A stretch of DNA of 64,000 nt from Phycisphaeraceae bacterium (GTDB taxonomy: Bacteria > Planctomycetota > Phycisphaerae > Phycisphaerales > UBA1924), in the NCBI GenBank assembly GCA_019636495.1, contig JAHBXL010000003.1, positions 1 through 64,000 on the forward strand, written 5' to 3'. Position numbers and translations under genes: made by a program. Positions within the stretch are counted from its first letter, which is position 1. Every line of letters starts with the position of its first letter. The notes beneath the pieces were generated by a model. That model was not told the origin of the DNA. It did not search any database and saw only the letters and a program-made list of their open reading frames with translations. Shown here in pieces: positions 1 through 64,000 of the stretch.

Positions 1-99
1 ATGTGGTAGTAGTTCATAGTTGAATTTGGGATGCAGGATGTGAATGAACACATACCGCATGATATAAGTTATGATTGCACACGAAGACTATGCGCCATA
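1..99. other. AT-rich stretch at window edge
   Basis: This first stretch has no recognisable gene and is clearly richer in A and T than everything after it. It lies downstream of the minus-strand YggX-fusion gene. No inverted repeat or transposase remnant is visible in it. It may be an ordinary intergenic region or the edge of something outside the window. Confidence 0.4.
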
Positions 100-792
100 T
101 CACGCGTTGCTGCTGGTGATCTGCTCATGCAGCGCATCATCGATCCCGAGGAACTCGCGCATGTGCTGGTCGTAGACCTCGCTGTCCTGGTCGCGCGAAA
201 GATCGAGCCGCAGTTCGTTGATGACCTTGGTCCCCTGGCCGATCCACGCGTTGAAGGTCTCCTGCGAGATGTGCTCGTGAATCCACAGCCCCAGCGGGCC
301 GCGGAAGGGTGGCCGCGGCATCTTCGTGCCCGGTCGGCCCGTCTTGTGGTCGATGAACGTTCCGGGCGGGAAGGACGCGGGGTCGGGCCGCGGCCCGCTT
401 GCGGCATTGCCGTCGAGCAGGCTGATGCCGTCCCTCTTCGCGCCGCCCTTGGCCGCGACCTCGGGCACCTCGCGCCCGAGTTGGCGGAGCAGATCGGCCA
501 GCGCGTTCTTGGGCAGCAGGTCGCCGCGCTCGACCGCGATGGTGTAGCCGCGCACGGCGAACTGCGCTGCGCGGTCCTTGTCGCCGGCCTTGAGCATCGA
601 CTCCGCGGCCAACTGATAGGCCTTGCTCATGCCGGGCGCGAGTTCGGTGCAGCGGATGTAGGACTCGGCGGCCTCGGCGTGCCGGCCGGCCTGCACGAGG
701 GCCTGGGCGAGCGAGAAGTGGGCCATCTCGTTCTCAGGATCGGCCTGGGCCATGTTCTGAAACTGCGCGATTCGGCGGTCGAGGTCGGTCAT
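100..792 (-). CDS. TPR protein with C-terminal YggX-like (Fe(II)-trafficking) domain
   Basis: A 230-residue protein. Residues about 1-95 are TPR-like helical repeats (pattern A-x-FSLAQAL-x-QAGRHAEAA). Residues about 165-225 match YggX, the small protein linked to iron handling and protection of Fe-S enzymes from oxidative damage: W-I-H-E-H-I-S-x-E-T-F-x-A-W followed by K-V-I-N-E-L-R-L aligns with the YggX core. YggX is normally about 90 residues and free-standing, so this is a fusion. The N-terminal Cys conserved in enterobacterial YggX is absent from the matching segment; the only Cys seen lies in the TPR part. The start is the ATG at 792. The gene is divergent from aroDE. The domain call is secure; activity is not shown. 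Confidence 0.85.
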   Translation of the reverse strand: MTDLDRRIAQFQNMAQADPENEMAHFSLAQALVQAGRHAEAAESYIRCTELAPGMSKAYQLAAESMLKAGDKDRAAQFAVRGYTIAVERGDLLPKNALADLLRQLGREVPEVAAKGGAKRDGISLLDGNAASGPRPDPASFPPGTFIDHKTGRPGTKMPRPPFRGPLGLWIHEHISQETFNAWIGQGTKVINELRLDLSRDQDSEVYDQHMREFLGIDDALHEQITSSNA

Positions 793-812
793 GCGGGAAC
801 GGTAGGGGCGAG

Positions 813-905
813 CGGGACCCGAGTCCTGAGCCTTGGGTTCGCGCGCTCTCTGTACCCCGTCACACTCCGTGGCAGGACTCGGGACCGAAGCACTCAGGAC
901 CCCTC
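813..905. repeat. Imperfect inverted repeat of the cctgagtcctgag family
   Basis: Between the divergent YggX-fusion and aroDE genes, the segment at 815-829 (gggacccgagtcctg) is matched by its near-perfect reverse complement at 873-887. Shorter gtcctgag/ctcaggac copies lie beside them. Similar words recur at 41691-41750, so this looks like a dispersed intergenic repeat rather than a regulator site. Confidence 0.5.
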
Positions 906-931
906 TCCCTCTCCTTTCCTACGCTTCCTCA

Positions 932-2737
932 ATGCCCACGCTTCTGTGCGTGCCGATCATGGTGGAGGACGAGCCGACCGCGCTCCGCGATGCCGCCGAA
1001 GCGCGCGATGCCGGGGCGGACATCGTTGAGTATCGCATCGATTCGTTCTTCACCGGGTCGCGGTCGGCCGATGGTTCGCTGGACGAGCGCGAGGTTCGGG
1101 CGATTCTGCGGATGGTGCGCGATTGCCCGCTGCCGTGCATTGTCACGTGTCGCGCGGCGAGCGAGGCGGGCGGTGGGGGGGAGAGTGGGGGGGGCGGGTA
1201 CGACGGCGACGATGCGGCGCGGGTCGCGCTGTACGAGAAACTGGGCACTGCGGGCGACGAGGATTCCGGCCGCGGCAGGCCCGATTGGCTTGCGCCGCGG
1301 TATATCGACGTGGAACACTCGACCTATTCGCGGAGCGCGAACATCCGGCAGAAGATCGATCTGGCCGTCGACCATCCGGGCCAGCGGCGGCTGGTCTCGA
1401 CGGGGCTGATTCTCTCGTTCCACGATTTTGCGGGCCGTCCGCCGGACCTGCTGCGCCGATTGGCGGCGATCGCGCACGAACCGGCGGCGCGGATCGCCAA
1501 GATCGCGATGACCGCGCGGAGCGTTCGCGACAATCTTGAGTTGTTCGATCTGCTGGCGGACAACGCCGCGGGCAAGCCGATGATCGCGCTGGCGATGGGG
1601 CGTTTCGGGCTGATGTCGCGCGTGCTGGCGCCGAAGTTTGGCGGCTTCCTGACCTTCGCCGCGTTGCGACCCGGCGCGGGCACCGCGCCCGGGCAGCCGA
1701 CGGTGCGCGATCTGCTGGAGTTGTACCGCTTCCGCGCCATCAACCGACAGACGCGCGTGCTCGGCGTGATCGGCTGGCCGGTCGATCAATCGATGTCGCC
1801 GGTTGTTCACAACGCGGGCCTCGAGGCCTACCGCGCGGACAGTTGGGACGTGGCGGATCACGACCCGTGCAACGCGGTGTATCTGCCGTTGCCGGTGGGG
1901 CCGGAGTACGAGCACTTCAAGGCGACGATCGATGCGCTGGTCGAGCACCCGCGCCTCGACTTTGCGGGGTGCAGCGTCACGGTGCCCCACAAGCAGCACC
2001 TTGTGCGATTCGCGCGTGAGCGCATCGCCGCGGGCGACACGCGGTGGACGATCGACGCCGTCAGCACGCTGGCGGGCGCGGCGAACACGTTGATCGTTGA
2101 GCGCACGGGGGAGGCAGCGGGGTACACCGCGGCGCGTGTCGAGAACACCGATGCGCCCGCCGCGGCGGGGTGCCTGGCGCAGGCGCTCGAGACGCTGGTC
2201 GGGCGCACAATCGTGCTGATCGGCGCGGGCGGCGTGGCCCGGGCCATCGCCGCGGGCCTGCTCGCCGAGGATGCGCGCGTCGTCGTGATGAACCGCACGC
2301 GCGAAAGTGCGGACCAGATGGTCGCGGAACTGCGGTCGCGTCTGAGCGATGATGCAGCGCGCCAGCGGCTCTCCGCGGCGGACATCGCGGACCTGGCGAG
2401 GATCAACCCCGATGCGGCGGTCAACTGCACACCCCAGGGCATGACGGGCGGCCCCGCGCCGCGTGCGTGCGCGATCGACCCCAACCTGCTCCGGGCATGG
2501 AGCGCAGCGCACCGAGCGCGGCCCGATCGCGGCGAGGTCGAGCCCGTTGTGTTCGATACCGTGTACAACCCGTTGCGTACACCGCTGCTCGGCGCGGCGG
2601 ACGAACTGGGCCTCACGCTGATCGACGGGCTGGGCATGTTCGTGGCGCAGGCGGGGATGCAGTTCACGGCGTGGACGGGCCGGCCCGCGCCCCTACGGCT
2701 GTTCGACCGCATCTGCCGCGACGCGCTGGGGGGCTGA
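932..2737 (+). CDS. aroDE: Bifunctional 3-dehydroquinate dehydratase (type I) / shikimate 5-dehydrogenase
   Basis: A 601-residue fusion carrying out steps 3 and 4 of the shikimate pathway. The N-terminal half is a type I dehydroquinase: LILSFHDF supplies the catalytic His and KIAMTARS the Schiff-base Lys, with MGRFGLMSR downstream. The C-terminal half is shikimate dehydrogenase: GVIGWPVDQSMSPVVHN at the substrate site, SVTVPHK with the catalytic Lys, the nucleotide-binding IGAGGVARAI, and VNCTPQGMTGG. The ATG at 932 (MPTLLCVPIM) begins the dehydratase fold; the longer open frame from 833 has no family support. The AroD-AroE order is known from plants, chlamydiae and planctomycetes. Chorismate synthase lies at 41822, so the pathway genes are split. 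Confidence 0.95.
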   Translation: MPTLLCVPIMVEDEPTALRDAAEARDAGADIVEYRIDSFFTGSRSADGSLDEREVRAILRMVRDCPLPCIVTCRAASEAGGGGESGGGGYDGDDAARVALYEKLGTAGDEDSGRGRPDWLAPRYIDVEHSTYSRSANIRQKIDLAVDHPGQRRLVSTGLILSFHDFAGRPPDLLRRLAAIAHEPAARIAKIAMTARSVRDNLELFDLLADNAAGKPMIALAMGRFGLMSRVLAPKFGGFLTFAALRPGAGTAPGQPTVRDLLELYRFRAINRQTRVLGVIGWPVDQSMSPVVHNAGLEAYRADSWDVADHDPCNAVYLPLPVGPEYEHFKATIDALVEHPRLDFAGCSVTVPHKQHLVRFARERIAAGDTRWTIDAVSTLAGAANTLIVERTGEAAGYTAARVENTDAPAAAGCLAQALETLVGRTIVLIGAGGVARAIAAGLLAEDARVVVMNRTRESADQMVAELRSRLSDDAARQRLSAADIADLARINPDAAVNCTPQGMTGGPAPRACAIDPNLLRAWSAAHRARPDRGEVEPVVFDTVYNPLRTPLLGAADELGLTLIDGLGMFVAQAGMQFTAWTGRPAPLRLFDRICRDALGG

Positions 2738-2865
2738 GGCCGTCGCATCCGCGCTGCAACCGCGCGGTGGCGCTGGACGAATCTCTGGACAAGTGATCAA
2801 CGCTGGGCGGGTTCGTATCCCGCGTGGACCGCCCGTTGGTTGTGCTGTCCTCGGAGGGCCGACCG

Positions 2866-3222
2866 ATGACCGTGTCTTCAGTCGCTTCGAGCCGTCAGGT
2901 GCTTTTCCCCGACCACTACTGCTGGTACCTGCTGGTGTGCGCGCTGGATCTGGTGCTGACGAACACGATGATCCATCACTTCGGCGCGATTGAGGTGAAC
3001 GGCCTGGCCGCGCGGGTGATCGAGTCGGGCGGCTTCTGGGGGTTGATCGCCTTCAAGATGGCGACCGCCATGCTGGTGATTGCGATCTGCGAGCATGTCG
3101 GGCGCGTGCGGCCGGCGACGGCACGTCGCGTGGCCGAGTGGGCGATCGCGATTTCGGCGGTGCCGAGCGTGCTGTCGATGGCGCAACTGAGCGTGGTCGC
3201 GTACCGGAACATCGCGGCGTAG
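2866..3222 (+). CDS. Small membrane protein, DUF5658-like
   Basis: An unknown 118-residue protein with three to four hydrophobic helices. The DHYCWYLLVCALDLVLT...GAIEVNGLAARVI pattern resembles DUF5658 membrane proteins, whose function is unknown to me. The ATG at 2866 is chosen because GGAGG sits eight to nine bases upstream; a GTG at 2824 would extend it by 14 residues without an obvious ribosome site. It converges with the dehydratase at 3253, only 30 bases away. Confidence 0.65.
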   Translation: MTVSSVASSRQVLFPDHYCWYLLVCALDLVLTNTMIHHFGAIEVNGLAARVIESGGFWGLIAFKMATAMLVIAICEHVGRVRPATARRVAEWAIAISAVPSVLSMAQLSVVAYRNIAA

Positions 3223-3252
3223 TTGCCGCGCAGCCGCTTTGATCGGCCTGCC

Positions 3253-3789
3253 TCAAGGCACCGGGATGCCACTCGTCCGCAGAAGCGTCTTGAAGCCTTC
3301 GCCGAAGACGAAGTTGTGCTCGGGGAACGCCTCGCCTGTCCGTCCCGCCCCGCCCATGTTCTGGTCGAGGTGACTGAACATCATCTCGACCTGTCCGATC
3401 TCCTCGAAGCCCGCGGCCGCGTGCGCATGGTCAAACAACGCGATCAGGATGCGCGTGCTTGCGCCCGCGGCATCCATCCGCTCGATTGTCGCGGTGTAGC
3501 GCAGCGTCGTGCCGGGGGTCGCTTCGCGCGAGATCTCCGCCCGATTGATCTTCGCCAAGATCACCTTCTCGCGGAAGGACTCGGCGTGCCCGACGAGAAT
3601 CCCCGCCGTCTGCGCGCACCCCTCGATGATGAGGCTCGCCGGCATCACCGGCAGTGCAGGCAGATCGCGTGTTGGATCGGCCGCAAAGTGGTCGTGCAGA
3701 TGCTCCTCGGCGAGCGAGATGTTCTTGATGGCCACCATCCGCTGCCGCGGCACGAGTTCCACGACGCGATCGATCCACATCCAGCGCAC
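3253..3789 (-). CDS. FabZ/FabA-like hotdog 3-hydroxyacyl-ACP dehydratase
   Basis: A 178-residue hotdog-fold protein. The dehydratase core is visible: a candidate catalytic His in HLHDHFAADP, then after an insertion PVMPASLIIEGCAQTAGILVG, which carries the conserved Glu (IIEG) and matches the FabA/FabZ central helix. Standard FabZ has HFPG-x3-PGV, so there is a short insertion between the His and the helix. It is the last gene of a minus-strand trio after a FabZ (4257-4688) and an acyl carrier protein (3829-4215). The role is acyl-ACP processing; whether it serves primary fatty-acid synthesis or a special lipid cannot be told. Confidence 0.75.
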   Translation of the reverse strand: MRWMWIDRVVELVPRQRMVAIKNISLAEEHLHDHFAADPTRDLPALPVMPASLIIEGCAQTAGILVGHAESFREKVILAKINRAEISREATPGTTLRYTATIERMDAAGASTRILIALFDHAHAAAGFEEIGQVEMMFSHLDQNMGGAGRTGEAFPEHNFVFGEGFKTLLRTSGIPVP

Positions 3790-3828
3790 GGTTTGATCCT
3801 GTCGGCGCCGGCGCGAGAAGCCCGGCGG

Positions 3829-4215
3829 TCACTTGGCCGCGACTTTGCCTTCGATGAACCGCACGATGGTCTCGACGGTGAAGAGCGAGGCGACCTTGGA
3901 GACCTTGGGGTCCTTCTCAAAGGCGGTAAAGTCCACGTGCGGCAGGCGGGCCTTGAGCGCGGCCAGACCTTCGGTCGTGACCATGCCGTCCTTGACGAAC
4001 TTGGGGTCCTGCGTCACGCCCTCGGGGAAGAGTTCGCCCTGGGCGATCTTGATGCCGAATGCTTGCTCGAGTTTGAAGACGATGTCGAGGAAGTCGATCG
4101 ACTCGGCGCCGAGGTCGTTGATCAGGGACGCCGAGGGGGTCACTTCGTCGTCGTCCACCGCCAGCGCATCGACCAGAACGTCGCGGACTTTGCTGAGAAT
4201 CTCGTCACGTGTCAT
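3829..4215 (-). CDS. Acyl carrier protein, long form
   Basis: A 128-residue acyl carrier protein. The phosphopantetheine attachment Ser lies in NDLGAESIDFLDIVFKLE, followed by the helix II/III region FGIKIAQGELFPEG. Standard ACPs are 75-80 residues; here about 50 extra residues separate that region from the final helix (FTVETIVRFIEG). It lies between two dehydratase genes on the same strand with gaps of 39 and 41 bases, so it is probably their acyl carrier. This long form need not be the housekeeping AcpP. Confidence 0.85.
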   Translation of the reverse strand: MTRDEILSKVRDVLVDALAVDDDEVTPSASLINDLGAESIDFLDIVFKLEQAFGIKIAQGELFPEGVTQDPKFVKDGMVTTEGLAALKARLPHVDFTAFEKDPKVSKVASLFTVETIVRFIEGKVAAK

Positions 4216-4256
4216 GTGGGCGGGAGTTTAGGCCGCGGACGGGCGGTCGTCCGTGA

Positions 4257-4688
4257 TCACCGATTCGCATCCACTTGCACGGGGCGGAGCGTGAAACGCC
4301 CGGAAACGGCCGTCGCCTCTCCGCCGGATTCGGGGGAGCCCGCATGGCCGCAGCGGATCACGGTCCCTTCGCCCTTGAACTCGAGCGTCCCATCCTCGCC
4401 GGCTTTGTGCAACGACACCTCGATACGCAGCGTGTCGCCCGGACGAACAAACGAGCCGTACTTGAGCGCACGCACGCCGCCCAGCACCATCCGCCGCCCT
4501 TCGCCGCCGCGAGCCTCGGCCAGCCGGCGCGCGGCGTGGACCAGCGACTCGATCATGAACACGCCGGGCAGCACCGGGAAGCCGGGGAAGTGATCCTGCA
4601 AGTACTCCTCGGACCGTGTGACCTGCTTGATGGTCACGATCCGATCGGCCGATTGTTGGAGCACGCGGTCGACGAAGTCGAAGTGCAT
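4257..4688 (-). CDS. 3-hydroxyacyl-ACP dehydratase FabZ-like
   Basis: A 143-residue hotdog protein that dehydrates 3-hydroxyacyl-ACP. The FabZ active-site segment YLQDHFPGFPVLPGVFMIE contains the catalytic His and Glu. The ATG at 4688 (MHFDFVDRVLQQ) is chosen; the open frame runs further upstream but would overlap the divergent recO gene. It is the first gene of the trio with the ACP and the second dehydratase. Its start is only 57 bases from the recO start, so both promoters must lie in that gap. Confidence 0.85.
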   Translation of the reverse strand: MHFDFVDRVLQQSADRIVTIKQVTRSEEYLQDHFPGFPVLPGVFMIESLVHAARRLAEARGGEGRRMVLGGVRALKYGSFVRPGDTLRIEVSLHKAGEDGTLEFKGEGTVIRCGHAGSPESGGEATAVSGRFTLRPVQVDANR

Positions 4689-4745
4689 GGGCAGACGGTA
4701 TCCGCCGGGCGCGCCGGTGCCCACCATACAAACGTACGATCGGCC

Positions 4746-5510
4746 GTGCCTGCGATTCATGACGACGCCGTCTGCATCCGCCACTGGGACTGGTCCGAGA
4801 CCAGCCAGGCGGTGTCGCTGTTCACGCGCGGGCACGGGCTGGTGCGTGCGTTGGCCAAGGGCTCGCGCCGCGCGAAGTCGCCGTACTCCGGCGGGGTCGA
4901 GATGCTGACGCGGGGCGAGGCGGGCCTGATCGTGCGGCCCAACACCGAACTGGCCCTGCTCACCGAGTGGGACTTGCGCGAGACATACCCGGCGTTGCGT
5001 CGCAGCCTCGCGGCGTTCAACGCGGGGATGTACTTTGCCGACCTGGTGCAGCGTTTCGTGCACGACCATGATGCGCACACCGCGCTGTTCGACGCGCTCG
5101 CATCATCGCTGGCCGAACTCGGCGCCGATGGGACCGAGGCGATGCTCGACGCGGTCGTGCGCTTCCAGTGGGCGGTGCTGCGCGAGGCGGGGTTCCGGCC
5201 GTTGCTCGGAGAATCAAGCACGGGCGCCGATGTACCCGAGGCGGAGGTGCTGGTCTTTGACCCGGAGCATGGCGGGGTTCGCACGGTCGTCGGCCCCGGA
5301 CCTCACTCGGGCTGGAAAGTCCGCCGCGGCACGATCGAACTGCTGCGTCGCGTGGCCGGCATTGGCGTTGGAGGCGCGGGTGAAGGGATGGAAGCGGAGA
5401 CGCTTCTGCGCGCGGCGCGGCTGCTGGGGGCGTATGTCTCGCACGTGCTTGGGGAGGAGCCGCCGACGCAGCGGCCAGCGCTTTCGGGCGCGCACTCGGA
5501 CGTTGGATAA
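4746..5510 (+). CDS. recO: DNA repair protein RecO
   Basis: A 254-residue protein of the size and layout of RecO, which loads RecA on gapped DNA with RecF and RecR. The N-terminal OB-fold segment shows the usual pattern (ETSQAVSLFTRGHGLVRALAKGSRR), followed by a helical region with YFADLVQRFV. The start is taken as GTG 4746 (VPAIHDDAV), the position expected for RecO and next to the divergent fabZ start. No zinc Cys cluster is seen. Confidence 0.85.
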   Translation: MPAIHDDAVCIRHWDWSETSQAVSLFTRGHGLVRALAKGSRRAKSPYSGGVEMLTRGEAGLIVRPNTELALLTEWDLRETYPALRRSLAAFNAGMYFADLVQRFVHDHDAHTALFDALASSLAELGADGTEAMLDAVVRFQWAVLREAGFRPLLGESSTGADVPEAEVLVFDPEHGGVRTVVGPGPHSGWKVRRGTIELLRRVAGIGVGGAGEGMEAETLLRAARLLGAYVSHVLGEEPPTQRPALSGAHSDVG

Positions 5511-5669
5511 CCGTCAGAATGAGCGGATGTGCGGTTCGGAGCGCCGTCCGTGCCCGAGTCGTCGTTGGGGGAATGAAGTGGGTGGTCCGGCGGGTCGATG
5601 GAGCCCCAACACGGAGGGCACCGGTCCCGCACGGAAGCGGGAGTGCGGTCCTCCTTCTCGGACCGTGCC

Positions 5670-7181
5670 ATGAACCCAGATGTGCTTGAGAAAGTTCTCG
5701 TTTGCCGCGATCTGCCCTCGCTGCCGGCGGTGGCATCGAGGGTCGTTGAACTGACGCAGAAGGACCAGATGTCGTTCAAGGAGTTGGCCGAGACGATCCA
5801 GAACGACCAGGCGCTGGCGGCGAAGATTCTGCGGACGGTGAACTCGAGCCTCTTCGGGTTGAGGAAGCGTTGCTCGAGCATCAACCAGGCGATCGTGATG
5901 CTCGGCCTGTCGGCGGTGAAGTCGCTGGCGCTGGGATTCTCGCTGGTTGGCGCGATCAAGGACTCGGCGGGCGAGAGTTTCGACATGGCGGAATACTGGC
6001 GGCGCGCGCTGTATACCGGCGTCGCGGCCAAGAACATCGCCGCGTTGGCGGGCGTGCCGAACCAGGAGGAGTGCTTCCTCGGCGGGCTGTTGCAGGATGT
6101 GGGCATGGTCGCGCTGCACAAGGCGCTGGGCCGCCCGTACCTGGCCGCAATCGCCGAAGCGGGTGGCGACCACCGGAAGGTTGCCGAATGCGAACTGGCG
6201 ACGTTCCACGTGCAGCACTCGGACATTGGCGCGCTGCTCGCGCAGCGCTGGAAACTCCCCGAGGAACTCGTGATGCCGATCAAGTATCACGAGCGGCCGA
6301 CCGCCGCGCCCGGCGAGCACTCGGCGATCTGTCGCGCCGTGGGTCTGGGCAATATCGCGGCGGAACTAATGGTCGCGGCGGAGCCGGGGCCCGTGCTTCG
6401 GCGGTTCTATGAGAAGGCCGAGCAGTGGTTTGCGATTGACCAGAGCAACGCGGACGAGGTTCTGAAGGCCATCGGGACCGCGACGAAGGAGGTGGCTCGG
6501 TTTCTGGCGGTGCCGACGGGTGGAGTGGCGAACACGTCCGAAGTGCTCGAACGCGCCCGCGAGCAGATGGCGCAGATCACGCTGCCCGAGACCTTGGTCC
6601 AGGGGATTGACCTGCCGATGGGCGGGCCCGGCGACGGCAGTTGCGACGAACTGACCGGGGTCGCGAGCCGGCTGAGGTTCGAGCAGACGCTGGTTGCGGC
6701 GTTCGAACAGGCCCGTGCGGGGACGACGGTCGCGAGCGTGGCGATCTTCGACATCGACGGGCTGGGCGCTGTGAACACGGCGTGCGGCGAAGATGCGGGC
6801 GACAACATTCTGGTGGTTGTCGCGGGCCGGCTGCAGCGTTCGCTCGGGCCGGTGCGCGGACTCGTGGCGCGGCTCGAGGGCGGCCGGTTCGGCCTGGTTC
6901 TGCCGCGGGTCGGCCGCAATGAAGCGGTGAAGATCTGCGAGTCCGCCCGTCTGTATGTCGGTGCCGAGCCTGTGAAACTCGTGGCGGGACGCGCCGGCGC
7001 TGCGCCTGAGGTTCGTGTCACGATGTCGGCGGGACTTGTGCACCTCGACGCGGACATCGCGTGCCGGTTCGAAGATGCCGGCGCGGTCGTTCAGACCGTC
7101 GACAAGGCGCTTGCCGCGGCGAAGCGCGCCGGCAGGAACTCCATGCGCGTGTATACGCCGGCGATGAAGGCCGCGGCGTGA
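5670..7181 (+). CDS. HDOD protein with degenerate GGDEF domain
   Basis: A 503-residue signalling protein. Residues about 10-210 are an HDOD domain (LPSLPAVASRVVELTQ, then ILRTVNSSLFGLRK and AIVMLGLSAVKSLALG, with GGLLQDVGM). Residues about 325-490 are GGDEF-like, opening with DELTGVASRLRFE. The signature that should read GGDEF or GGEEF reads EGGRF near residue 403, so diguanylate cyclase activity is unlikely; it may bind GTP or act as a scaffold. The start ATG 5670 gives the HDOD N-terminus. It converges with the M16 peptidase gene nine bases further on. Confidence 0.85.
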   Translation: MNPDVLEKVLVCRDLPSLPAVASRVVELTQKDQMSFKELAETIQNDQALAAKILRTVNSSLFGLRKRCSSINQAIVMLGLSAVKSLALGFSLVGAIKDSAGESFDMAEYWRRALYTGVAAKNIAALAGVPNQEECFLGGLLQDVGMVALHKALGRPYLAAIAEAGGDHRKVAECELATFHVQHSDIGALLAQRWKLPEELVMPIKYHERPTAAPGEHSAICRAVGLGNIAAELMVAAEPGPVLRRFYEKAEQWFAIDQSNADEVLKAIGTATKEVARFLAVPTGGVANTSEVLERAREQMAQITLPETLVQGIDLPMGGPGDGSCDELTGVASRLRFEQTLVAAFEQARAGTTVASVAIFDIDGLGAVNTACGEDAGDNILVVVAGRLQRSLGPVRGLVARLEGGRFGLVLPRVGRNEAVKICESARLYVGAEPVKLVAGRAGAAPEVRVTMSAGLVHLDADIACRFEDAGAVVQTVDKALAAAKRAGRNSMRVYTPAMKAAA

Positions 7182-7190
7182 GGTCGTGGC

Positions 7191-8468
7191 TCACTGTGCG
7201 GGGAGCATCCGGCCGACGGTCCGAGGGCGGAGGGGGACGTCTCCGAGCAGAGCGCGGACATCGTCGAGTGTGACGGCGTTGATGCGCTCAAGTTCTTCTT
7301 CCAGCGTCGTGTACTCGGGCCGGTACATCCACTGCCGGCCGAGCCGCTGCATGCGCCCGCCGGGCCGCTCGCCCGCGACGGTCACGCCGGTCGCTGCCTT
7401 GGCGCGGATGCGGGCGAGGTCGTCGTGGGTCACGGTGTCGCGCAGTGCGGCGGCCTCGCGCTCGACGATGGACCAGCACTCATCGAGCCGGTCGGGGTCA
7501 CAGGAGACGAACACCAGGAGTTCGCCGGCGCGGTCGCGCGGGTCGAAACCGGCCTCCGCGCTCTCGGCCAGCCCCGTTTCGACCAGCGCCCAGTGCAGGC
7601 GGCTGTTGTCGGGGCCGCCAAGCGCCTGTGCGAGCAGTGTCGCGGCGTAGCGGCGCGGGTCGTTGGCATCGGGCGCAGGTGTGAGCATCAGCGCGTAGCC
7701 CCGGTTGACCTTCTCGCTGCGAAGCGTGAAGTCGCGGTCGGCGTAGGGCGGCGCGGCGTGGGCGCGCTGTGCGCCGGTGCGTGCCCAGGAGCCCGAGAGC
7801 CGCTCGATCTCGCGCACCGCCGCGTCGAAATCGACCTTTCCCGCCAGCGCGACGACGGTGTTGTCGGCCGAGTAGCGGTGCTCGAAGTAGGCCCGCATCT
7901 GCTCGACGCTCAGCGCTGCGATCGAGGCCTTCGTCCCCAGCACGCGGTGGCCGAGGGGGTGCATCCCCGCGTCGATGGTCGCGAGGGCTTCGTCGCGGGC
8001 GGGGTCCGCGCCGTAGTGCACTTCCACCGCGCGCTCGTAGAGCACCCAGAACGGATTGTCCTGGTACATGGCGATCTCTTCGAGAATGACGTTCTTCTCG
8101 GTGGTGAAGTCCTCCTCGCGGAGCGCGGGCCGCATCATGTCGCCGAGGATGTCGAGCGCGCCGCCCTCGCCCAGCAGGCGGTCGGGCAGGACGGTGGCGT
8201 GGAAGCACGTCATCTCGTGGCTGGTGTAGGCGTTGTTGCGCGCGCCGATGCGGTCAAAGTCGGCGTTGATGCGCTCGGCCGTCCGGCGGGCCGTGCCCTT
8301 GAACATCATGTGCTCGAGGAAGTGGCTCACGCCCATGACGGCCGAGGCCTCGTCGCGAGCGCCGGTGCGGACGAAGTACCCGGCCGCGGCCGAGTGCGCG
8401 TGCGGGTCCACCTCCGCGATGATGCGGAGGCCGTTTGCCAGCGTGTGTTCAATGAAAGTGACACCCAT
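7191..8468 (-). CDS. M16 family zinc peptidase
   Basis: A 425-residue metallopeptidase of the mitochondrial-processing-peptidase-like subfamily. The inverted zinc motif HFLEH (HxxEH) is near residue 50, and the distal Glu ligand is expected in NVILEEIAMYQDNP. The N-terminus (EHTLANGLRIIAE) is typical. The ATG at 8468 is preferred over the longer open frame, which has no family match. No signal peptide is seen, so it is probably cytoplasmic. All catalytic elements are present. Confidence 0.9.
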   Translation of the reverse strand: MGVTFIEHTLANGLRIIAEVDPHAHSAAAGYFVRTGARDEASAVMGVSHFLEHMMFKGTARRTAERINADFDRIGARNNAYTSHEMTCFHATVLPDRLLGEGGALDILGDMMRPALREEDFTTEKNVILEEIAMYQDNPFWVLYERAVEVHYGADPARDEALATIDAGMHPLGHRVLGTKASIAALSVEQMRAYFEHRYSADNTVVALAGKVDFDAAVREIERLSGSWARTGAQRAHAAPPYADRDFTLRSEKVNRGYALMLTPAPDANDPRRYAATLLAQALGGPDNSRLHWALVETGLAESAEAGFDPRDRAGELLVFVSCDPDRLDECWSIVEREAAALRDTVTHDDLARIRAKAATGVTVAGERPGGRMQRLGRQWMYRPEYTTLEEELERINAVTLDDVRALLGDVPLRPRTVGRMLPAQ

Positions 8469-8671
8469 GGCCCGAGTGTAGTCGGTGGCTGGGGCGGGCC
8501 GTCCGCCGATAACCGCCCCCGGCCCGGCACGGTCGCTACAGGCCCAACCGCGACTGGTCGGCGGGTGCCTCGCGGCTGGTCCGCCGGCCGGGACGTGGCA
8601 GTCTTGGTGCGCCCGTACGACGAATCGCCGGTTCGCGGCGTCGGCGTGCGGGCCCAACCAAAGACCCGAGG

Positions 8672-9343
8672 ATGCCCATGCCCATTCGGTCTCGCCGCGC
8701 CCGCATTGAAACCTGCCCCGCCGCTTTCAGCCTCGAGTCGCTCGAGGGTCGGCGGATGCTGGATTGCACGTGCCATGTCGAGATGATCGAGATCACGCGG
8801 CTCGATGGTGGCGAGAGTTTCTGGGTCCGGGCCGATGACCCTTTCTGGGGCACGGGCGACGCGCACGCCTGCGATGCTGAGGCACCGCACGCAGCCGAGA
8901 CCGCTGTGCCGACCGAGGAAGACGCCGGCCGCGACGATGACCTGTACGACTTCGGCCAGGACCGCGGCCCGGAGATCGATGACGAGGCTGAGTACGACAC
9001 CGGCGCGCACGAGCCGGTTGGGATCGAGCCGATCGAAGCGATGGATCCTGTCGCGCTGCCGCGCGTGCACGAGACGGTTCCCGCGCAGCAGAACCCCGCG
9101 GTGCAGATCGATGAAGTCGGCGCGTACGACGAAAACTCGGGCCCGGCGGGCGCATCCGCCATCTCGGCCATTGCCATCATGCCCGCGGCGTCGAAGCCGC
9201 TGTGGCTCGGCAGCGAGGGCGAGTGGGGCCTTGCGCCGATGTTTACCTCGGCGGTGAATGCGCCGGACAAGCCGCTGGTTGTCGCATCGCTGGTCGGCGT
9301 TGATGCTCCATCGTGGACCGACCTGGTCGCACTGCCGGTGTGA
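8672..9343 (+). CDS. Exported protein with LEPR-XLL-like N-terminus, function unknown
   Basis: A 223-residue protein not recognised beyond its N-terminus. Residues 18-31 (AAFSLESLEGRRML) resemble the LEPR-XLL motif found near the N-terminus of many large exported planctomycete proteins. The rest is acidic and low in complexity (runs rich in Asp, Glu and Pro) with no known catalytic motif. LEPR-XLL proteins are usually far longer, so this may be a small relative or a decayed copy. It converges exactly with the thiamine gene that ends at 9344. Confidence 0.6.
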   Translation: MPMPIRSRRARIETCPAAFSLESLEGRRMLDCTCHVEMIEITRLDGGESFWVRADDPFWGTGDAHACDAEAPHAAETAVPTEEDAGRDDDLYDFGQDRGPEIDDEAEYDTGAHEPVGIEPIEAMDPVALPRVHETVPAQQNPAVQIDEVGAYDENSGPAGASAISAIAIMPAASKPLWLGSEGEWGLAPMFTSAVNAPDKPLVVASLVGVDAPSWTDLVALPV

Positions 9344-10492
9344 TCACACGTTTCGCGGTTGCGCCATGGCCGCGAGCAGTTCGCGGCAGACGCCCGCAGG
9401 ATCGGGCGCGGAGCAGACGCACGACGACACGGCTACGCCGCGGCAGCCCGCCGCGACCAGTTCGCCCACGTTCCGCGGCGTAATCCCGCTGATGGCGAGG
9501 TGAGGAGTGAGGGGTGCGGGTACGGCATCGCCTGCGCGCTGGGCGCAGAGTTGGATGAACTCGCGGAGATAGGCGATGCCCGCGAGATGTTCCTTGGGCT
9601 TGGTCGAACTTGGAAACATCGGCCCGAGGCCGACGTAGTCCGCGCCATCATCTATTGCGCGCCGGGCCTGATCGGTATTCGCCGTTGACACGCCGATGAG
9701 AAAGCCGGGAACGCCGCTCGCCAGCCTGCGCGCATCCGCGAGCGGCAGGTCGTCCTGACCGAGGTGAACGCCATCGGCCCCGGCCGCGAGCGCGATGTCG
9801 GCGCGGTCGTTGATGATGACCGTCGCGCGCGGCACGCCCGGTTGTTCTGATCCGCTCATCTCTCCGGCCGCCTCGCCAACCGGCGTGTCGCGCGCGATCT
9901 CGACAAGCCGCCGTGCGCGCGCGAGGAGTTCGCGCGCGGGCAGGTCCTTCTCGCGCAACTGGATGCTTGGTGCGCCGCCCTCGATGGCGCGGCGCGCCAC
10001 GTCCTCCCAAGGCAGCGCACACAGGGACTCAGTGATCAGCACGCACAGCGGCCACTGCACCGCCCGCCCGCGCCGAACCAGCGCAAGCACGATCCGCTGT
10101 TCAAGGTCGTAGGCGGCGTAGCGGAGTTGCTTGATTGCCGCGGCAGCGGCCACGCCGCGATCCAGCAGTTTCACGGTCTCTTCGAGTACGCGCAGCGATT
10201 CGCCCAGTCGCTTGCCCGCGGCGGTGCAGATGCCGCTCAGATCATCCCGCCTTGATTCGGCTTCGGTTGTAACGCTGGTGCCCGGATCGCCGGGCGTGTT
10301 GCGCGCAGAGAGCAGCGTGCCGGTTGGCGAATCGGCCGCCGCGAGCACATCTCGCAGCGCGTGGCGGAGGTCCTTGCAGCGTGCCGCGCCGGCGGCATCG
10401 TTGAGCGCGAACCGCGCGGCATCTTCCAGCGTTCGTGCGGCCTCCATTGCGCGATTGGCGTTGGCGTCGATGATGCGAAGGGCTGCGCGCAC
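9344..10492 (-). CDS. thiE: ThiD2-ThiE fusion: HMP-P kinase-like domain plus thiamine-phosphate synthase
   Basis: A protein of about 382 residues for thiamine synthesis. The N-terminal about 150 residues (LRIIDANANRAMEAARTLED, then KDLRHALRDVL and GKRLGESLRVLEE) match the ThiD2 family, a second type of hydroxymethylpyrimidine-phosphate kinase. The C-terminal about 200 residues are ThiE: IQLREKDL, VIINDRADIALAAGADGVHLGQ and VGLGPMFPSSTK line the active site that joins the pyrimidine and thiazole. The GTG at 10492 (VRAALRIID) is the likely start; the open frame extends to 10690 but would overlap the divergent SUMF1 gene. No TPP riboswitch was found upstream. Confidence 0.85.
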   Translation of the reverse strand: MRAALRIIDANANRAMEAARTLEDAARFALNDAAGAARCKDLRHALRDVLAAADSPTGTLLSARNTPGDPGTSVTTEAESRRDDLSGICTAAGKRLGESLRVLEETVKLLDRGVAAAAAIKQLRYAAYDLEQRIVLALVRRGRAVQWPLCVLITESLCALPWEDVARRAIEGGAPSIQLREKDLPARELLARARRLVEIARDTPVGEAAGEMSGSEQPGVPRATVIINDRADIALAAGADGVHLGQDDLPLADARRLASGVPGFLIGVSTANTDQARRAIDDGADYVGLGPMFPSSTKPKEHLAGIAYLREFIQLCAQRAGDAVPAPLTPHLAISGITPRNVGELVAAGCRGVAVSSCVCSAPDPAGVCRELLAAMAQPRNV

Positions 10493-10625
10493 GGAGAACC
10501 GTAGGTGAGGAGACGCACTCAATCGGCAACCGGCGGGTCCTTGCGGGTGGGGCGGAACGGGCTGATCAGTGAAGTTTGAGCAACCGGTGGAACCCGCCCG
10601 ATAACCATGCGAAAGGAGTCTGTAC

Positions 10626-11720
10626 ATGCTGAACCCATCCGCTCCCCGTCGCGCTCTCGTGGCGGGGTGTGTTGCCGGGGCTGTTCTCATCGCAGCCGCC
10701 GCGCCTGCTCCCGTCCAGCCCGTGCCCGACTACGACTTCCAGTGGTCGGTGATCGGCGCACCCGGCAACCGCGCGGCCAATGAGCAGGAAGCGCCCGTGC
10801 TCTTCCACCCCGTGCTGTACCCGCCCAACGGGCTGCAGGTCGGCGCGGTGAACTACGAGTACCGCATGGCCCGAACGGAAGTGACGGTCTCGCAGTGGTT
10901 TGAGTTCGTGCAGGCATACGCGCCCTACTACACCGGCCCCGCGCCGGGCACATCCATGGGGAGCAGCGACTGGGTTCTGACGGGCCAATGGATCGCGCCC
11001 ATCGCCGGAAGCGGGCAGAACGGCCAGCCCTGGCAGTTCACCATGGACCCGGCGGCTGCGAATCTCGCGACCGGCACGAGTTGGCATTTCGCGGCCCGCT
11101 ACGCCAACTGGCTGCACAACGGCAAGGCGCACGAGCAGTGGGCCTTTGAGACCGGCGTGTACGACACCTCGACATTCACGCGCAACCCGGATGGGACGTG
11201 GAACGACCAGTTCACGCCTGCGCCGGGGGCGAGGTTTTGGCTGCCAACGCTGGATGAATGGACCAAGGGCATGTATTACGACCCGCACCGCTACGGTGAA
11301 GGACAGGAGGGGTACTGGCGCTACCCGTTCGGGCGCGACACGTTCGCCGTCCCCGGCTACCCCGAAGACGGTGGCGAGACCGCCGCGGGCCTCCCGTACC
11401 CGCCGGACTTCGATGCCCACTGGTGGACGCCGGTCGGCGCGTACCCGCACATCACCAGCCCGTGGGGGCTGCTGGATGGCAGCGGTGGTGGTCCATCCGC
11501 GGAATGGACGACCAGCGGCGACGAGTGGGGAAGGTGGGCGCAGGGGAGCGGTCAGTTTGGGGGGGATACAGCCTATCTGTACGACCAGATCGACTACCTT
11601 GGAATGGGCGGGTTGAGCGGGGGCGGCGGGGCGTTTAGGCTGGCCTCCGCGATCCCCGCCCCATCATCCGTTCTGATATTCTGCCTGACGGTGCCCTTGT
11701 TGGAGAGGAGAAAGCGATGA
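10626..11720 (+). CDS. Exported SUMF1-type (FGE-like) protein with PEP-CTERM tail
   Basis: A 364-residue protein. It has a signal peptide (about residues 1-28), then a sulfatase-modifying-factor fold: RMARTEVTVSQWFEF, HFAARYANWLHNGKA, FWLPTLDEWTKGMYYDP and WRYPFG are its hallmark segments. The C-terminus is a PEP-CTERM-type sorting signal (IPAPSSVLIFCLTVPLLERRKR-like). In planctomycetes this fold is often non-enzymatic. The start has a good ribosome site (aaaggag) ten bases upstream. The stop overlaps the next gene's ATG in an ATGA, so the two are translationally coupled. Confidence 0.85.
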   Translation: MLNPSAPRRALVAGCVAGAVLIAAAAPAPVQPVPDYDFQWSVIGAPGNRAANEQEAPVLFHPVLYPPNGLQVGAVNYEYRMARTEVTVSQWFEFVQAYAPYYTGPAPGTSMGSSDWVLTGQWIAPIAGSGQNGQPWQFTMDPAAANLATGTSWHFAARYANWLHNGKAHEQWAFETGVYDTSTFTRNPDGTWNDQFTPAPGARFWLPTLDEWTKGMYYDPHRYGEGQEGYWRYPFGRDTFAVPGYPEDGGETAAGLPYPPDFDAHWWTPVGAYPHITSPWGLLDGSGGGPSAEWTTSGDEWGRWAQGSGQFGGDTAYLYDQIDYLGMGGLSGGGGAFRLASAIPAPSSVLIFCLTVPLLERRKR

Positions 11721-13747
11721 AAGTGTGGACCTGGATCCTGGCCTTGCTCATCAGCGGGACCTGTGCGATCGCACAGATGCCCACCGTGACCATCACGCCC
11801 GGAAGCACGGCAACAGCCAGTGTCGTTGCCGCTGGCTCGAAGTGGGACGTCAACATCAACAATGGTTTTGCTGGCGGCCCCACGACCTTCACGATAAGCG
11901 GAACCTCCGCTACGCGCATCCGCCGGGTGTATGTAACGGTCGATACCGGCCAAACCTCGATTCTGGACATCCGCGGTACGTCGTCATCGAGCCCCATTCT
12001 CGATCTTGAAGAGATTGATCGTGTCAGCGGCAGTGGGATCGGGTTCATCGAAGTCCACAGGCTGCGCACCAGCGGCGACGTCGGCCTGATTCGCGTCCAC
12101 AGGATTGGCGGGCAGATCGCGGACGCCATCGACATCGGAGGGCACGTGGTGAGTGGATTCACACTGTTGGGAAGCAGCCCATCGATCGAACACACGATTG
12201 TCCGCGGCGACTTCCAAGGCAACATTTCGCTACCTAATGGGGGCGACATCCTTGGTCTCACTATCGAAGGGAATCTCGGCTACTCCGCTGCTCCTGTCAC
12301 GGTAACGACTGGCAGAGTCCAACGCCTCAACGTAACCGGCGCAGCCTACGCCTCCATCACCGCGGGCGGCACGGGCACCATCCAGCGCTTTACGACAGGC
12401 TCTTCGCCTGTCGGCAGCATCACGGCGGTCAACTTCGCCACCGTCGGCGGCGGCACAACGGGCATCGTCATCGGCAACGAGTGCCGCGGGAACATCACGC
12501 TGTCCGGTCATATTCAGGTCCCGCTCACCATCACCGGCGCGCTCCGCGGCACGGTGCAGGCTGTCACCTCCTCCAGCAACACGCCCATCGTCATCGGCTC
12601 CATCCCCGCGGCGTCAAGCCCCTTTGCCGAGGGCGTCCTGCGGCTCGTCGGGACGGGCAGCGGAGGAGTGAACGGCGGGACCATCACCGTCAACGGCGAT
12701 GTCGCGGGAAAGTTGGAACTCAACGGCAACATCGTCATGAACGTAACGATCAACGGCGAACTGTCGGGCCGGTTCACTTCGACCGGATCGCTCACAAGCG
12801 GTGACACAATCACCATCACCGACGGCATCTCCTCGACCGGATTGCTCAGCCTCGGCGGCTCGCTCACGGGCAACCTGTCGCTTCCTGCCAACGGCTTGGA
12901 GGGACAGGTGATCTTCAACGCGGGCAACACGGGCGGTTCGTGGACCGGCACCATCACCATCGGCTCCACCACGATCTCGCACACCGGCGGCGTCTACACC
13001 AACCTTCCCTCGGCGCTCGGCGGCGGCTCCATCGGCCTTGCGCCATTCAAGTTGCACGAAACCGCCTGCACTCCGCCGCACGGCCAGGAAGACACCCCCG
13101 GCCCCATTCTTGAGAACAGCAGTTTCGAAACCACCGGCGACATGCCCGTATTGATCCGGCTCTTCGGGCCCATCGTCAAGGCCGACCCCGAGGACTCGTG
13201 GACAGACTGCGTTCACATCCAGTGCCGGCCGATCGGCGCGGGCGATGAGTGCTCGTGGGTGAACGTGACGACGGGGTTCCGGGTTCGCGGCCCGGGCGAC
13301 ACCGACTGGACCGGCGATGAGCGCTCGCTGGGGCTGTCGCGGGCCGCGGGCATGTACCCCAAGGTCGGCGTCTACCGCGTGGCGCTCAAGTCAGGCCGCG
13401 TTGTCTGCGCCGAGGTGACGGGTGCGCCAGCGGTGGTGTGGCCGCTCAACTGCGCTGAGGGGAACGAGCCCCGCTTCGCCTACACCTTCCGCATCGAGCC
13501 CGACTGCGACAACGACCAGATCGGCGACTTTGTGGACGAATCGGTGGACTGCGACTTCAACCCCTGCCACGTGAACATGGACGAGGACAACTCCGTCACC
13601 GTCGCCGACATCTTCGCGTTCCTGACGTACTGGTTCAGCGGCCACCCGCGCGCCGACTTCGACAAGAGCGGCGTGATCGACGTTTCCGACATCTTCGCCT
13701 ACCTCACCGCCTGGTTTGTGACGAATAGCCTGGAGTGCCCGGCGTGA
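11717..13747 (+). CDS. Exported beta-helix-like protein with GC-type dockerin tail
   Basis: A 676-residue protein. A signal peptide (ILALLISGTCAIAQ) precedes about 400 residues of Gly/Thr/Ser/Ile-rich repeats (units such as GTITVNGDVAGKLELNGN and GSLTSGDTITITDG) that look like a right-handed beta-helix. A Cys-containing segment follows, then the C-terminal paired tail VTVADIFAFLTYWF and IDVSDIFAYLTAWF with Asp-rich loops (NMDEDNS, DFDKSG). That tail is the GC-type dockerin-like anchor seen in Phycisphaerae. The ligand is unknown. It starts inside the stop of the PEP-CTERM gene before it (ATGA). Confidence 0.85.
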   Translation: MKVWTWILALLISGTCAIAQMPTVTITPGSTATASVVAAGSKWDVNINNGFAGGPTTFTISGTSATRIRRVYVTVDTGQTSILDIRGTSSSSPILDLEEIDRVSGSGIGFIEVHRLRTSGDVGLIRVHRIGGQIADAIDIGGHVVSGFTLLGSSPSIEHTIVRGDFQGNISLPNGGDILGLTIEGNLGYSAAPVTVTTGRVQRLNVTGAAYASITAGGTGTIQRFTTGSSPVGSITAVNFATVGGGTTGIVIGNECRGNITLSGHIQVPLTITGALRGTVQAVTSSSNTPIVIGSIPAASSPFAEGVLRLVGTGSGGVNGGTITVNGDVAGKLELNGNIVMNVTINGELSGRFTSTGSLTSGDTITITDGISSTGLLSLGGSLTGNLSLPANGLEGQVIFNAGNTGGSWTGTITIGSTTISHTGGVYTNLPSALGGGSIGLAPFKLHETACTPPHGQEDTPGPILENSSFETTGDMPVLIRLFGPIVKADPEDSWTDCVHIQCRPIGAGDECSWVNVTTGFRVRGPGDTDWTGDERSLGLSRAAGMYPKVGVYRVALKSGRVVCAEVTGAPAVVWPLNCAEGNEPRFAYTFRIEPDCDNDQIGDFVDESVDCDFNPCHVNMDEDNSVTVADIFAFLTYWFSGHPRADFDKSGVIDVSDIFAYLTAWFVTNSLECPA

Positions 13748-13826
13748 CCGCTCCGCTCTGATTCCTCGCGGGGGCCCGCCACCAACCCCGCAGGAACGTG
13801 CCGCCGGTTTCCGATACCATCCCCGC

Positions 13827-15413
13827 ATGGCCACTCCCGCCGCGACAGGCAACTCGGTCGAGCCGTGCGTGATCGTGATCTTCGGCGCTTCGGGCGATCT
13901 GACGCACCGCAAACTGATCCCATCGCTGTACGAACTGGACCGGCAGGGTCTGTTGCCGGCGGGGACAAGGGTTCTGGGCGTGTCGCGCACGCCCATGACC
14001 GATGACCAGTTCCGCGAGAAACTCGCGCCGAGCGTGCGGCAGTTCTCGGCACGCTACGAGACGGGGGCGTGGCGGACATTCGCCCAGCGCGTGCACTACC
14101 AGCCCGGCGACAGTGCGCAGGGCGACTCGTTCGGTCCGCTCGCGCGGCGGGTCCACGACCTGGCGCAGGGCGCGGGCATTCTCAAGCCCGGCGGCTCGCC
14201 GAACATGCTTTTCTATCTGTCGGTTTCGCCCGAACTGTACGAACCGATCATCGGGAACATCGGCGCTGCGGGCCTGGTGACCGAGGGCCGGCGGTGGTGT
14301 TCGATCAACCCCCACGACTCCTCGTGGCAGCGGATCATCGTCGAGAAGCCGTTTGGCGCTGACCTCGCATCGGCCGCATCGCTCAACCGCGCGCTGGGGC
14401 GCGTGTTCGAGGAGGAGGCGATCTTCCGGATCGACCACTACCTTGGCAAGGAACTGGTTCAGAACATCGCGGTCATGCGGTTTGCCAACTCGATCTTCGA
14501 GCCGCTGTGGAACCGCAACCACGTGGACAGCGTGCAGGTGACCGCGGCGGAGACCGTGGGCGTGGGCACGCGGGCCGCGACGTATTACGACACGCCCGCG
14601 GGGGGCGCGCTGCGCGATATGGTGCAGTCGCACCTGCTGCAGGTTCTGGCGCTGGTGGCGATCGAGCCGCCGGGCGTATTCGACGCCGCGGGGATCATGA
14701 GTGAGAAGATCAAACTCTTCAACACGGCCGTCATCGCGAGCGAGGGGGATGTGCCGCGGTGCGCGGTGTTCGGGCGCTACGGGCCCGATGCGGCCGGCGG
14801 CGAGCCGGCGTACGCGGGCGAGAAGGGCGTGGATCCGAGCCGGCGCACCGAGACGTTCGCGGCGATCCGCGTCGAGTTCGACAACTGGCGCTGGGCGGGT
14901 GTGCCGTTCTACCTGCGCTCGGGGAAGAAACTCGCGACCAAACTCACCGAGGTCGTGGTGACCTTCAGACCCGCGCCGACGAACATGTTCCGCAAACTCG
15001 GAGTGCCCTCGGCGGCCGGGCGCGGCTCGCTGAACCGGATTGTCATCAACATCGCTCCGTCCGAGGGCATCTCGCTTCGGATGGACGGGAAGGTGCCCGG
15101 CGGCGCGGCGGGGGGCCTGAAGATCGCCTCGGCCAAACTCGACCTCGACTTTTCCAAGGCCTTCGGCGGCGAACAGATCGAGGCCTATGGACCGCTGATA
15201 CTCGATGCAATCAAGGGCGACCGCTCGCTCTACAAGCACCGCGATGAGGTCGAGGGGGCGTGGCGGATCTGCGAACCGTTCCTGCGTCACGCCGGGCTGC
15301 GGGAAGGGATCGAGACCTATTCCCCGGGTTCGTGGGGCCCGCCGGGGTCGGACCTGATGCTGGCCCGGGAAGGGCGGGAATGGCACAATCCCCGTGCCGA
15401 CGAGTTGCGATAG
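13827..15413 (+). CDS. zwf: Glucose-6-phosphate 1-dehydrogenase
   Basis: A 528-residue NADP-dependent enzyme that oxidises glucose-6-phosphate to 6-phosphogluconolactone, the first oxidative pentose phosphate step. The nucleotide fold IFGASGDLTHRKLIPSLY is at residues about 16-33, the signature RIDHYLGKE carries the catalytic His region, and PFYLRSGKKL is conserved near residue 360. Length is slightly above the usual 480-510. The start ATG 13827 gives the expected N-terminus. The next step enzyme, pgl, lies at 17645, separated by an exported dockerin protein. Confidence 0.95.
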   Translation: MATPAATGNSVEPCVIVIFGASGDLTHRKLIPSLYELDRQGLLPAGTRVLGVSRTPMTDDQFREKLAPSVRQFSARYETGAWRTFAQRVHYQPGDSAQGDSFGPLARRVHDLAQGAGILKPGGSPNMLFYLSVSPELYEPIIGNIGAAGLVTEGRRWCSINPHDSSWQRIIVEKPFGADLASAASLNRALGRVFEEEAIFRIDHYLGKELVQNIAVMRFANSIFEPLWNRNHVDSVQVTAAETVGVGTRAATYYDTPAGGALRDMVQSHLLQVLALVAIEPPGVFDAAGIMSEKIKLFNTAVIASEGDVPRCAVFGRYGPDAAGGEPAYAGEKGVDPSRRTETFAAIRVEFDNWRWAGVPFYLRSGKKLATKLTEVVVTFRPAPTNMFRKLGVPSAAGRGSLNRIVINIAPSEGISLRMDGKVPGGAAGGLKIASAKLDLDFSKAFGGEQIEAYGPLILDAIKGDRSLYKHRDEVEGAWRICEPFLRHAGLREGIETYSPGSWGPPGSDLMLAREGREWHNPRADELR

Positions 15414-15758
15414 ACGGCCCGGCACGCCGGCATTCCGGTGGTCGCGGTTCCGCCCGCCCCTGCATACGCCTCCACCCCCTCCGAAGCGCGTGTGCCCGAG
15501 AACCAGCGGTGGGGGCTGGGTTTGTGAAGGGCAGAATGGCCATGAAGGCCAAACCAGGGGAACCGCCGCTCACCGGTTTTGCGCAAAGAGTTTGTGGTTC
15601 CAGACGTATCCGACCTTGTTCGGACCCGGTTCTGCTGGCACACTATGGGACAAGGTACCCGTCGATGGCCCGTGGGATGGGCGGTTTTGGCGGAAATGGG
15701 TGGGAGGGGCGGTGAAGGTGTCGATCGTCCGTTGCTCACGTCAAGACAGGAAAACACC
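15414..15758. other. Intergenic region between zwf and dockerin gene
   Basis: No gene is supported here. A weak promoter-like pair (ttgttc at 15616, cactat at 15641) has a 19-base spacer, too loose to rely on. The open frame of the following gene runs back into this region, but the encoded residues do not look like a signal peptide or a real N-terminus. Confidence 0.4.
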
Positions 15759-17540
15759 ATGCGGATCCGTCTTTCTCGCGTTCGTGCATTGCGTGGTTGG
15801 TGCGCGCTGGCCTTTGGCGGTGCGGCGGTGCTCAGTGGCGAATCGGTGATGGCTCAGAAACAGGCCGCGCCGGTTGTCGAGCCTCCGGGGCGGGCCGCGC
15901 TGGGCGAGCGCCTGCGCCTCGAATCGCTCGAGACCATGCAGATCGTTCTGCGTCCATCGCAGAACGGGAGCATCGTCACGCGCGGGCCGGGCTGCCCGCC
16001 GACGGTCGCCAGCCACACCGATGCGAACTTCGGCGGCGGGGCGTATGTCGCGCAGGCGGGCTTTGCCCAGCAGGAGATCGCCGCGGCGAGTTACACGTTG
16101 CCCGCCAGCGCGTTCCCCATCAAGATCGACCTGATGGAGTTCATCCTCGTCACGAGCAACGCGACGGTGCAGACGACGACGAGGTGGTCGGTGCTGGTGT
16201 GGGAGGGCAACCCGAACACGGGCACGCTGGTGGCGGATTACTCGTCGGATGACGTCATCCTGCCGCACGCGCGCGTCGGTCCGGGCACCCAGGGCGTCAA
16301 CATCCAGGTGTCGGTCGACCCCAACGATCCCGAGCAGATTTACATCTACAACACCGGCGGGAGCAACCGCTTCTCGATCGGCTTCCGCATTGACCTGCAC
16401 AACAACCAGACGGCCAACCCGTGCCTTTCCGGGCCACCGTCGAGCAGCAACGCGTTCCCCTGCACCGACACGAGCGGCCTGCAGCAGGGCGCGAACAACT
16501 GGCTGTTCGGCCTGAACTGCGGCACATTCGGCTGCCCGCCCAATGGCGGGTGGAGCACGTTCTCGGGATTGAACGTGCTCTGCCGCCCCTCGGGCGACTG
16601 GGTCATGCGGGCGACGTGGTCGAGCGTGAACTGCACGCCCGATCCGACGGGGTCGTGCTGCGCTCCAAACGGCTCGTGCACGGTGACGACCGCCGCGAAC
16701 TGTGCGCCGGGCTCGACCTGGACACAGGGCCTGTCGTGCTCGCCCAACAACTGCCCGCAGCCGACATCGCGCTGCTGCCTTCCCGATGGGACCTGCCAGA
16801 TCCTGTTGCAATCGGCGTGCACCGCTCAGCAGGGATCATGGACGTTTGGCCAGACTTGCGATGCGGCGTGTCCGCAGCCGACGGGCGCGTGCTGCTTCGG
16901 CAGTTCGTGCCAGGTTCTCACGCCCGATGCGTGCGGCGGCTTCGGCGGCACGTTCATCGGCATCAATGTCGAGTGTGGAGCGGGCGGAACGTGCCCGTTG
17001 GGTGCGTGCTGCATGCCCGATGGCACCTGCGCGGCGGGGGTTTCCTCGCCGGCGTGCGCGGGCATGGGCGGCACGTTCCAGGGCGTCGGCACCTCGTGCT
17101 CGCCGAACAACTGCCCACAGCCGACGGGCGCGTGCTGCTCATCGACCAACTTCTGCTTCCCGCTCACGCAGGCGGATTGCGTCGCCATCCCCGGCGCATC
17201 GTGGCAGGGGCCGCTGACGGTCTGCGAGCCCAACCCCTGCGGCGCGGCCCAGACCGGCGCGTGCTGCACCGGGTCGATCTGCGTTGTCGTCACTCAGGCG
17301 CAGTGCACAGGCGTGTTCATCGGTGTCGGCCAGGCGTGCAATGACCCCGGCAACAACACGCAGCCGTGCTGCCGCGCCGACTACAACCAGGACGGCGGTG
17401 TCGGCGTGCCCGACATCTTCGCATTCCTCGCCGACTGGTTCGCCGGCGCGCCCGAGGCCAATTTTGACGGACAGGGCACGACACCCGAGGTGCCGGACAT
17501 CTTCGCGTTCCTCGCGGCATGGTTCGCGGGCTGCCCGTAA
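15759..17540 (+). CDS. Exported Cys-rich repeat protein with GC-type dockerin tail
   Basis: A 593-residue protein. A signal peptide (LAFGGAAVLSGESVMAQ) is followed by about 260 residues of beta-rich domain with no clear relative. Then come six tandem units of roughly 38-40 residues, each of the form TGACC-x3-G-x-C ... C-x4-G-x-W/F ... C-x2-N-x-CPQP. The tail carries two dockerin-like units (VGVPDIFAFLADWFAG, VPDIFAFLAAWFAG). The Cys pattern suggests disulfide-stabilised extracellular repeats. The ATG 15759 was chosen because it begins the signal peptide. A strong terminator follows. Confidence 0.85.
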   Translation: MRIRLSRVRALRGWCALAFGGAAVLSGESVMAQKQAAPVVEPPGRAALGERLRLESLETMQIVLRPSQNGSIVTRGPGCPPTVASHTDANFGGGAYVAQAGFAQQEIAAASYTLPASAFPIKIDLMEFILVTSNATVQTTTRWSVLVWEGNPNTGTLVADYSSDDVILPHARVGPGTQGVNIQVSVDPNDPEQIYIYNTGGSNRFSIGFRIDLHNNQTANPCLSGPPSSSNAFPCTDTSGLQQGANNWLFGLNCGTFGCPPNGGWSTFSGLNVLCRPSGDWVMRATWSSVNCTPDPTGSCCAPNGSCTVTTAANCAPGSTWTQGLSCSPNNCPQPTSRCCLPDGTCQILLQSACTAQQGSWTFGQTCDAACPQPTGACCFGSSCQVLTPDACGGFGGTFIGINVECGAGGTCPLGACCMPDGTCAAGVSSPACAGMGGTFQGVGTSCSPNNCPQPTGACCSSTNFCFPLTQADCVAIPGASWQGPLTVCEPNPCGAAQTGACCTGSICVVVTQAQCTGVFIGVGQACNDPGNNTQPCCRADYNQDGGVGVPDIFAFLADWFAGAPEANFDGQGTTPEVPDIFAFLAAWFAGCP

Positions 17541-17565
17541 CGCCGCCGCGACCGAACAACATCCC

Positions 17566-17601
17566 GAGCCCGCGGGCCCGTCCCGCGGGTTCTTTCGTTT
17601 T
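17566..17601 (+). terminator. Rho-independent terminator after dockerin gene
   Basis: An 11-base stem (gagcccgcggg at 17566-17576 with cccgcgggttc at 17582-17592, one G-T pair) closes a five-base loop and is followed by tttcgtttt. It sits 26 bases after the stop and separates that transcript from pgl. Confidence 0.85.
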
Positions 17602-17644
17602 GCACTGGAACAACAGCGATGCGCCGGCCAGAATACCGGGCTTG

Positions 17645-18502
17645 ATGGACGAGACGTACGAACTCACGCCTGCGCCCGCCGCGCCCCGATTGCCCGGCGC
17701 GGTGGTGATGCGCGAGGACGTGGATGCGACGATCGGCGCGCTCGCGGCGGACATGATGGTGCACGCGCTCAACTGCGTTCGCGTGTTCGGGGCGTTTCAT
17801 CTTGCGCTCTCGGGCGGCACCACACCCTTTCCCCTGTACACGCGCCTGATGATCGACCCGATGTTCCGGCATTTTCCGTGGACGAAGACGCACGTGTGGA
17901 TGGTGGACGAGCGGCGCGTGAGCGAGGACGACGAGCGGAGCAACTTCAAGATGATCCGCGAGACGATCGGTGCGCACTCCGGGATACCCGAGGAACAGTT
18001 GCACCCGATTCCCGCGCTCGCGCCCGATGCCGACCTGGCCTATCAACGCGAACTCCGCGAGTCTCTGGGCTGGCGCGAGAAGGGGCACGACCGGCTCGAC
18101 TTCGTGTTGCTGGGCATGGGGAGCGACGGGCACACCGCGTCGCTGTTCCCGCGGTCGGCCGCGCTGCTGGCCGACCTGCACGACGGCGTGCCGCGGGCGG
18201 CGGGTCTTCGCGGGCCGGATGAACCCGACCTGGTTCGAATCAACAGCGGGCCGGGCGTGACGCCGCCCGACCGCGTCACGCTCACGCTGCCGATGATCAA
18301 CGCGTCGCGGTTTGCCGCGGTCCTGGTCACCGGGGCGTCCAAACGTCCGGTGGTCGAACGCATCATCGCTGCGGAGGCCGCCGGGCACAACGCCGCGCCG
18401 ATCGCAGACCTGCCCATACTCGGCGTGCGGCCCATCGCCGGGGAACTGCGCTGGTACATCGATCCCGCCGCGGCGGGCGCGCAGGCGACGGACGCCGCAT
18501 GA
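17645..18502 (+). CDS. pgl: 6-phosphogluconolactonase
   Basis: A 285-residue DevB/SOL-type lactonase, second step of the oxidative pentose phosphate route. Motifs: FHLALSGGTTPFPLY (substrate phosphate loop), VWMVDERRVSEDDERSNF, and LLGMGSDGHTASLFP with the catalytic His. The start ATG 17645 lies just after the terminator of the upstream gene, so it needs its own promoter, which I could not place. The stop overlaps the start of the pseudouridine synthase gene by four bases (ATGA). Confidence 0.92.
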   Translation: MDETYELTPAPAAPRLPGAVVMREDVDATIGALAADMMVHALNCVRVFGAFHLALSGGTTPFPLYTRLMIDPMFRHFPWTKTHVWMVDERRVSEDDERSNFKMIRETIGAHSGIPEEQLHPIPALAPDADLAYQRELRESLGWREKGHDRLDFVLLGMGSDGHTASLFPRSAALLADLHDGVPRAAGLRGPDEPDLVRINSGPGVTPPDRVTLTLPMINASRFAAVLVTGASKRPVVERIIAAEAAGHNAAPIADLPILGVRPIAGELRWYIDPAAAGAQATDAA

Positions 18503-19314
18503 GCCTCTCCATCGAGCCCAACCCCCGCGTCACCTTCGCCGTGCATCACGAGGATGCCGACATCGCCATCGTGGAGAAGCCCACGCGCGTGCCGACGCAG
18601 CCGGGCAAGGGCCACCAGACCGACACGCTGCTCAACGGGTTGTTTGCGCGCTGGGGCAACCAGTTGCAGAACCTGGGCAAGTCGCGGGACTTCGGTCTCT
18701 TGCACAGGCTCGACCGCGAGACCTCGGGCCTGTTGGTCGTTGCGCTGCGGCCCGCGGCCTACGACAAACTGCGCGACGACTTTGCCGCGCGCAAGGTCCG
18801 CAAGTTCTATTGGGCGGTGTGCGCCAAGGCGCCGCGCGAGCCGACCGGCGTGATACGCATGCCGATCATCGAGACTCCGGGTGTGGGCGGAACGTCGGGG
18901 ATGAAACTCGCCCGCATCACCCGCGCCGGCGCGGGCAAGCCCGCGGTGACGGCGTACCGCCTGCTCGATGCCAACGAGCACGCGGCGTTGATCGAGGCCC
19001 GCCCGGTGACCGGCCGCCTGCACCAGGTACGCCTCCACCTCAACGCCATCGGCTGCCCCATTCTGGGCGACACGATCTATGGTCCGCGCCGTGTGCATGG
19101 AGCCTCGCCGCGGCTGGCGTTACACGCCCACCGCCTCGCGCTCGTGCACCCGACGACGGGCCAGGCCGTCGACATCCGCACCGACTGGCCCAGGGACCTG
19201 CGGAAGTTGCTCAAGCAGGTCCGGCTGAGCACGGCCGTGCCCGCGGCCAGGAGCGCCGTGCCCGGCGCGGCATCAGTCGATCACGACGATCCCGCCGAGG
19301 ATCAGGCCCAGTAG
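18499..19314 (+). CDS. RluA-family pseudouridine synthase
   Basis: A 271-residue RNA pseudouridine synthase. The catalytic Asp lies in FGLLHRLDRETSGLLV. Further family marks are KFYWAVC, RLHQVRLHLNAIGCPILGD and LALHAHRL. No S4 RNA-binding domain precedes the catalytic domain. Which uridine in rRNA or tRNA it modifies cannot be told. It is translationally coupled to pgl. Its last 14 codons overlap the 3' end of the convergent uppP gene. Confidence 0.9.
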   Translation: MSLSIEPNPRVTFAVHHEDADIAIVEKPTRVPTQPGKGHQTDTLLNGLFARWGNQLQNLGKSRDFGLLHRLDRETSGLLVVALRPAAYDKLRDDFAARKVRKFYWAVCAKAPREPTGVIRMPIIETPGVGGTSGMKLARITRAGAGKPAVTAYRLLDANEHAALIEARPVTGRLHQVRLHLNAIGCPILGDTIYGPRRVHGASPRLALHAHRLALVHPTTGQAVDIRTDWPRDLRKLLKQVRLSTAVPAARSAVPGAASVDHDDPAEDQAQ

Positions 19315-20148
19315 GGCCGCGGCCAGCAGCAGGCGGTACCACCCGAAGGGCGCAAGGCCGTGGCGGTTGAGGAACGCCACGAGCCACTTGATCGCAATCG
19401 CCGCGGAGACAGTGGCCACGGCGATGCCCAGCAGCACCGGCGCGATGCCCAGCGTCTTGAAGATGCTTACGTGCCCCGCGACGCCATCGTTGGCGATGTC
19501 CTTGAACAACTTATAAGCGCACGCGCCGCCCAGCGTGGGCAGGCCGAGCAGGAAACTGAACTCCGCCGCCGCGGCGGGGCGCAGGCGGACGATGTACCCC
19601 GCCGTGATCGTCATCATCGAGCGGCTGGTGCCCGGCCACATGGCGATGCACTGCATCAGTCCGATCACCAGCGCGCGTCCCGGGGTCAGTTCATCGATCC
19701 CGATCTCGGCGTGCGAAGACCGCACCATCGAGAACTTTCCCCGCCGCCAGGCCTCGAGCAGGATCATGTACACCCCGCCCGCGGCGAGCGCGAGCACCAC
19801 CGGCCCGGGGCCGAAGAGCAGCCGCTCGATGTGCTTCTCGAGCAAGAGCCCGATGACCGCCGCGGGAAGGAACGCGATCAGCACGTTCACCGCAAGCCGG
19901 AACCCCGCCGGGTCGCGGCCCAGGACGCCGCGGATCATCTGCACCACCCGCGCGCGATACAGCCCCAGCACCGCGAGGATGGCCCCACCCTGCACGATGA
20001 TCAGGAACGCATCGGTCGCGGACTTGGTCTCGGGCTTGTCGAGCCCGAGCAGCGCGGCCGCGACAATGAGGTGGCCCGTCGAGGAAACGGGCAGATACTC
20101 GGTGATGCCCTCAACGAGTCCGAGGATGATGGCGTGCCAAAATTGCAG
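19273..20148 (-). CDS. uppP: Undecaprenyl-diphosphatase UppP (BacA), CTG start
   Basis: A 291-residue integral membrane phosphatase that recycles undecaprenyl pyrophosphate to the lipid carrier for peptidoglycan and glycan synthesis. The two active-site regions are EGITEYLPVSSTGHL near the N-terminus and MWPGTSRSMMTI near the middle. No ATG, GTG or TTG covers the first motif; an in-frame stop lies just upstream at about 20167-20169. The only plausible codon is CTG at 20148 (L-Q-F-W-H-A-I-I-L-G), with GGAG seven bases before it. A GTG at 19995 would cut off the first active-site motif. Confidence 0.9.
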   Translation of the reverse strand: MQFWHAIILGLVEGITEYLPVSSTGHLIVAAALLGLDKPETKSATDAFLIIVQGGAILAVLGLYRARVVQMIRGVLGRDPAGFRLAVNVLIAFLPAAVIGLLLEKHIERLLFGPGPVVLALAAGGVYMILLEAWRRGKFSMVRSSHAEIGIDELTPGRALVIGLMQCIAMWPGTSRSMMTITAGYIVRLRPAAAAEFSFLLGLPTLGGACAYKLFKDIANDGVAGHVSIFKTLGIAPVLLGIAVATVSAAIAIKWLVAFLNRHGLAPFGWYRLLLAAALLGLILGGIVVID

Positions 20149-20339
20149 GAGGAGTCTCCACGGGTCTTAGGTTGGGCGGCCGCGTCGCAGTGCGGCAATG
20201 TGGTGATGTGGGATCGGGGGATAGGGTTGGGGGGGGCGTAAGGGGGACGGGGTGGAGGGGAGACAAGAGTACGCACATCGGTCAGAGTGCCCGGGAGCGT
20301 CCGCTATCGGGGGATCGCCGCTCGGGGTGCCGGGGTTTC

Positions 20340-20369
20340 TTGGCATCCGGAATCCGTTTGTGGTAGACT
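20340..20369 (+). promoter_or_regulatory. Sigma70-type promoter for PEP-CTERM/oxidase pair
   Basis: A -35 box TTGGCA (20340-20345) and a -10 box TAGACT (20364-20369) are separated by 18 bases. The expected start of transcription is near 20376, giving a leader of about 77 bases that contains the long G tract. The same gtggtagactggg surround occurs at the promoter at 34749. Confidence 0.6.
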
Positions 20370-20420
20370 GGGCAGGTGGATGTCCGGTCGGGGCGGGGGG
20401 GAGCGGGGTGGCGGGCGGCC

Positions 20421-20437
20421 GGGGGGGGGGGGGGGGG
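20421..20437 (+). repeat. Homopolymeric G tract of 17 bases
   Basis: An uninterrupted run of 17 G lies 15 bases before the start codon of the PEP-CTERM gene, inside the predicted leader. Tracts this long are prone to slippage during replication. Length change here would alter leader structure or spacing rather than reading frame. Confidence 0.9.
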
Positions 20438-20452
20438 CGAAAGGCGGGCGCC

Positions 20453-21148
20453 ATGAAGAGATTTCTTTGCGTGTTTGCGGCGGCGGCGGTGCTGGCCGCA
20501 GCGACGGAGGGTCGGGCGCAGTTCTTCGATGACTTTGATGGCGATGATCTGGCCCCGCACTGGTCGTCACCACTCGCACCCCCCGAGTTTCAGCATCTTG
20601 TGTGGGCTCATCGAGTGGAGGGCGGGCTCCTCTGGGTCGATGACCTGCTGTTCCCATCCAGCGGGGGGTCGAATACGAACTATCAGTACCTCGATACGTT
20701 CATTCCCCCAGTGTTTGGCGATTTCACTGCAATCGCTGTGATGGGGTTGACCGCCGGTTCGCACCGATCGATCAGCATGCGGCTTTCCGGAACGCAGGCA
20801 GGGGGCCTCGGCGATTTCATCTACAATGAGAATGGAGTTGTTGGGATTGGTGTAGGTGGGACGACGGTGCTGCCGACGACGTTAGACCCGGGGCTGCACG
20901 AGTTTAAGATGGTCCGAACGGGCGCGCAGATTTCGTATTTCTTGGACAATGTCCATCTAGGTACTCTTGCAAACAGCAATGTGGATCAAGGGGCGTACTG
21001 GCTCCGACTGCAGTTCGATGTAAGCTACCCTGCGGGCCTTCCCATGGCCCCGATGCTGGTGGATCACGTTTCGGTAGTCCCGGCACCCGCATCGACAACT
21101 GTAGTTCTTATGGCACTCGCATTGAGTTCCAGAAAGCGGAGGAACTGA
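20453..21148 (+). CDS. Exported concanavalin-like protein with PEP-CTERM tail
   Basis: A 231-residue protein. A signal peptide (CVFAAAAVLAAATEGRAQ) precedes a beta-sandwich-like domain opening FFDDFDGDDLAPHW, a pattern of LamG/GH16-like folds; no catalytic pair is evident. The C-terminus VVPAPASTTVVLMALALSSRKRRN-like is a PEP-CTERM signal. The stop TGA is directly followed by the ATG of a copper radical oxidase in the same frame, so the two are translationally coupled. Base composition is a little less GC-rich than its surroundings. Confidence 0.8.
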   Translation: MKRFLCVFAAAAVLAAATEGRAQFFDDFDGDDLAPHWSSPLAPPEFQHLVWAHRVEGGLLWVDDLLFPSSGGSNTNYQYLDTFIPPVFGDFTAIAVMGLTAGSHRSISMRLSGTQAGGLGDFIYNENGVVGIGVGGTTVLPTTLDPGLHEFKMVRTGAQISYFLDNVHLGTLANSNVDQGAYWLRLQFDVSYPAGLPMAPMLVDHVSVVPAPASTTVVLMALALSSRKRRN

Positions 21149-22549
21149 ATGCCCGGCTCGTGGGAACCGCTTGAGCCTATCGGGATGCAGCACCGTGCTA
21201 TTCACTTGGCGCACCTCAAGATCGGTCAGTATCTGTATTGGGCCGATGGAAGCGCGTTTGGCACGCCGACGGCGTTGTATGACGCAAGCGATACTGATCA
21301 ACAACCGATCTACTTCACAGGGCAGAACCTGAATCTTCATTGTTGCGGCCACTGCGCTTTGCCGGATGGCCGCATTCTCACCGCAGGTGGCGAGTTCGAT
21401 AGCAATGGCAAAGCCCCTACGTTTGCGGCCATCTTTGACGCCAATGCGCTGCCTTCGAACCCGTGGACCCGCGTCGCCGACATGCACGAGCACCGATGGT
21501 ATCCGACCTGCACGCTTCTCCCCAGTGGCAAAGTCGCCGTGTTCGGGGGGTGGATCACCGATAGCCCCGTGACGACGGCGGACACGCCGGAGGTCTATCA
21601 CCCCGCCACCGACACCTGGTCGCTGGAGTCCTCCGCGACCCGGGTTCAGGAAGTCTATCCGTTCATGTTCGTGATGCCGGATGGTCGGCTGTTTGATGCC
21701 GGCCCGCACCGCGACACGTTCTTTCTTGATCTGTCGACGTGGACGTGGGGCGCGGCGATCGACAGCCTCCTGCCGCATTGTTCCGATTCATCGGCGGTCA
21801 TGTTTGACGCGGTGTTGGGCAGAGTTCTGAAGGCCGGCGGCGCGCCGGTTGCGAACAACCCAACAGGTGCTGCAACAGACATGGCCGTGGTGTTTGGCGG
21901 GCCGACCTCGCCGACATGGACGCAGGTCGGCAACATGAATCTGGCACGTCGGGATCACAACATGGTGGTGTTGCCCGATGGCAAAGTCGTCGCCCTCGGC
22001 GGGTGCGCCCTGCCGACACCGCAAAGCCCGGTGATGCGTGCCGAGGTCTTTGACCCGTCAACCGGGCAGTGGACGGTAGACCCGGTCGACGTCGAGATGG
22101 CCATCCCTCGGTGGTACCACTCCTCGGCATCGCTCATGGATGATGGCCGAGTCATGACGGCGGGAGGGGACAACTACAATCCGCCCGTGTGTCAGAATGC
22201 ACAATATTACGTTCCCGCCTATCTCCAAGGCAACCCACTGCGCTCGCAGTGGGTGATGAATGCCGTGCCGCAAGTGATGGAGTACGGCGTCGAGTACACC
22301 ATCTCAGTCGTGCAGGTCGAAGGGCGAACGCTTAAGTTGGCGGCCCTGACACGTCTCACGACCGTGACGCACGGCTTCGATCAGGACCAGCGCTACGTTC
22401 CGCTGAAGTTCGAGATGTCTGGTGGCCAGGCGAAAGTGACTGCACCTGCGAACGCCGCGGTTGCTCCGCCAGGGTACTACCTGCTCTGGGTCCTTGATGA
22501 CCTCGGCGTGCCCTGTCTCCGGGCGGCGTACGTGCGCATTGGAGTTTAA
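21149..22549 (+). CDS. Copper radical oxidase of the galactose/glyoxal oxidase family
   Basis: A 466-residue kelch beta-propeller with a C-terminal DUF1929-type early-set domain. All catalytic residues of galactose oxidase have counterparts: Cys65 (HCCGH) and Tyr118 (HRWYPTC) for the Cys-Tyr cofactor, Tyr323-His324 (RWYHSS) and His408 (VTHGFDQDQR) for copper. A Trp after the second blade (FGGW) may match the stacking Trp. Such enzymes oxidise alcohols or aldehydes to form H2O2. Family members are normally secreted or membrane-anchored, but no signal peptide is visible here. The gene follows the PEP-CTERM gene with no gap and in the same frame. The substrate is unknown. Confidence 0.85.
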   Translation: MPGSWEPLEPIGMQHRAIHLAHLKIGQYLYWADGSAFGTPTALYDASDTDQQPIYFTGQNLNLHCCGHCALPDGRILTAGGEFDSNGKAPTFAAIFDANALPSNPWTRVADMHEHRWYPTCTLLPSGKVAVFGGWITDSPVTTADTPEVYHPATDTWSLESSATRVQEVYPFMFVMPDGRLFDAGPHRDTFFLDLSTWTWGAAIDSLLPHCSDSSAVMFDAVLGRVLKAGGAPVANNPTGAATDMAVVFGGPTSPTWTQVGNMNLARRDHNMVVLPDGKVVALGGCALPTPQSPVMRAEVFDPSTGQWTVDPVDVEMAIPRWYHSSASLMDDGRVMTAGGDNYNPPVCQNAQYYVPAYLQGNPLRSQWVMNAVPQVMEYGVEYTISVVQVEGRTLKLAALTRLTTVTHGFDQDQRYVPLKFEMSGGQAKVTAPANAAVAPPGYYLLWVLDDLGVPCLRAAYVRIGV

Positions 22550-22601
22550 TGAGGCTATCGACGTGCCGCATGGCTGGCGGCAGTCAACACATCTGAGAGA
22601 T

Positions 22602-23333
22602 TCACGGCTTCCGCGCCCCCAGGATCATCGCCTCCCACGCCGCCTTGTTCGCCTCCACCACATCCTTCGGCCCGGTGAAACGAACCACCAGGTCCTTGGG
22701 GCCCGGGCCCGCAGCCGTGTCCGCGTTCTGATAGATCACGGCGCGGAAGGCGTAGTTGTCCTGCGCCGGCGCGGCCTGGCCCATCGGCCCCATGCCGGTG
22801 TACGTCCCATCCATCGAGGCGACCGCCGCGCTCAGCCCGGCGATCGTGCGCCGCTCCACCTTCGCATCGGCGGGCATGCCGTTGGCCCCGGCCACCTGCC
22901 CGCGCCACCGGTTGATGTTGCTCTCGACGCCGCCGCCGATGTTGGCGAAGAACACCACCAGCGCCTCGCCCTGTCCCTCGTCGGCCGCGACGCGATAGAC
23001 CGCCGACTGGAACTGGTTCCCCGGCGCGACCTTCTCCCAGCCGCTGGGGATGGTGAACGCCAGCCCGCCGATGGCTTGCGCGCCTGCCTTGCCGGCCAGT
23101 TCATCGGCCATTCCCGCGGCCTGCTGCTGGGTTTGCTCGGCGAGCCGCGCGGCATCGCGCCCCGCCGCGGCAGAACGACCCGCGAGTGAAGTGGGTTGCT
23201 CGGCCAGGCCCGAAAGCCCGCCGCCACCCCCGCCCGCGGCCGAGGGCGGGACCGACTTGTCCTCGCACGCGGCGAGGGCAACGAGCGCGGAAACGGCAAC
23301 GCCGCCAAACAGCGAGGTTCGTGTGGTCTTCAT
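22602..23333 (-). CDS. Exported lipoprotein, function unknown
   Basis: A 243-residue protein with a lipoprotein signal (VSALVALAAC), the Cys near residue 23 being the lipidation site. A Gly-rich linker, a short helical region rich in Ala and Gln, and a globular C-terminal domain follow (AFTIPSGWEKVAPGNQFQSA, VVFFANIGGGVESNINRWRGQ). This last part resembles small planctomycete lipoproteins of unknown role. The ATG at 23333 was chosen for the signal sequence. It is divergent from the SpoU gene by 51 bases. Confidence 0.75.
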   Translation of the reverse strand: MKTTRTSLFGGVAVSALVALAACEDKSVPPSAAGGGGGGLSGLAEQPTSLAGRSAAAGRDAARLAEQTQQQAAGMADELAGKAGAQAIGGLAFTIPSGWEKVAPGNQFQSAVYRVAADEGQGEALVVFFANIGGGVESNINRWRGQVAGANGMPADAKVERRTIAGLSAAVASMDGTYTGMGPMGQAAPAQDNYAFRAVIYQNADTAAGPGPKDLVVRFTGPKDVVEANKAAWEAMILGARKP

Positions 23334-23384
23334 GCACAACTGTATGGGCCGCGCCCCGGCAGGGTTGCCGCTACGCTCAGATCC

Positions 23385-24308
23385 GTGCCCATCGTCACCA
23401 TCACATCCCTCGATGATCCGCGCATCGCCGATTATCGCTCGCTGCGCGACCAGGAACTGGCTCAGCGCGCCGACCCTGCAAGCCCCGCCGCGCACCGCGG
23501 CATCTTCATGGCCGAGGGCGAACTGGTGGTGCGCCGACTGGCCGAATCGCCGTTTGCGGTGCGGTCGCTGCTGCTGGCCGAATCGCGCGTCGAGCCGATG
23601 CGCGATCTGCTTGATGCTCTCGCGTCGGACGTTCCGGCGTTTGTCGCGCCGCAGCGCGTGGTGAACGAGATCATCGGCTTCAACATCCATCGCGGCGTGC
23701 TGGCTGTGGGCGAGCGCGGCGAGCCCGCCGAAATCGGCGCGCTGCTCGCGCGGCGCGGGCCCTTCGTGGTGCTCGAAGACCTGTGCAACCACGACAACAT
23801 CGGCGCGATCTTCCGCAACTGCGCTGCGCTGGGCGGCGCGGGAATCTCGGTGCTGCTCTCGCCGCGAACAGCCGACCCGCTCTACCGAAAGAGTCTGCGC
23901 GTCTCGATGGGCCACGCGCTGCTGGTGCCCTGGGCGCGGCTGGACCGCTGGCCCGATGCGCTGCACGAGTTCCGCGGGGCGGGCATCCGCGTGCTGGCGC
24001 TGACGCCCGGCGCGGGCGCGCACGATGTGCGCGAGATCGCCGCGGAACGTCGAGCCGTGCCGGCCGCACCCGCCCCGCGCATCGCCCTGCTCCTGGGCAC
24101 CGAGGGCGACGGCCTCTCCGCCGCGGCGATGGCGCACGCCGACCAACTCGTCCGCATCGACATGCCGCCGGGGCCTACCGGCGCAGTGGCCGATTCGCTG
24201 AACGTCGCCGTGGCCGCGGCGGTCGCGCTGCACGCGCTCGCGTGCGCCACTGAACCCCCTCCCAGAGGGAGGGGGCAGGGGGAGGGCGATCGTTCGACTT
24301 CGCTGTGA
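23385..24308 (+). CDS. SpoU/TrmH-family RNA 2'-O-methyltransferase
   Basis: A 307-residue SPOUT methyltransferase. The three family motifs are present: NIGAIFRNCAALG (motif 1), LLGTEGDGLS (motif 2) and the trefoil-knot segment DSLNVAVAAAVALHAL (motif 3). An N-terminal substrate-binding domain of about 110 residues precedes it. The GTG at 23385 (VPIVTITSLDD) is the likely start. The last about 18 residues (EPPPRGRGQGEGD...) are encoded by a GC-rich hairpin repeat and are not part of the fold. The target RNA is unknown. Confidence 0.85.
   Translation: MPIVTITSLDDPRIADYRSLRDQELAQRADPASPAAHRGIFMAEGELVVRRLAESPFAVRSLLLAESRVEPMRDLLDALASDVPAFVAPQRVVNEIIGFNIHRGVLAVGERGEPAEIGALLARRGPFVVLEDLCNHDNIGAIFRNCAALGGAGISVLLSPRTADPLYRKSLRVSMGHALLVPWARLDRWPDALHEFRGAGIRVLALTPGAGAHDVREIAAERRAVPAAPAPRIALLLGTEGDGLSAAAMAHADQLVRIDMPPGPTGAVADSLNVAVAAAVALHALACATEPPPRGRGQGEGDRSTSL
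24255..24288. repeat. Hairpin repeat read into the C-terminus of the SpoU gene
   Basis: A perfect nine-base stem (ccccctccc at 24255-24263, gggaggggg at 24267-24275) with a three-base loop is followed by cagggggagggcg. It resembles a REP-like intergenic element, but here lies inside the reading frame and encodes a Pro/Arg/Gly tail. Confidence 0.55.
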
Positions 24309-24314
24309 ATTGGC

Positions 24315-25715
24315 CTAGGCGAACCGCGATTCGATTTCGCGCTGCAGCGCGGCCAACTGATCGGGCTCGTACAGCGGGAACGCCCACGTGCGGTCCGCGG
24401 CGATCGCCGCCTCGCCCGCGCGAGCCCTCTTCGCCGCCGCGCGGGCATCCATTTCCGCCAGCGCGGCCGCATTCGCGCGCTCCGACTCGCGCAGCAGATC
24501 GTGCAACTGGTCAAACAACGTGGCGCGCTCCGGACTGCGCGGCGGCGCCGCGCCGATGCTCTCGAGCAGTTCGCGCTTTCGGGCCGCGCGGGCCTCGTCG
24601 CCGATCGCGCCTGGGTCGTGTCGCGCCCGGTGCGCGGTCCAAGCCGCGCGGGCGATCTCCTCGGGGCTCGGCCAGCATCCCGGGACGCGCAGTCGCACGG
24701 TCGCCGTCGCCATCACGGTCGGCGCGAGCGTCCGCGACAGCCACGCGCCCAGCCACCGCTCCGTGATGCGGTCATAGCGCTCGCCGCCCAGCCCATGAAC
24801 AAACAGGTCGCACCCGGCCAGCCGCATCAACCCCGTGAGCAGCAACGCGCGCGGCGCCAGCACCTCGCCCTCCGCCGATGTTCCCGGCCGCGATGCCCGC
24901 TCGCCCGCGAACACCCGCTTCCGCACCGACCCCATCGCCGCGCCGATCGACCACAGCGGCAGTTCGCCATCGCCCAACGGCGCAATCCGTTCGTTCGGGA
25001 ACTCGCGCACCGCGGCGTTGTGCGCTGCGATGCACGCCGCGGGGTCGCGCTGCATGCGCTCGACAAGTTCACCGAACAGTGTTGTCCGCGCCAGCGCGGT
25101 CGCGTGAATCACGACGATGCCTTCGCCGGCGCCATCGGGTAGCAGGTCCCACGCCGCGCGTACGGTCTGTTCCCCCGCATTCTCCGCCGCGGCGTGGCGA
25201 GCCAGCGCTGCATAGATGCGCTGAGTTCCCGCTTCGACTCCCGGCGCAGCGGCCCGCGCACCCGCGGGCAATCGCCACGCCTCATCCGGGTTCCACGCCC
25301 CGCGTCTGCACACCGGCACCCCCTCCGCGCCGGGCGGCGGCCCGAACGTCACGACCGCCAGCCGGCCATCCGCGCCGATGATCGGCGCACGCACAGTGAA
25401 CGGGTCGTGGTCATCGTGATCGACCACCAGCCACACGCCGCATGCGCCACTGCGCTGCGCGAAGGCGCGGAGCGCAAGCAGTTTGGCGAGGATGCCCGGG
25501 TGCCAGACCTGCGCCTGGTGCCCGGACATGACGATGGGACGGTCGATCGGGAGGCCGAGTTCGCTTCTGAAGCGCGCGATGTTCTCATCGCGCGTACTGG
25601 ATCCCTGCGCGAGCCGCCACGCCGCGGGATCCGGGCGGAAGAACACGCCGAACGCGCCGGCATCGCTGCCCGTGCAGTCGGCCTGAGGTTGGGGATCGGC
25701 GCCAGCGCGCGTCAT
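24315..25715 (-). CDS. BshC-like protein (distant relative of bacillithiol cysteine-adding enzyme)
   Basis: A 466-residue protein. VMSGHQAQVWHPGILAKLLALR aligns by eye with the VTGQQAGLxxGPLYT-x-KALT segment of BshC, and GVWLVVDHDDHDP with its WxxxEDHDF segment. The C-terminus is a long charged helical stretch, as in BshC. BshC joins Cys to GlcN-malate in bacillithiol synthesis, but the key residues differ here and no BshA or BshB is in the window. The true function may be different. It lies 22 bases after a GT2 gene on the same strand, so they are probably one operon. Confidence 0.5.
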   Translation of the reverse strand: MTRAGADPQPQADCTGSDAGAFGVFFRPDPAAWRLAQGSSTRDENIARFRSELGLPIDRPIVMSGHQAQVWHPGILAKLLALRAFAQRSGACGVWLVVDHDDHDPFTVRAPIIGADGRLAVVTFGPPPGAEGVPVCRRGAWNPDEAWRLPAGARAAAPGVEAGTQRIYAALARHAAAENAGEQTVRAAWDLLPDGAGEGIVVIHATALARTTLFGELVERMQRDPAACIAAHNAAVREFPNERIAPLGDGELPLWSIGAAMGSVRKRVFAGERASRPGTSAEGEVLAPRALLLTGLMRLAGCDLFVHGLGGERYDRITERWLGAWLSRTLAPTVMATATVRLRVPGCWPSPEEIARAAWTAHRARHDPGAIGDEARAARKRELLESIGAAPPRSPERATLFDQLHDLLRESERANAAALAEMDARAAAKRARAGEAAIAADRTWAFPLYEPDQLAALQREIESRFA

Positions 25716-25737
25716 GAGTCGTGAGCGTAGCGCGGCA

Positions 25738-26496
25738 CTATCCGCAGCCACACCCGGCGTCGACGTCGGTGAGCGCCTCGGGCGGCAGGCGTGGGGCGCA
25801 GCGTTCCAGTTCGCAGTGCAGCACCTGCCGGTAGTGCCGCAGCCGCGTTTCGGCATCGTTCAGCGGTCCGCCGAAGGTGCGGTTCGGGTCGTTGTAGATG
25901 AGTTTGACCGGTACCTCGCCGATGCGCAGTGCCGCCGCGACTGCCTGCACCCAGAACTGCATGGGGAACGCGTAACCATCTTCGGTCAGGCGCAGTCTTC
26001 GCAGGGCATCGACGCGATACGCCTTGAAGCCGCAGAACGAATCGGAGAGATTCAGCCCCAGCCGGCGGTTGATCTCTTCGGTGATGACCTTGTTGATGGA
26101 CCGGCGCTCGGGCGGGGGAGAGTCCGACGAAGGGTCGAGATCGAGGTATCGCGAGCCGGAGATGACATCGAGCGTGTCGCGCCGAGCGGCTTCGACGAAC
26201 ATCGGGATCGCCGCGGGCTCGTGCTGCTCGTCGCAGTCCATGGTGATGACCCAGTCGTAGCGGCGCATGCGGGCCCAGTCGAAGGCATCGCGCATCGAGC
26301 GGCCGTATCCGCGGTTGACGGCGTGCCGGATGACGTCCACCGGGAACTTCGGCAGCGCGGCGGTGGTGCGGTCGGTCGAGCCATCGTCGATGACCAGCAC
26401 GTCGTCGGCGTACTCCAGCACGTGCGCCAACACGCGACAGACGTACTTTTCTTCGTTGTAGACCGGGATCGCAATGAGCACGCTGGGTGAACGCAT
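25738..26496 (-). CDS. Family 2 glycosyltransferase (dolichol/polyprenyl-phosphate sugar transferase type)
   Basis: A 252-residue GT-A fold enzyme. VLIAIPVYNEEKYV, VLVIDDGSTDRT and the metal-binding DCDEQHEP (DxD region) define it. The later SGSRYLDLD and SFCGFKAYR segments match DPM1-like transferases. No membrane helices follow the domain, so it probably works at the inner face of the membrane. The ATG at 26496 begins MRSPSVLIAIP; upstream codons add nothing recognisable. It is followed on the same strand by the BshC-like gene. Confidence 0.88.
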   Translation of the reverse strand: MRSPSVLIAIPVYNEEKYVCRVLAHVLEYADDVLVIDDGSTDRTTAALPKFPVDVIRHAVNRGYGRSMRDAFDWARMRRYDWVITMDCDEQHEPAAIPMFVEAARRDTLDVISGSRYLDLDPSSDSPPPERRSINKVITEEINRRLGLNLSDSFCGFKAYRVDALRRLRLTEDGYAFPMQFWVQAVAAALRIGEVPVKLIYNDPNRTFGGPLNDAETRLRHYRQVLHCELERCAPRLPPEALTDVDAGCGCG

Positions 26497-26614
26497 GAGC
26501 CGTCCGGGGGGTCGAGGTTCGGGGCAGCGGGCCGGGAGCACATCCCCGGCTCAGCGTATGTTCGATGCCGGCCGTGGTTGCGGATTCCGCATCTCACGCC
26601 GCCGGGGCGAGAAA

Positions 26615-27154
26615 TCAGATCGGGTGCTCTCCCTGTTCGGGCTCGACGATACGCGGCAGCGACGTGAACGCCGCGAGGCCGAACGGCCGGGACTCCTTCG
26701 GGTCCTGCCCTTCTTCGGTTTGCTCCTCGGCCTTGGCGAGTTGCTCGATGAGTTCGGGTGTCATGGCGTGTACCGCGGCGACCTCATGCACCGGAAGCGT
26801 GTAGATCTCGCCGTCGGGCGTGGCGATGCGGAAGACCGTGCATTGCACGGCGATGGACGCCTCGCGTTCCCACGAACTCTCGCCCACTCCCGGGATGCTG
26901 CAGGCGAACAGGGGGAAGATGGTCTTGATGCCGACGCGCACCCCCTGGTTGGTCACAACGCCAAACCGGCCGTCGAAGAGTTCGGGCTTCATCTGGCAGA
27001 GCAGCGCAAGGTCGTTGAGCATTTCTCGCACGACGTTGTGCCAGAAGAGCGTGCGTGTATCGGCGATTGCGCGGGGGGAATGCGCCGCCGCGCCGACGTG
27101 TTCGTAGGCGGGCTCGTGCGGGTGCGGACGAGTCGTTGCGGTTTGCTTGGCCAT
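26615..27154 (-). CDS. Conserved-looking hypothetical protein
   Basis: A 179-residue protein with no family I recognise. It has a flexible His/Pro/Ala-rich N-terminus, a central globular part (TLFWHNVVREMLNDLALL, LFDGRFGVVTNQGVRVG, VQCTVFRIATPDGEIYTLPVHEV) and an acidic C-terminus. No signal peptide or membrane helix is seen. It lies between a secreted protein gene upstream (57-base gap) and the GT2 gene downstream (118-base gap), all on the minus strand. Confidence 0.65.
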   Translation of the reverse strand: MAKQTATTRPHPHEPAYEHVGAAAHSPRAIADTRTLFWHNVVREMLNDLALLCQMKPELFDGRFGVVTNQGVRVGIKTIFPLFACSIPGVGESSWEREASIAVQCTVFRIATPDGEIYTLPVHEVAAVHAMTPELIEQLAKAEEQTEEGQDPKESRPFGLAAFTSLPRIVEPEQGEHPI

Positions 27155-27211
27155 GCGGGATTGTCTGCCGACCGCGGTCGGTCCGCCAATGGACCGCGGA
27201 ACTTCCGGAGT

Positions 27212-28417
27212 TCACGGCGTGCGGGCCAGGCCCTCGGCCCGTGCACGCAGGGCGGCGATATCGTCGCGCCGGTCCTGGAAGAGGAATCGCCAGAGCACAG
27301 CGTGCTTCGTCGGGTCCTGGCCGACGGGCGTGCGACCCGGCGGCAGGCCGGCCAGCAGTTCGGGGTAGTCGGTCATCACCGTCTCGGCGTCGAGCAACCG
27401 TCGCTCGGCCTCGTTGATGAGTTTGAGTGCGGCCTCGCCCGCTTCGCGCTTCCGGCGCGTCGCGTCCTGCCCGCGGAGTCTCGCCGCGTTGGACAGGTCG
27501 TTTCCGACGAGCACGAGGCACTCATCGAGTTTCCGGATCACCTGTTCGATCTTCCCGCGGGCCTCGACCAGCCCGCTCGATATCTCGGCGCGGACCATCG
27601 GACGGGCACGCAGGCCCGCCGCGGACAGAAACTGGCCCGCATCGCCCGCCTCGGCCGTCGCGATGCCGAGCCTGCGCATCATCGCCGCGTCCCACTCGAT
27701 TCGCGGCGGACGATCACTCTCGCTCGCAGGGATGATGAGCAACTTGCGGCTGTCGTCGCCGGGGTTGGAGGTGATGGCCCACGGCGCGCCCGCCGTTCGC
27801 GGCACCGCCCAGAGCGGGCCGGACGGACGCGGCAGCGCCGCGGCAAGCATCGAATCCGCCCCGCGGTCTCTTGCCGCGAGGTAGAGCAACCCGTTGAGTT
27901 CGCGGTCGACGGTCTCCCAGTCGGTGTCGGGCGGCGCGGAGTCGCGCAGGTCCGTTGCGCTTTCAAAGACCAGCCGCGTGCGAGGCGAGATCGCGCACGC
28001 ATCGGCGAGCAACGCCAAGGCGGCTTGTCCGAAGCCGATGCGCCGGTCGGCATCGTCGTGCAACCACGCCAGCACACGAACCCCGGATCTTCGGCCCGAC
28101 GATGCCCCGGTTGAAGGTCTCATCGCCTTGGCGATCGCGTGCACGGCGTCGGCGCGCCAACGGTCGCCGGACAGTTCGAGCAGCAGCACCTCGGTCCCAT
28201 CTTCGATCGCGGCGGCGAGCCGGTCGGCAAAGTCGCGGGCGAGTTTCATGCTGTCGAGGTCGCCGCGAAGGTGAAGGTGCAGAACCTTGCGTGACGCGGG
28301 CTGCTGCCGGGCCGCGGGTTCGACGGCGGGGGAGCCGGGGTTGGTCGATGGCGGAGGCACACCATGGGTGGTTGCCAGCGCCAGCACGAACCCGGCCACG
28401 AATGGTGAAAGGCCCAT
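27212..28417 (-). CDS. Exported protein with possible degenerate ClpP/NfeD-like fold
   Basis: A 401-residue protein with an N-terminal signal-like stretch (FVAGFVLALATTHGVP). The part beginning LHLHLRGDLDSMKLARDFAD, then GTEVLLLELSGDRWRADAVHAIAKA and VRVLAWLHDD, followed by ALALLADACAISPRTRLVF, has the rhythm of the ClpP/crotonase fold in NfeD-type serine proteases, but no clear catalytic Ser-Lys pair is visible. The C-terminal half has a helical region (ARGKIEQVIRKLDECLVLVG). The fold assignment is by eye only. It is divergent from the TlpA-like gene at 28657. Confidence 0.6.
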   Translation of the reverse strand: MGLSPFVAGFVLALATTHGVPPPSTNPGSPAVEPAARQQPASRKVLHLHLRGDLDSMKLARDFADRLAAAIEDGTEVLLLELSGDRWRADAVHAIAKAMRPSTGASSGRRSGVRVLAWLHDDADRRIGFGQAALALLADACAISPRTRLVFESATDLRDSAPPDTDWETVDRELNGLLYLAARDRGADSMLAAALPRPSGPLWAVPRTAGAPWAITSNPGDDSRKLLIIPASESDRPPRIEWDAAMMRRLGIATAEAGDAGQFLSAAGLRARPMVRAEISSGLVEARGKIEQVIRKLDECLVLVGNDLSNAARLRGQDATRRKREAGEAALKLINEAERRLLDAETVMTDYPELLAGLPPGRTPVGQDPTKHAVLWRFLFQDRRDDIAALRARAEGLARTP

Positions 28418-28656
28418 TTCGACGGCTCCGGGCCTTCCCTGGCCGGTGGTCGTCCTGCCCAGAGGCTACCAGAACCCGTCCGCCGTCGCAAGTGCGGCGC
28501 GGCCCGGGATTCCCGCTGCACCCCCGGCGCGATCAACTTGACTTCGGCAGTTGCAATTTCCCCCCGGTCGCGGCGACAATGTGTCCGGGCGGTATCGCTA
28601 TGTCGCATGAACAATCGGGGGCAGGGTCTAGTTACGGGGCGGGCAGGAGCACGCGG

Positions 28657-30024
28657 ATGGATACCCGGAAACGTCGGACACACGGCACATTCAAACTCTC
28701 ATTGCTGGCGGGTCTGGCCGTCGGTCTGGCCGCGGCGGTTGCAACGGGCGCGCCGCCCACCGATGCGCAGATCGAAGCGCTCATCGCCAAAGTGCAGGAG
28801 GCGCAGCGCAGCACCGACGACCGGCAGGCGGCGACGGCCGCCGCGGTCGAGGCGTGCAAGCAAGGCCTGAAGGATCTTTCGATCGCAGAGTGTTCGCTGG
28901 AGCAGTTCCGCAAACTGGACACGGCGCGCCTGGCGATGATGGTGCCCGAACTCCGCGCCGCCGCCGCACCGCGCCTGAAGGAACTGGCGGCCGCGCCGAC
29001 GATCGACGGCGTGCGAGCGCTCGCCATGAGCGCGGCGTGGTACCCCGATGCGGCCGACCGCACGGCCGAGGCGCGCCGCGAGCGCGACCTCGCGATCGCG
29101 CGGATCTACGCGCAGTGCGTCAAGCACCCGGCCATCGGCGACCTGCTGATGTCGGAGACGGACGGGCCGGACTTCGTCTCGCGCTTCGGGCGCATCTCGC
29201 CCCAGGCGGCCAAGGAAGCGGGCCTGGTCGAGGCCGCGCCCGTCGTGCTCGGCAAGGACATGTGCGCGCTCGCCGCCGCCCGCGCGCCCGCGCTGTTCGA
29301 CATGATGCCCAACGACGAATCGGGGCAGGCCCAGCGGCAGCGGGTCCGCGTCCTTGCACTGGGCGCCGTGGACAAGGCGATGGCCGCGGTGGACAAGGCC
29401 GAGGCGGACTCGCCGCTGGGGCGGGCCAAGCCCTCGCTCGAGCGGTCGCGCATGTACCTGTCGGGCGCGTTTGCCAAGGGCGAACTGGTCGATCACGCCG
29501 CCCCGACGATCACCTTTGAGTGGACCACCGATGACAAGATCAAGTCGCTGGCGGACCTCAAGGGCCGCGTGGTGGTGGTCGACTTCTGGGCGACGTGGTG
29601 CGGGCCGTGCATCGCGAGTTTCCCGAACGTGCGCGAACTGCAGAAGCGCTACGAGGGCTACCCGGTCACCATTCTCGGCGTCACGAGCATCCAGGGTTCG
29701 CACTCCAACCCGAAGACCCGCGAGCGCACCGACACCAAGGGCAAGCCGGAACTCGAGCACGAACTCATGACCGGGTTCATCAAGGACATGGAGGTCACCT
29801 GGCCGGTTGCGTTCGCGCACCAGGAGGTCTTCAACCCCGAGTACGGCGTGCGCGGCATCCCGCACGTGGCGATCATCGATCCCTCCGGCAAGGTGCGCTA
29901 CAACGGCCTGCACCCGGGCGGCAGCCTCAAGGACAAGGCCGACAAGATCGACGCCTTGCTGAAGGCGGCGGGCCTGCCCGCGCCCGAGCCCGTTGCCGAG
30001 CCGGAGAAGAAGGAAGGCCAGTAA
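28657..30024 (+). CDS. Exported TlpA-like thiol-disulfide protein with long N-terminal domain
   Basis: A 455-residue protein. A signal peptide (LAGLAVGLAAAVATGA) is followed by about 250 residues of Ala-rich helices with no clear relative, then a thioredoxin-fold domain from about residue 280: VVVVDFWATWCGPCIASFP holds the CxxC pair near residue 313, and GIPHVAIIDPSGKVRY the cis-Pro. TlpA-like proteins reduce or exchange disulfides outside the cytoplasm. The ATG 28657 has aggag seven bases upstream; the frame extends much further upstream but without a signal peptide. A strong terminator follows. Confidence 0.85.
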   Translation: MDTRKRRTHGTFKLSLLAGLAVGLAAAVATGAPPTDAQIEALIAKVQEAQRSTDDRQAATAAAVEACKQGLKDLSIAECSLEQFRKLDTARLAMMVPELRAAAAPRLKELAAAPTIDGVRALAMSAAWYPDAADRTAEARRERDLAIARIYAQCVKHPAIGDLLMSETDGPDFVSRFGRISPQAAKEAGLVEAAPVVLGKDMCALAAARAPALFDMMPNDESGQAQRQRVRVLALGAVDKAMAAVDKAEADSPLGRAKPSLERSRMYLSGAFAKGELVDHAAPTITFEWTTDDKIKSLADLKGRVVVVDFWATWCGPCIASFPNVRELQKRYEGYPVTILGVTSIQGSHSNPKTRERTDTKGKPELEHELMTGFIKDMEVTWPVAFAHQEVFNPEYGVRGIPHVAIIDPSGKVRYNGLHPGGSLKDKADKIDALLKAAGLPAPEPVAEPEKKEGQ

Positions 30025-30055
30025 TCCCTGTTCGCTCGACGTGAGAACTCCGCAA

Positions 30056-30085
30056 AGGCCCCGGCACTGTGCCGGGGCCTTTTTC
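30056..30085 (+). terminator. Rho-independent terminator after TlpA-like gene
   Basis: A perfect ten-base stem (ggccccggca at 30057-30066, tgccggggcc at 30070-30079) with a three-base loop is followed by five T. It ends just 26 bases before gltX. Confidence 0.92.
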
Positions 30086-30110
30086 GTCCCGTTCTCCTAC
30101 GCTTGGCCCC

Positions 30111-31880
30111 ATGACCGCTTCCGACCACGTCGTTACCCGATTCGCGCCATCGCCGACCGGGCACCTGCATATCGGCGGGGCCCGCTCCGCGCTGTTCTGC
30201 TGGGCCTTTGCCAGGCGGAATGGCGGCCGCTTCATGATCCGCATCGAGGACACCGACCAGGCTCGCAGCAGCGATGAATCGGCCCGCGGCATCCTTGAGG
30301 ACCTCGCGTGGCTCGGCATCGAGTGGGACGACGGCCCCTCGCTGACGCTCGCCGATGGCAGGGTGATCGGCGCGGATTCGCGCCCGGTCGGGCCGTACTT
30401 TCAGGCGCAGCGCGTGCCCATCTATCACGCGTACATCGAGGCATTGGTGAAGGCGGGCCGCGCGTACCCGGCGTTCGAAGATGCCGCGGAGCTCGAGGCC
30501 AAGCGCAAGGCGGCCGTCGCGGCGAAGCAGACCTATCGCTACGAGCGGCCGGCGGATGTCAAGCCCGGCGTGTTCAATGCCGCGCGATGGGAACGAGCAC
30601 AAAGCGGCGAGCCGCACGTGGTGCGGTTCCTTGCGCTGCACGAGGAGATCATCGTCCCTGATCAGGTGCTGGGCGATGTAAGAATCGCCGCGGGCGAACT
30701 TGATGACTTTGTGATCCTCAAGGCCGACCGATTTCCAACGTACCACTTCGCGGTGGTGATCGACGACGAACTGATGGGCGTGACGCACGTGCTGCGGGCG
30801 CAGGAACACCTGGCCAACACGCCGCGACACGTGGCGATGCAGAAGGCGCTCGTGCGGTTGCCGCAGCACAGCCCGCCCGGCTCGGAGAGCCGGGCCACCC
30901 CGTTCCGCACGCCGGTCTACGCGCATATGCCGCTGATCTTCAATGTCGATGGCACGAAGATGAGCAAGCGGGACAAGGCCAAGGCGGCGCGGGCCGCGCT
31001 GCAGGCGAAGATCAAGCAGGAGCCGGCGCTCACGGCGGATGTCTTGGCCCCGCGACTCGGCGCCGCCGCGCCGGACATCGCCGGCTTTCTCGCCAAGGAC
31101 AACGACTCGCTCGAAGTCGCAACGGCGATCTCGCGCGTGTTCGGTGTCGCGCTCCCCGAGATCGAAGTCGCCGATTTCCGCGCCGCGGGCTACCTGCCCG
31201 AGGCGATCTGCAACTACCTCGCGCTGCTCGGCTGGAACCCCGGCATGAAGACCGAGGATGGCAAGGACCTCGAGAAGTTCGACAACGCGTTTCTGGCCGA
31301 GCACTTCTCGATCGAGCGCATCGGCAAGACCAACAGCAAGTTCGACCGCAACAAACTGCTCTCATTCAACGGCGATGCCATCGCCGCGCTCTCGGATGAC
31401 GCGTTCATCGATCGGTGGATGGCGTGGATGCGCGAGTTCGAGCCAGCCGCGGCGGACCGCATCGGCGCTGTGCCCCGCGACCGGCTCGCGGCCTTGGCCG
31501 CGGCGATCAAGCCCCGCGCCAAGACGCTACGCGAGGGCCTGAAGTCCGCCGCGTTCCTGCTGCGCGATGACGAGGCAACTGACTTTGAGGCGAAGGCGGT
31601 CGAGAAGCACATGCGGGCCGATGATGGCCGCGGCGTGAAACTGCTGCGCGAGTTCCGCGAGACGCTCAACGCGCTTCTTGATTGGTCGCCCGCGGGGCTC
31701 GCCGCGCACCTCGATGCGTTCGCGCAGGCGAACGGCCTGCCGAACCCCGGCCCCATCGCCCAGCCGCTTCGCATCGCGCTCACCGGCGCGGCGGTCAGCC
31801 CCGGACTTGGCGAGACCATGGCGGTGATCGGCAGACTCTCGTGCCTGAAGCGAATCGACACGTGCCTGCACGCGGTGTGA
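30111..31880 (+). CDS. gltX: Glutamyl-tRNA synthetase
   Basis: A 589-residue class I synthetase. RFAPSPTGHLHIGGARSAL carries the HIGH-type motif in its GluRS form and TKMSKRDKAKAARAAL the KMSKS loop near residue 281. Between KMSKR and the usual next block GYLPEAICNYLALLGW there are about 79 residues, where most GluRS have about 15, so the protein is some 100 residues longer than usual. The ATG 30111 fits the family start. glnS follows on the same strand after 117 bases, so the organism seems to charge tRNA-Gln directly. Confidence 0.95.
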   Translation: MTASDHVVTRFAPSPTGHLHIGGARSALFCWAFARRNGGRFMIRIEDTDQARSSDESARGILEDLAWLGIEWDDGPSLTLADGRVIGADSRPVGPYFQAQRVPIYHAYIEALVKAGRAYPAFEDAAELEAKRKAAVAAKQTYRYERPADVKPGVFNAARWERAQSGEPHVVRFLALHEEIIVPDQVLGDVRIAAGELDDFVILKADRFPTYHFAVVIDDELMGVTHVLRAQEHLANTPRHVAMQKALVRLPQHSPPGSESRATPFRTPVYAHMPLIFNVDGTKMSKRDKAKAARAALQAKIKQEPALTADVLAPRLGAAAPDIAGFLAKDNDSLEVATAISRVFGVALPEIEVADFRAAGYLPEAICNYLALLGWNPGMKTEDGKDLEKFDNAFLAEHFSIERIGKTNSKFDRNKLLSFNGDAIAALSDDAFIDRWMAWMREFEPAAADRIGAVPRDRLAALAAAIKPRAKTLREGLKSAAFLLRDDEATDFEAKAVEKHMRADDGRGVKLLREFRETLNALLDWSPAGLAAHLDAFAQANGLPNPGPIAQPLRIALTGAAVSPGLGETMAVIGRLSCLKRIDTCLHAV

Positions 31881-31997
31881 TCGAGAGCATCGTGCGTCTT
31901 GCAAGAGCGGCCAGTTGCAGAACCGGGATGGGGGGTGCTTCCTGACCGGCTGTCTGGTGGTCGCGGCACCGTGAGGGATTGTATCGGTGGCCGTAGA

Positions 31998-33803
<1,806 letters not shown>

Positions 33804-34133
33804 CACTCACGGTGGCGGCTTGCCAGAGAAGCGGTCGGATTCTCTGCAGAATGAAAAAGGGCGCGCGGCCGGTGGCGGCTCGGCCGAGCGCCCGTGTGCG
33901 AGGTTGACGCGCCCAAGTCCCGATTCCTCCGGAGCGGACACGACGGCGTCCTTACCGTCGATCACCACGCCGCGGTCGCTTCCTTGCGGGTGCGGCGTGC
34001 CCCGGGGGCATTCAGGCCCCAGGCCCCGAGTCCTTCGTTGCCGTCGGACCTCGCGGGGTACAAATCACGTTGAAAGCCCGCGTGGTGCGCCGTGTCTCGA
34101 CGGCGCGCGGGACTGAAGGAAACCCGGTCGCTC
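33804..34133. other. Intergenic region between glnS and mraZ with structured minus-strand RNA potential
   Basis: No reading frame is supported in these 330 bases. On the minus strand, downstream of mraZ, there are several short stems (for example gacgg...ccgtc near 33944-33961) and a terminator at 33854-33893. The mraZ message may therefore carry a 3' extension of about 240 bases, or a small RNA may be encoded here. I found no match to RNase P, SRP, 6S or tmRNA cores. Confidence 0.45.
33854..33893 (-). terminator. Rho-independent terminator downstream of mraZ
   Basis: Read on the minus strand, gcgccc/gggcgc closing pairs (33859-33864 with 33888-33893) and an inner cggcc/ggccg stem (33866-33870 with 33882-33886) are followed by five T. 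It ends transcription coming from mraZ or from an RNA between. Confidence 0.75.
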
Positions 34134-34604
34134 TCACCCTCCAGCGGGGCGTCCGTTCCCCTTCTTGGCCTCGATCCGCGCCACCAGGTGCGGCAGCGCG
34201 TTGAAACGATCCGACAGCCTGCTCTTCCACTCCGTCCTGTCCCAGACCTCCATCCGATTCAGCACGCCCACCACCACCACATCGCTCTTGAGCCCGGTCA
34301 GTTCAAGGTGGGTCCTGGGAATCGCCACCCGTCCCGCCGAGTCCATTTCCAGCCGCTCCGCGAGGCCGAAGAGTTGGAGTTCCAACTCCGCCTCCTCCTC
34401 ACCCGGTGTCAGCGATGCGGCGTGCCGCTGAGCCAGAGCCTTGAACTCCCTTTCGGTGTAGAGCCGGAGGCACCCCTTTGGCCAGGGAACGCAGTACCAC
34501 GCGTGCCCGTCTCGGTCGGTATCCCACTGGTTCCGCACCTTGGCGGGGATCGCCAGCCGCTGCTTGGGGTCGATCGTGTGCTCGAAGTGGCCTGTGAACA
34601 GCAC
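34134..34604 (-). CDS. mraZ: Transcriptional regulator MraZ
   Basis: A 156-residue double SpoVT/AbrB-like protein. The first unit is MLFTGHFEHTIDPKQRLAIPAKVR and the second LEMDSAGRVAIPRTHLELTGL, the two DxxxR swapped-hairpin repeats that bind the mraZ promoter. The start is GTG 34604. MraZ normally heads the division and cell-wall cluster and is followed by rsmH; here nothing follows on this strand and glnS converges, so it is an orphan. Its promoter carries a five-fold repeat, consistent with self-repression. Confidence 0.95.
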   Translation of the reverse strand: MLFTGHFEHTIDPKQRLAIPAKVRNQWDTDRDGHAWYCVPWPKGCLRLYTEREFKALAQRHAASLTPGEEEAELELQLFGLAERLEMDSAGRVAIPRTHLELTGLKSDVVVVGVLNRMEVWDRTEWKSRLSDRFNALPHLVARIEAKKGNGRPAGG

Positions 34605-34634
34605 GGTCGGGCCCCTGTGTCAGCGACGCATGGG

Positions 34635-34663
34635 ATTATGCCCCACTTCGCGACACATTGCAA
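34635..34663 (-). promoter_or_regulatory. mraZ promoter
   Basis: On the minus strand a -35 box TTGCAA (34663-34658) and a -10 box CATAAT (34640-34635) are 17 bases apart. The start of transcription would be near 34628, about 24 bases before the GTG start. Confidence 0.8.
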
Positions 34664-34687
34664 CACACTTCCGCCACTCTGAGCCAC
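34644..34687 (-). promoter_or_regulatory. MraZ operator: five GTG(G/T) repeats at helical spacing
   Basis: Read on the minus strand, GTGG or GTGT words occur with their complement CAC starting at 34644, 34654, 34664, 34675 and 34685, so spacing is 10, 10, 11 and 10 bases. They overlap the spacer and the -35 box of the mraZ promoter. Known MraZ sites are TGGGN or GTGG-like words repeated every 10 bases, so this is a likely self-repression operator. Confidence 0.75.
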
Positions 34688-34748
34688 TTGTGGATAGTTT
34701 GCGGACCAATCGGACGCACATTCTCGCGCAATCTCCGCGCGTTTGGCG

Positions 34749-34777
34749 ATGACAGACCCTTGTTCAGGTGGTAGACT
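34749..34777 (+). promoter_or_regulatory. Sigma70-type promoter for flavin-reductase-like gene
   Basis: A -35 box ATGACA (34749-34754) and -10 box TAGACT (34772-34777) have a 17-base spacer. Transcription would start near 34784, giving a leader of about 77 bases. The -10 surround gtggtagactgggg is nearly identical to that of the promoter at 20340. Confidence 0.65.
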
Positions 34778-34860
34778 GGGGCCCGGAGTTTTGTGGGTCA
34801 GGACCTTGCCCATCGGGCGTTCTTCTCGGTTCTGGGCTTGGTTCAACTCGGAGAGGGCGC

Positions 34861-35433
34861 ATGAGTCAACTGCAATCGCCCGATGTTGAGCGGGTGCTGG
34901 GGCTGCTCCCCTCGGTGTCGTGCGTGCTGACATCAGCCTTCGAGCACCGCCGCGGCGGCGTGCTGGTGAAGCGCGCGATGCAGTGCGCCGACGAGCCGCT
35001 GTGCATCGCGGTGGCGGTCCCGACGGGGCACCGCATCGCGACGCTGGTGCGCGACAGCCACACGTTCGCGCTCTGCCTGCTCGACAAGGCCAGCCGGCTG
35101 CTGGTCCGCAAGTTCGATGGGCGCGAAGAGGGAGATCCCTTCGACACGCTGGAAACACTGCGACTGGTGAGCACCGCGCCGATCCCGGCCCGCGCGCTCG
35201 CGGCGATCGACTGCGAGGTCGTTCGGCACTACGACCTCGAGGCCGACCACGAGGTGTACATCGGACAGGTGCTGGCGGTCCGTGCGCTGCATCTGCCGGT
35301 GCCGGTCGAAGCGGTGGAGCCCGGCGGGCATCAGGCGCTGACCAACGGCGCCCACGCCAACGGTGTGCACGCGCCATCTCCCGCGCCCACGCCGGCTCCG
35401 ATCATCCCGCCGACCCAGGCAGCAGCCGCCTGA
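34861..35433 (+). CDS. Flavin reductase-like FMN-binding protein
   Basis: A 190-residue protein of the split-barrel flavin reductase type. VLTSAFEHRRGGVLVKRAMQ, PLCIAVAVPTGHRIATLVRDSHTFALCLL and ALAAIDCEVVRHYDLEADHEVYIGQVLA follow the family order. A Pro/Ala-rich tail of about 35 residues is added at the C-terminus. Members bind FMN and reduce flavin or metals using NAD(P)H. The ATG 34861 has a ggag sequence upstream. The 3' end overlaps the convergent glycosyltransferase gene by 32 bases. Confidence 0.75.
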   Translation: MSQLQSPDVERVLGLLPSVSCVLTSAFEHRRGGVLVKRAMQCADEPLCIAVAVPTGHRIATLVRDSHTFALCLLDKASRLLVRKFDGREEGDPFDTLETLRLVSTAPIPARALAAIDCEVVRHYDLEADHEVYIGQVLAVRALHLPVPVEAVEPGGHQALTNGAHANGVHAPSPAPTPAPIIPPTQAAAA

Positions 35434-36589
35434 TCTGCGCGAGCATCGCCCCATCAAACACCCGCTCGGCGAAACGCTCTGCATTCGCACGGCAGCGGTC
35501 GTGCCACGAGGCATCGGCGCGGGCGTGCCGCGCCACATCGCTCGCGGCATCGGCAAGGCCCTGCGGTGTCGCATCGCGCACCAACGCGCCGGTCTGACCA
35601 TCCACAACACTGTCGAGCGCGCCGCCCCCGGCCGTCGCCGCGACCGGCAGCCCGCAGGCCTGCGCTTCGACCGCGACGATGCCGAAATCCTCGATCTGCG
35701 GAAAGAGGAGTACCGAGGCGCGGCGGTAGAGGTCGCGGAGTTGCTCATTGTTCACGCGGCCGGCGAACTCGATGCGGGCGCGGCGGCTGCTGGTGCTCGC
35801 CGCGTGCGCAGCGCGGGCGCGGAGGGTGCCCTCGTGCGAGCCGCCGCCGGCGATGACAAGCCGAGCACCGGCGATTGCCGCGGCATCGATGGCAAGGTCG
35901 AACCGCTTGTAGGGCTCCAATGCGCCGATGCAGAGCCAGAAGTCTTCGCGCGGCACCGATGGATCGGGCGTGAAGAAGTCGGTGCGCACGGGCGGGTGGA
36001 TGACGACCGCCTCGCGCTGATAGCAGCGGGCGATCTCACGCGCGGTGTGGGTTGAGTTGGCTACAAACTGTGTGACATTCGCCGCGGTGGCACGGTCCCA
36101 ACTCTGGAAGCCGTTGCGTGCGAGGCGGAGACCGATGCCGCGAAGACCGCCGGAGTACTGCGCGGATTGCGACCAGATGTACCGCGCGGGTGAGTGACAG
36201 TAACACAGGTGCGGCACACCGGTGGGGGGGCAGAGGCCCTTGATCGCGGCCGACGAGGTTGAGATGAGCAGGTCGATGGGTTCGCGGGCGTGGTCCGCGG
36301 CGAGTTGCCTTGAGAGACCATCCACCGCGCGCGGATAGAGCGGGAGCAGCCAGCGGCGGAGGCGCGTGTTGCCGCCGGGGATGCGCGACAGGAACGAGCG
36401 GGCCTTGGGCAGCGCATCGATCGCGGGCGAGAGCGGCCTGCGGTCATCGGTCATGATGTAGAGCCGCGGCGGTGGGGAGTGTGGAAACTCGCGTGCGATC
36501 AGTTGGGCGATGCGATCCAGCACGGCTTCCCCGCCGCGGAAACCGCAGAGCCAGTCGTGGGCGAGGGCGATGCGGGGTGGGTGGGGCAT
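35402..36589 (-). CDS. Family 4 glycosyltransferase
   Basis: A 395-residue GT-B enzyme. The N-terminal half starts RIALAHDWLCGFRGGEAVLD; the C-terminal half holds FVANSTHTAREIARCY, IGALEPYKRFDLAIDA and the nucleotide-sugar motif FPQIEDFGIVAVEAQACGLP. Such enzymes build surface polysaccharides or lipids; close relatives are annotated as mannosyltransferases. The ATG 36589 fits the family start; the open frame runs much further upstream through an unrelated gene. Confidence 0.88.
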   Translation of the reverse strand: MPHPPRIALAHDWLCGFRGGEAVLDRIAQLIAREFPHSPPPRLYIMTDDRRPLSPAIDALPKARSFLSRIPGGNTRLRRWLLPLYPRAVDGLSRQLAADHAREPIDLLISTSSAAIKGLCPPTGVPHLCYCHSPARYIWSQSAQYSGGLRGIGLRLARNGFQSWDRATAANVTQFVANSTHTAREIARCYQREAVVIHPPVRTDFFTPDPSVPREDFWLCIGALEPYKRFDLAIDAAAIAGARLVIAGGGSHEGTLRARAAHAASTSSRRARIEFAGRVNNEQLRDLYRRASVLLFPQIEDFGIVAVEAQACGLPVAATAGGGALDSVVDGQTGALVRDATPQGLADAASDVARHARADASWHDRCRANAERFAERVFDGAMLAQIRRLLPGSAG

Positions 36590-36604
36590 GGGAGCGCTTC
36601 GTCC

Positions 36605-36652
36605 GGAGGAACACAGAGGCAGCAGAGTAAGCGGAGGGGAGCAGAGAGGATG
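36605..36652. repeat. Dispersed cacagaggcagcagag-type intergenic repeat
   Basis: The segment beginning ggaggaacacagaggcagc is built of agag/gagg words and resembles the repeat at 39222-39262. It lies between two divergent genes and does not look like a promoter or operator. Repeats of this wording are common between genes in several high-GC bacterial phyla. Confidence 0.45.
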
Positions 36653-36694
36653 GCTGCACTCCAGAAATGACCATCCGCCCCGATAGCATTCGGC

Positions 36695-37798
36695 ATGTCC
36701 GCGCGCACCCCAACCCCCGCCAACCGATTCGGGCTCGACTACCGCGCCGAGGCCGCGCGGCTGGGCGCGCCGGTGGTTCCGATCATCGATGCCCACACGC
36801 ACATCCACGGCGAGCGGGCCAGCCGGATCTACGACGAGGTACGGCGGCTCTTCGGGGTGGTGAAGACCTACAGCATGACGCAGATCGGGCAGGCGCCGGT
36901 CGTGCGCGAGGCGTTGGGCGACACGTTGCGGTTCATTGCGATCCCGACATGGAGCGACCCCGACAAGGCGAACGCACACGGGATGGGGTATGTGAAGACC
37001 ATCGAGCGGTTCCGCCGCGAGTTTGATGCGCGGATTATGAAGATCTGGGCCTCGCCGCGGCTGCGGGACATTGTGACCGGCGTGGGCGCGGTGGATGTGC
37101 GCGACATCGACAGCCCGGCGCGCATCGCGGCGTGCGAGGCGGGGCGCGACCTGGGCATGATGTACATGGTGCACGTGGCCGACCCGGACACGTGGTTTGC
37201 GACCAAGTACGCCGACCCGGCCAAGTACGGTACGAAGCGATCGCACTACGAGGCGCTGGAGCGGATGCTCGACCGGTTCACGAATCCGTGGATCGCCGCG
37301 CACATGGGCGGTTGGCCGGAGGACCTGGGGTTCCTCGATGGCCTGCTGTCGCGGCACGACAACCTGTACATCGACACCTCGGCGACGAAGTGGGTGGTGC
37401 GGGAGTTGTCGCGGCATCCGGTGACGGCGACCCGCGCGTTCTTTGAGAAGTGGGGCGCGGCAGGTCGCGTGCTCTTTGGATCCGACTTGGTCGTGATGGA
37501 AGACCAGTTGTCGCCCGCCAAGACCGGCGTGTCGGCGATGAGTGACCTTGCGGACAGTCCGGAATCGGCGTTCGAGTTGTACGCGAGCCGGTACTTCGCA
37601 CTGCGGACGATGTTCGAAACGGCGTATGACGGCGAATCGCCGATCGCGGACCCGGACCTGATGATGGTGGAGCCCGCGAAGTACAACGCGATGAGCGGGC
37701 CGCGGCTGCGGGGGCTTTCGCTGCCGCGGGAGTTGCTGGGGGTGCTGTATGCGGGCGCGGCGGAGCGGCTGGTGGAGGAGTGGACGATCCGGGAATGA
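36695..37798 (+). CDS. Amidohydrolase-family metal-dependent hydrolase
   Basis: A 367-residue TIM-barrel hydrolase of the amidohydrolase-2 type. Metal-binding positions are visible in IIDAHTHIHG (HxH), MVHVADPDTWF, AAHMGGWPED and FGSDLVV (final Asp). No signal peptide is seen. Relatives include decarboxylases such as ACMSD; the substrate cannot be told here. The gene is divergent from the GT4 gene and is followed by the small pair at 37853-38378. Confidence 0.88.
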   Translation: MSARTPTPANRFGLDYRAEAARLGAPVVPIIDAHTHIHGERASRIYDEVRRLFGVVKTYSMTQIGQAPVVREALGDTLRFIAIPTWSDPDKANAHGMGYVKTIERFRREFDARIMKIWASPRLRDIVTGVGAVDVRDIDSPARIAACEAGRDLGMMYMVHVADPDTWFATKYADPAKYGTKRSHYEALERMLDRFTNPWIAAHMGGWPEDLGFLDGLLSRHDNLYIDTSATKWVVRELSRHPVTATRAFFEKWGAAGRVLFGSDLVVMEDQLSPAKTGVSAMSDLADSPESAFELYASRYFALRTMFETAYDGESPIADPDLMMVEPAKYNAMSGPRLRGLSLPRELLGVLYAGAAERLVEEWTIRE

Positions 37799-37852
37799 AG
37801 GATCCGAAGGGCTGGGGCTCACGCAAAGATTCGGTTTCGGTAGCCTCTGGAA

Positions 37853-38137
37853 ATGGGGAACCTCAACGAGTCAATTCGGTCGGCGATTGCGGCCGAACGC
37901 CTATTGGTCAGTTCGCACGCCGATGACATGTTCCGTGAGCGTGGCATTGTGCTGTGGCAGGTCATCGCGGCGATGTCCGAAGCCACACTGCTCATCGAAC
38001 GTCCCCGCTCGCAGCCCAACCCAGTTGCCGAGTACGAGTTGGTTCTGGCGGACGGGACGCCTGTCAAGGCTGTCTGGTCGTACATCAGGTCATTGGATGT
38101 CGCCAAACTGGTGACCGTACACTTCTTCGATCGGTGA
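37853..38137 (+). CDS. DUF4258-like small protein, possible toxin
   Basis: A 94-residue protein. LLVSSHADDMFRERGIVLWQVIAAM followed by VAEYELVLADGTPVKAVWSY and LVTVHFFDR matches the pattern of DUF4258 proteins (xxxSxHAxxRMxERGI...), which are related to RelE/HicA-size toxins and often sit beside a small partner. The next gene starts four bases after its stop, an arrangement typical of toxin-antitoxin pairs. No catalytic residues are proven. Confidence 0.65.
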   Translation: MGNLNESIRSAIAAERLLVSSHADDMFRERGIVLWQVIAAMSEATLLIERPRSQPNPVAEYELVLADGTPVKAVWSYIRSLDVAKLVTVHFFDR

Positions 38138-38141
38138 ACGC

Positions 38142-38378
38142 ATGCCACAACCGTTGAACATCCCGGGCAAGCGCGTCCGCATGACCAAGTGGATCCACGG
38201 GCGACTGTGTGTTGCTCGTGTCGAGGTCGAGGCCGTTGTTCCGGATGAGGATCCGTCCGAGCCCTGCCTCGAACCCGCGACCGTGAAGTGGCTGGACGAG
38301 TTGCAGAGGCTTGCCGATGCCGGCAATGTCGATGCCCTTGAGCAGCACGGCGAGGTGTTCGTCAGGCGATCGGCGTGA
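38142..38378 (+). CDS. Small protein, possible antitoxin partner
   Basis: A 78-residue protein with no family I recognise. It has a basic N-terminus (IPGKRVRMTKWIHGRL) and an acidic, Glu/Asp/Leu-rich helical C-terminus (KWLDELQRLADAGNVDALEQ). It starts four bases after the DUF4258-like gene, so the two are probably coupled. The small size and charge pattern suit an antitoxin or chaperone-like partner, but this is inference from position. Confidence 0.55.
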   Translation: MPQPLNIPGKRVRMTKWIHGRLCVARVEVEAVVPDEDPSEPCLEPATVKWLDELQRLADAGNVDALEQHGEVFVRRSA

Positions 38379-38443
38379 TGAGTGCCAGAGGTCGTCACGG
38401 GCGGCGGGCGACGCGCGGCGGTACAGCAGCACTGACCTGAAGG

Positions 38444-39199
38444 TCAGCGGCATGCGTGTTCCACGATATCCACCACCCCCTTCGCCTCTGCAAACGGCGA
38501 GACGTAGTCCGCGACTTTCTTGATGTCCTCGTGCGCGTTGGCGGGGCACGCGAAGAAACTCACGCGCTCGCAGATGGGCAGGTCGCTCATCGTGTCGCCG
38601 ATGCCCATGAGGCGCTCCCGCGGCGTGCCGGTGCGGGCGAGCAGGCGGTCGAGCCCCGTGCCCTTGCTCACGTGCGCAAGGTCGCAGTTGATGTAGAACC
38701 AGGTCATGGAGACGCGCAGCGGCCAGTTGCGCTGGACGAACTCCTCGCGGATGCGCGGGCCGATCGACTTGAGGTACTCGGTGTCGGCGTGGTAGAGCGA
38801 GATCGAGGCGGACTTGCCGGGCTGCTGCGAGACGCCGCGGGGGCCGAACTCGACTTCGATCCAGGCCGCGGCATCGCGCACCTCCGCGCGGTGCGCGGGC
38901 GTGATGGCCGGGTCCATCTCGTAGGCGTTGTCGGCCGGGTTGTACATCCATACACCGTTCTCGGCGATGCACGGCGCGGTGCGATTGGCGAGCAGGCGGC
39001 ACATCGCCTCGGCGAAGGGCTGGGGTCGGCCGGAGCAAATGGTGAGGAGCGGACGGTCGCGGCGATCCTGTGCTGCGCGGTTGTGCGCGGCGAGTTTCGC
39101 CAGAGAATCCAGGTCCATCGGCGAGGTGTCCTCGGCGACGAGGCAGCCATCGTTGTCGGAGATGATGAGGTCGAATCGGGGGTGGGAGGTGCGGGGCAT
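38444..39199 (-). CDS. HAD-superfamily phosphatase
   Basis: A 251-residue hydrolase of the Cof/sugar-phosphatase type. The nucleophile motif is IISDNDGCLV (usually DxDxT), motif II is LTICSGRPQP, the conserved Lys is in VSKGTGLDRLL, and motif IV is GIGDTMSDLP with the metal-binding Asp pair. The cap domain between motifs II and III is of the C2 type. The substrate is probably a sugar phosphate. The start ATG at 39199 fits. Confidence 0.85.
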   Translation of the reverse strand: MPRTSHPRFDLIISDNDGCLVAEDTSPMDLDSLAKLAAHNRAAQDRRDRPLLTICSGRPQPFAEAMCRLLANRTAPCIAENGVWMYNPADNAYEMDPAITPAHRAEVRDAAAWIEVEFGPRGVSQQPGKSASISLYHADTEYLKSIGPRIREEFVQRNWPLRVSMTWFYINCDLAHVSKGTGLDRLLARTGTPRERLMGIGDTMSDLPICERVSFFACPANAHEDIKKVADYVSPFAEAKGVVDIVEHACR

Positions 39200-39221
39200 G
39201 AACGAGCGTAGGGAAAGGCCG

Positions 39222-39262
39222 GTACGCAGAGGTCACGGAGGTGACGCAGAGGGCACTGAGGT
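39222..39262. repeat. Dispersed cgcagaggtcacggaggt-type intergenic repeat
   Basis: A segment made of gcagagg/cacggagg/gcactgagg words lies between divergent genes. It is similar in wording to 36605-36652. Such pieces appear to be low-complexity mobile or slippage repeats rather than regulatory sites. Confidence 0.5.
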
Positions 39263-39322
39263 TGAAACAGGCAGGCCTGGATCGCGTGCACGCCGGGCGT
39301 GATTGTGCGACAATCTGCATCG

Positions 39323-39349
39323 ACTTCCCACTTCCCACATTCGACATCG
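39323..39349. repeat. Copy 1 of cttcccacttcccacat repeat
   Basis: The word ttcccacttcccacattcgacatcg lies directly before the ATG at 39351. Nearly the same wording is found at 41774-41808, before aroC, so it is a dispersed repeat at two gene starts. Confidence 0.6.
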
Positions 39350-39350
39350 A

Positions 39351-41684
39351 ATGCTCCCGCTCCTCGTCATCACCGTTCTTCTTTCCGCGGCGTTGATGTT
39401 CACGCTTCAGCCGCTGGTTGCGCGGTTGCTGCTGCCCGTGCTCGGCGGCAGCCCGGCGGTGTGGAACACGTGCATGGTGTTCTTCCAGGCCGTGCTGCTG
39501 GCGGGGTATGCGTATGCGCACGTGATCGGCGGATGGAAGCGGCCGCGCCTCGCCGCGGCGGTGCACATGGGCGTGCTGGCCGTGGCGGTCGTCGCGTTGC
39601 CTGTCGCGCTGCCGGCGTGGGCGATGGACCCGCCGACCGGCGGCGGTCAGTCGTGGTGGGTGCTGCTCGCGCTGCTTGTCGTGGCGGGGTTGCCGATGTT
39701 CGCGGTGTCGGCGACCGCGCCGCTGGCGCAGCGGCTGCTGGCTTCGACCAGGCACATCGCGGCGGGCAAACCGTACTTTTTGTACGCCGCGAGTAACGCG
39801 GGGAGTCTGCTTGCGCTCTTGAGTTACCCGGTGTTGATAGAGCCGGGGGTGGGGCTGCGCGAGCAGGGGGTCTTGTGGACATCGATCTACATCGTGTTCG
39901 TGGGGGCGGTCCTCGGCTGTCTCACGCTGGCGCACCGCGTTGGGTTCGGCGAGACCTCGAGCGCGTCGAACACTCGGCGCGAGGCGAAGCCCGCGCCCGA
40001 GAGGGCGAGCGCGGTGACAGGAGGCGCAGGTACCGGGACCGCGTGGCGGCAGCGAGCGTGGTGGCTATCGCTTTCGGCGGTGCCTTCGAGCCTGCTGCTG
40101 GGGGTGACGAACTATCTCTCGACGGATGTCGCGGCGATTCCGCTCCTGTGGGTGCTGCCGCTGGCGGTGTACCTCGTGACGTTCATCATCGCGTTCTCGG
40201 AGCGTGCGCGGGCGGGCATCGGGCCGAGCCTGACCACGCTGATGCTGCCGGTGGTTGCGCTCTCGGTCGCATTGACGGTGCGAATCGGCTACGCGCTCGG
40301 CATTGTGCTCGCCCAGCAGTTGCTGCTGCTGTTTGTCGGCGCGCTCGCGTGCCACGTGGAACTCGCCCGACGGGCACCGGTGCCCGCGCGGCTGACGGAG
40401 TTCTATTTGTTCGTGTCGCTCGGCGGTGTGCTTGGCGGCGCATTCAACGCGCTGCTTGCGCCGATGGTGTTCGATTCCGTGCTCGAGTATCCCTTGGCCG
40501 TCGTCTGCACGTGCCTGGCAGCGATGCTCGCCGCGCAGGGGCAGAGGCCGATCGGGCCGCAGTGGCGGCACGTTGTGCTCGGGCTGTTGATCGGCGGCGC
40601 GGCGGCGGGCGCGGCGGTGGGCATTCGGGCCGTGCTCGATGCGAACCTCGTGCTCGATGGGCGAGCCATGCGCCTGCTCTCGTTCGCGCCCGGGCTCACG
40701 GTCGCGCTGCTCTGGTGCCGGCCGAAGCGCGTGTGGTTCGCGATGGTCCTCACGGCGCTGCTGGGCTTGGCGTGGAACGAGCCGCTTAAAGGGGATGAGG
40801 GCGGCGGGCGGACGTTGCACACAGCGCGAACGTTCTTCGGTGTGCACCGCGTGAACCAATCACCCAGCGGTCGCTTCCACACGCTCTCGCACGGAACGAC
40901 CGTGCACGGCCTGCAGTTCGTCACCGACGACCTGCGCGAACTGCCCACGATGTACTACCACCCGACGGGGCCCATCGGGCATGTGTTTGCAGCGCTTGCG
41001 TTGCAGCCGGGCGCGGCGGGAGTGGAGGGGCAGGCGGGAGCGGGGGGGCGGCGCGTGGCGGTGGTGGGGCTGGGCGCGGGCGCGCTCGCGGCGTATTGCC
41101 GCGAGGAGTACCGAGTTGCGGCGATGGATTTCTATGAGATCGACCCCGAGGTGGTGCGGATCGCGCGGGACACGAGGCTGTTCACCTATGTGTCGGATGC
41201 GGAGAAGCGCGGCGCGGCGATTCGGTTCGTGGTCGGCGATGGCCGGCTCGAACTCGCCCGCGCGATGGACAAGCAATACGACCTCATCGTGCTGGATGCG
41301 TTCAGTTCGGATGCCATCCCCGTGCACCTGCTGACGCACGAGGCAGTGGCGGTGTATCGGTCGCGGTTGGCGCCGCGCGGGATCATCGCGGTCCATATCT
41401 CGAACCGGCATATCGACTTGGTGCCGGTGCTCGATGCGCTGGCCCGTTCAGAGAGCCCGCCGATGGCGGTGCGATTCGCGACCGACCCGAAACCGCCCGA
41501 TGAACTTCGACTCGAAGGCAAGGTGAGTTCGCAGTGGGCGGTGCTGGCGAATGATGCCGCGCACCTGCGGTTGATCGAAGCGACGCCGGGCATGTTCTGG
41601 GGCGTGCCCGACCGGCCGCTGGGCGCGCGGCCGTGGACGGATGACTGGGCGGATGTGGTGAGCCAGTTGCGGGTGTGGAAGTGA
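39351..41684 (+). CDS. Fused MFS-like membrane domain and spermidine-synthase-like domain
   Basis: A 777-residue protein. The N-terminal about 480 residues form many membrane helices (LLVITVLLSAALMFTLQPLVAR, GSPAVWNTCMVFFQAVLLAGYA). The C-terminal about 230 residues are a Rossmann methyltransferase-like fold as in spermidine synthase: VAVVGLGAGALAAY (AdoMet loop), DFYEIDPEVVRIAR, YDLIVLDAFSSDAIPVHLLT. This fused family is common in bacteria but its real substrate is not settled. The ATG 39351 begins a membrane helix. aroC follows after 137 bases. Confidence 0.88.
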   Translation: MLPLLVITVLLSAALMFTLQPLVARLLLPVLGGSPAVWNTCMVFFQAVLLAGYAYAHVIGGWKRPRLAAAVHMGVLAVAVVALPVALPAWAMDPPTGGGQSWWVLLALLVVAGLPMFAVSATAPLAQRLLASTRHIAAGKPYFLYAASNAGSLLALLSYPVLIEPGVGLREQGVLWTSIYIVFVGAVLGCLTLAHRVGFGETSSASNTRREAKPAPERASAVTGGAGTGTAWRQRAWWLSLSAVPSSLLLGVTNYLSTDVAAIPLLWVLPLAVYLVTFIIAFSERARAGIGPSLTTLMLPVVALSVALTVRIGYALGIVLAQQLLLLFVGALACHVELARRAPVPARLTEFYLFVSLGGVLGGAFNALLAPMVFDSVLEYPLAVVCTCLAAMLAAQGQRPIGPQWRHVVLGLLIGGAAAGAAVGIRAVLDANLVLDGRAMRLLSFAPGLTVALLWCRPKRVWFAMVLTALLGLAWNEPLKGDEGGGRTLHTARTFFGVHRVNQSPSGRFHTLSHGTTVHGLQFVTDDLRELPTMYYHPTGPIGHVFAALALQPGAAGVEGQAGAGGRRVAVVGLGAGALAAYCREEYRVAAMDFYEIDPEVVRIARDTRLFTYVSDAEKRGAAIRFVVGDGRLELARAMDKQYDLIVLDAFSSDAIPVHLLTHEAVAVYRSRLAPRGIIAVHISNRHIDLVPVLDALARSESPPMAVRFATDPKPPDELRLEGKVSSQWAVLANDAAHLRLIEATPGMFWGVPDRPLGARPWTDDWADVVSQLRVWK

Positions 41685-41690
41685 GGGGCC

Positions 41691-41750
41691 TGAGTCCTTT
41701 GGTCCTGGGTCCTGAGTCCTGAGTTCGGCTCGGGTCCCGGGTTTCGGGCT
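41691..41750. repeat. cctgagtcctgag-type intergenic repeat
   Basis: Between the fused membrane gene and aroC, the sequence repeats gtcctgggtcctgagtcctg-like words, then ctcgggtcccgggtt. The same words form the inverted repeat at 813-905. It is a low-complexity dispersed repeat. Confidence 0.5.
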
Positions 41751-41773
41751 TCGGCTACGGCGGTTCGAATCGC

Positions 41774-41808
41774 CTTCCCACTTCCCACATCCGACATCCG
41801 ACATCCGG
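41774..41808. repeat. Copy 2 of cttcccacttcccacat repeat
   Basis: ttcccacttcccacatccg followed by two more acatccg words precedes the aroC start. It matches the copy at 39323-39349. Confidence 0.6.
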
Positions 41809-41821
41809 TTTATCCTCTCCC

Positions 41822-43069
41822 ATGCCCACCCTCTCCTACCAGACCGCCGGCGAGTCTCACGGTCCCGGCATGTTCGCGATCATCAACGGCCTGCCCGCCG
41901 GGCTGCGGCTCGACTTTGACTTCATCAACGCCGAACTGCGTCGGCGGCAGGGGGGCTACGGACGCGGCGGACGGCAGCGGATCGAGACCGACACCGCTGA
42001 GCCGCTGACGGGCGTTCGGCTGGGTCGGACGATCGGCTCCCCGGTGGTGCTCAAGATCATGAACAAGGACTCGCGGCTCGACGATGTGGCCAAGACGCCG
42101 CCGGTGCACCTGCCGCGGCCGGGGCACGCCGACCTGGCGGGGAGCATCAAGTATCTCACGACCGATTGCCGCGAAACGCTGGAGCGCGCTTCGGCGCGGG
42201 AGACGGCGGCGCGGGTCGCGGCGGGGGCGGTGGCGCGGCTGCTGCTTCGCGAGATGCGCGAGAGCGGCATGGGTGGAACCAGCGCGCAGGGCATCGAGGT
42301 CTTCGGGTTTGTGCGGTCGATATTGGATGCGCAGTGGGATGGCGCGGTGCGCGAGGACAACTGGAAGTCGCTCGTTGCGGCGCGGGATGCGAGCGAGACG
42401 TATTGCCCGGATGGAGTGGGAGGCGGGGAAGGCGCAGTGACGAAGCGGCAGTGCGAGATCATCCGTCAGGCGAAGATCGACAAGGACACGGTGGGCGGGC
42501 TGGTGGAGGCGCATGTCTTCGGCCTGCCGCCGGGGATCGGCTCGACGATGGACTGGCGCGACCGGCTGGATGCGCGGCTGGCGTACGCGGTCATGGGCAT
42601 TCAGGCGTTCAAGGCGGTGGAGATCGGCCTTGGCAAGGAGTGCGCGCTGCGCCCGGGCTCGAAGGTGCACGATCCGATCCGCTTTGATGCCGCGCGGGTC
42701 AACACGCACTCGCTCGGCTTCGTACGCGACACCAACAACGCCGGCGGCACCGAGGGCGGCATGAGCAACGGCGCGCCGATCGTCGTTCGCGGCACGATGA
42801 AGCCGATCTCGACGCTTCTGCGCGGCATGCCGAGCGTCGATCTGAACACCAAGCAGCCGGCGACCAGCGCCTACGAGCGGAGCGATATCTGTGCGGTCTC
42901 CGCCGCGAGCGTGGTGATGGAGAACGTGGTGGCGTTCGAGATCGCTCGGGCGGTGCTGGAGAAGTTCGGGGGCGACTCGGTGGAAGAGACCCGCGGCAAC
43001 TATGAGCGGTTCATGATGCTGGCCCGGATGTTGCCCCTGCCGAGCGACCCGGGAAGGGCGCTGGCGTAG
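41822..43069 (+). CDS. aroC: Chorismate synthase
   Basis: A 415-residue enzyme that makes chorismate from EPSP, the last shikimate step, using reduced FMN. Signatures: GESHGPGMFAIINGLPAGL at the N-terminus, LPRPGHADLAGSIKY, and NTHSLGFVRDTNNAGGTEGG followed by VRGTMKPISTL. Length is above the usual 360-390, with a small insertion in the middle (about residues 175-210). The start ATG is 41822. Confidence 0.95.
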   Translation: MPTLSYQTAGESHGPGMFAIINGLPAGLRLDFDFINAELRRRQGGYGRGGRQRIETDTAEPLTGVRLGRTIGSPVVLKIMNKDSRLDDVAKTPPVHLPRPGHADLAGSIKYLTTDCRETLERASARETAARVAAGAVARLLLREMRESGMGGTSAQGIEVFGFVRSILDAQWDGAVREDNWKSLVAARDASETYCPDGVGGGEGAVTKRQCEIIRQAKIDKDTVGGLVEAHVFGLPPGIGSTMDWRDRLDARLAYAVMGIQAFKAVEIGLGKECALRPGSKVHDPIRFDAARVNTHSLGFVRDTNNAGGTEGGMSNGAPIVVRGTMKPISTLLRGMPSVDLNTKQPATSAYERSDICAVSAASVVMENVVAFEIARAVLEKFGGDSVEETRGNYERFMMLARMLPLPSDPGRALA

Positions 43070-43225
43070 CACGCGTGGTTTGGTGAACAAGTGATATTGT
43101 GCCGAAGTCGGTTCTATGCAAAGATAGCAGGGGCTTGCACATGGCTAATATTCAGATGTGAAGGGTGGGGTGGGTTGGATTGCAGTCGTGATTGTCCGCA
43201 AGAACAGCCAACTGGAGGGATACAA

Positions 43226-44365
43226 GTGAATCTCCGGAGCCTCACGGCGAGCGCAGCAGTTGGGTTGGTCTGCGGGTCCTGTGTGGCGCAGGTGGTGCCC
43301 CCTGCGTGGTTGCTTGAGAAGGCTGAGACGATCGAGGCGATTCGTCAGACCGCATGCCCGCCGGGTGCAAGCGGAGTGCAGTGCGCGCAAGCGTTGCGGA
43401 CCGCGGCGGAATCTCGGTATGGTGCCGGACTGCCGTACAGTTCCGATCTTTTTCAGTCTGCGGCCGAGACATTCCTCAGCGCCGGCGACCGATTTCAGGC
43501 TGTCGCGACGTTCCGCCGCCTGGAGTCTGTGGCGGAAACGGCTACCCGCCGTGCGTATGCCGCCTTCCGCGTTGGTGAGATTCACAACTCGATGAACGAA
43601 CGTCAGGCTGCGATTGACGCGTACAGCCGATGTGAGAACATCATCGATGCTCGCGGCGTCGATACCGATCTTCAGTTGTTTGCACGCGCATGTCTTGCAA
43701 AGGCGGATGCTCTCCGATTGTCTGGTCGACGAGAGGAGGCCATCGCCTCTCGAAGTCGGTTGATCGGTCAACCTTGGACTCCGCGCCTGCGGGATGAACT
43801 GGGCGGGATGGCGCATGTCGAGAATGCGCGAGATCACTTCGCACTTGGTCGAGTGCAAGAGGGCCGGCAGTCATTTGATGCGTTCCTCACGACGCATCCG
43901 GCGATTGGCGCGCAGGACGGTCGTCGGGCATTGTGGCGAGTCGAGCGAGCGCTGGCCGGCCGCGCGTTGTCCGGCATCGCCGACGAGGAAGCGGTCGAGG
44001 AACTGCTGGCGATCTGGCAGGACGAAACCGTCGCGGGCCTGCCAGAGATCATGGTCTGTGCATCCAATCTCGGGACGGTCTTGTACAATCGCGGCGAGCG
44101 GCCATTTCTCGCTCACTTGCTCGCGGCGGCGCGCGGGCACTTCGATGCGAATGAGCAGGCGTGGCGCGGCCTTGCGGGTCAACGGTTCGATCGCGCGCGA
44201 GAGATGTTCGAGGCCATCACCATCGATGTTCTCGGCGAGTTGCAACGAGCGGGCGATCATCAGGGGGTGATTGCAACCGCAACGGACCTTCTGGCACGGT
44301 TCCCAGACACCGAGCATCGAGCGATTGCCGAGGCCGCCCGCGCTCGGGCGCGACGCGGCGAGTGA
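43226..44365 (+). CDS. Exported TPR-like protein
   Basis: A 379-residue protein. The start is GTG 43226, with ggaggg six to seven bases upstream; the resulting signal peptide is LTASAAVGLVCGSCVAQ. The rest is helical with TPR-like pairs (FQSAAETFLSAGDRFQAVATF, AAFRVGEIHNSMNERQAAIDAYSRCE, ADALRLSGRREEAIASRSR). No enzymatic motif is seen. It probably acts as a protein-binding scaffold outside the cytoplasm. The reading frame extends upstream to 43091 but without ribosome site. Confidence 0.75.
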   Translation: MNLRSLTASAAVGLVCGSCVAQVVPPAWLLEKAETIEAIRQTACPPGASGVQCAQALRTAAESRYGAGLPYSSDLFQSAAETFLSAGDRFQAVATFRRLESVAETATRRAYAAFRVGEIHNSMNERQAAIDAYSRCENIIDARGVDTDLQLFARACLAKADALRLSGRREEAIASRSRLIGQPWTPRLRDELGGMAHVENARDHFALGRVQEGRQSFDAFLTTHPAIGAQDGRRALWRVERALAGRALSGIADEEAVEELLAIWQDETVAGLPEIMVCASNLGTVLYNRGERPFLAHLLAAARGHFDANEQAWRGLAGQRFDRAREMFEAITIDVLGELQRAGDHQGVIATATDLLARFPDTEHRAIAEAARARARRGE

Positions 44366-44500
44366 CGCTGCCGCGCCCTGGCACAGGAAAGCAGGCCGTT
44401 GCTCGCCTACGGGAGGTCTTCCCGAGGGATATCGTTGCGTGCAAGCGGCTTGGTCCGAATCCGAATGATCTGGTTGGGGCCAATCGGAAAGGAACAGGGT

Positions 44501-44968
44501 ATGTCGGACCATGTGGGATCGGCCGATGGTGCGGGCGGCGGCGATGGTCGAAGAGCGTGCCGGTCGTGCTGCGGGTGCGGCTCATCGGCGGGCAAACTGG
44601 CCGCACTCACGTTCTTTGCGTGGATGATCCAGGTGCCGATGCTCATGCTGGCCGTGCCGCGATTTGTCGCGCACCTGGCGGACCTCGGTGTTGCACTCCC
44701 CGTGGTCACGCTCGCTGTCATCGACTGGTCGGCGTGGATGCGTCAGGAGTTGTTCGCGACGAAACTGACCGGCGGCGTGGTCTTCGCCGCGTGCGTGTTT
44801 GGGTTGGCGGGTGTGGCCTATGTGCTGGCGAAGGCGGGCGGGGGGTTCGGGCGCGTGCTGGTGGTGTTGATCGCGCTGACGGGCGGCGTGCTGGCCTGCG
44901 GCCAGGCCGCGAGCGTGATCGTGCCGATGGTGCAGGCGCAGCGTGCGTCGAACACCGCCGCGCCGTGA
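44501..44968 (+). CDS. Small membrane protein resembling part of a type II secretion F subunit
   Basis: A 155-residue protein with an N-terminal Cys/Gly-rich segment (RACRSCCGCGSSAGK) and three hydrophobic helices. FAWMIQVPMLMLAVPRFVAHLADLGVALPVVTLAV is similar in rhythm to the VPxFAxMFxxLGAELPxxTRxLL segment of GspF/PilC proteins, but the cytoplasmic domains of that family are missing. It may be a remnant or a separate family. The start ATG 44501 has an aaaggaac sequence upstream. Function unknown. Confidence 0.55.
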   Translation: MSDHVGSADGAGGGDGRRACRSCCGCGSSAGKLAALTFFAWMIQVPMLMLAVPRFVAHLADLGVALPVVTLAVIDWSAWMRQELFATKLTGGVVFAACVFGLAGVAYVLAKAGGGFGRVLVVLIALTGGVLACGQAASVIVPMVQAQRASNTAAP

Positions 44969-44985
44969 GGGCGAGTGCGGTCGAC

Positions 44986-45663
44986 TTACAGGTTGATCGG
45001 CGTCCCGGTGTCGATGGCGATGCGCTGCAGTGCATCGCGCAGTTTGGCGACCTCGCGTTCGAGCGCATCAAGGCGGGCGGAGACATCGGGCCCGGCGGCG
45101 GGGGCGGCGCGATTGCCCGATGCGAGGGGACTCGATGCGCTCGCCGGCGCGTGCACAACACGCTCATCAAGCGGGTGCAGATCGGGGCAGAGGAGTTGCG
45201 CAAAGCGCCGCGCGTGGCCGCCGGGGAGTTCGCGGACCATCGGCGGATCGCGCTGCACGAGCGTTGCGAGCACGCCCTGCAGGGCTTCGAGTGACTCGAT
45301 CGGGTGCATGCGCGAAGCGTTGCCGCGGAGTTCGCCAGCCGTCTGCGGGCCGCGGAGCAGCAGTTCGGCCAGCACGACCAGCGCGGGCGTTTCGACCTCG
45401 AGTACCTCGCGGGCGACGTGACGGAACTTGGCGACGCGGCTTCCCGAGAGCATCGCCTCTCGCACCAGACCCTTTGCGCGGAGCGATTCGACAGCGTCGA
45501 ACACACGTTCTTCGTCAAAGTCCGTCACGGGCAGGCGGCAGTTCTTCTGGTTGCAGCCGACGGTGAGCGCGTTGAGCGAGAGGGGGTACTGCTGGGGCGT
45601 GGTGAGGGCCTTCTCGATCAGCACGCCCAGAACGCGGCATTCATCGGGCTTGAGGGTGAGCAT
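44986..45663 (-). CDS. DUF480 family protein, YceH-like
   Basis: A 225-residue protein. The N-terminus MLTLKPDECRVLGVLIEKALTTPQQYPLSLNALT followed by GCNQKNCR is the strong signature of the YceH/DUF480 family, which has two winged-helix domains. A coiled-coil-like C-terminus (SARLDALEREVAKLRDALQRI) follows. The role is unknown. The ATG at 45663 is chosen; it is divergent from the GYF_2/DUF4190 gene by 70 bases. Confidence 0.88.
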   Translation of the reverse strand: MLTLKPDECRVLGVLIEKALTTPQQYPLSLNALTVGCNQKNCRLPVTDFDEERVFDAVESLRAKGLVREAMLSGSRVAKFRHVAREVLEVETPALVVLAELLLRGPQTAGELRGNASRMHPIESLEALQGVLATLVQRDPPMVRELPGGHARRFAQLLCPDLHPLDERVVHAPASASSPLASGNRAAPAAGPDVSARLDALEREVAKLRDALQRIAIDTGTPINL

Positions 45664-45733
45664 GGGGGCAGTGTACCCGCGTGCTCCGAGCCCGCGTTTG
45701 ACAGTTCGACCGCTCCCGGACAGACTGTGGCCA

Positions 45734-46225
45734 ATGAGCGAGCAGACCCAGTATCTCGTCATCCTTGCCAGCGGTCAGCGGTTCGGGCCGGCGGACCTTG
45801 ACACCATCGCGCAGTGGGCGCGCGAGGGTCGCGTGCCGCGCGAAGCGGTCCTGCAGGCGGCCGACCCCGCTTCGACGCCGCGCTCGGTTCTCGCCGTGCC
45901 CATGCTCGCGGCGATCATCGGCGCGCCGCCGACCGTGGCCGGGCCGGTCGTTGCCCCGGAAGATGGCGCGATCTCAGCGCTGATCCCCTACAAGAACGGT
46001 GCCGCGCTCGCGGCGTACTACATCGGCGTGGTCGCGCTGATCCCGGTCCTGGGGCTGCTCGCCGCGCCCTTTGCGATCGGGTTCGGGATCGTCGGCATCC
46101 GCGCGTACACCCGCGATCCGCGCCGAAAGGGCATCGTGCACGCCTGGACCGGTATCGCGCTGGGCGTGGTCTCATTCGCGATTGTGGCGATGATTCTCCT
46201 GATGGTCATTCCCAACCTGAAGTGA
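45734..46225 (+). CDS. GYF_2-DUF4190 membrane protein
   Basis: A 163-residue protein. The N-terminal about 55 residues (YLVILASGQRFGPADLDTIAQWAREGRV) form a GYF_2 domain; a linker and a DUF4190 membrane hairpin follow (AAYYIGVVALIPVLGLLAAPFAIGFGIVGIRAY, then a second pair of helices). Its function is unknown; this pairing is common in planctomycetes and myxobacteria. The start ATG is 45734. Confidence 0.8.
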   Translation: MSEQTQYLVILASGQRFGPADLDTIAQWAREGRVPREAVLQAADPASTPRSVLAVPMLAAIIGAPPTVAGPVVAPEDGAISALIPYKNGAALAAYYIGVVALIPVLGLLAAPFAIGFGIVGIRAYTRDPRRKGIVHAWTGIALGVVSFAIVAMILLMVIPNLK

Positions 46226-46252
46226 GGAGCGCGGGTCTCGCGGCGAAGCGCG

Positions 46253-46462
46253 GTGAAACTCTGGCTTGTCCCCATCGCGGTGTTCGCGCTCGTCGGTTTC
46301 ATTGCCGCGACATTCATGCTGCTCGATCCCGGCGCTGCGTTTGTTGTGTTTGCCGTTGTCGTCGTGTGCGGGCTGGGCGCGGCCCCGGTGGTCTTTGCAT
46401 GGCGGACGCGGCATCAGCAGCGTGCACAAAGACCCCCAAACGGACGCAGAACAAGTGATTGA
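46253..46462 (+). CDS. Small two-helix membrane protein, hypothetical
   Basis: A 69-residue reading frame starting at GTG 46253, 27 bases after the GYF_2 gene. It has two hydrophobic helices (LVPIAVFALVGFIAATFMLL, FVVFAVVVVCGLGAAPVVFAW) and a basic tail (RTRHQQRAQRP). The ribosome site is weak, so it may not be expressed. No family recognised. Confidence 0.45.
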   Translation: MKLWLVPIAVFALVGFIAATFMLLDPGAAFVVFAVVVVCGLGAAPVVFAWRTRHQQRAQRPPNGRRTSD

Positions 46463-46501
46463 TGATTGCCGCCGGCGCATCAAGGCCCGAGTGCGCGCGG
46501 C

Positions 46502-46529
46502 TTGTCCGCCCGGGGATGAGCGCTATACT
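46502..46529 (+). promoter_or_regulatory. Promoter of the rplK-rpoC operon
   Basis: A -35 box TTGTCC (46502-46507) and -10 box TATACT (46524-46529) have a 16-base spacer. Transcription would begin near 46536, giving a leader of about 134 bases before rplK. No clear L1 binding structure was resolved by eye. Confidence 0.75.
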
Positions 46530-46669
46530 CGGGGCCCTGTCCGCGGCGGCTCCGTGCCGCATCGGGCGACATCGAGAACCGTAAGCACCACCAATCCCGC
46601 GGCACGCCATTGGCCGGCAACCGCAGTCCTCGCCCGGCGCGAGGGGGAAGGTGGGAGGTGGAGATCATC

Positions 46670-47101
46670 ATGGCCAAGAAAGAAGTCACCAAAGTCTTCA
46701 AGGTCCAGGCCCCGGGCGGGAAGGCGACCCCTGCGCCGCCGCTGGGTCCGATCCTTGGCGGCGCGGGCGTCAACCCCGGCCAGTTCATCACGAAGTTCAA
46801 CGCCGAGACGGCCAAGTTCAACGGCAAGATCGTTGTCGCCGTCGTCACGGCCTACTCCGACCGCACATTCACGTTCGAACTCAAGTCCTCGCCCGCCGCG
46901 GAACTGATCAAGGAAGCCGCGAAGATCGAGAAGGGCGCGGGCGTTCCGAACAAGGACAAGGTCGGCAAGGTGACCAAGGCGCAGGTGAAGAAGATCGCCG
47001 AGGAGAAGTTCGCGGATCTCGGCGCTGCGTCGATCGAAGCCGCGATGCGCACCATCGAGGGCACGTGCCGCCAGATGGGCGTCACGGTGGTGGAGGGCTG
47101 A
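46670..47101 (+). CDS. rplK: 50S ribosomal protein L11
   Basis: A 143-residue ribosomal protein of the GTPase-associated centre. It opens VTKVFKVQAPGGKATPAPPLGPILGGAGVN, the rRNA-binding and methylated N-terminus of L11, and ends with the C-terminal rRNA domain (IEGTCRQMGVTV). The ATG 46670 follows a strong ggagg; the reading frame runs further upstream but without family support. nusG and secE, usual upstream neighbours, are not here. Confidence 0.97.
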   Translation: MAKKEVTKVFKVQAPGGKATPAPPLGPILGGAGVNPGQFITKFNAETAKFNGKIVVAVVTAYSDRTFTFELKSSPAAELIKEAAKIEKGAGVPNKDKVGKVTKAQVKKIAEEKFADLGAASIEAAMRTIEGTCRQMGVTVVEG

Positions 47102-47105
47102 ACCC

Positions 47106-47807
47106 ATGGCGATCAAACTCTCAAAGCGGCACAAGGCGAACCTCTCCGCGGCACCCAAGGAGCCGCTGGACCCGGCGCAGGCCTGCGAGGCCGTGAAGAA
47201 GTACAAGGGCCCGAAGTTCGACCAGACGGTGAACGTCGTGATGCACCTGGGCATTGATGCGGCACAGGCCGATCAGGCGATCCGCGGCTCGGTCTCGCTG
47301 CCGAACGGCATCGGCAAGGCCAAGCGTGTGATCGCGTTCTGCCGCGAGGACCAGTCGAAGGCCGCGCGTGAGAACGGCGCGGTCGAGGCGGGTGCCGACG
47401 ACCTGGTGGCAAAGGTCGAGGGCGGGTGGATGGACTTCGACGTCGCCGTAGCCTCTCCGGACATGATGCGGATCGTGTCGAAACTCGGCAAGGTGCTGGG
47501 CCCCAAGGGCCTGATGCCCTCGCCCAAGAGCGGCACCGTGACGCCCGATGTCCCCAAGGCCGTCAAGGAATACGCCGCGGGAAAGGTCGAGTACCGCAAC
47601 GACAAGAGCGGCAATGTGCACGCGGTGATCGGGAAGATGAGTTTCTCCGCGGCGGACCTCGCGGCGAATCTCGAGCACTTCATCGGCCACATCGAGCGGT
47701 CGCGTCCGAACACCGCCAAGGGCGTGTTCATCAAGAAGTGTGTCATCAGCGGGTGCATGACCCCCGGCGTTCCGGTGAAGATCGTTTCCGCGGTGGTGCC
47801 GGCCTAA
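47106..47807 (+). CDS. rplA: 50S ribosomal protein L1
   Basis: A 233-residue ribosomal protein of the L1 stalk. Conserved segments include NVVMHLGIDAAQADQAIRGSVSLPNG, DFDVAVASPDMMRIVSKLGKVLGPKGLMPSPKSGTV and the C-terminal GVPVKIV. It begins four bases after rplK. In many bacteria L1 also represses its own operon. Confidence 0.97.
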   Translation: MAIKLSKRHKANLSAAPKEPLDPAQACEAVKKYKGPKFDQTVNVVMHLGIDAAQADQAIRGSVSLPNGIGKAKRVIAFCREDQSKAARENGAVEAGADDLVAKVEGGWMDFDVAVASPDMMRIVSKLGKVLGPKGLMPSPKSGTVTPDVPKAVKEYAAGKVEYRNDKSGNVHAVIGKMSFSAADLAANLEHFIGHIERSRPNTAKGVFIKKCVISGCMTPGVPVKIVSAVVPA

Positions 47808-47828
47808 GTCGCCGACGGGAGTTGAGCC

Positions 47829-48377
47829 ATGTCCAAGACCATCAAGTCGATGATCATCAGCGAGTACCGCGAGCGGGTCGAAGGATTCGAGGACGCGGCG
47901 CTGATCAGCATTCGCGGGGTGTCGAGCAACGACACCAACAAGATCCGCAAGAAGTTGCGTGACAAGAAGATCGAGATCGCGGTCGTGCGCAACGCGCTGG
48001 CCCGCAAGGCGTTCGAGAACTCGGGGCTCTCGGGCCTCGAGCCGCTGCTGGCCGGCGCATCGGCGATCGCCTACGGCGGGCAGTCCGTCGTGCAGGTGGC
48101 GCGCGAGATCGTGGGCCTGCTCGAGGAGTTCCCGGCGATCGAACTCAAGGGCGCGATCCTCGACGGCACGCTGTTCAAGGGCAAGGACGGCGTGAAGGAA
48201 CTCTCGAAGTTCCCGACCCGCGAAGAGGCCCTCGGCCAGACTGTCACGCTCATCCTCGCCCCGGCGGGCAAACTGGTGTCCCAGGTCAAGGGCCCGGGTT
48301 CCGCGCTGGCGAGCATTGTCAAGTCCATCGAGGAGAAGTTGGAGAAGGGCGAGACGATCGCCCGCAAGGCCGGCTGA
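47829..48377 (+). CDS. rplJ: 50S ribosomal protein L10
   Basis: A 182-residue stalk base protein that carries L7/L12 dimers. GVSSNDTNKIRKKLRDKKIEIAVVRNALARKA is the typical N-terminal rRNA-binding part; the C-terminal helix (ALASIVKSIEEKLEKGE) is the L7/L12 platform. Only 21 bases separate it from rplA, so there is no separate L10 leader here. Confidence 0.96.
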   Translation: MSKTIKSMIISEYRERVEGFEDAALISIRGVSSNDTNKIRKKLRDKKIEIAVVRNALARKAFENSGLSGLEPLLAGASAIAYGGQSVVQVAREIVGLLEEFPAIELKGAILDGTLFKGKDGVKELSKFPTREEALGQTVTLILAPAGKLVSQVKGPGSALASIVKSIEEKLEKGETIARKAG

Positions 48378-48483
48378 TCCTCTCAACAGACTCTGCGACC
48401 GACTGGCCCCTCGGGGTTAAACGCCGGAACTGGTCCGGCGCCTCTCGGACGAGAAACTCGGAACGTTTCGAAGGAAGTGAAGC

Positions 48484-48867
48484 ATGTCCACGATCCAGGA
48501 ACTCGGTGACAAACTCGCGGCGCTCTCGCTCAAGGACGCCGTCGAACTCGGCAAGTACCTCAAGGACACCTACGGCATCGAGCCCGCGGCGGGCGGCGCG
48601 GTGGTGATGGCCGCGGCAGGCGGCGGCGGGGGCGCGGCCAAGGCCGAAGAGAAGACCTCGTTCGACGTGATCCTCAAGGCGGTCGATGCCGCGAAGAAGA
48701 TCGCGGTCATCAAGGTCGTGCGCGAACTGACGGGCCTGGGCCTGGCCGAGGCGAAGGCCTTTGCCGACGCCCCCGGCAAGCCCATCAAGCAGGGCGTGTC
48801 GAAGGAAGAGGCGGACAAGATCTCCAAGCAGGTCACCGAGGCCGGCGGTACGGTCGAACTGGCCTGA
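48484..48867 (+). CDS. rplL: 50S ribosomal protein L7/L12
   Basis: A 127-residue stalk protein. The N-terminal dimerisation part, a Gly/Ala-rich hinge (AAGGGGGAAKAEEK) and the factor-binding C-terminal domain (VIKVVRELTGLGLAEAKAFAD, GVSKEEADKISKQVTEAG) are all present. A 106-base gap after rplJ contains a small hairpin (gccggaactggtccggc) and a good ribosome site (aaggaag). A terminator follows. Confidence 0.97.
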   Translation: MSTIQELGDKLAALSLKDAVELGKYLKDTYGIEPAAGGAVVMAAAGGGGGAAKAEEKTSFDVILKAVDAAKKIAVIKVVRELTGLGLAEAKAFADAPGKPIKQGVSKEEADKISKQVTEAGGTVELA

Positions 48868-49185
48868 CCCGACTCGGTCGGGCAACCCACGAGCCATCGG
48901 CCCCCCGGGTCTGAACGCCCGGGGGGCCTTTTCGTCCCGAATCTGTCCGGCCCGGGGCCTCTGGCGTGGGTGGACAAGAGAGGGCGGAGGGCCAAAGCCG
49001 GGCCCCCTTGGCAGGGGGGTATTATCGGAGGGGGGGACTTGCCCTCGGCGCGGGAGATGGGTAAACTTGAAGATTCGCGACAAAGCAGCGGGTGCACAGG
49101 GACATTGATCGCAGCGGCGTAAACAAAAACTGAAGACGGCTCCTTCGCGGAGCCCGTGGCTATACCAACGATCGCGAGGTCATCG
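48868..49185. other. Intergenic region rplL-rpoB
   Basis: It holds a terminator/attenuator (48899-48932) and, just before rpoB, a perfect six-base hairpin (ggctcc/ggagcc, 49138-49154). No convincing second promoter was found, though a tattat word occurs near 49020. rpoB is therefore probably expressed by readthrough from the ribosomal genes. Confidence 0.5.
48899..48932 (+). terminator. Terminator/attenuator between rplL and rpoB
   Basis: A perfect 11-base stem (ggccccccggg at 48899-48909, cccggggggcc at 48918-48928) with an eight-base loop is followed by four T. Partial termination here would set the usual excess of L7/L12 over RNA polymerase. Confidence 0.9.
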
Positions 49186-52995
<3,810 letters not shown>

Positions 52996-53098
52996 CCGGC
53001 CCCGGCCGATCGTCAGCCGACCACGACCGCAGCGTTTGCTGAATCCCGACACGCCCGCACCGGGCCACCAACCCCGGCCCCTGGGAGCGACCACCGTG

Positions 53099-57478
<4,380 letters not shown>

Positions 57479-57505
57479 TCGGGGCGCGACAACTCAACTG
57501 ACCCC

Positions 57506-57784
57506 TCAAGGGGCCGCCTGTCCGGGCGGCCCTTTTTCGTCGGGCGGCGTGCCCGCGCGGCCGCGCGACATCACATCCGCGGCATCCTCCGGCGAGAGTA
57601 CCGCGAACGCCGTGGCGCCGGTCTCGAGCATGAGTCGGACATACGGCTCGCACGTTCCGCAGCCGGTGCAGCACCCCGACCAGGCGCGGAGCGCTTCAAA
57701 GTCCATGTCCATGGCGCTCGCGAGCCGTCGCAGATCGGCGAACTCCAGTTGCATGCACACGCAGCGTGTGACGGGCAGTTCCAA
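57506..57784 (-). CDS. BFD-type [2Fe-2S] protein, last gene of the riboswitch operon
   Basis: A 92-residue protein. CVCMQLEFADLRRLASAMDM followed by WSGCCTGCGTCEPYVRLML is the BFD-like [2Fe-2S]-binding arrangement: C-x-C, about 30 residues, then C-x2-C. BFD proteins (bacterioferritin-associated ferredoxin) and related domains pass electrons to partner enzymes. The start is TTG 57784, with GGAG seven bases upstream; the nearest ATG would remove the first Cys pair. It lies 12 bases after the prepilin gene. Its stop overlaps the rpoC terminator region. Confidence 0.8.
   Translation of the reverse strand: MELPVTRCVCMQLEFADLRRLASAMDMDFEALRAWSGCCTGCGTCEPYVRLMLETGATAFAVLSPEDAADVMSRGRAGTPPDEKGPPGQAAP
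57511..57537 (+). terminator. Terminator after rpoC
   Basis: A perfect eight-base stem (gggccgcc at 57511-57518, ggcggccc at 57525-57532) with a six-base loop is followed by five T. It ends the ribosomal/RNA polymerase operon. It overlaps the 3' end of the convergent BFD gene. Confidence 0.92.
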
Positions 57785-57796
57785 GCGCGGGCTCCA

Positions 57797-58657
57797 TCAA
57801 TCGGGGTCGAACAGGCTGTTGTCATCGGCCGCGCCGAACCAGCCGATCGCCGCATCGCGCGGATCGCCGGGATAGAACCCGCTGGCCTGCGAGAAGGTCA
57901 ACCGCTCGGGCGCGATGTGCCCGTCAAGCCACGCGACACTCGCCGTGCCGGTCGTGCCGCGCCGAACACCGTGGCGGAAGTGCGTGCTCGGGTCGGGCCG
58001 GATGCCGGGGAACTCGGGCCAGAAGCGAGGCTCAAGGAAGGAATACTCCACAACGCCCGCCGCGGCGGGGCTCGCCGCATCGCGCAGCGCACTGTCGGCA
58101 AAGCCGCAGGTTCGCGCTGGATCGATGAAACGCGCCCGCGGCATGCCGGCGCGATCGGTCACCAGCGCCCATTCACCGCTCACGGCGCGTGCCCGCACCG
58201 CGCCGACAAACGCCGTGTTGTAGCCGTATCCGCCGCCGCCGCGCTCAAACCCAGCGCCCGCGGCATCAAGTAGCGTCAGCGCGGGTGCGAAGGAGGGACA
58301 CGCGCGGACGCCGCGGCCGGATTCGCCGGGCGCATCGAGATACCCGCTCAGCGGCCCGCCCGATCCGGAGAACCGCGCGCCGGGAGATTCTCGCGAGCCG
58401 AACCAGCGAGTGAGGTTGGCTTGCCGGTCCGGCATGCCGGGCGCGTACGCATCGCCGAAATCGGTCGCGTAGAGGTCGTTGGCGATGAGCAACTGCCGGA
58501 GGTTGGAGAGGCACGCCGCGGCACGTGCCGACTCGCGCGAGGAGGCGAGCGAGGGGAGCAGCAGGCTCAGCAACAGCGCGATCACGCCAACGACGACCAG
58601 CACCTCGATGAGCGTGATGGCGCGAGCGCTGCGGGATCTGTGCCGCGGGGTCGTCAT
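57797..58657 (-). CDS. Prepilin-type N-terminal domain protein
   Basis: A 286-residue protein. The type IV prepilin/pseudopilin signal is RSARAITLIEVLVVVGVIALLLSLLLPSL-like: a charged leader, a cleavage site with Ala in place of the usual Gly and Ile in place of Phe, the Glu at position +5, and a hydrophobic helix. The rest is a globular part ending near TASVAWLDGHIAPE, similar to the H-x9-DG tail of planctomycete prepilin-like proteins. The ATG 58657 overlaps the stop of the dockerin gene by four bases. It may be a minor pseudopilin or a surface protein; the job in a B12-controlled operon is unknown. Confidence 0.8.
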   Translation of the reverse strand: MTTPRHRSRSARAITLIEVLVVVGVIALLLSLLLPSLASSRESARAAACLSNLRQLLIANDLYATDFGDAYAPGMPDRQANLTRWFGSRESPGARFSGSGGPLSGYLDAPGESGRGVRACPSFAPALTLLDAAGAGFERGGGGYGYNTAFVGAVRARAVSGEWALVTDRAGMPRARFIDPARTCGFADSALRDAASPAAAGVVEYSFLEPRFWPEFPGIRPDPSTHFRHGVRRGTTGTASVAWLDGHIAPERLTFSQASGFYPGDPRDAAIGWFGAADDNSLFDPD

Positions 58658-59805
58658 GCCGAGAACCACAGCGCGAGGAACGCGAAGATGTCGCCGACAG
58701 TCAGGCCCGGCAGGCCATCGACGTCGGCCCGAAGGTCCGCGGCGAACCACGCCGCGAGGAAAGAGAAGATGTCGGACACGGTGACCGCTCCGTCGCGGTC
58801 GAAGTCGGCGGGATGAAAGGCGGGGCGGACAATCGCGACCGCATCGATCTCGGCCGACCACTCACCGACCGGGCCGAGCAGCGCGTGCACGGGGTTGGTG
58901 ATGCGCACGAAGTCGATGCGATCGAGGTTCGCGGGCGCGCCCGTCGCCGCATCGACCGCCCACGCGATGTCGATCGCATCGCCGCCTCCGGATCCCGGCG
59001 AGATACCAACCGTGAGCGGATCATCGGGCACGGTGTAGAAGTCCTCGGGTGCGAGCGTTGGATCATCGACGAGGTTGTTGCCCGTCAGGTCGCCGAGCAG
59101 GAGCGTGGGCGTGTGATCGGCATAGCCCCAGACGCCCTCGGTCTCGGCGGCGGATCCGTTGGGGTTCACCAGCACCGGCGCGATGCCGAACATGGAAACG
59201 GGCAGTTGGTGCGTGGTCGTCTGCCAGGTGTGCAGCGGCGGGAACGCGGGCGTGCCGGGCGGCAGCCACGAGACCTGCGCGGGGCCGTGTGTCGGGTCGG
59301 CGGTGTCGTTGTCCCAGGTCATCGTGAACAGGCTCGCCGCGAAGGGCTCGGCCAGGTGCGAGCCGGGGATCAGGTACCAGGCATCATCGGCCAGGCCGTT
59401 GTGGTTGTCATCGCGCGAAACTTCGATGATCGCGCACTCGGCAAAGCGGCGGCTGGGGTCGCCAAGAACATAACTTGCGTTACCGAAGATGATGATGTCG
59501 AGTCCCATCGGATTGCGCGGGTCGTCGAGGATCGGTCGGTCGAAGCCGAGCGTGATGGAACCCCCGAAGCCGCCGAGGGTTACGACGCCGGAGTTGTCCG
59601 GGCTGATCGTCCCCCCGCCGGTCGGTGGTCCGAGCGCGCGGGAGGGATTGTTGTATTGCGGCTGGTTGACGAACTGCCCCGGCGCGGGCGCGTAGTGTAC
59701 AACGCGCGTGGCGAACCACGAGTCGCCGGCGCTCGCAGCGGCCGCCGACGAAAGACACACGGCCGCCGCGGCGGCCATGAGGGGTTGCAGGTGGGGCCCG
59801 CTCAT
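58654..59805 (-). CDS. Exported jelly-roll-like protein with GC-type dockerin tail
   Basis: A 383-residue protein. A signal peptide (MAAAAAVCLSSAAAASA) is followed by a domain with VVHYAPAPGQFVNQPQYNN, GGSITLGFDRPILDDP, LDIIIFGNASYVLGDP, CAIIEVSRDDNHNGLADD and AWYLIPGSHL. This pattern is like the cell-surface proteins coded beside BtuB/BtuG in Bacteroides B12 loci (GSITLGFDH..., ...NGLPDDTWYELAGSE). The tail has paired dockerin units VTVSDIFSFLAAWF and LTVGDIFAFLALWF. It overlaps the propeller gene upstream and the prepilin gene downstream by four bases each. Confidence 0.85.
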   Translation of the reverse strand: MSGPHLQPLMAAAAAVCLSSAAAASAGDSWFATRVVHYAPAPGQFVNQPQYNNPSRALGPPTGGGTISPDNSGVVTLGGFGGSITLGFDRPILDDPRNPMGLDIIIFGNASYVLGDPSRRFAECAIIEVSRDDNHNGLADDAWYLIPGSHLAEPFAASLFTMTWDNDTADPTHGPAQVSWLPPGTPAFPPLHTWQTTTHQLPVSMFGIAPVLVNPNGSAAETEGVWGYADHTPTLLLGDLTGNNLVDDPTLAPEDFYTVPDDPLTVGISPGSGGGDAIDIAWAVDAATGAPANLDRIDFVRITNPVHALLGPVGEWSAEIDAVAIVRPAFHPADFDRDGAVTVSDIFSFLAAWFAADLRADVDGLPGLTVGDIFAFLALWFSA

Positions 59806-60878
59806 TCGCGCCGCCTCCTGCGCGCGGCCACGAACACGCCGCCGACCGCGATGGCCGCTCCCGCGCCCGGCGCGGGCACGGCGTAGCGGTAGGCCGTGTT
59901 GTCGGCGAACACGAGCACTTCCTCCGTGAAATCGTTGAACGCGATGCCGTAGAACGCGAACGATCCCGCGGGAGAGAGCCGCAGTTCGGCGCTGTCGGGC
60001 GCGGGCCCGCCGCCCAGCAGCGCGGCCGCGATCGCGTCCGCATCGATCACCGCGGCGTAGCCGAAGTCGTTGGAGCCCGCGAAGAAGTCGCCGCCGCCTG
60101 CGAGCAGGTTGCCCAGCGCATCGAAGCGCACCGGTGAGGCGCTGAGCGCATCGGCGACGAGCGTGCCGGTGAGGAAATCGACGGGCGCGCCCGCCGCGGC
60201 GAGCGCGGCGAGGTCGAACGCGCGGACGTTGCCGGTCGGCGCGCCGCCATCGGACGTGTTGAAGCCGTCGCCGATGAACACGCGGCCGGCGCGAACTGCC
60301 ACGCCGCCGCTTCCGCCCGCGCCGATGTCCACCACTTGCGTGGCGCCGAGCGCATTGGAATCCACGCGCCACACGCCGGGGCCGGAGCCGAATCCGGAGA
60401 TGTACAAGGTCGAATCGTCGGCCCACGCGCCATCAAAGTTGGGCGCGGCGGCGAAGGTGGTTGCCGTCGTGCTCATGGGCGAGAGCGCGGCGAGATCGAC
60501 AAAGTGCACGCGGTTGGCCGCGCCGTTATCGCCGATGGCCAAACGCGAGCCGCCCGGGCTCACGGCGACAAACGAGGCCCCGAAACTGCCGAACGGGCCG
60601 TCGAAAATCGGGCCGACAGACCCGGCGAGCGTGTACGAGCCCGCGTTGACAGCATCCTGCACCAGCACCCGGCCATCGGACGCTACGCCGATCAGCCGTC
60701 CATCGGGCAGCACATCGACGGCCACGGGGTTGAAGTCGCCCTGTGCGCCCGTCGGCAGCGCATAGGAGCCGACGGGTTGATAGGGGGGCAGCGCGGCGTG
60801 CGCATCGCACGAGAGCACGCCGAACACGGGAACAACCGCCGCGACCAGCGCGGCACGAACAACTGAACGGAACTTCAT
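59802..60878 (-). CDS. Exported beta-propeller-like protein with PEP-CTERM tail, first gene after the cobalamin riboswitch
   Basis: A 358-residue protein. A signal peptide (RAALVAAVVPVFGVLSCDAHA) is followed by repeated propeller-like strands (VAVDVLPDGRLIGVASDGRVLV, FVAVSPGGSRLAIGDNGAANRVHFVDL, DDSTLYISGFGSGPGVWRVDSN, VRAGRVFIGDGFNTSDGG). The tail VPAPGAGAAIAVGGVFVAARRRRRE is PEP-CTERM-like. It is the first gene downstream of the riboswitch, so its product is expected to be made when B12 is scarce. Fold and position resemble BtuG, the surface beta-propeller that binds B12 in Bacteroides; direct B12 binding is inference. The start ATG 60878 has aggagaggcgag upstream. Confidence 0.82.
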   Translation of the reverse strand: MKFRSVVRAALVAAVVPVFGVLSCDAHAALPPYQPVGSYALPTGAQGDFNPVAVDVLPDGRLIGVASDGRVLVQDAVNAGSYTLAGSVGPIFDGPFGSFGASFVAVSPGGSRLAIGDNGAANRVHFVDLAALSPMSTTATTFAAAPNFDGAWADDSTLYISGFGSGPGVWRVDSNALGATQVVDIGAGGSGGVAVRAGRVFIGDGFNTSDGGAPTGNVRAFDLAALAAAGAPVDFLTGTLVADALSASPVRFDALGNLLAGGGDFFAGSNDFGYAAVIDADAIAAALLGGGPAPDSAELRLSPAGSFAFYGIAFNDFTEEVLVFADNTAYRYAVPAPGAGAAIAVGGVFVAARRRRRE

Positions 60879-61069
60879 GGGTTCTCGCCTCTCCTGCACA
60901 CTCCGAATCGCGCGGAGCGGCTCCCGGACCTTGAAGGCCTTCGCGTCGGGGAGGGTGTTTGAAGCGCCGGCAGGGCGAGCACTCAAACTGCCGGGGTGGA
61001 CCGCCGCGGGGAACAGCGCGGCGAAACACGGCCGGCGCCCCAAGTCGCGAGGGCGGGCACGAAACACGG
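60879..61069 (-). promoter_or_regulatory. Leader / expression platform between B12 aptamer and first gene
   Basis: About 190 bases lie between the aptamer's B12 box and the ATG at 60878. They contain GC-rich inverted words but no terminator with a T run, so control is more likely by hiding the ribosome site (aggagaggcgag) than by termination. No gene is seen in this part. Confidence 0.5.
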
Positions 61070-61285
61070 CCCAGGGCAGGTCTTCCGGCTTCGGGGTGCC
61101 ACTGACTTTCAAGTCAGTGGAGTCGGGCCCGGCCTTCCCATTCCCGCATCGCGAGAACAGTGGCAGTTTCGAGCCCGCGCAACCCCGTTACGGCGGCGCG
61201 TCCGCGGCGGAATCGGGGGTTGTTCGTACAACCCGCCTCACCGCACTTCCCTTTTCAGCCCGCCCCGCCCGGCACCAGGCCGGAC
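61070..61285 (-). promoter_or_regulatory. Cobalamin (B12) riboswitch aptamer
   Basis: Read on the minus strand, the order of conserved elements is: ggtgcc (about 61276), gctgaaaagggaag (about 61245-61260), gcggtg, a variable hairpin with gttgtacgaacaac, gattccgccgcggacgcg and ccgccgtaacgggg, a second variable arm, a stem ccactgac/gtcagtgg, and the B12 box agccggaagacctgcc (61090-61075). This matches the cobalamin riboswitch consensus. It lies 190 bases upstream of the PEP-CTERM propeller gene on the same strand. The right edge is approximate. Confidence 0.9.
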
Positions 61286-61476
61286 GAGGAGGGCACCATG
61301 GGCAGGGGCAGAATAGCAAGTGGGGCGGGGGTGTCAAGACCCTCGACCGCCTCAGGGGGTATGGAACCGCCGCTACGCGGCTTGCGAACCGAAGGTCGGT
61401 CGCGTTCGCGACTTTGCGCGGGAGACTCGTCCCGCGGGCAGGTGTTGTTCAACAGTCCAGCATCGCAGGAATGCCC
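61286..61476. other. Divergent intergenic region
   Basis: Between the riboswitch and the HAF-repeat gene on the plus strand no gene is seen. It should hold promoters for both directions, but I could not pick a convincing -35/-10 pair on either strand. Confidence 0.35.
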
Positions 61477-62628
61477 ATGAGCACGAATCGGTGCATCATC
61501 GCGCTTGCTCTTTCGCTCGCTAGCGGCCAGTCAGTGGCCGAGGCCTCCATCAGTTTTCTGCCGGTCAGTGCACCGGGCGATTACTTCTACGCGACCTCTC
61601 TTAGCGCCGATGGCCGTGTTGTCACTGGGCGGCGCGGCGGTGACTCTCAAGCGATTGCGGAGATCTGGACGGAACAGAGCGGGCTCGTCTCCACGGGTCT
61701 CGTGGTGCGATATCCACCAAACTACTACCGGCGCGACGTGTTTGTAAGCCCTGACGCCCAAGTGCTAGGGGGTCGCGGGCAAACCGGCCACGCATTCCGT
61801 TGGACGACGGACGCCGGGACTCAGCCTTTGAGTGCGGGCCAGTATTGGAGTGTGAGCGTCGCGTCCAACTTTGATGGGAGCGCGCTTCTTGGGTGGAACG
61901 TTGAAGGGGGTGCGTTCTACTGGACCGAGTCGTCAGGCACCGTCTCGATCGGTCGGCCCGCTGAACTTCCATTGGGCAGCGCGCCGCACGCGTTTGGCCT
62001 TTCGTACGATGGGCAGACCGCGGCCTTGGTTGTGCCGCAGATGTCAAACGAACGCGGGATCGTCCATTGGTGGTCTCCTGCGACGGGATACCGATCAACT
62101 GGCGTGACAACCTGGGCAAGTTATCCAAACGGATACACGATGGCAATCAGTGGCGACGGGTCAGCCATCGCATGTACGCAGCGGTCATCGCCCAATGTTG
62201 TGGGGCCTGTGGTGCTGGTTCGTGAGGGTGAGCCGACTCATCTGATCGGATTGCTTGACGGAGACAACTGGGCGGAGGCATGGGCGACAAGCTATGACGG
62301 CACGGTTGTCGTCGGCAACTCATGGTCCCTCCAGGGACAGGCAAGACCATTCCTCTGGCGAGAAGACCTCGGGATTGTGGACTTGAACGTCTATCTCACG
62401 GACCTGGGCATCGACTTGACTGGGTGGCAACTTCTTGGAACACGCGGCATCTCGGCTGATGGCACCATCATTGTGGGGCGCGGCCGTTACCTCTTGAATG
62501 GACTGTGGCACGACCGCAGTTGGATTGCGACGATTCCAGTGCCTTCGACTGGCCTTGCCTGCGTGATCGCGTGGGCTACGCTCGGCCTGCGCCGCCAACG
62601 TCGCAGACATTCATCAGATCAACTTTAG
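61477..62628 (+). CDS. Exported HAF-repeat protein with PEP-CTERM tail, copy 1
   Basis: A 383-residue protein. A signal peptide (IIALALSLASGQSVAEAS) is followed by repeated units with the HAF-type wording: SLSADGRVVTGRRGG, TSYDGTVVVGNSW...RPFLWREDLGIVDLN, ISADGTIIVGRG. Such units form extracellular beta-repeat domains of unknown function. The tail IPVPSTGLACVIAWATLGLRRQRRR is PEP-CTERM-like. Of two adjacent ATG codons, 61477 has agga six bases upstream and is chosen. The next gene is a paralogue. No role with the riboswitch operon on the other strand is implied. Confidence 0.8.
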   Translation: MSTNRCIIALALSLASGQSVAEASISFLPVSAPGDYFYATSLSADGRVVTGRRGGDSQAIAEIWTEQSGLVSTGLVVRYPPNYYRRDVFVSPDAQVLGGRGQTGHAFRWTTDAGTQPLSAGQYWSVSVASNFDGSALLGWNVEGGAFYWTESSGTVSIGRPAELPLGSAPHAFGLSYDGQTAALVVPQMSNERGIVHWWSPATGYRSTGVTTWASYPNGYTMAISGDGSAIACTQRSSPNVVGPVVLVREGEPTHLIGLLDGDNWAEAWATSYDGTVVVGNSWSLQGQARPFLWREDLGIVDLNVYLTDLGIDLTGWQLLGTRGISADGTIIVGRGRYLLNGLWHDRSWIATIPVPSTGLACVIAWATLGLRRQRRRHSSDQL

Positions 62629-62663
62629 CGAGTTTCTGATCGCGTCTTCGAGAGGAACAGCAC

Positions 62664-63794
62664 ATGAGGCATCTACGTGGCGCGGCGATTCTTGTTGCGG
62701 CGCTTCTGCACTGGCTCTTGCCGGCCGAGTCCCCAGGAGCGGTCTTCTCCGGCATCGGGTCCTATCAATCTCCTTTCTTTGCCGAAGGCATTGGTGCCGA
62801 CGGTGCAACTGTGGTCGGACTTCAGTCTGTTTTCGCTGGTTACGAGGCGGGCCTGTGGTCGTCCGACACGGGTGTCGTGAGTACGGGCGTCTCGGTCAGG
62901 TACCCGACCGGCTCGTTCTCGCGGAGACTCTCCATCAGCGCGGATGGCGGCACCATCGTCGGCACGCTGCGGAACGGGGGGCCGTTCCGACTGCGGATCG
63001 GAGAATCGGTCGAGCCCATCGTGGTGCCCGGTGCCATGACTTTCACGTGGGGGATCGCGGCGAGCGGCAGTGGCGACGTCGTTGTCGGTTTCGATACCGG
63101 CGGCTTGTCCGCCTTTCGATGGACCAGCGACACCGGCCCGATCGCCTTCGGTGCACCGGAGGGAACAGTACTCGCGCGAGGGTTTGATCTCGCCGCCGAT
63201 GGTCAGCGCGCGGTTGTTGCAAGCTCTATTGCAGGCTCGGGAACGTCCCGCGTGTTCCGCGTCGGCACCGATGGATCTTCGGACGACACCACGATCACAA
63301 CGTGGGTCTCGCAGGGTGCGAACGCGTTGGCGATCAGCGGCGACGGCTTGAGCATCGCGGCCCCGGTGCGGACGCTGATGAACGAGCCCGGTCCGCTTGC
63401 GATCTGGCGGGAGGGGCTGGGCGTGGAGGTCGTCGGATTGCCTCCCGGAGCGCACTCGGTGGACGCCGCGGCGATGAGTTTTGATGGCCAGACAGTGGTC
63501 GGCGCTGCGTTGGGGTCGAGCGGTGTACGGGCCTACCTCTGGAGCGCCGATCTGGGGATCGTGGACCTTCAGACTCTCATCGTCGCATCCGGTGTGGACC
63601 TGAGCAACTGGCAACTTCAGCGGGCCACAGGCGTGTCGTCTGACGGGCTCACGATTGTCGGGCAGGGGCTGCATCGCGTGAACGGCGAGTGGTTTGACCA
63701 GAGTTGGATCGTGACCATCCCTTCTCCTTCCACTCTTGCTGTTGCCTCGGCGGTGTGCGGGCTGATCTCAGTTCGCCGCCGGCGCGCGAAGTGA
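62664..63794 (+). CDS. Exported HAF-repeat protein with PEP-CTERM tail, copy 2
   Basis: A 376-residue paralogue of the previous gene, 35 bases downstream. A signal peptide (AAILVAALLHWLLPAESPGA) precedes the same repeats (SISADGGTIVGTLRNGG, MSFDGQTVVGAAL...AYLWSADLGIVDLQ, VSSDGLTIVGQGL, NGEWFDQSWIVTIP). The tail IPSPSTLAVASAVCGLISVRRRR is PEP-CTERM-like. The pair seems to be a tandem duplication that has since diverged. Confidence 0.8.
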   Translation: MRHLRGAAILVAALLHWLLPAESPGAVFSGIGSYQSPFFAEGIGADGATVVGLQSVFAGYEAGLWSSDTGVVSTGVSVRYPTGSFSRRLSISADGGTIVGTLRNGGPFRLRIGESVEPIVVPGAMTFTWGIAASGSGDVVVGFDTGGLSAFRWTSDTGPIAFGAPEGTVLARGFDLAADGQRAVVASSIAGSGTSRVFRVGTDGSSDDTTITTWVSQGANALAISGDGLSIAAPVRTLMNEPGPLAIWREGLGVEVVGLPPGAHSVDAAAMSFDGQTVVGAALGSSGVRAYLWSADLGIVDLQTLIVASGVDLSNWQLQRATGVSSDGLTIVGQGLHRVNGEWFDQSWIVTIPSPSTLAVASAVCGLISVRRRRAK

Positions 63795-63890
63795 GATGAC
63801 GCCGCCGCAGGCAAGAAACCGCGCAAAGCGGTTGCGATTCTGGTGCTTGAGTGCGTGGATCAGGAAATCGACACTGTCACCCTCAGCCAT
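63768..63890 (-). CDS. Possible 40-residue small protein overlapping rdgB stop
   Basis: An open frame from ATG 63890 starts within the last codons of rdgB and encodes MAEGDSVDFLIHALKHQN and a basic stretch (RNRFARFLACGG). It would overlap the 3' end of the convergent HAF gene. It lacks a recognised family and no ribosome site stands out; it may be chance. Confidence 0.2.
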   Translation of the reverse strand: MAEGDSVDFLIHALKHQNRNRFARFLACGGVISLRAPAAN

Positions 63891-64000
63891 GTGAACTGCG
63901 GGCGCGGCGAATCGCATCCACCATCGCCGCGGCGGCGCGGGCCCGGTGGCTCATCCGGTTCTTCTCTTCGCCGCTCAGTTCCGCGCCCGTCCGCTCGAAA
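63883..64000 (-). CDS. rdgB: RdgB/HAM1 XTP/dITP diphosphatase, C-terminal part only
   Basis: Only the last 38 residues lie in the window. FERTGAELSGEEKNRMSHRARA is the characteristic C-terminal helix of RdgB (consensus AELxxEEKNxISHRAxA), which removes inosine, xanthosine and other non-standard purine triphosphates. The gene continues past the right edge; it is too short for the open-frame listing but unmistakable. Confidence 0.85.
   Translation of the reverse strand, partial: FERTGAELSGEEKNRMSHRARAAAAMVDAIRRARSSHG

Follow-up and report, generated by a model that had tools for sequence, protein, structure and literature searches.

A copper radical oxidase homologue without a signal peptide, in a probable operon with an exported lectin-fold protein

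Characterised copper radical oxidases are extracellular or surface enzymes, working where copper and O2 are available. The window, a 64,000-nt stretch of a Phycisphaeraceae bacterium contig, encodes a homologue that starts directly behind the stop codon of an exported protein, in the same frame and without an export signal. This layout raises the question of whether the two genes yield one protein or two, and in which compartment the oxidase would work. The sequence-only reading had proposed that readthrough of the stop places the oxidase on the cytoplasmic side of a membrane-anchored fusion. Our analysis instead makes it reasonably probable that the locus is an operon of an exported lectin-fold partner and a separately made, soluble oxidase, expected to be cytoplasmic, whose ancestral signal was lost.

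The gene pair, its junction and its copies

The 231-aa partner ORF (20453-21148, + strand) ends in TGA, and this codon abuts the ATG of the 466-aa oxidase ORF (21149-22549, + strand) with a gap of 0 nt, in one frame and on one strand, exactly as the sequence-only reading had described. The genes flanking the pair likely lie on the opposite strand on both sides. The features of the locus are as follows.

20340..20369, + strand: promoter-like site TTGGCA-18-TAGACT upstream of the pair, with TG preceding the second hexamer
20421..20437, + strand: 17 consecutive G in the leader, after the promoter-like site and before the partner start
20453..21148, + strand: partner, an exported protein with signal peptide (residues ~1-22), concanavalin-A-like beta-sandwich (~23-210) and tail (~210-231)
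21138..21142, + strand: oxidase ribosome-binding site GGAGG, 6 nt before the ATG and within the last codons of the partner
21146..21151, + strand: junction of TGA and ATG, gap 0 nt; the gap is -1 (TGATG) in two homologous pairs
21149..22549, + strand: signal-less copper-radical-oxidase homologue, a seven-bladed kelch propeller with a galactose-oxidase-like E-set domain

Copies of the pair were sought in 163 genomes of the family. The oxidase was found in five of them and the partner in six; the sixth, G067, carries a 3'-truncated oxidase that fell below the search threshold. This yielded 15 pairs across six genomes: four in the window genome, six in G004, two in G090 and one each in G009, G001 and G067. 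The four of the window genome are the window pair and those on C12, C11 and C23 (at 193-195 kb, C23:193k), and the C12 oxidase is 88% identical to the window oxidase. Purifying selection is seen on both genes when the sequences of the window and C12 copies are compared (dN/dS of 0.11 for the oxidase and 0.15 for the partner). One promoter-like site was found upstream of the window pair, against a mean of 0.4 in shuffles, and a matching arrangement with an 18-nt spacer precedes four other pairs (C12, C11, C23:193k and G001). The 17-G run in the leader, where other copies have 4-8 G at the equivalent place, is possibly a slippage-prone site or an assembly artefact.

Across the 15 pairs, the gap between the genes is 0 nt in five (window, C12, C23:193k, G009 and G090a), -1 in two, +2 in two, -11 in one, -131 in one and +45 to +68 in four. 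UGA is in general a leaky stop, and the five pairs with a 0-nt gap have both genes in one frame, as readthrough into a fusion would need. The frame is shared in seven of the 15 pairs and differs in eight, so frame and continuity across the stop are not kept in the homologues as programmed readthrough would have it. Gap lengths span -131 to +68 nt, a separate Shine-Dalgarno site lies 5-9 nt before each oxidase start in the 15 pairs, and the search for a partner-oxidase fusion among the 15 pairs returned no fused ORF. The shared frame in the window is an automatic consequence of the 0-nt gap. The comparative data thus contradict the fusion proposed by the sequence-only reading, which we regard as very unlikely, and the two genes are almost certainly made as separate proteins.

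In the copies with a gap of 0 or -1 (seven of the 15), arginine codons (AGG) of the basic tail of the partner double as the ribosome-binding site of the oxidase. Together with the gaps, the frames and the Shine-Dalgarno sites, this matches the prediction of separate initiation or translational coupling and not that of readthrough. Short gaps or overlaps are a known condition for termination-reinitiation (PMC10666635, PMC6728339), and the window junction has such a layout, with a 0-nt gap and a Shine-Dalgarno site close by. Coupling is therefore probable where the gap is 0 or -1. Tight coupling does not extend to the whole set, since five pairs with a gap of 45-68 nt or an overlap of 131 nt are too far from this arrangement.

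Copper site and fold of the oxidase

The residues Cys65, Tyr118, Tyr323, His324 and His408 align with the copper site of solved copper radical oxidases, and all five are kept without exception in an alignment of 19 homologues, whose identity goes down to 30%. The complete site that the sequence-only reading had recognised is thus borne out. Pfam places a galactose-oxidase-like E-set (PF09118, 66 bits against a cut-off of 25) and Kelch repeats in the protein. An AlphaFold2 model, built from 19 sequences, reached a mean pLDDT of 87.6 and a pTM of 0.91, retained the copper site and showed the whole catalytic fold of galactose oxidase. Residues 1-466 of this model match residues 157-639 of galactose oxidase 1gof (Z 48.2, rmsd 2.0 A, 441 residues aligned), and the match to the bacterial galactose oxidase 9g43 gave a Z of 49.9. 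Residue 1 aligns to residue 157 of 1gof, and the N-terminal carbohydrate-binding domain 1 of galactose oxidase is absent. In the model, the oxidase is the catalytic propeller and E-set alone, beginning at the domain boundary. With the copper-site residues, the kelch propeller and the C-terminal E-set, it has the attributes of an AA5-like copper radical oxidase.

The closest solved relatives are fungal alcohol and aryl alcohol oxidases, galactose oxidases and GlxA. The galactose oxidases of Fusarium (1gof; CAZy AA5_2) and of bacteria (9g43/9g8h) share the propeller and E-set (Z 48-50, rmsd 2.0-2.1) and the five copper-site residues at 27-29% identity, whereas the window oxidase lacks their domain 1 and secretion signal. 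The alcohol oxidase CgrAlcOx of Colletotrichum (5c86/5c92) likewise consists of a catalytic domain and E-set without domain 1 and has the same ligands. CgrAlcOx and the Colletotrichum aryl alcohol oxidase (6ryv-6ryx) are fungal and secreted, and are 26-30% identical to the window oxidase. GlxA of Streptomyces (4unm; NF052501) is a bacterial copper radical oxidase of the same fold (Z 47.4) in an operon with its partner CslA. Unlike the window oxidase, it has an inserted domain and a signal or anchor (PMC11022532, PMC3543389), and the window oxidase scored 149 bits with the GlxA equivalog model NF052501, below its cut-off of 800 bits.

The protein is presumed to take up copper and to be catalytic. 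If copper-loaded, the oxidase would be expected to act on primary alcohol or aldehyde groups, oxidising them and releasing H2O2. Its substrate is not predictable from the position of galactose-oxidase Trp290, which is subject to a one-residue alignment shift and is variable in the family. What is new at this locus is a catalytic-domain-only, signal-less and operon-paired version of a known enzyme class.

The missing signal peptide and the exported partner

The first 40 residues of the window oxidase contain no hydrophobic core. Their best 10-residue Kyte-Doolittle mean is 0.95, and signal-less homologues range from 0.95 to 1.8, compared with 2.1 to 3.4 in signal-bearing relatives. A missed upstream start cannot supply a signal in the window, because an in-frame TGA (21146) lies directly before the oxidase ATG. 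The start M-x-G-x-W is conserved in the signal-less oxidases of the window, C12, G009, G090a, G004b and G004c, from three genera, and G3 and W5 are invariant in related signal-less oxidases at the equivalent start. As far as sequence can tell, the missing signal peptide is real, and this part of the sequence-only reading stands. In G004a (G004:C11, L061 4221), the oxidase start position is ACG with AGGAG 6 nt upstream; the ACG may serve as a rare start codon or have arisen by recent mutation. The number of cysteines was also considered as a marker of compartment and did not cleanly divide the homologues with a signal from those lacking one.

Elsewhere in the class, the relatives examined are unpaired and carry signal peptides, and so do two paired oxidases (G090b and G067). 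A search of the class relatives for the partner gave one weak match, on the opposite strand and away from the oxidase. From this distribution, the signal peptide of an exported ancestor was probably lost within the paired lineage. In the oxidase tree, some branches of which are long, the signal-less state needs at least two changes. G268, a candidate for an unpaired signal-less homologue, was rejected, as a signal peptide lies just upstream in another frame (a frameshift). Further afield, all five ligands recur, again with no evident signal, in homologues on Sinorhizobium meliloti pRRI128_2 (L110) and on a Nostoc sp. C057 plasmid (L114); unlike the window oxidase, these have a longer N-terminal part ahead of the domain. 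Next to the Nostoc gene, no comparable partner is annotated. These homologues indicate that the trait is not unique to the planctomycete lineage. The statement that known members are secreted or anchored thus holds for characterised members and apparently not for these uncharacterised ones; secretion or anchoring does not enter into how the fold is defined. Among open-access papers, we found nothing on signal-less copper radical oxidases. On a Burkholderia ambifaria plasmid (L112) and on Haliscomenobacter plasmid pHALHY01 (L115), oxidase homologues adjoin copper-supply genes (SCO family; copper P-type ATPase).

The partner begins with a signal peptide, in agreement with its earlier description as exported. 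Its structure model, built from 12 sequences (mean pLDDT 82.3), has an N-terminal signal helix, a beta-sandwich and, at the C-terminus, a helix that ends in basic residues. The fold is concanavalin-A-like, with Z of 15-18 to a carbohydrate-binding phage module, GH16 laminarinases and calreticulin; Pfam Laminin_G_3 matched two of 12 homologues (best E 7e-4). The tail consists of PxP, a hydrophobic helix and RKRR, and this plan of motif, helix and basic cluster behind a signal peptide is as described for PEP-CTERM proteins (PMC1569441). The window genome has an exosortase (PF09721, E 2e-47, at G000:C13:42977), in which ACSG, NMVR and HTFIG (L108:4852-5796) correspond to the three motifs of the family (Cys, NxxR and HxxxG). 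The partner differs in having PxP instead of PEP, and PEP-CTERM HMMs (TIGR02595 or related) did not match the window protein and reached only E 0.25 with one homologue, short of their cut-offs. Its assignment to PEP-CTERM is therefore upheld by the tail and by the exosortase elsewhere in the genome, and not by the profiles. In L108 4852-6689 (G000:C13), the exosortase gene is directly followed by an apparent EpsI-like gene. Four other window ORFs (10605-11717, 59805-61187 on the - strand, 60784-62625 and 62640-63791) end in [IV]PxP, a hydrophobic stretch and an Arg-rich end, and by these tails they are likely exosortase substrates of the genome.

An exported partner offers another route for the oxidase, which could leave the cytoplasm attached to the partner, or else non-classically. 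Lectin and oxidase would then cooperate beyond the inner membrane, like a split fungal galactose oxidase with its carbohydrate-binding and catalytic domains. Within the class, only oxidases with a partner lack the signal, apparently through two losses, and the unpaired relatives examined keep it. This pattern suggests co-export as the main rival to a cytoplasmic operon product. The lectin-type fold of the partner and the lack of the galactose oxidase N-terminal domain in the oxidase fit such a division. The oxidase is still exported in two pairs, which makes it probable that the ancestral pair functioned outside. Short-gap gene pairs are also enriched in subunits of complexes (PMC10666635).

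The partner signals, on the other hand, look Sec-type and have no clear twin-arginine motif, so hitchhiking through Tat was set aside. To our knowledge, Sec transports no folded passengers. Partner genes also occur without an oxidase. We consider co-export unlikely. Its more specific form, in which targeting was handed to the separately encoded, exosortase-sorted lectin and the signal was lost since the partner exports the oxidase or docks it at the membrane, is somewhat less likely still; if true, this would be a split, partner-targeted copper radical oxidase. A cytoplasmic oxidase that depends on copper and O2 is unusual, which counts against the cytoplasmic reading and leaves room for export by an unrecognised route.

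Interrupted copies and the proposed operon

Oxidases are broken in C11, C23:193k, G001, three copies of G004 and G067. Of the four pairs most closely related to the window pair, C12 has an uninterrupted oxidase, and those of C11, C23:193k and G001 are interrupted. C11 and C23:193k share a TAG at codon 256 and, near codon 80, what looks like the loss of one base from a G run, although the genomes are largely metagenome assemblies and single-base indels in G runs may be errors. Their oxidases (L029/L031) are 99.3% identical over 1215 bp spanning both lesions, whereas the upstream parts of the two copies are only about 72-74% identical; so the broken copy would have spread between them by gene conversion or recent recombination. 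The TAG of C11 and C23:193k is one shared event, and the in-frame TAG at codon 257 in G001 (L032) looks like a separate substitution. Programmed recoding of these codons was considered, and they were read as decay instead. The broken G004 oxidases comprise two truncated ones and one with a frameshift; that of G067 lacks its 3' part.

These lesions could mean that the signal-less oxidases are unused and on their way out, with the partner as the selected part, all the more as the only lesion in a partner ORF is a lost stop in G004 C7. The intact window and C12 oxidases with their low dN/dS, and the copper ligands and start conserved across three genera, speak against general decay, which we judge improbable. 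Selection on the oxidase is nevertheless not strong everywhere, as the interrupted nearest relatives demonstrate.

We thus favour a two-gene operon, probably under its own promoter, with one message that would give two separate proteins. The first gene would yield a lectin-fold protein that is exported by Sec and carries a PEP-CTERM-like tail for sorting. The oxidase would then be started by ribosomes that finish the partner, or that load at the Shine-Dalgarno site within its final codons, giving a separate soluble protein that, by its sequence, would stay in the cytoplasm and carry out its oxidation there if copper-loaded. Its ancestor would have been exported and signal-bearing before the signal was lost in the paired lineage. 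The locus adds a small, catalytic-domain-only scaffold of 466 aa to the copper radical oxidases. With an intact copper site and no export signal, it offers a test of whether a copper radical oxidase can mature and function in the bacterial cytoplasm or, alternatively, whether a signal-less passenger is exported together with its sorted partner.
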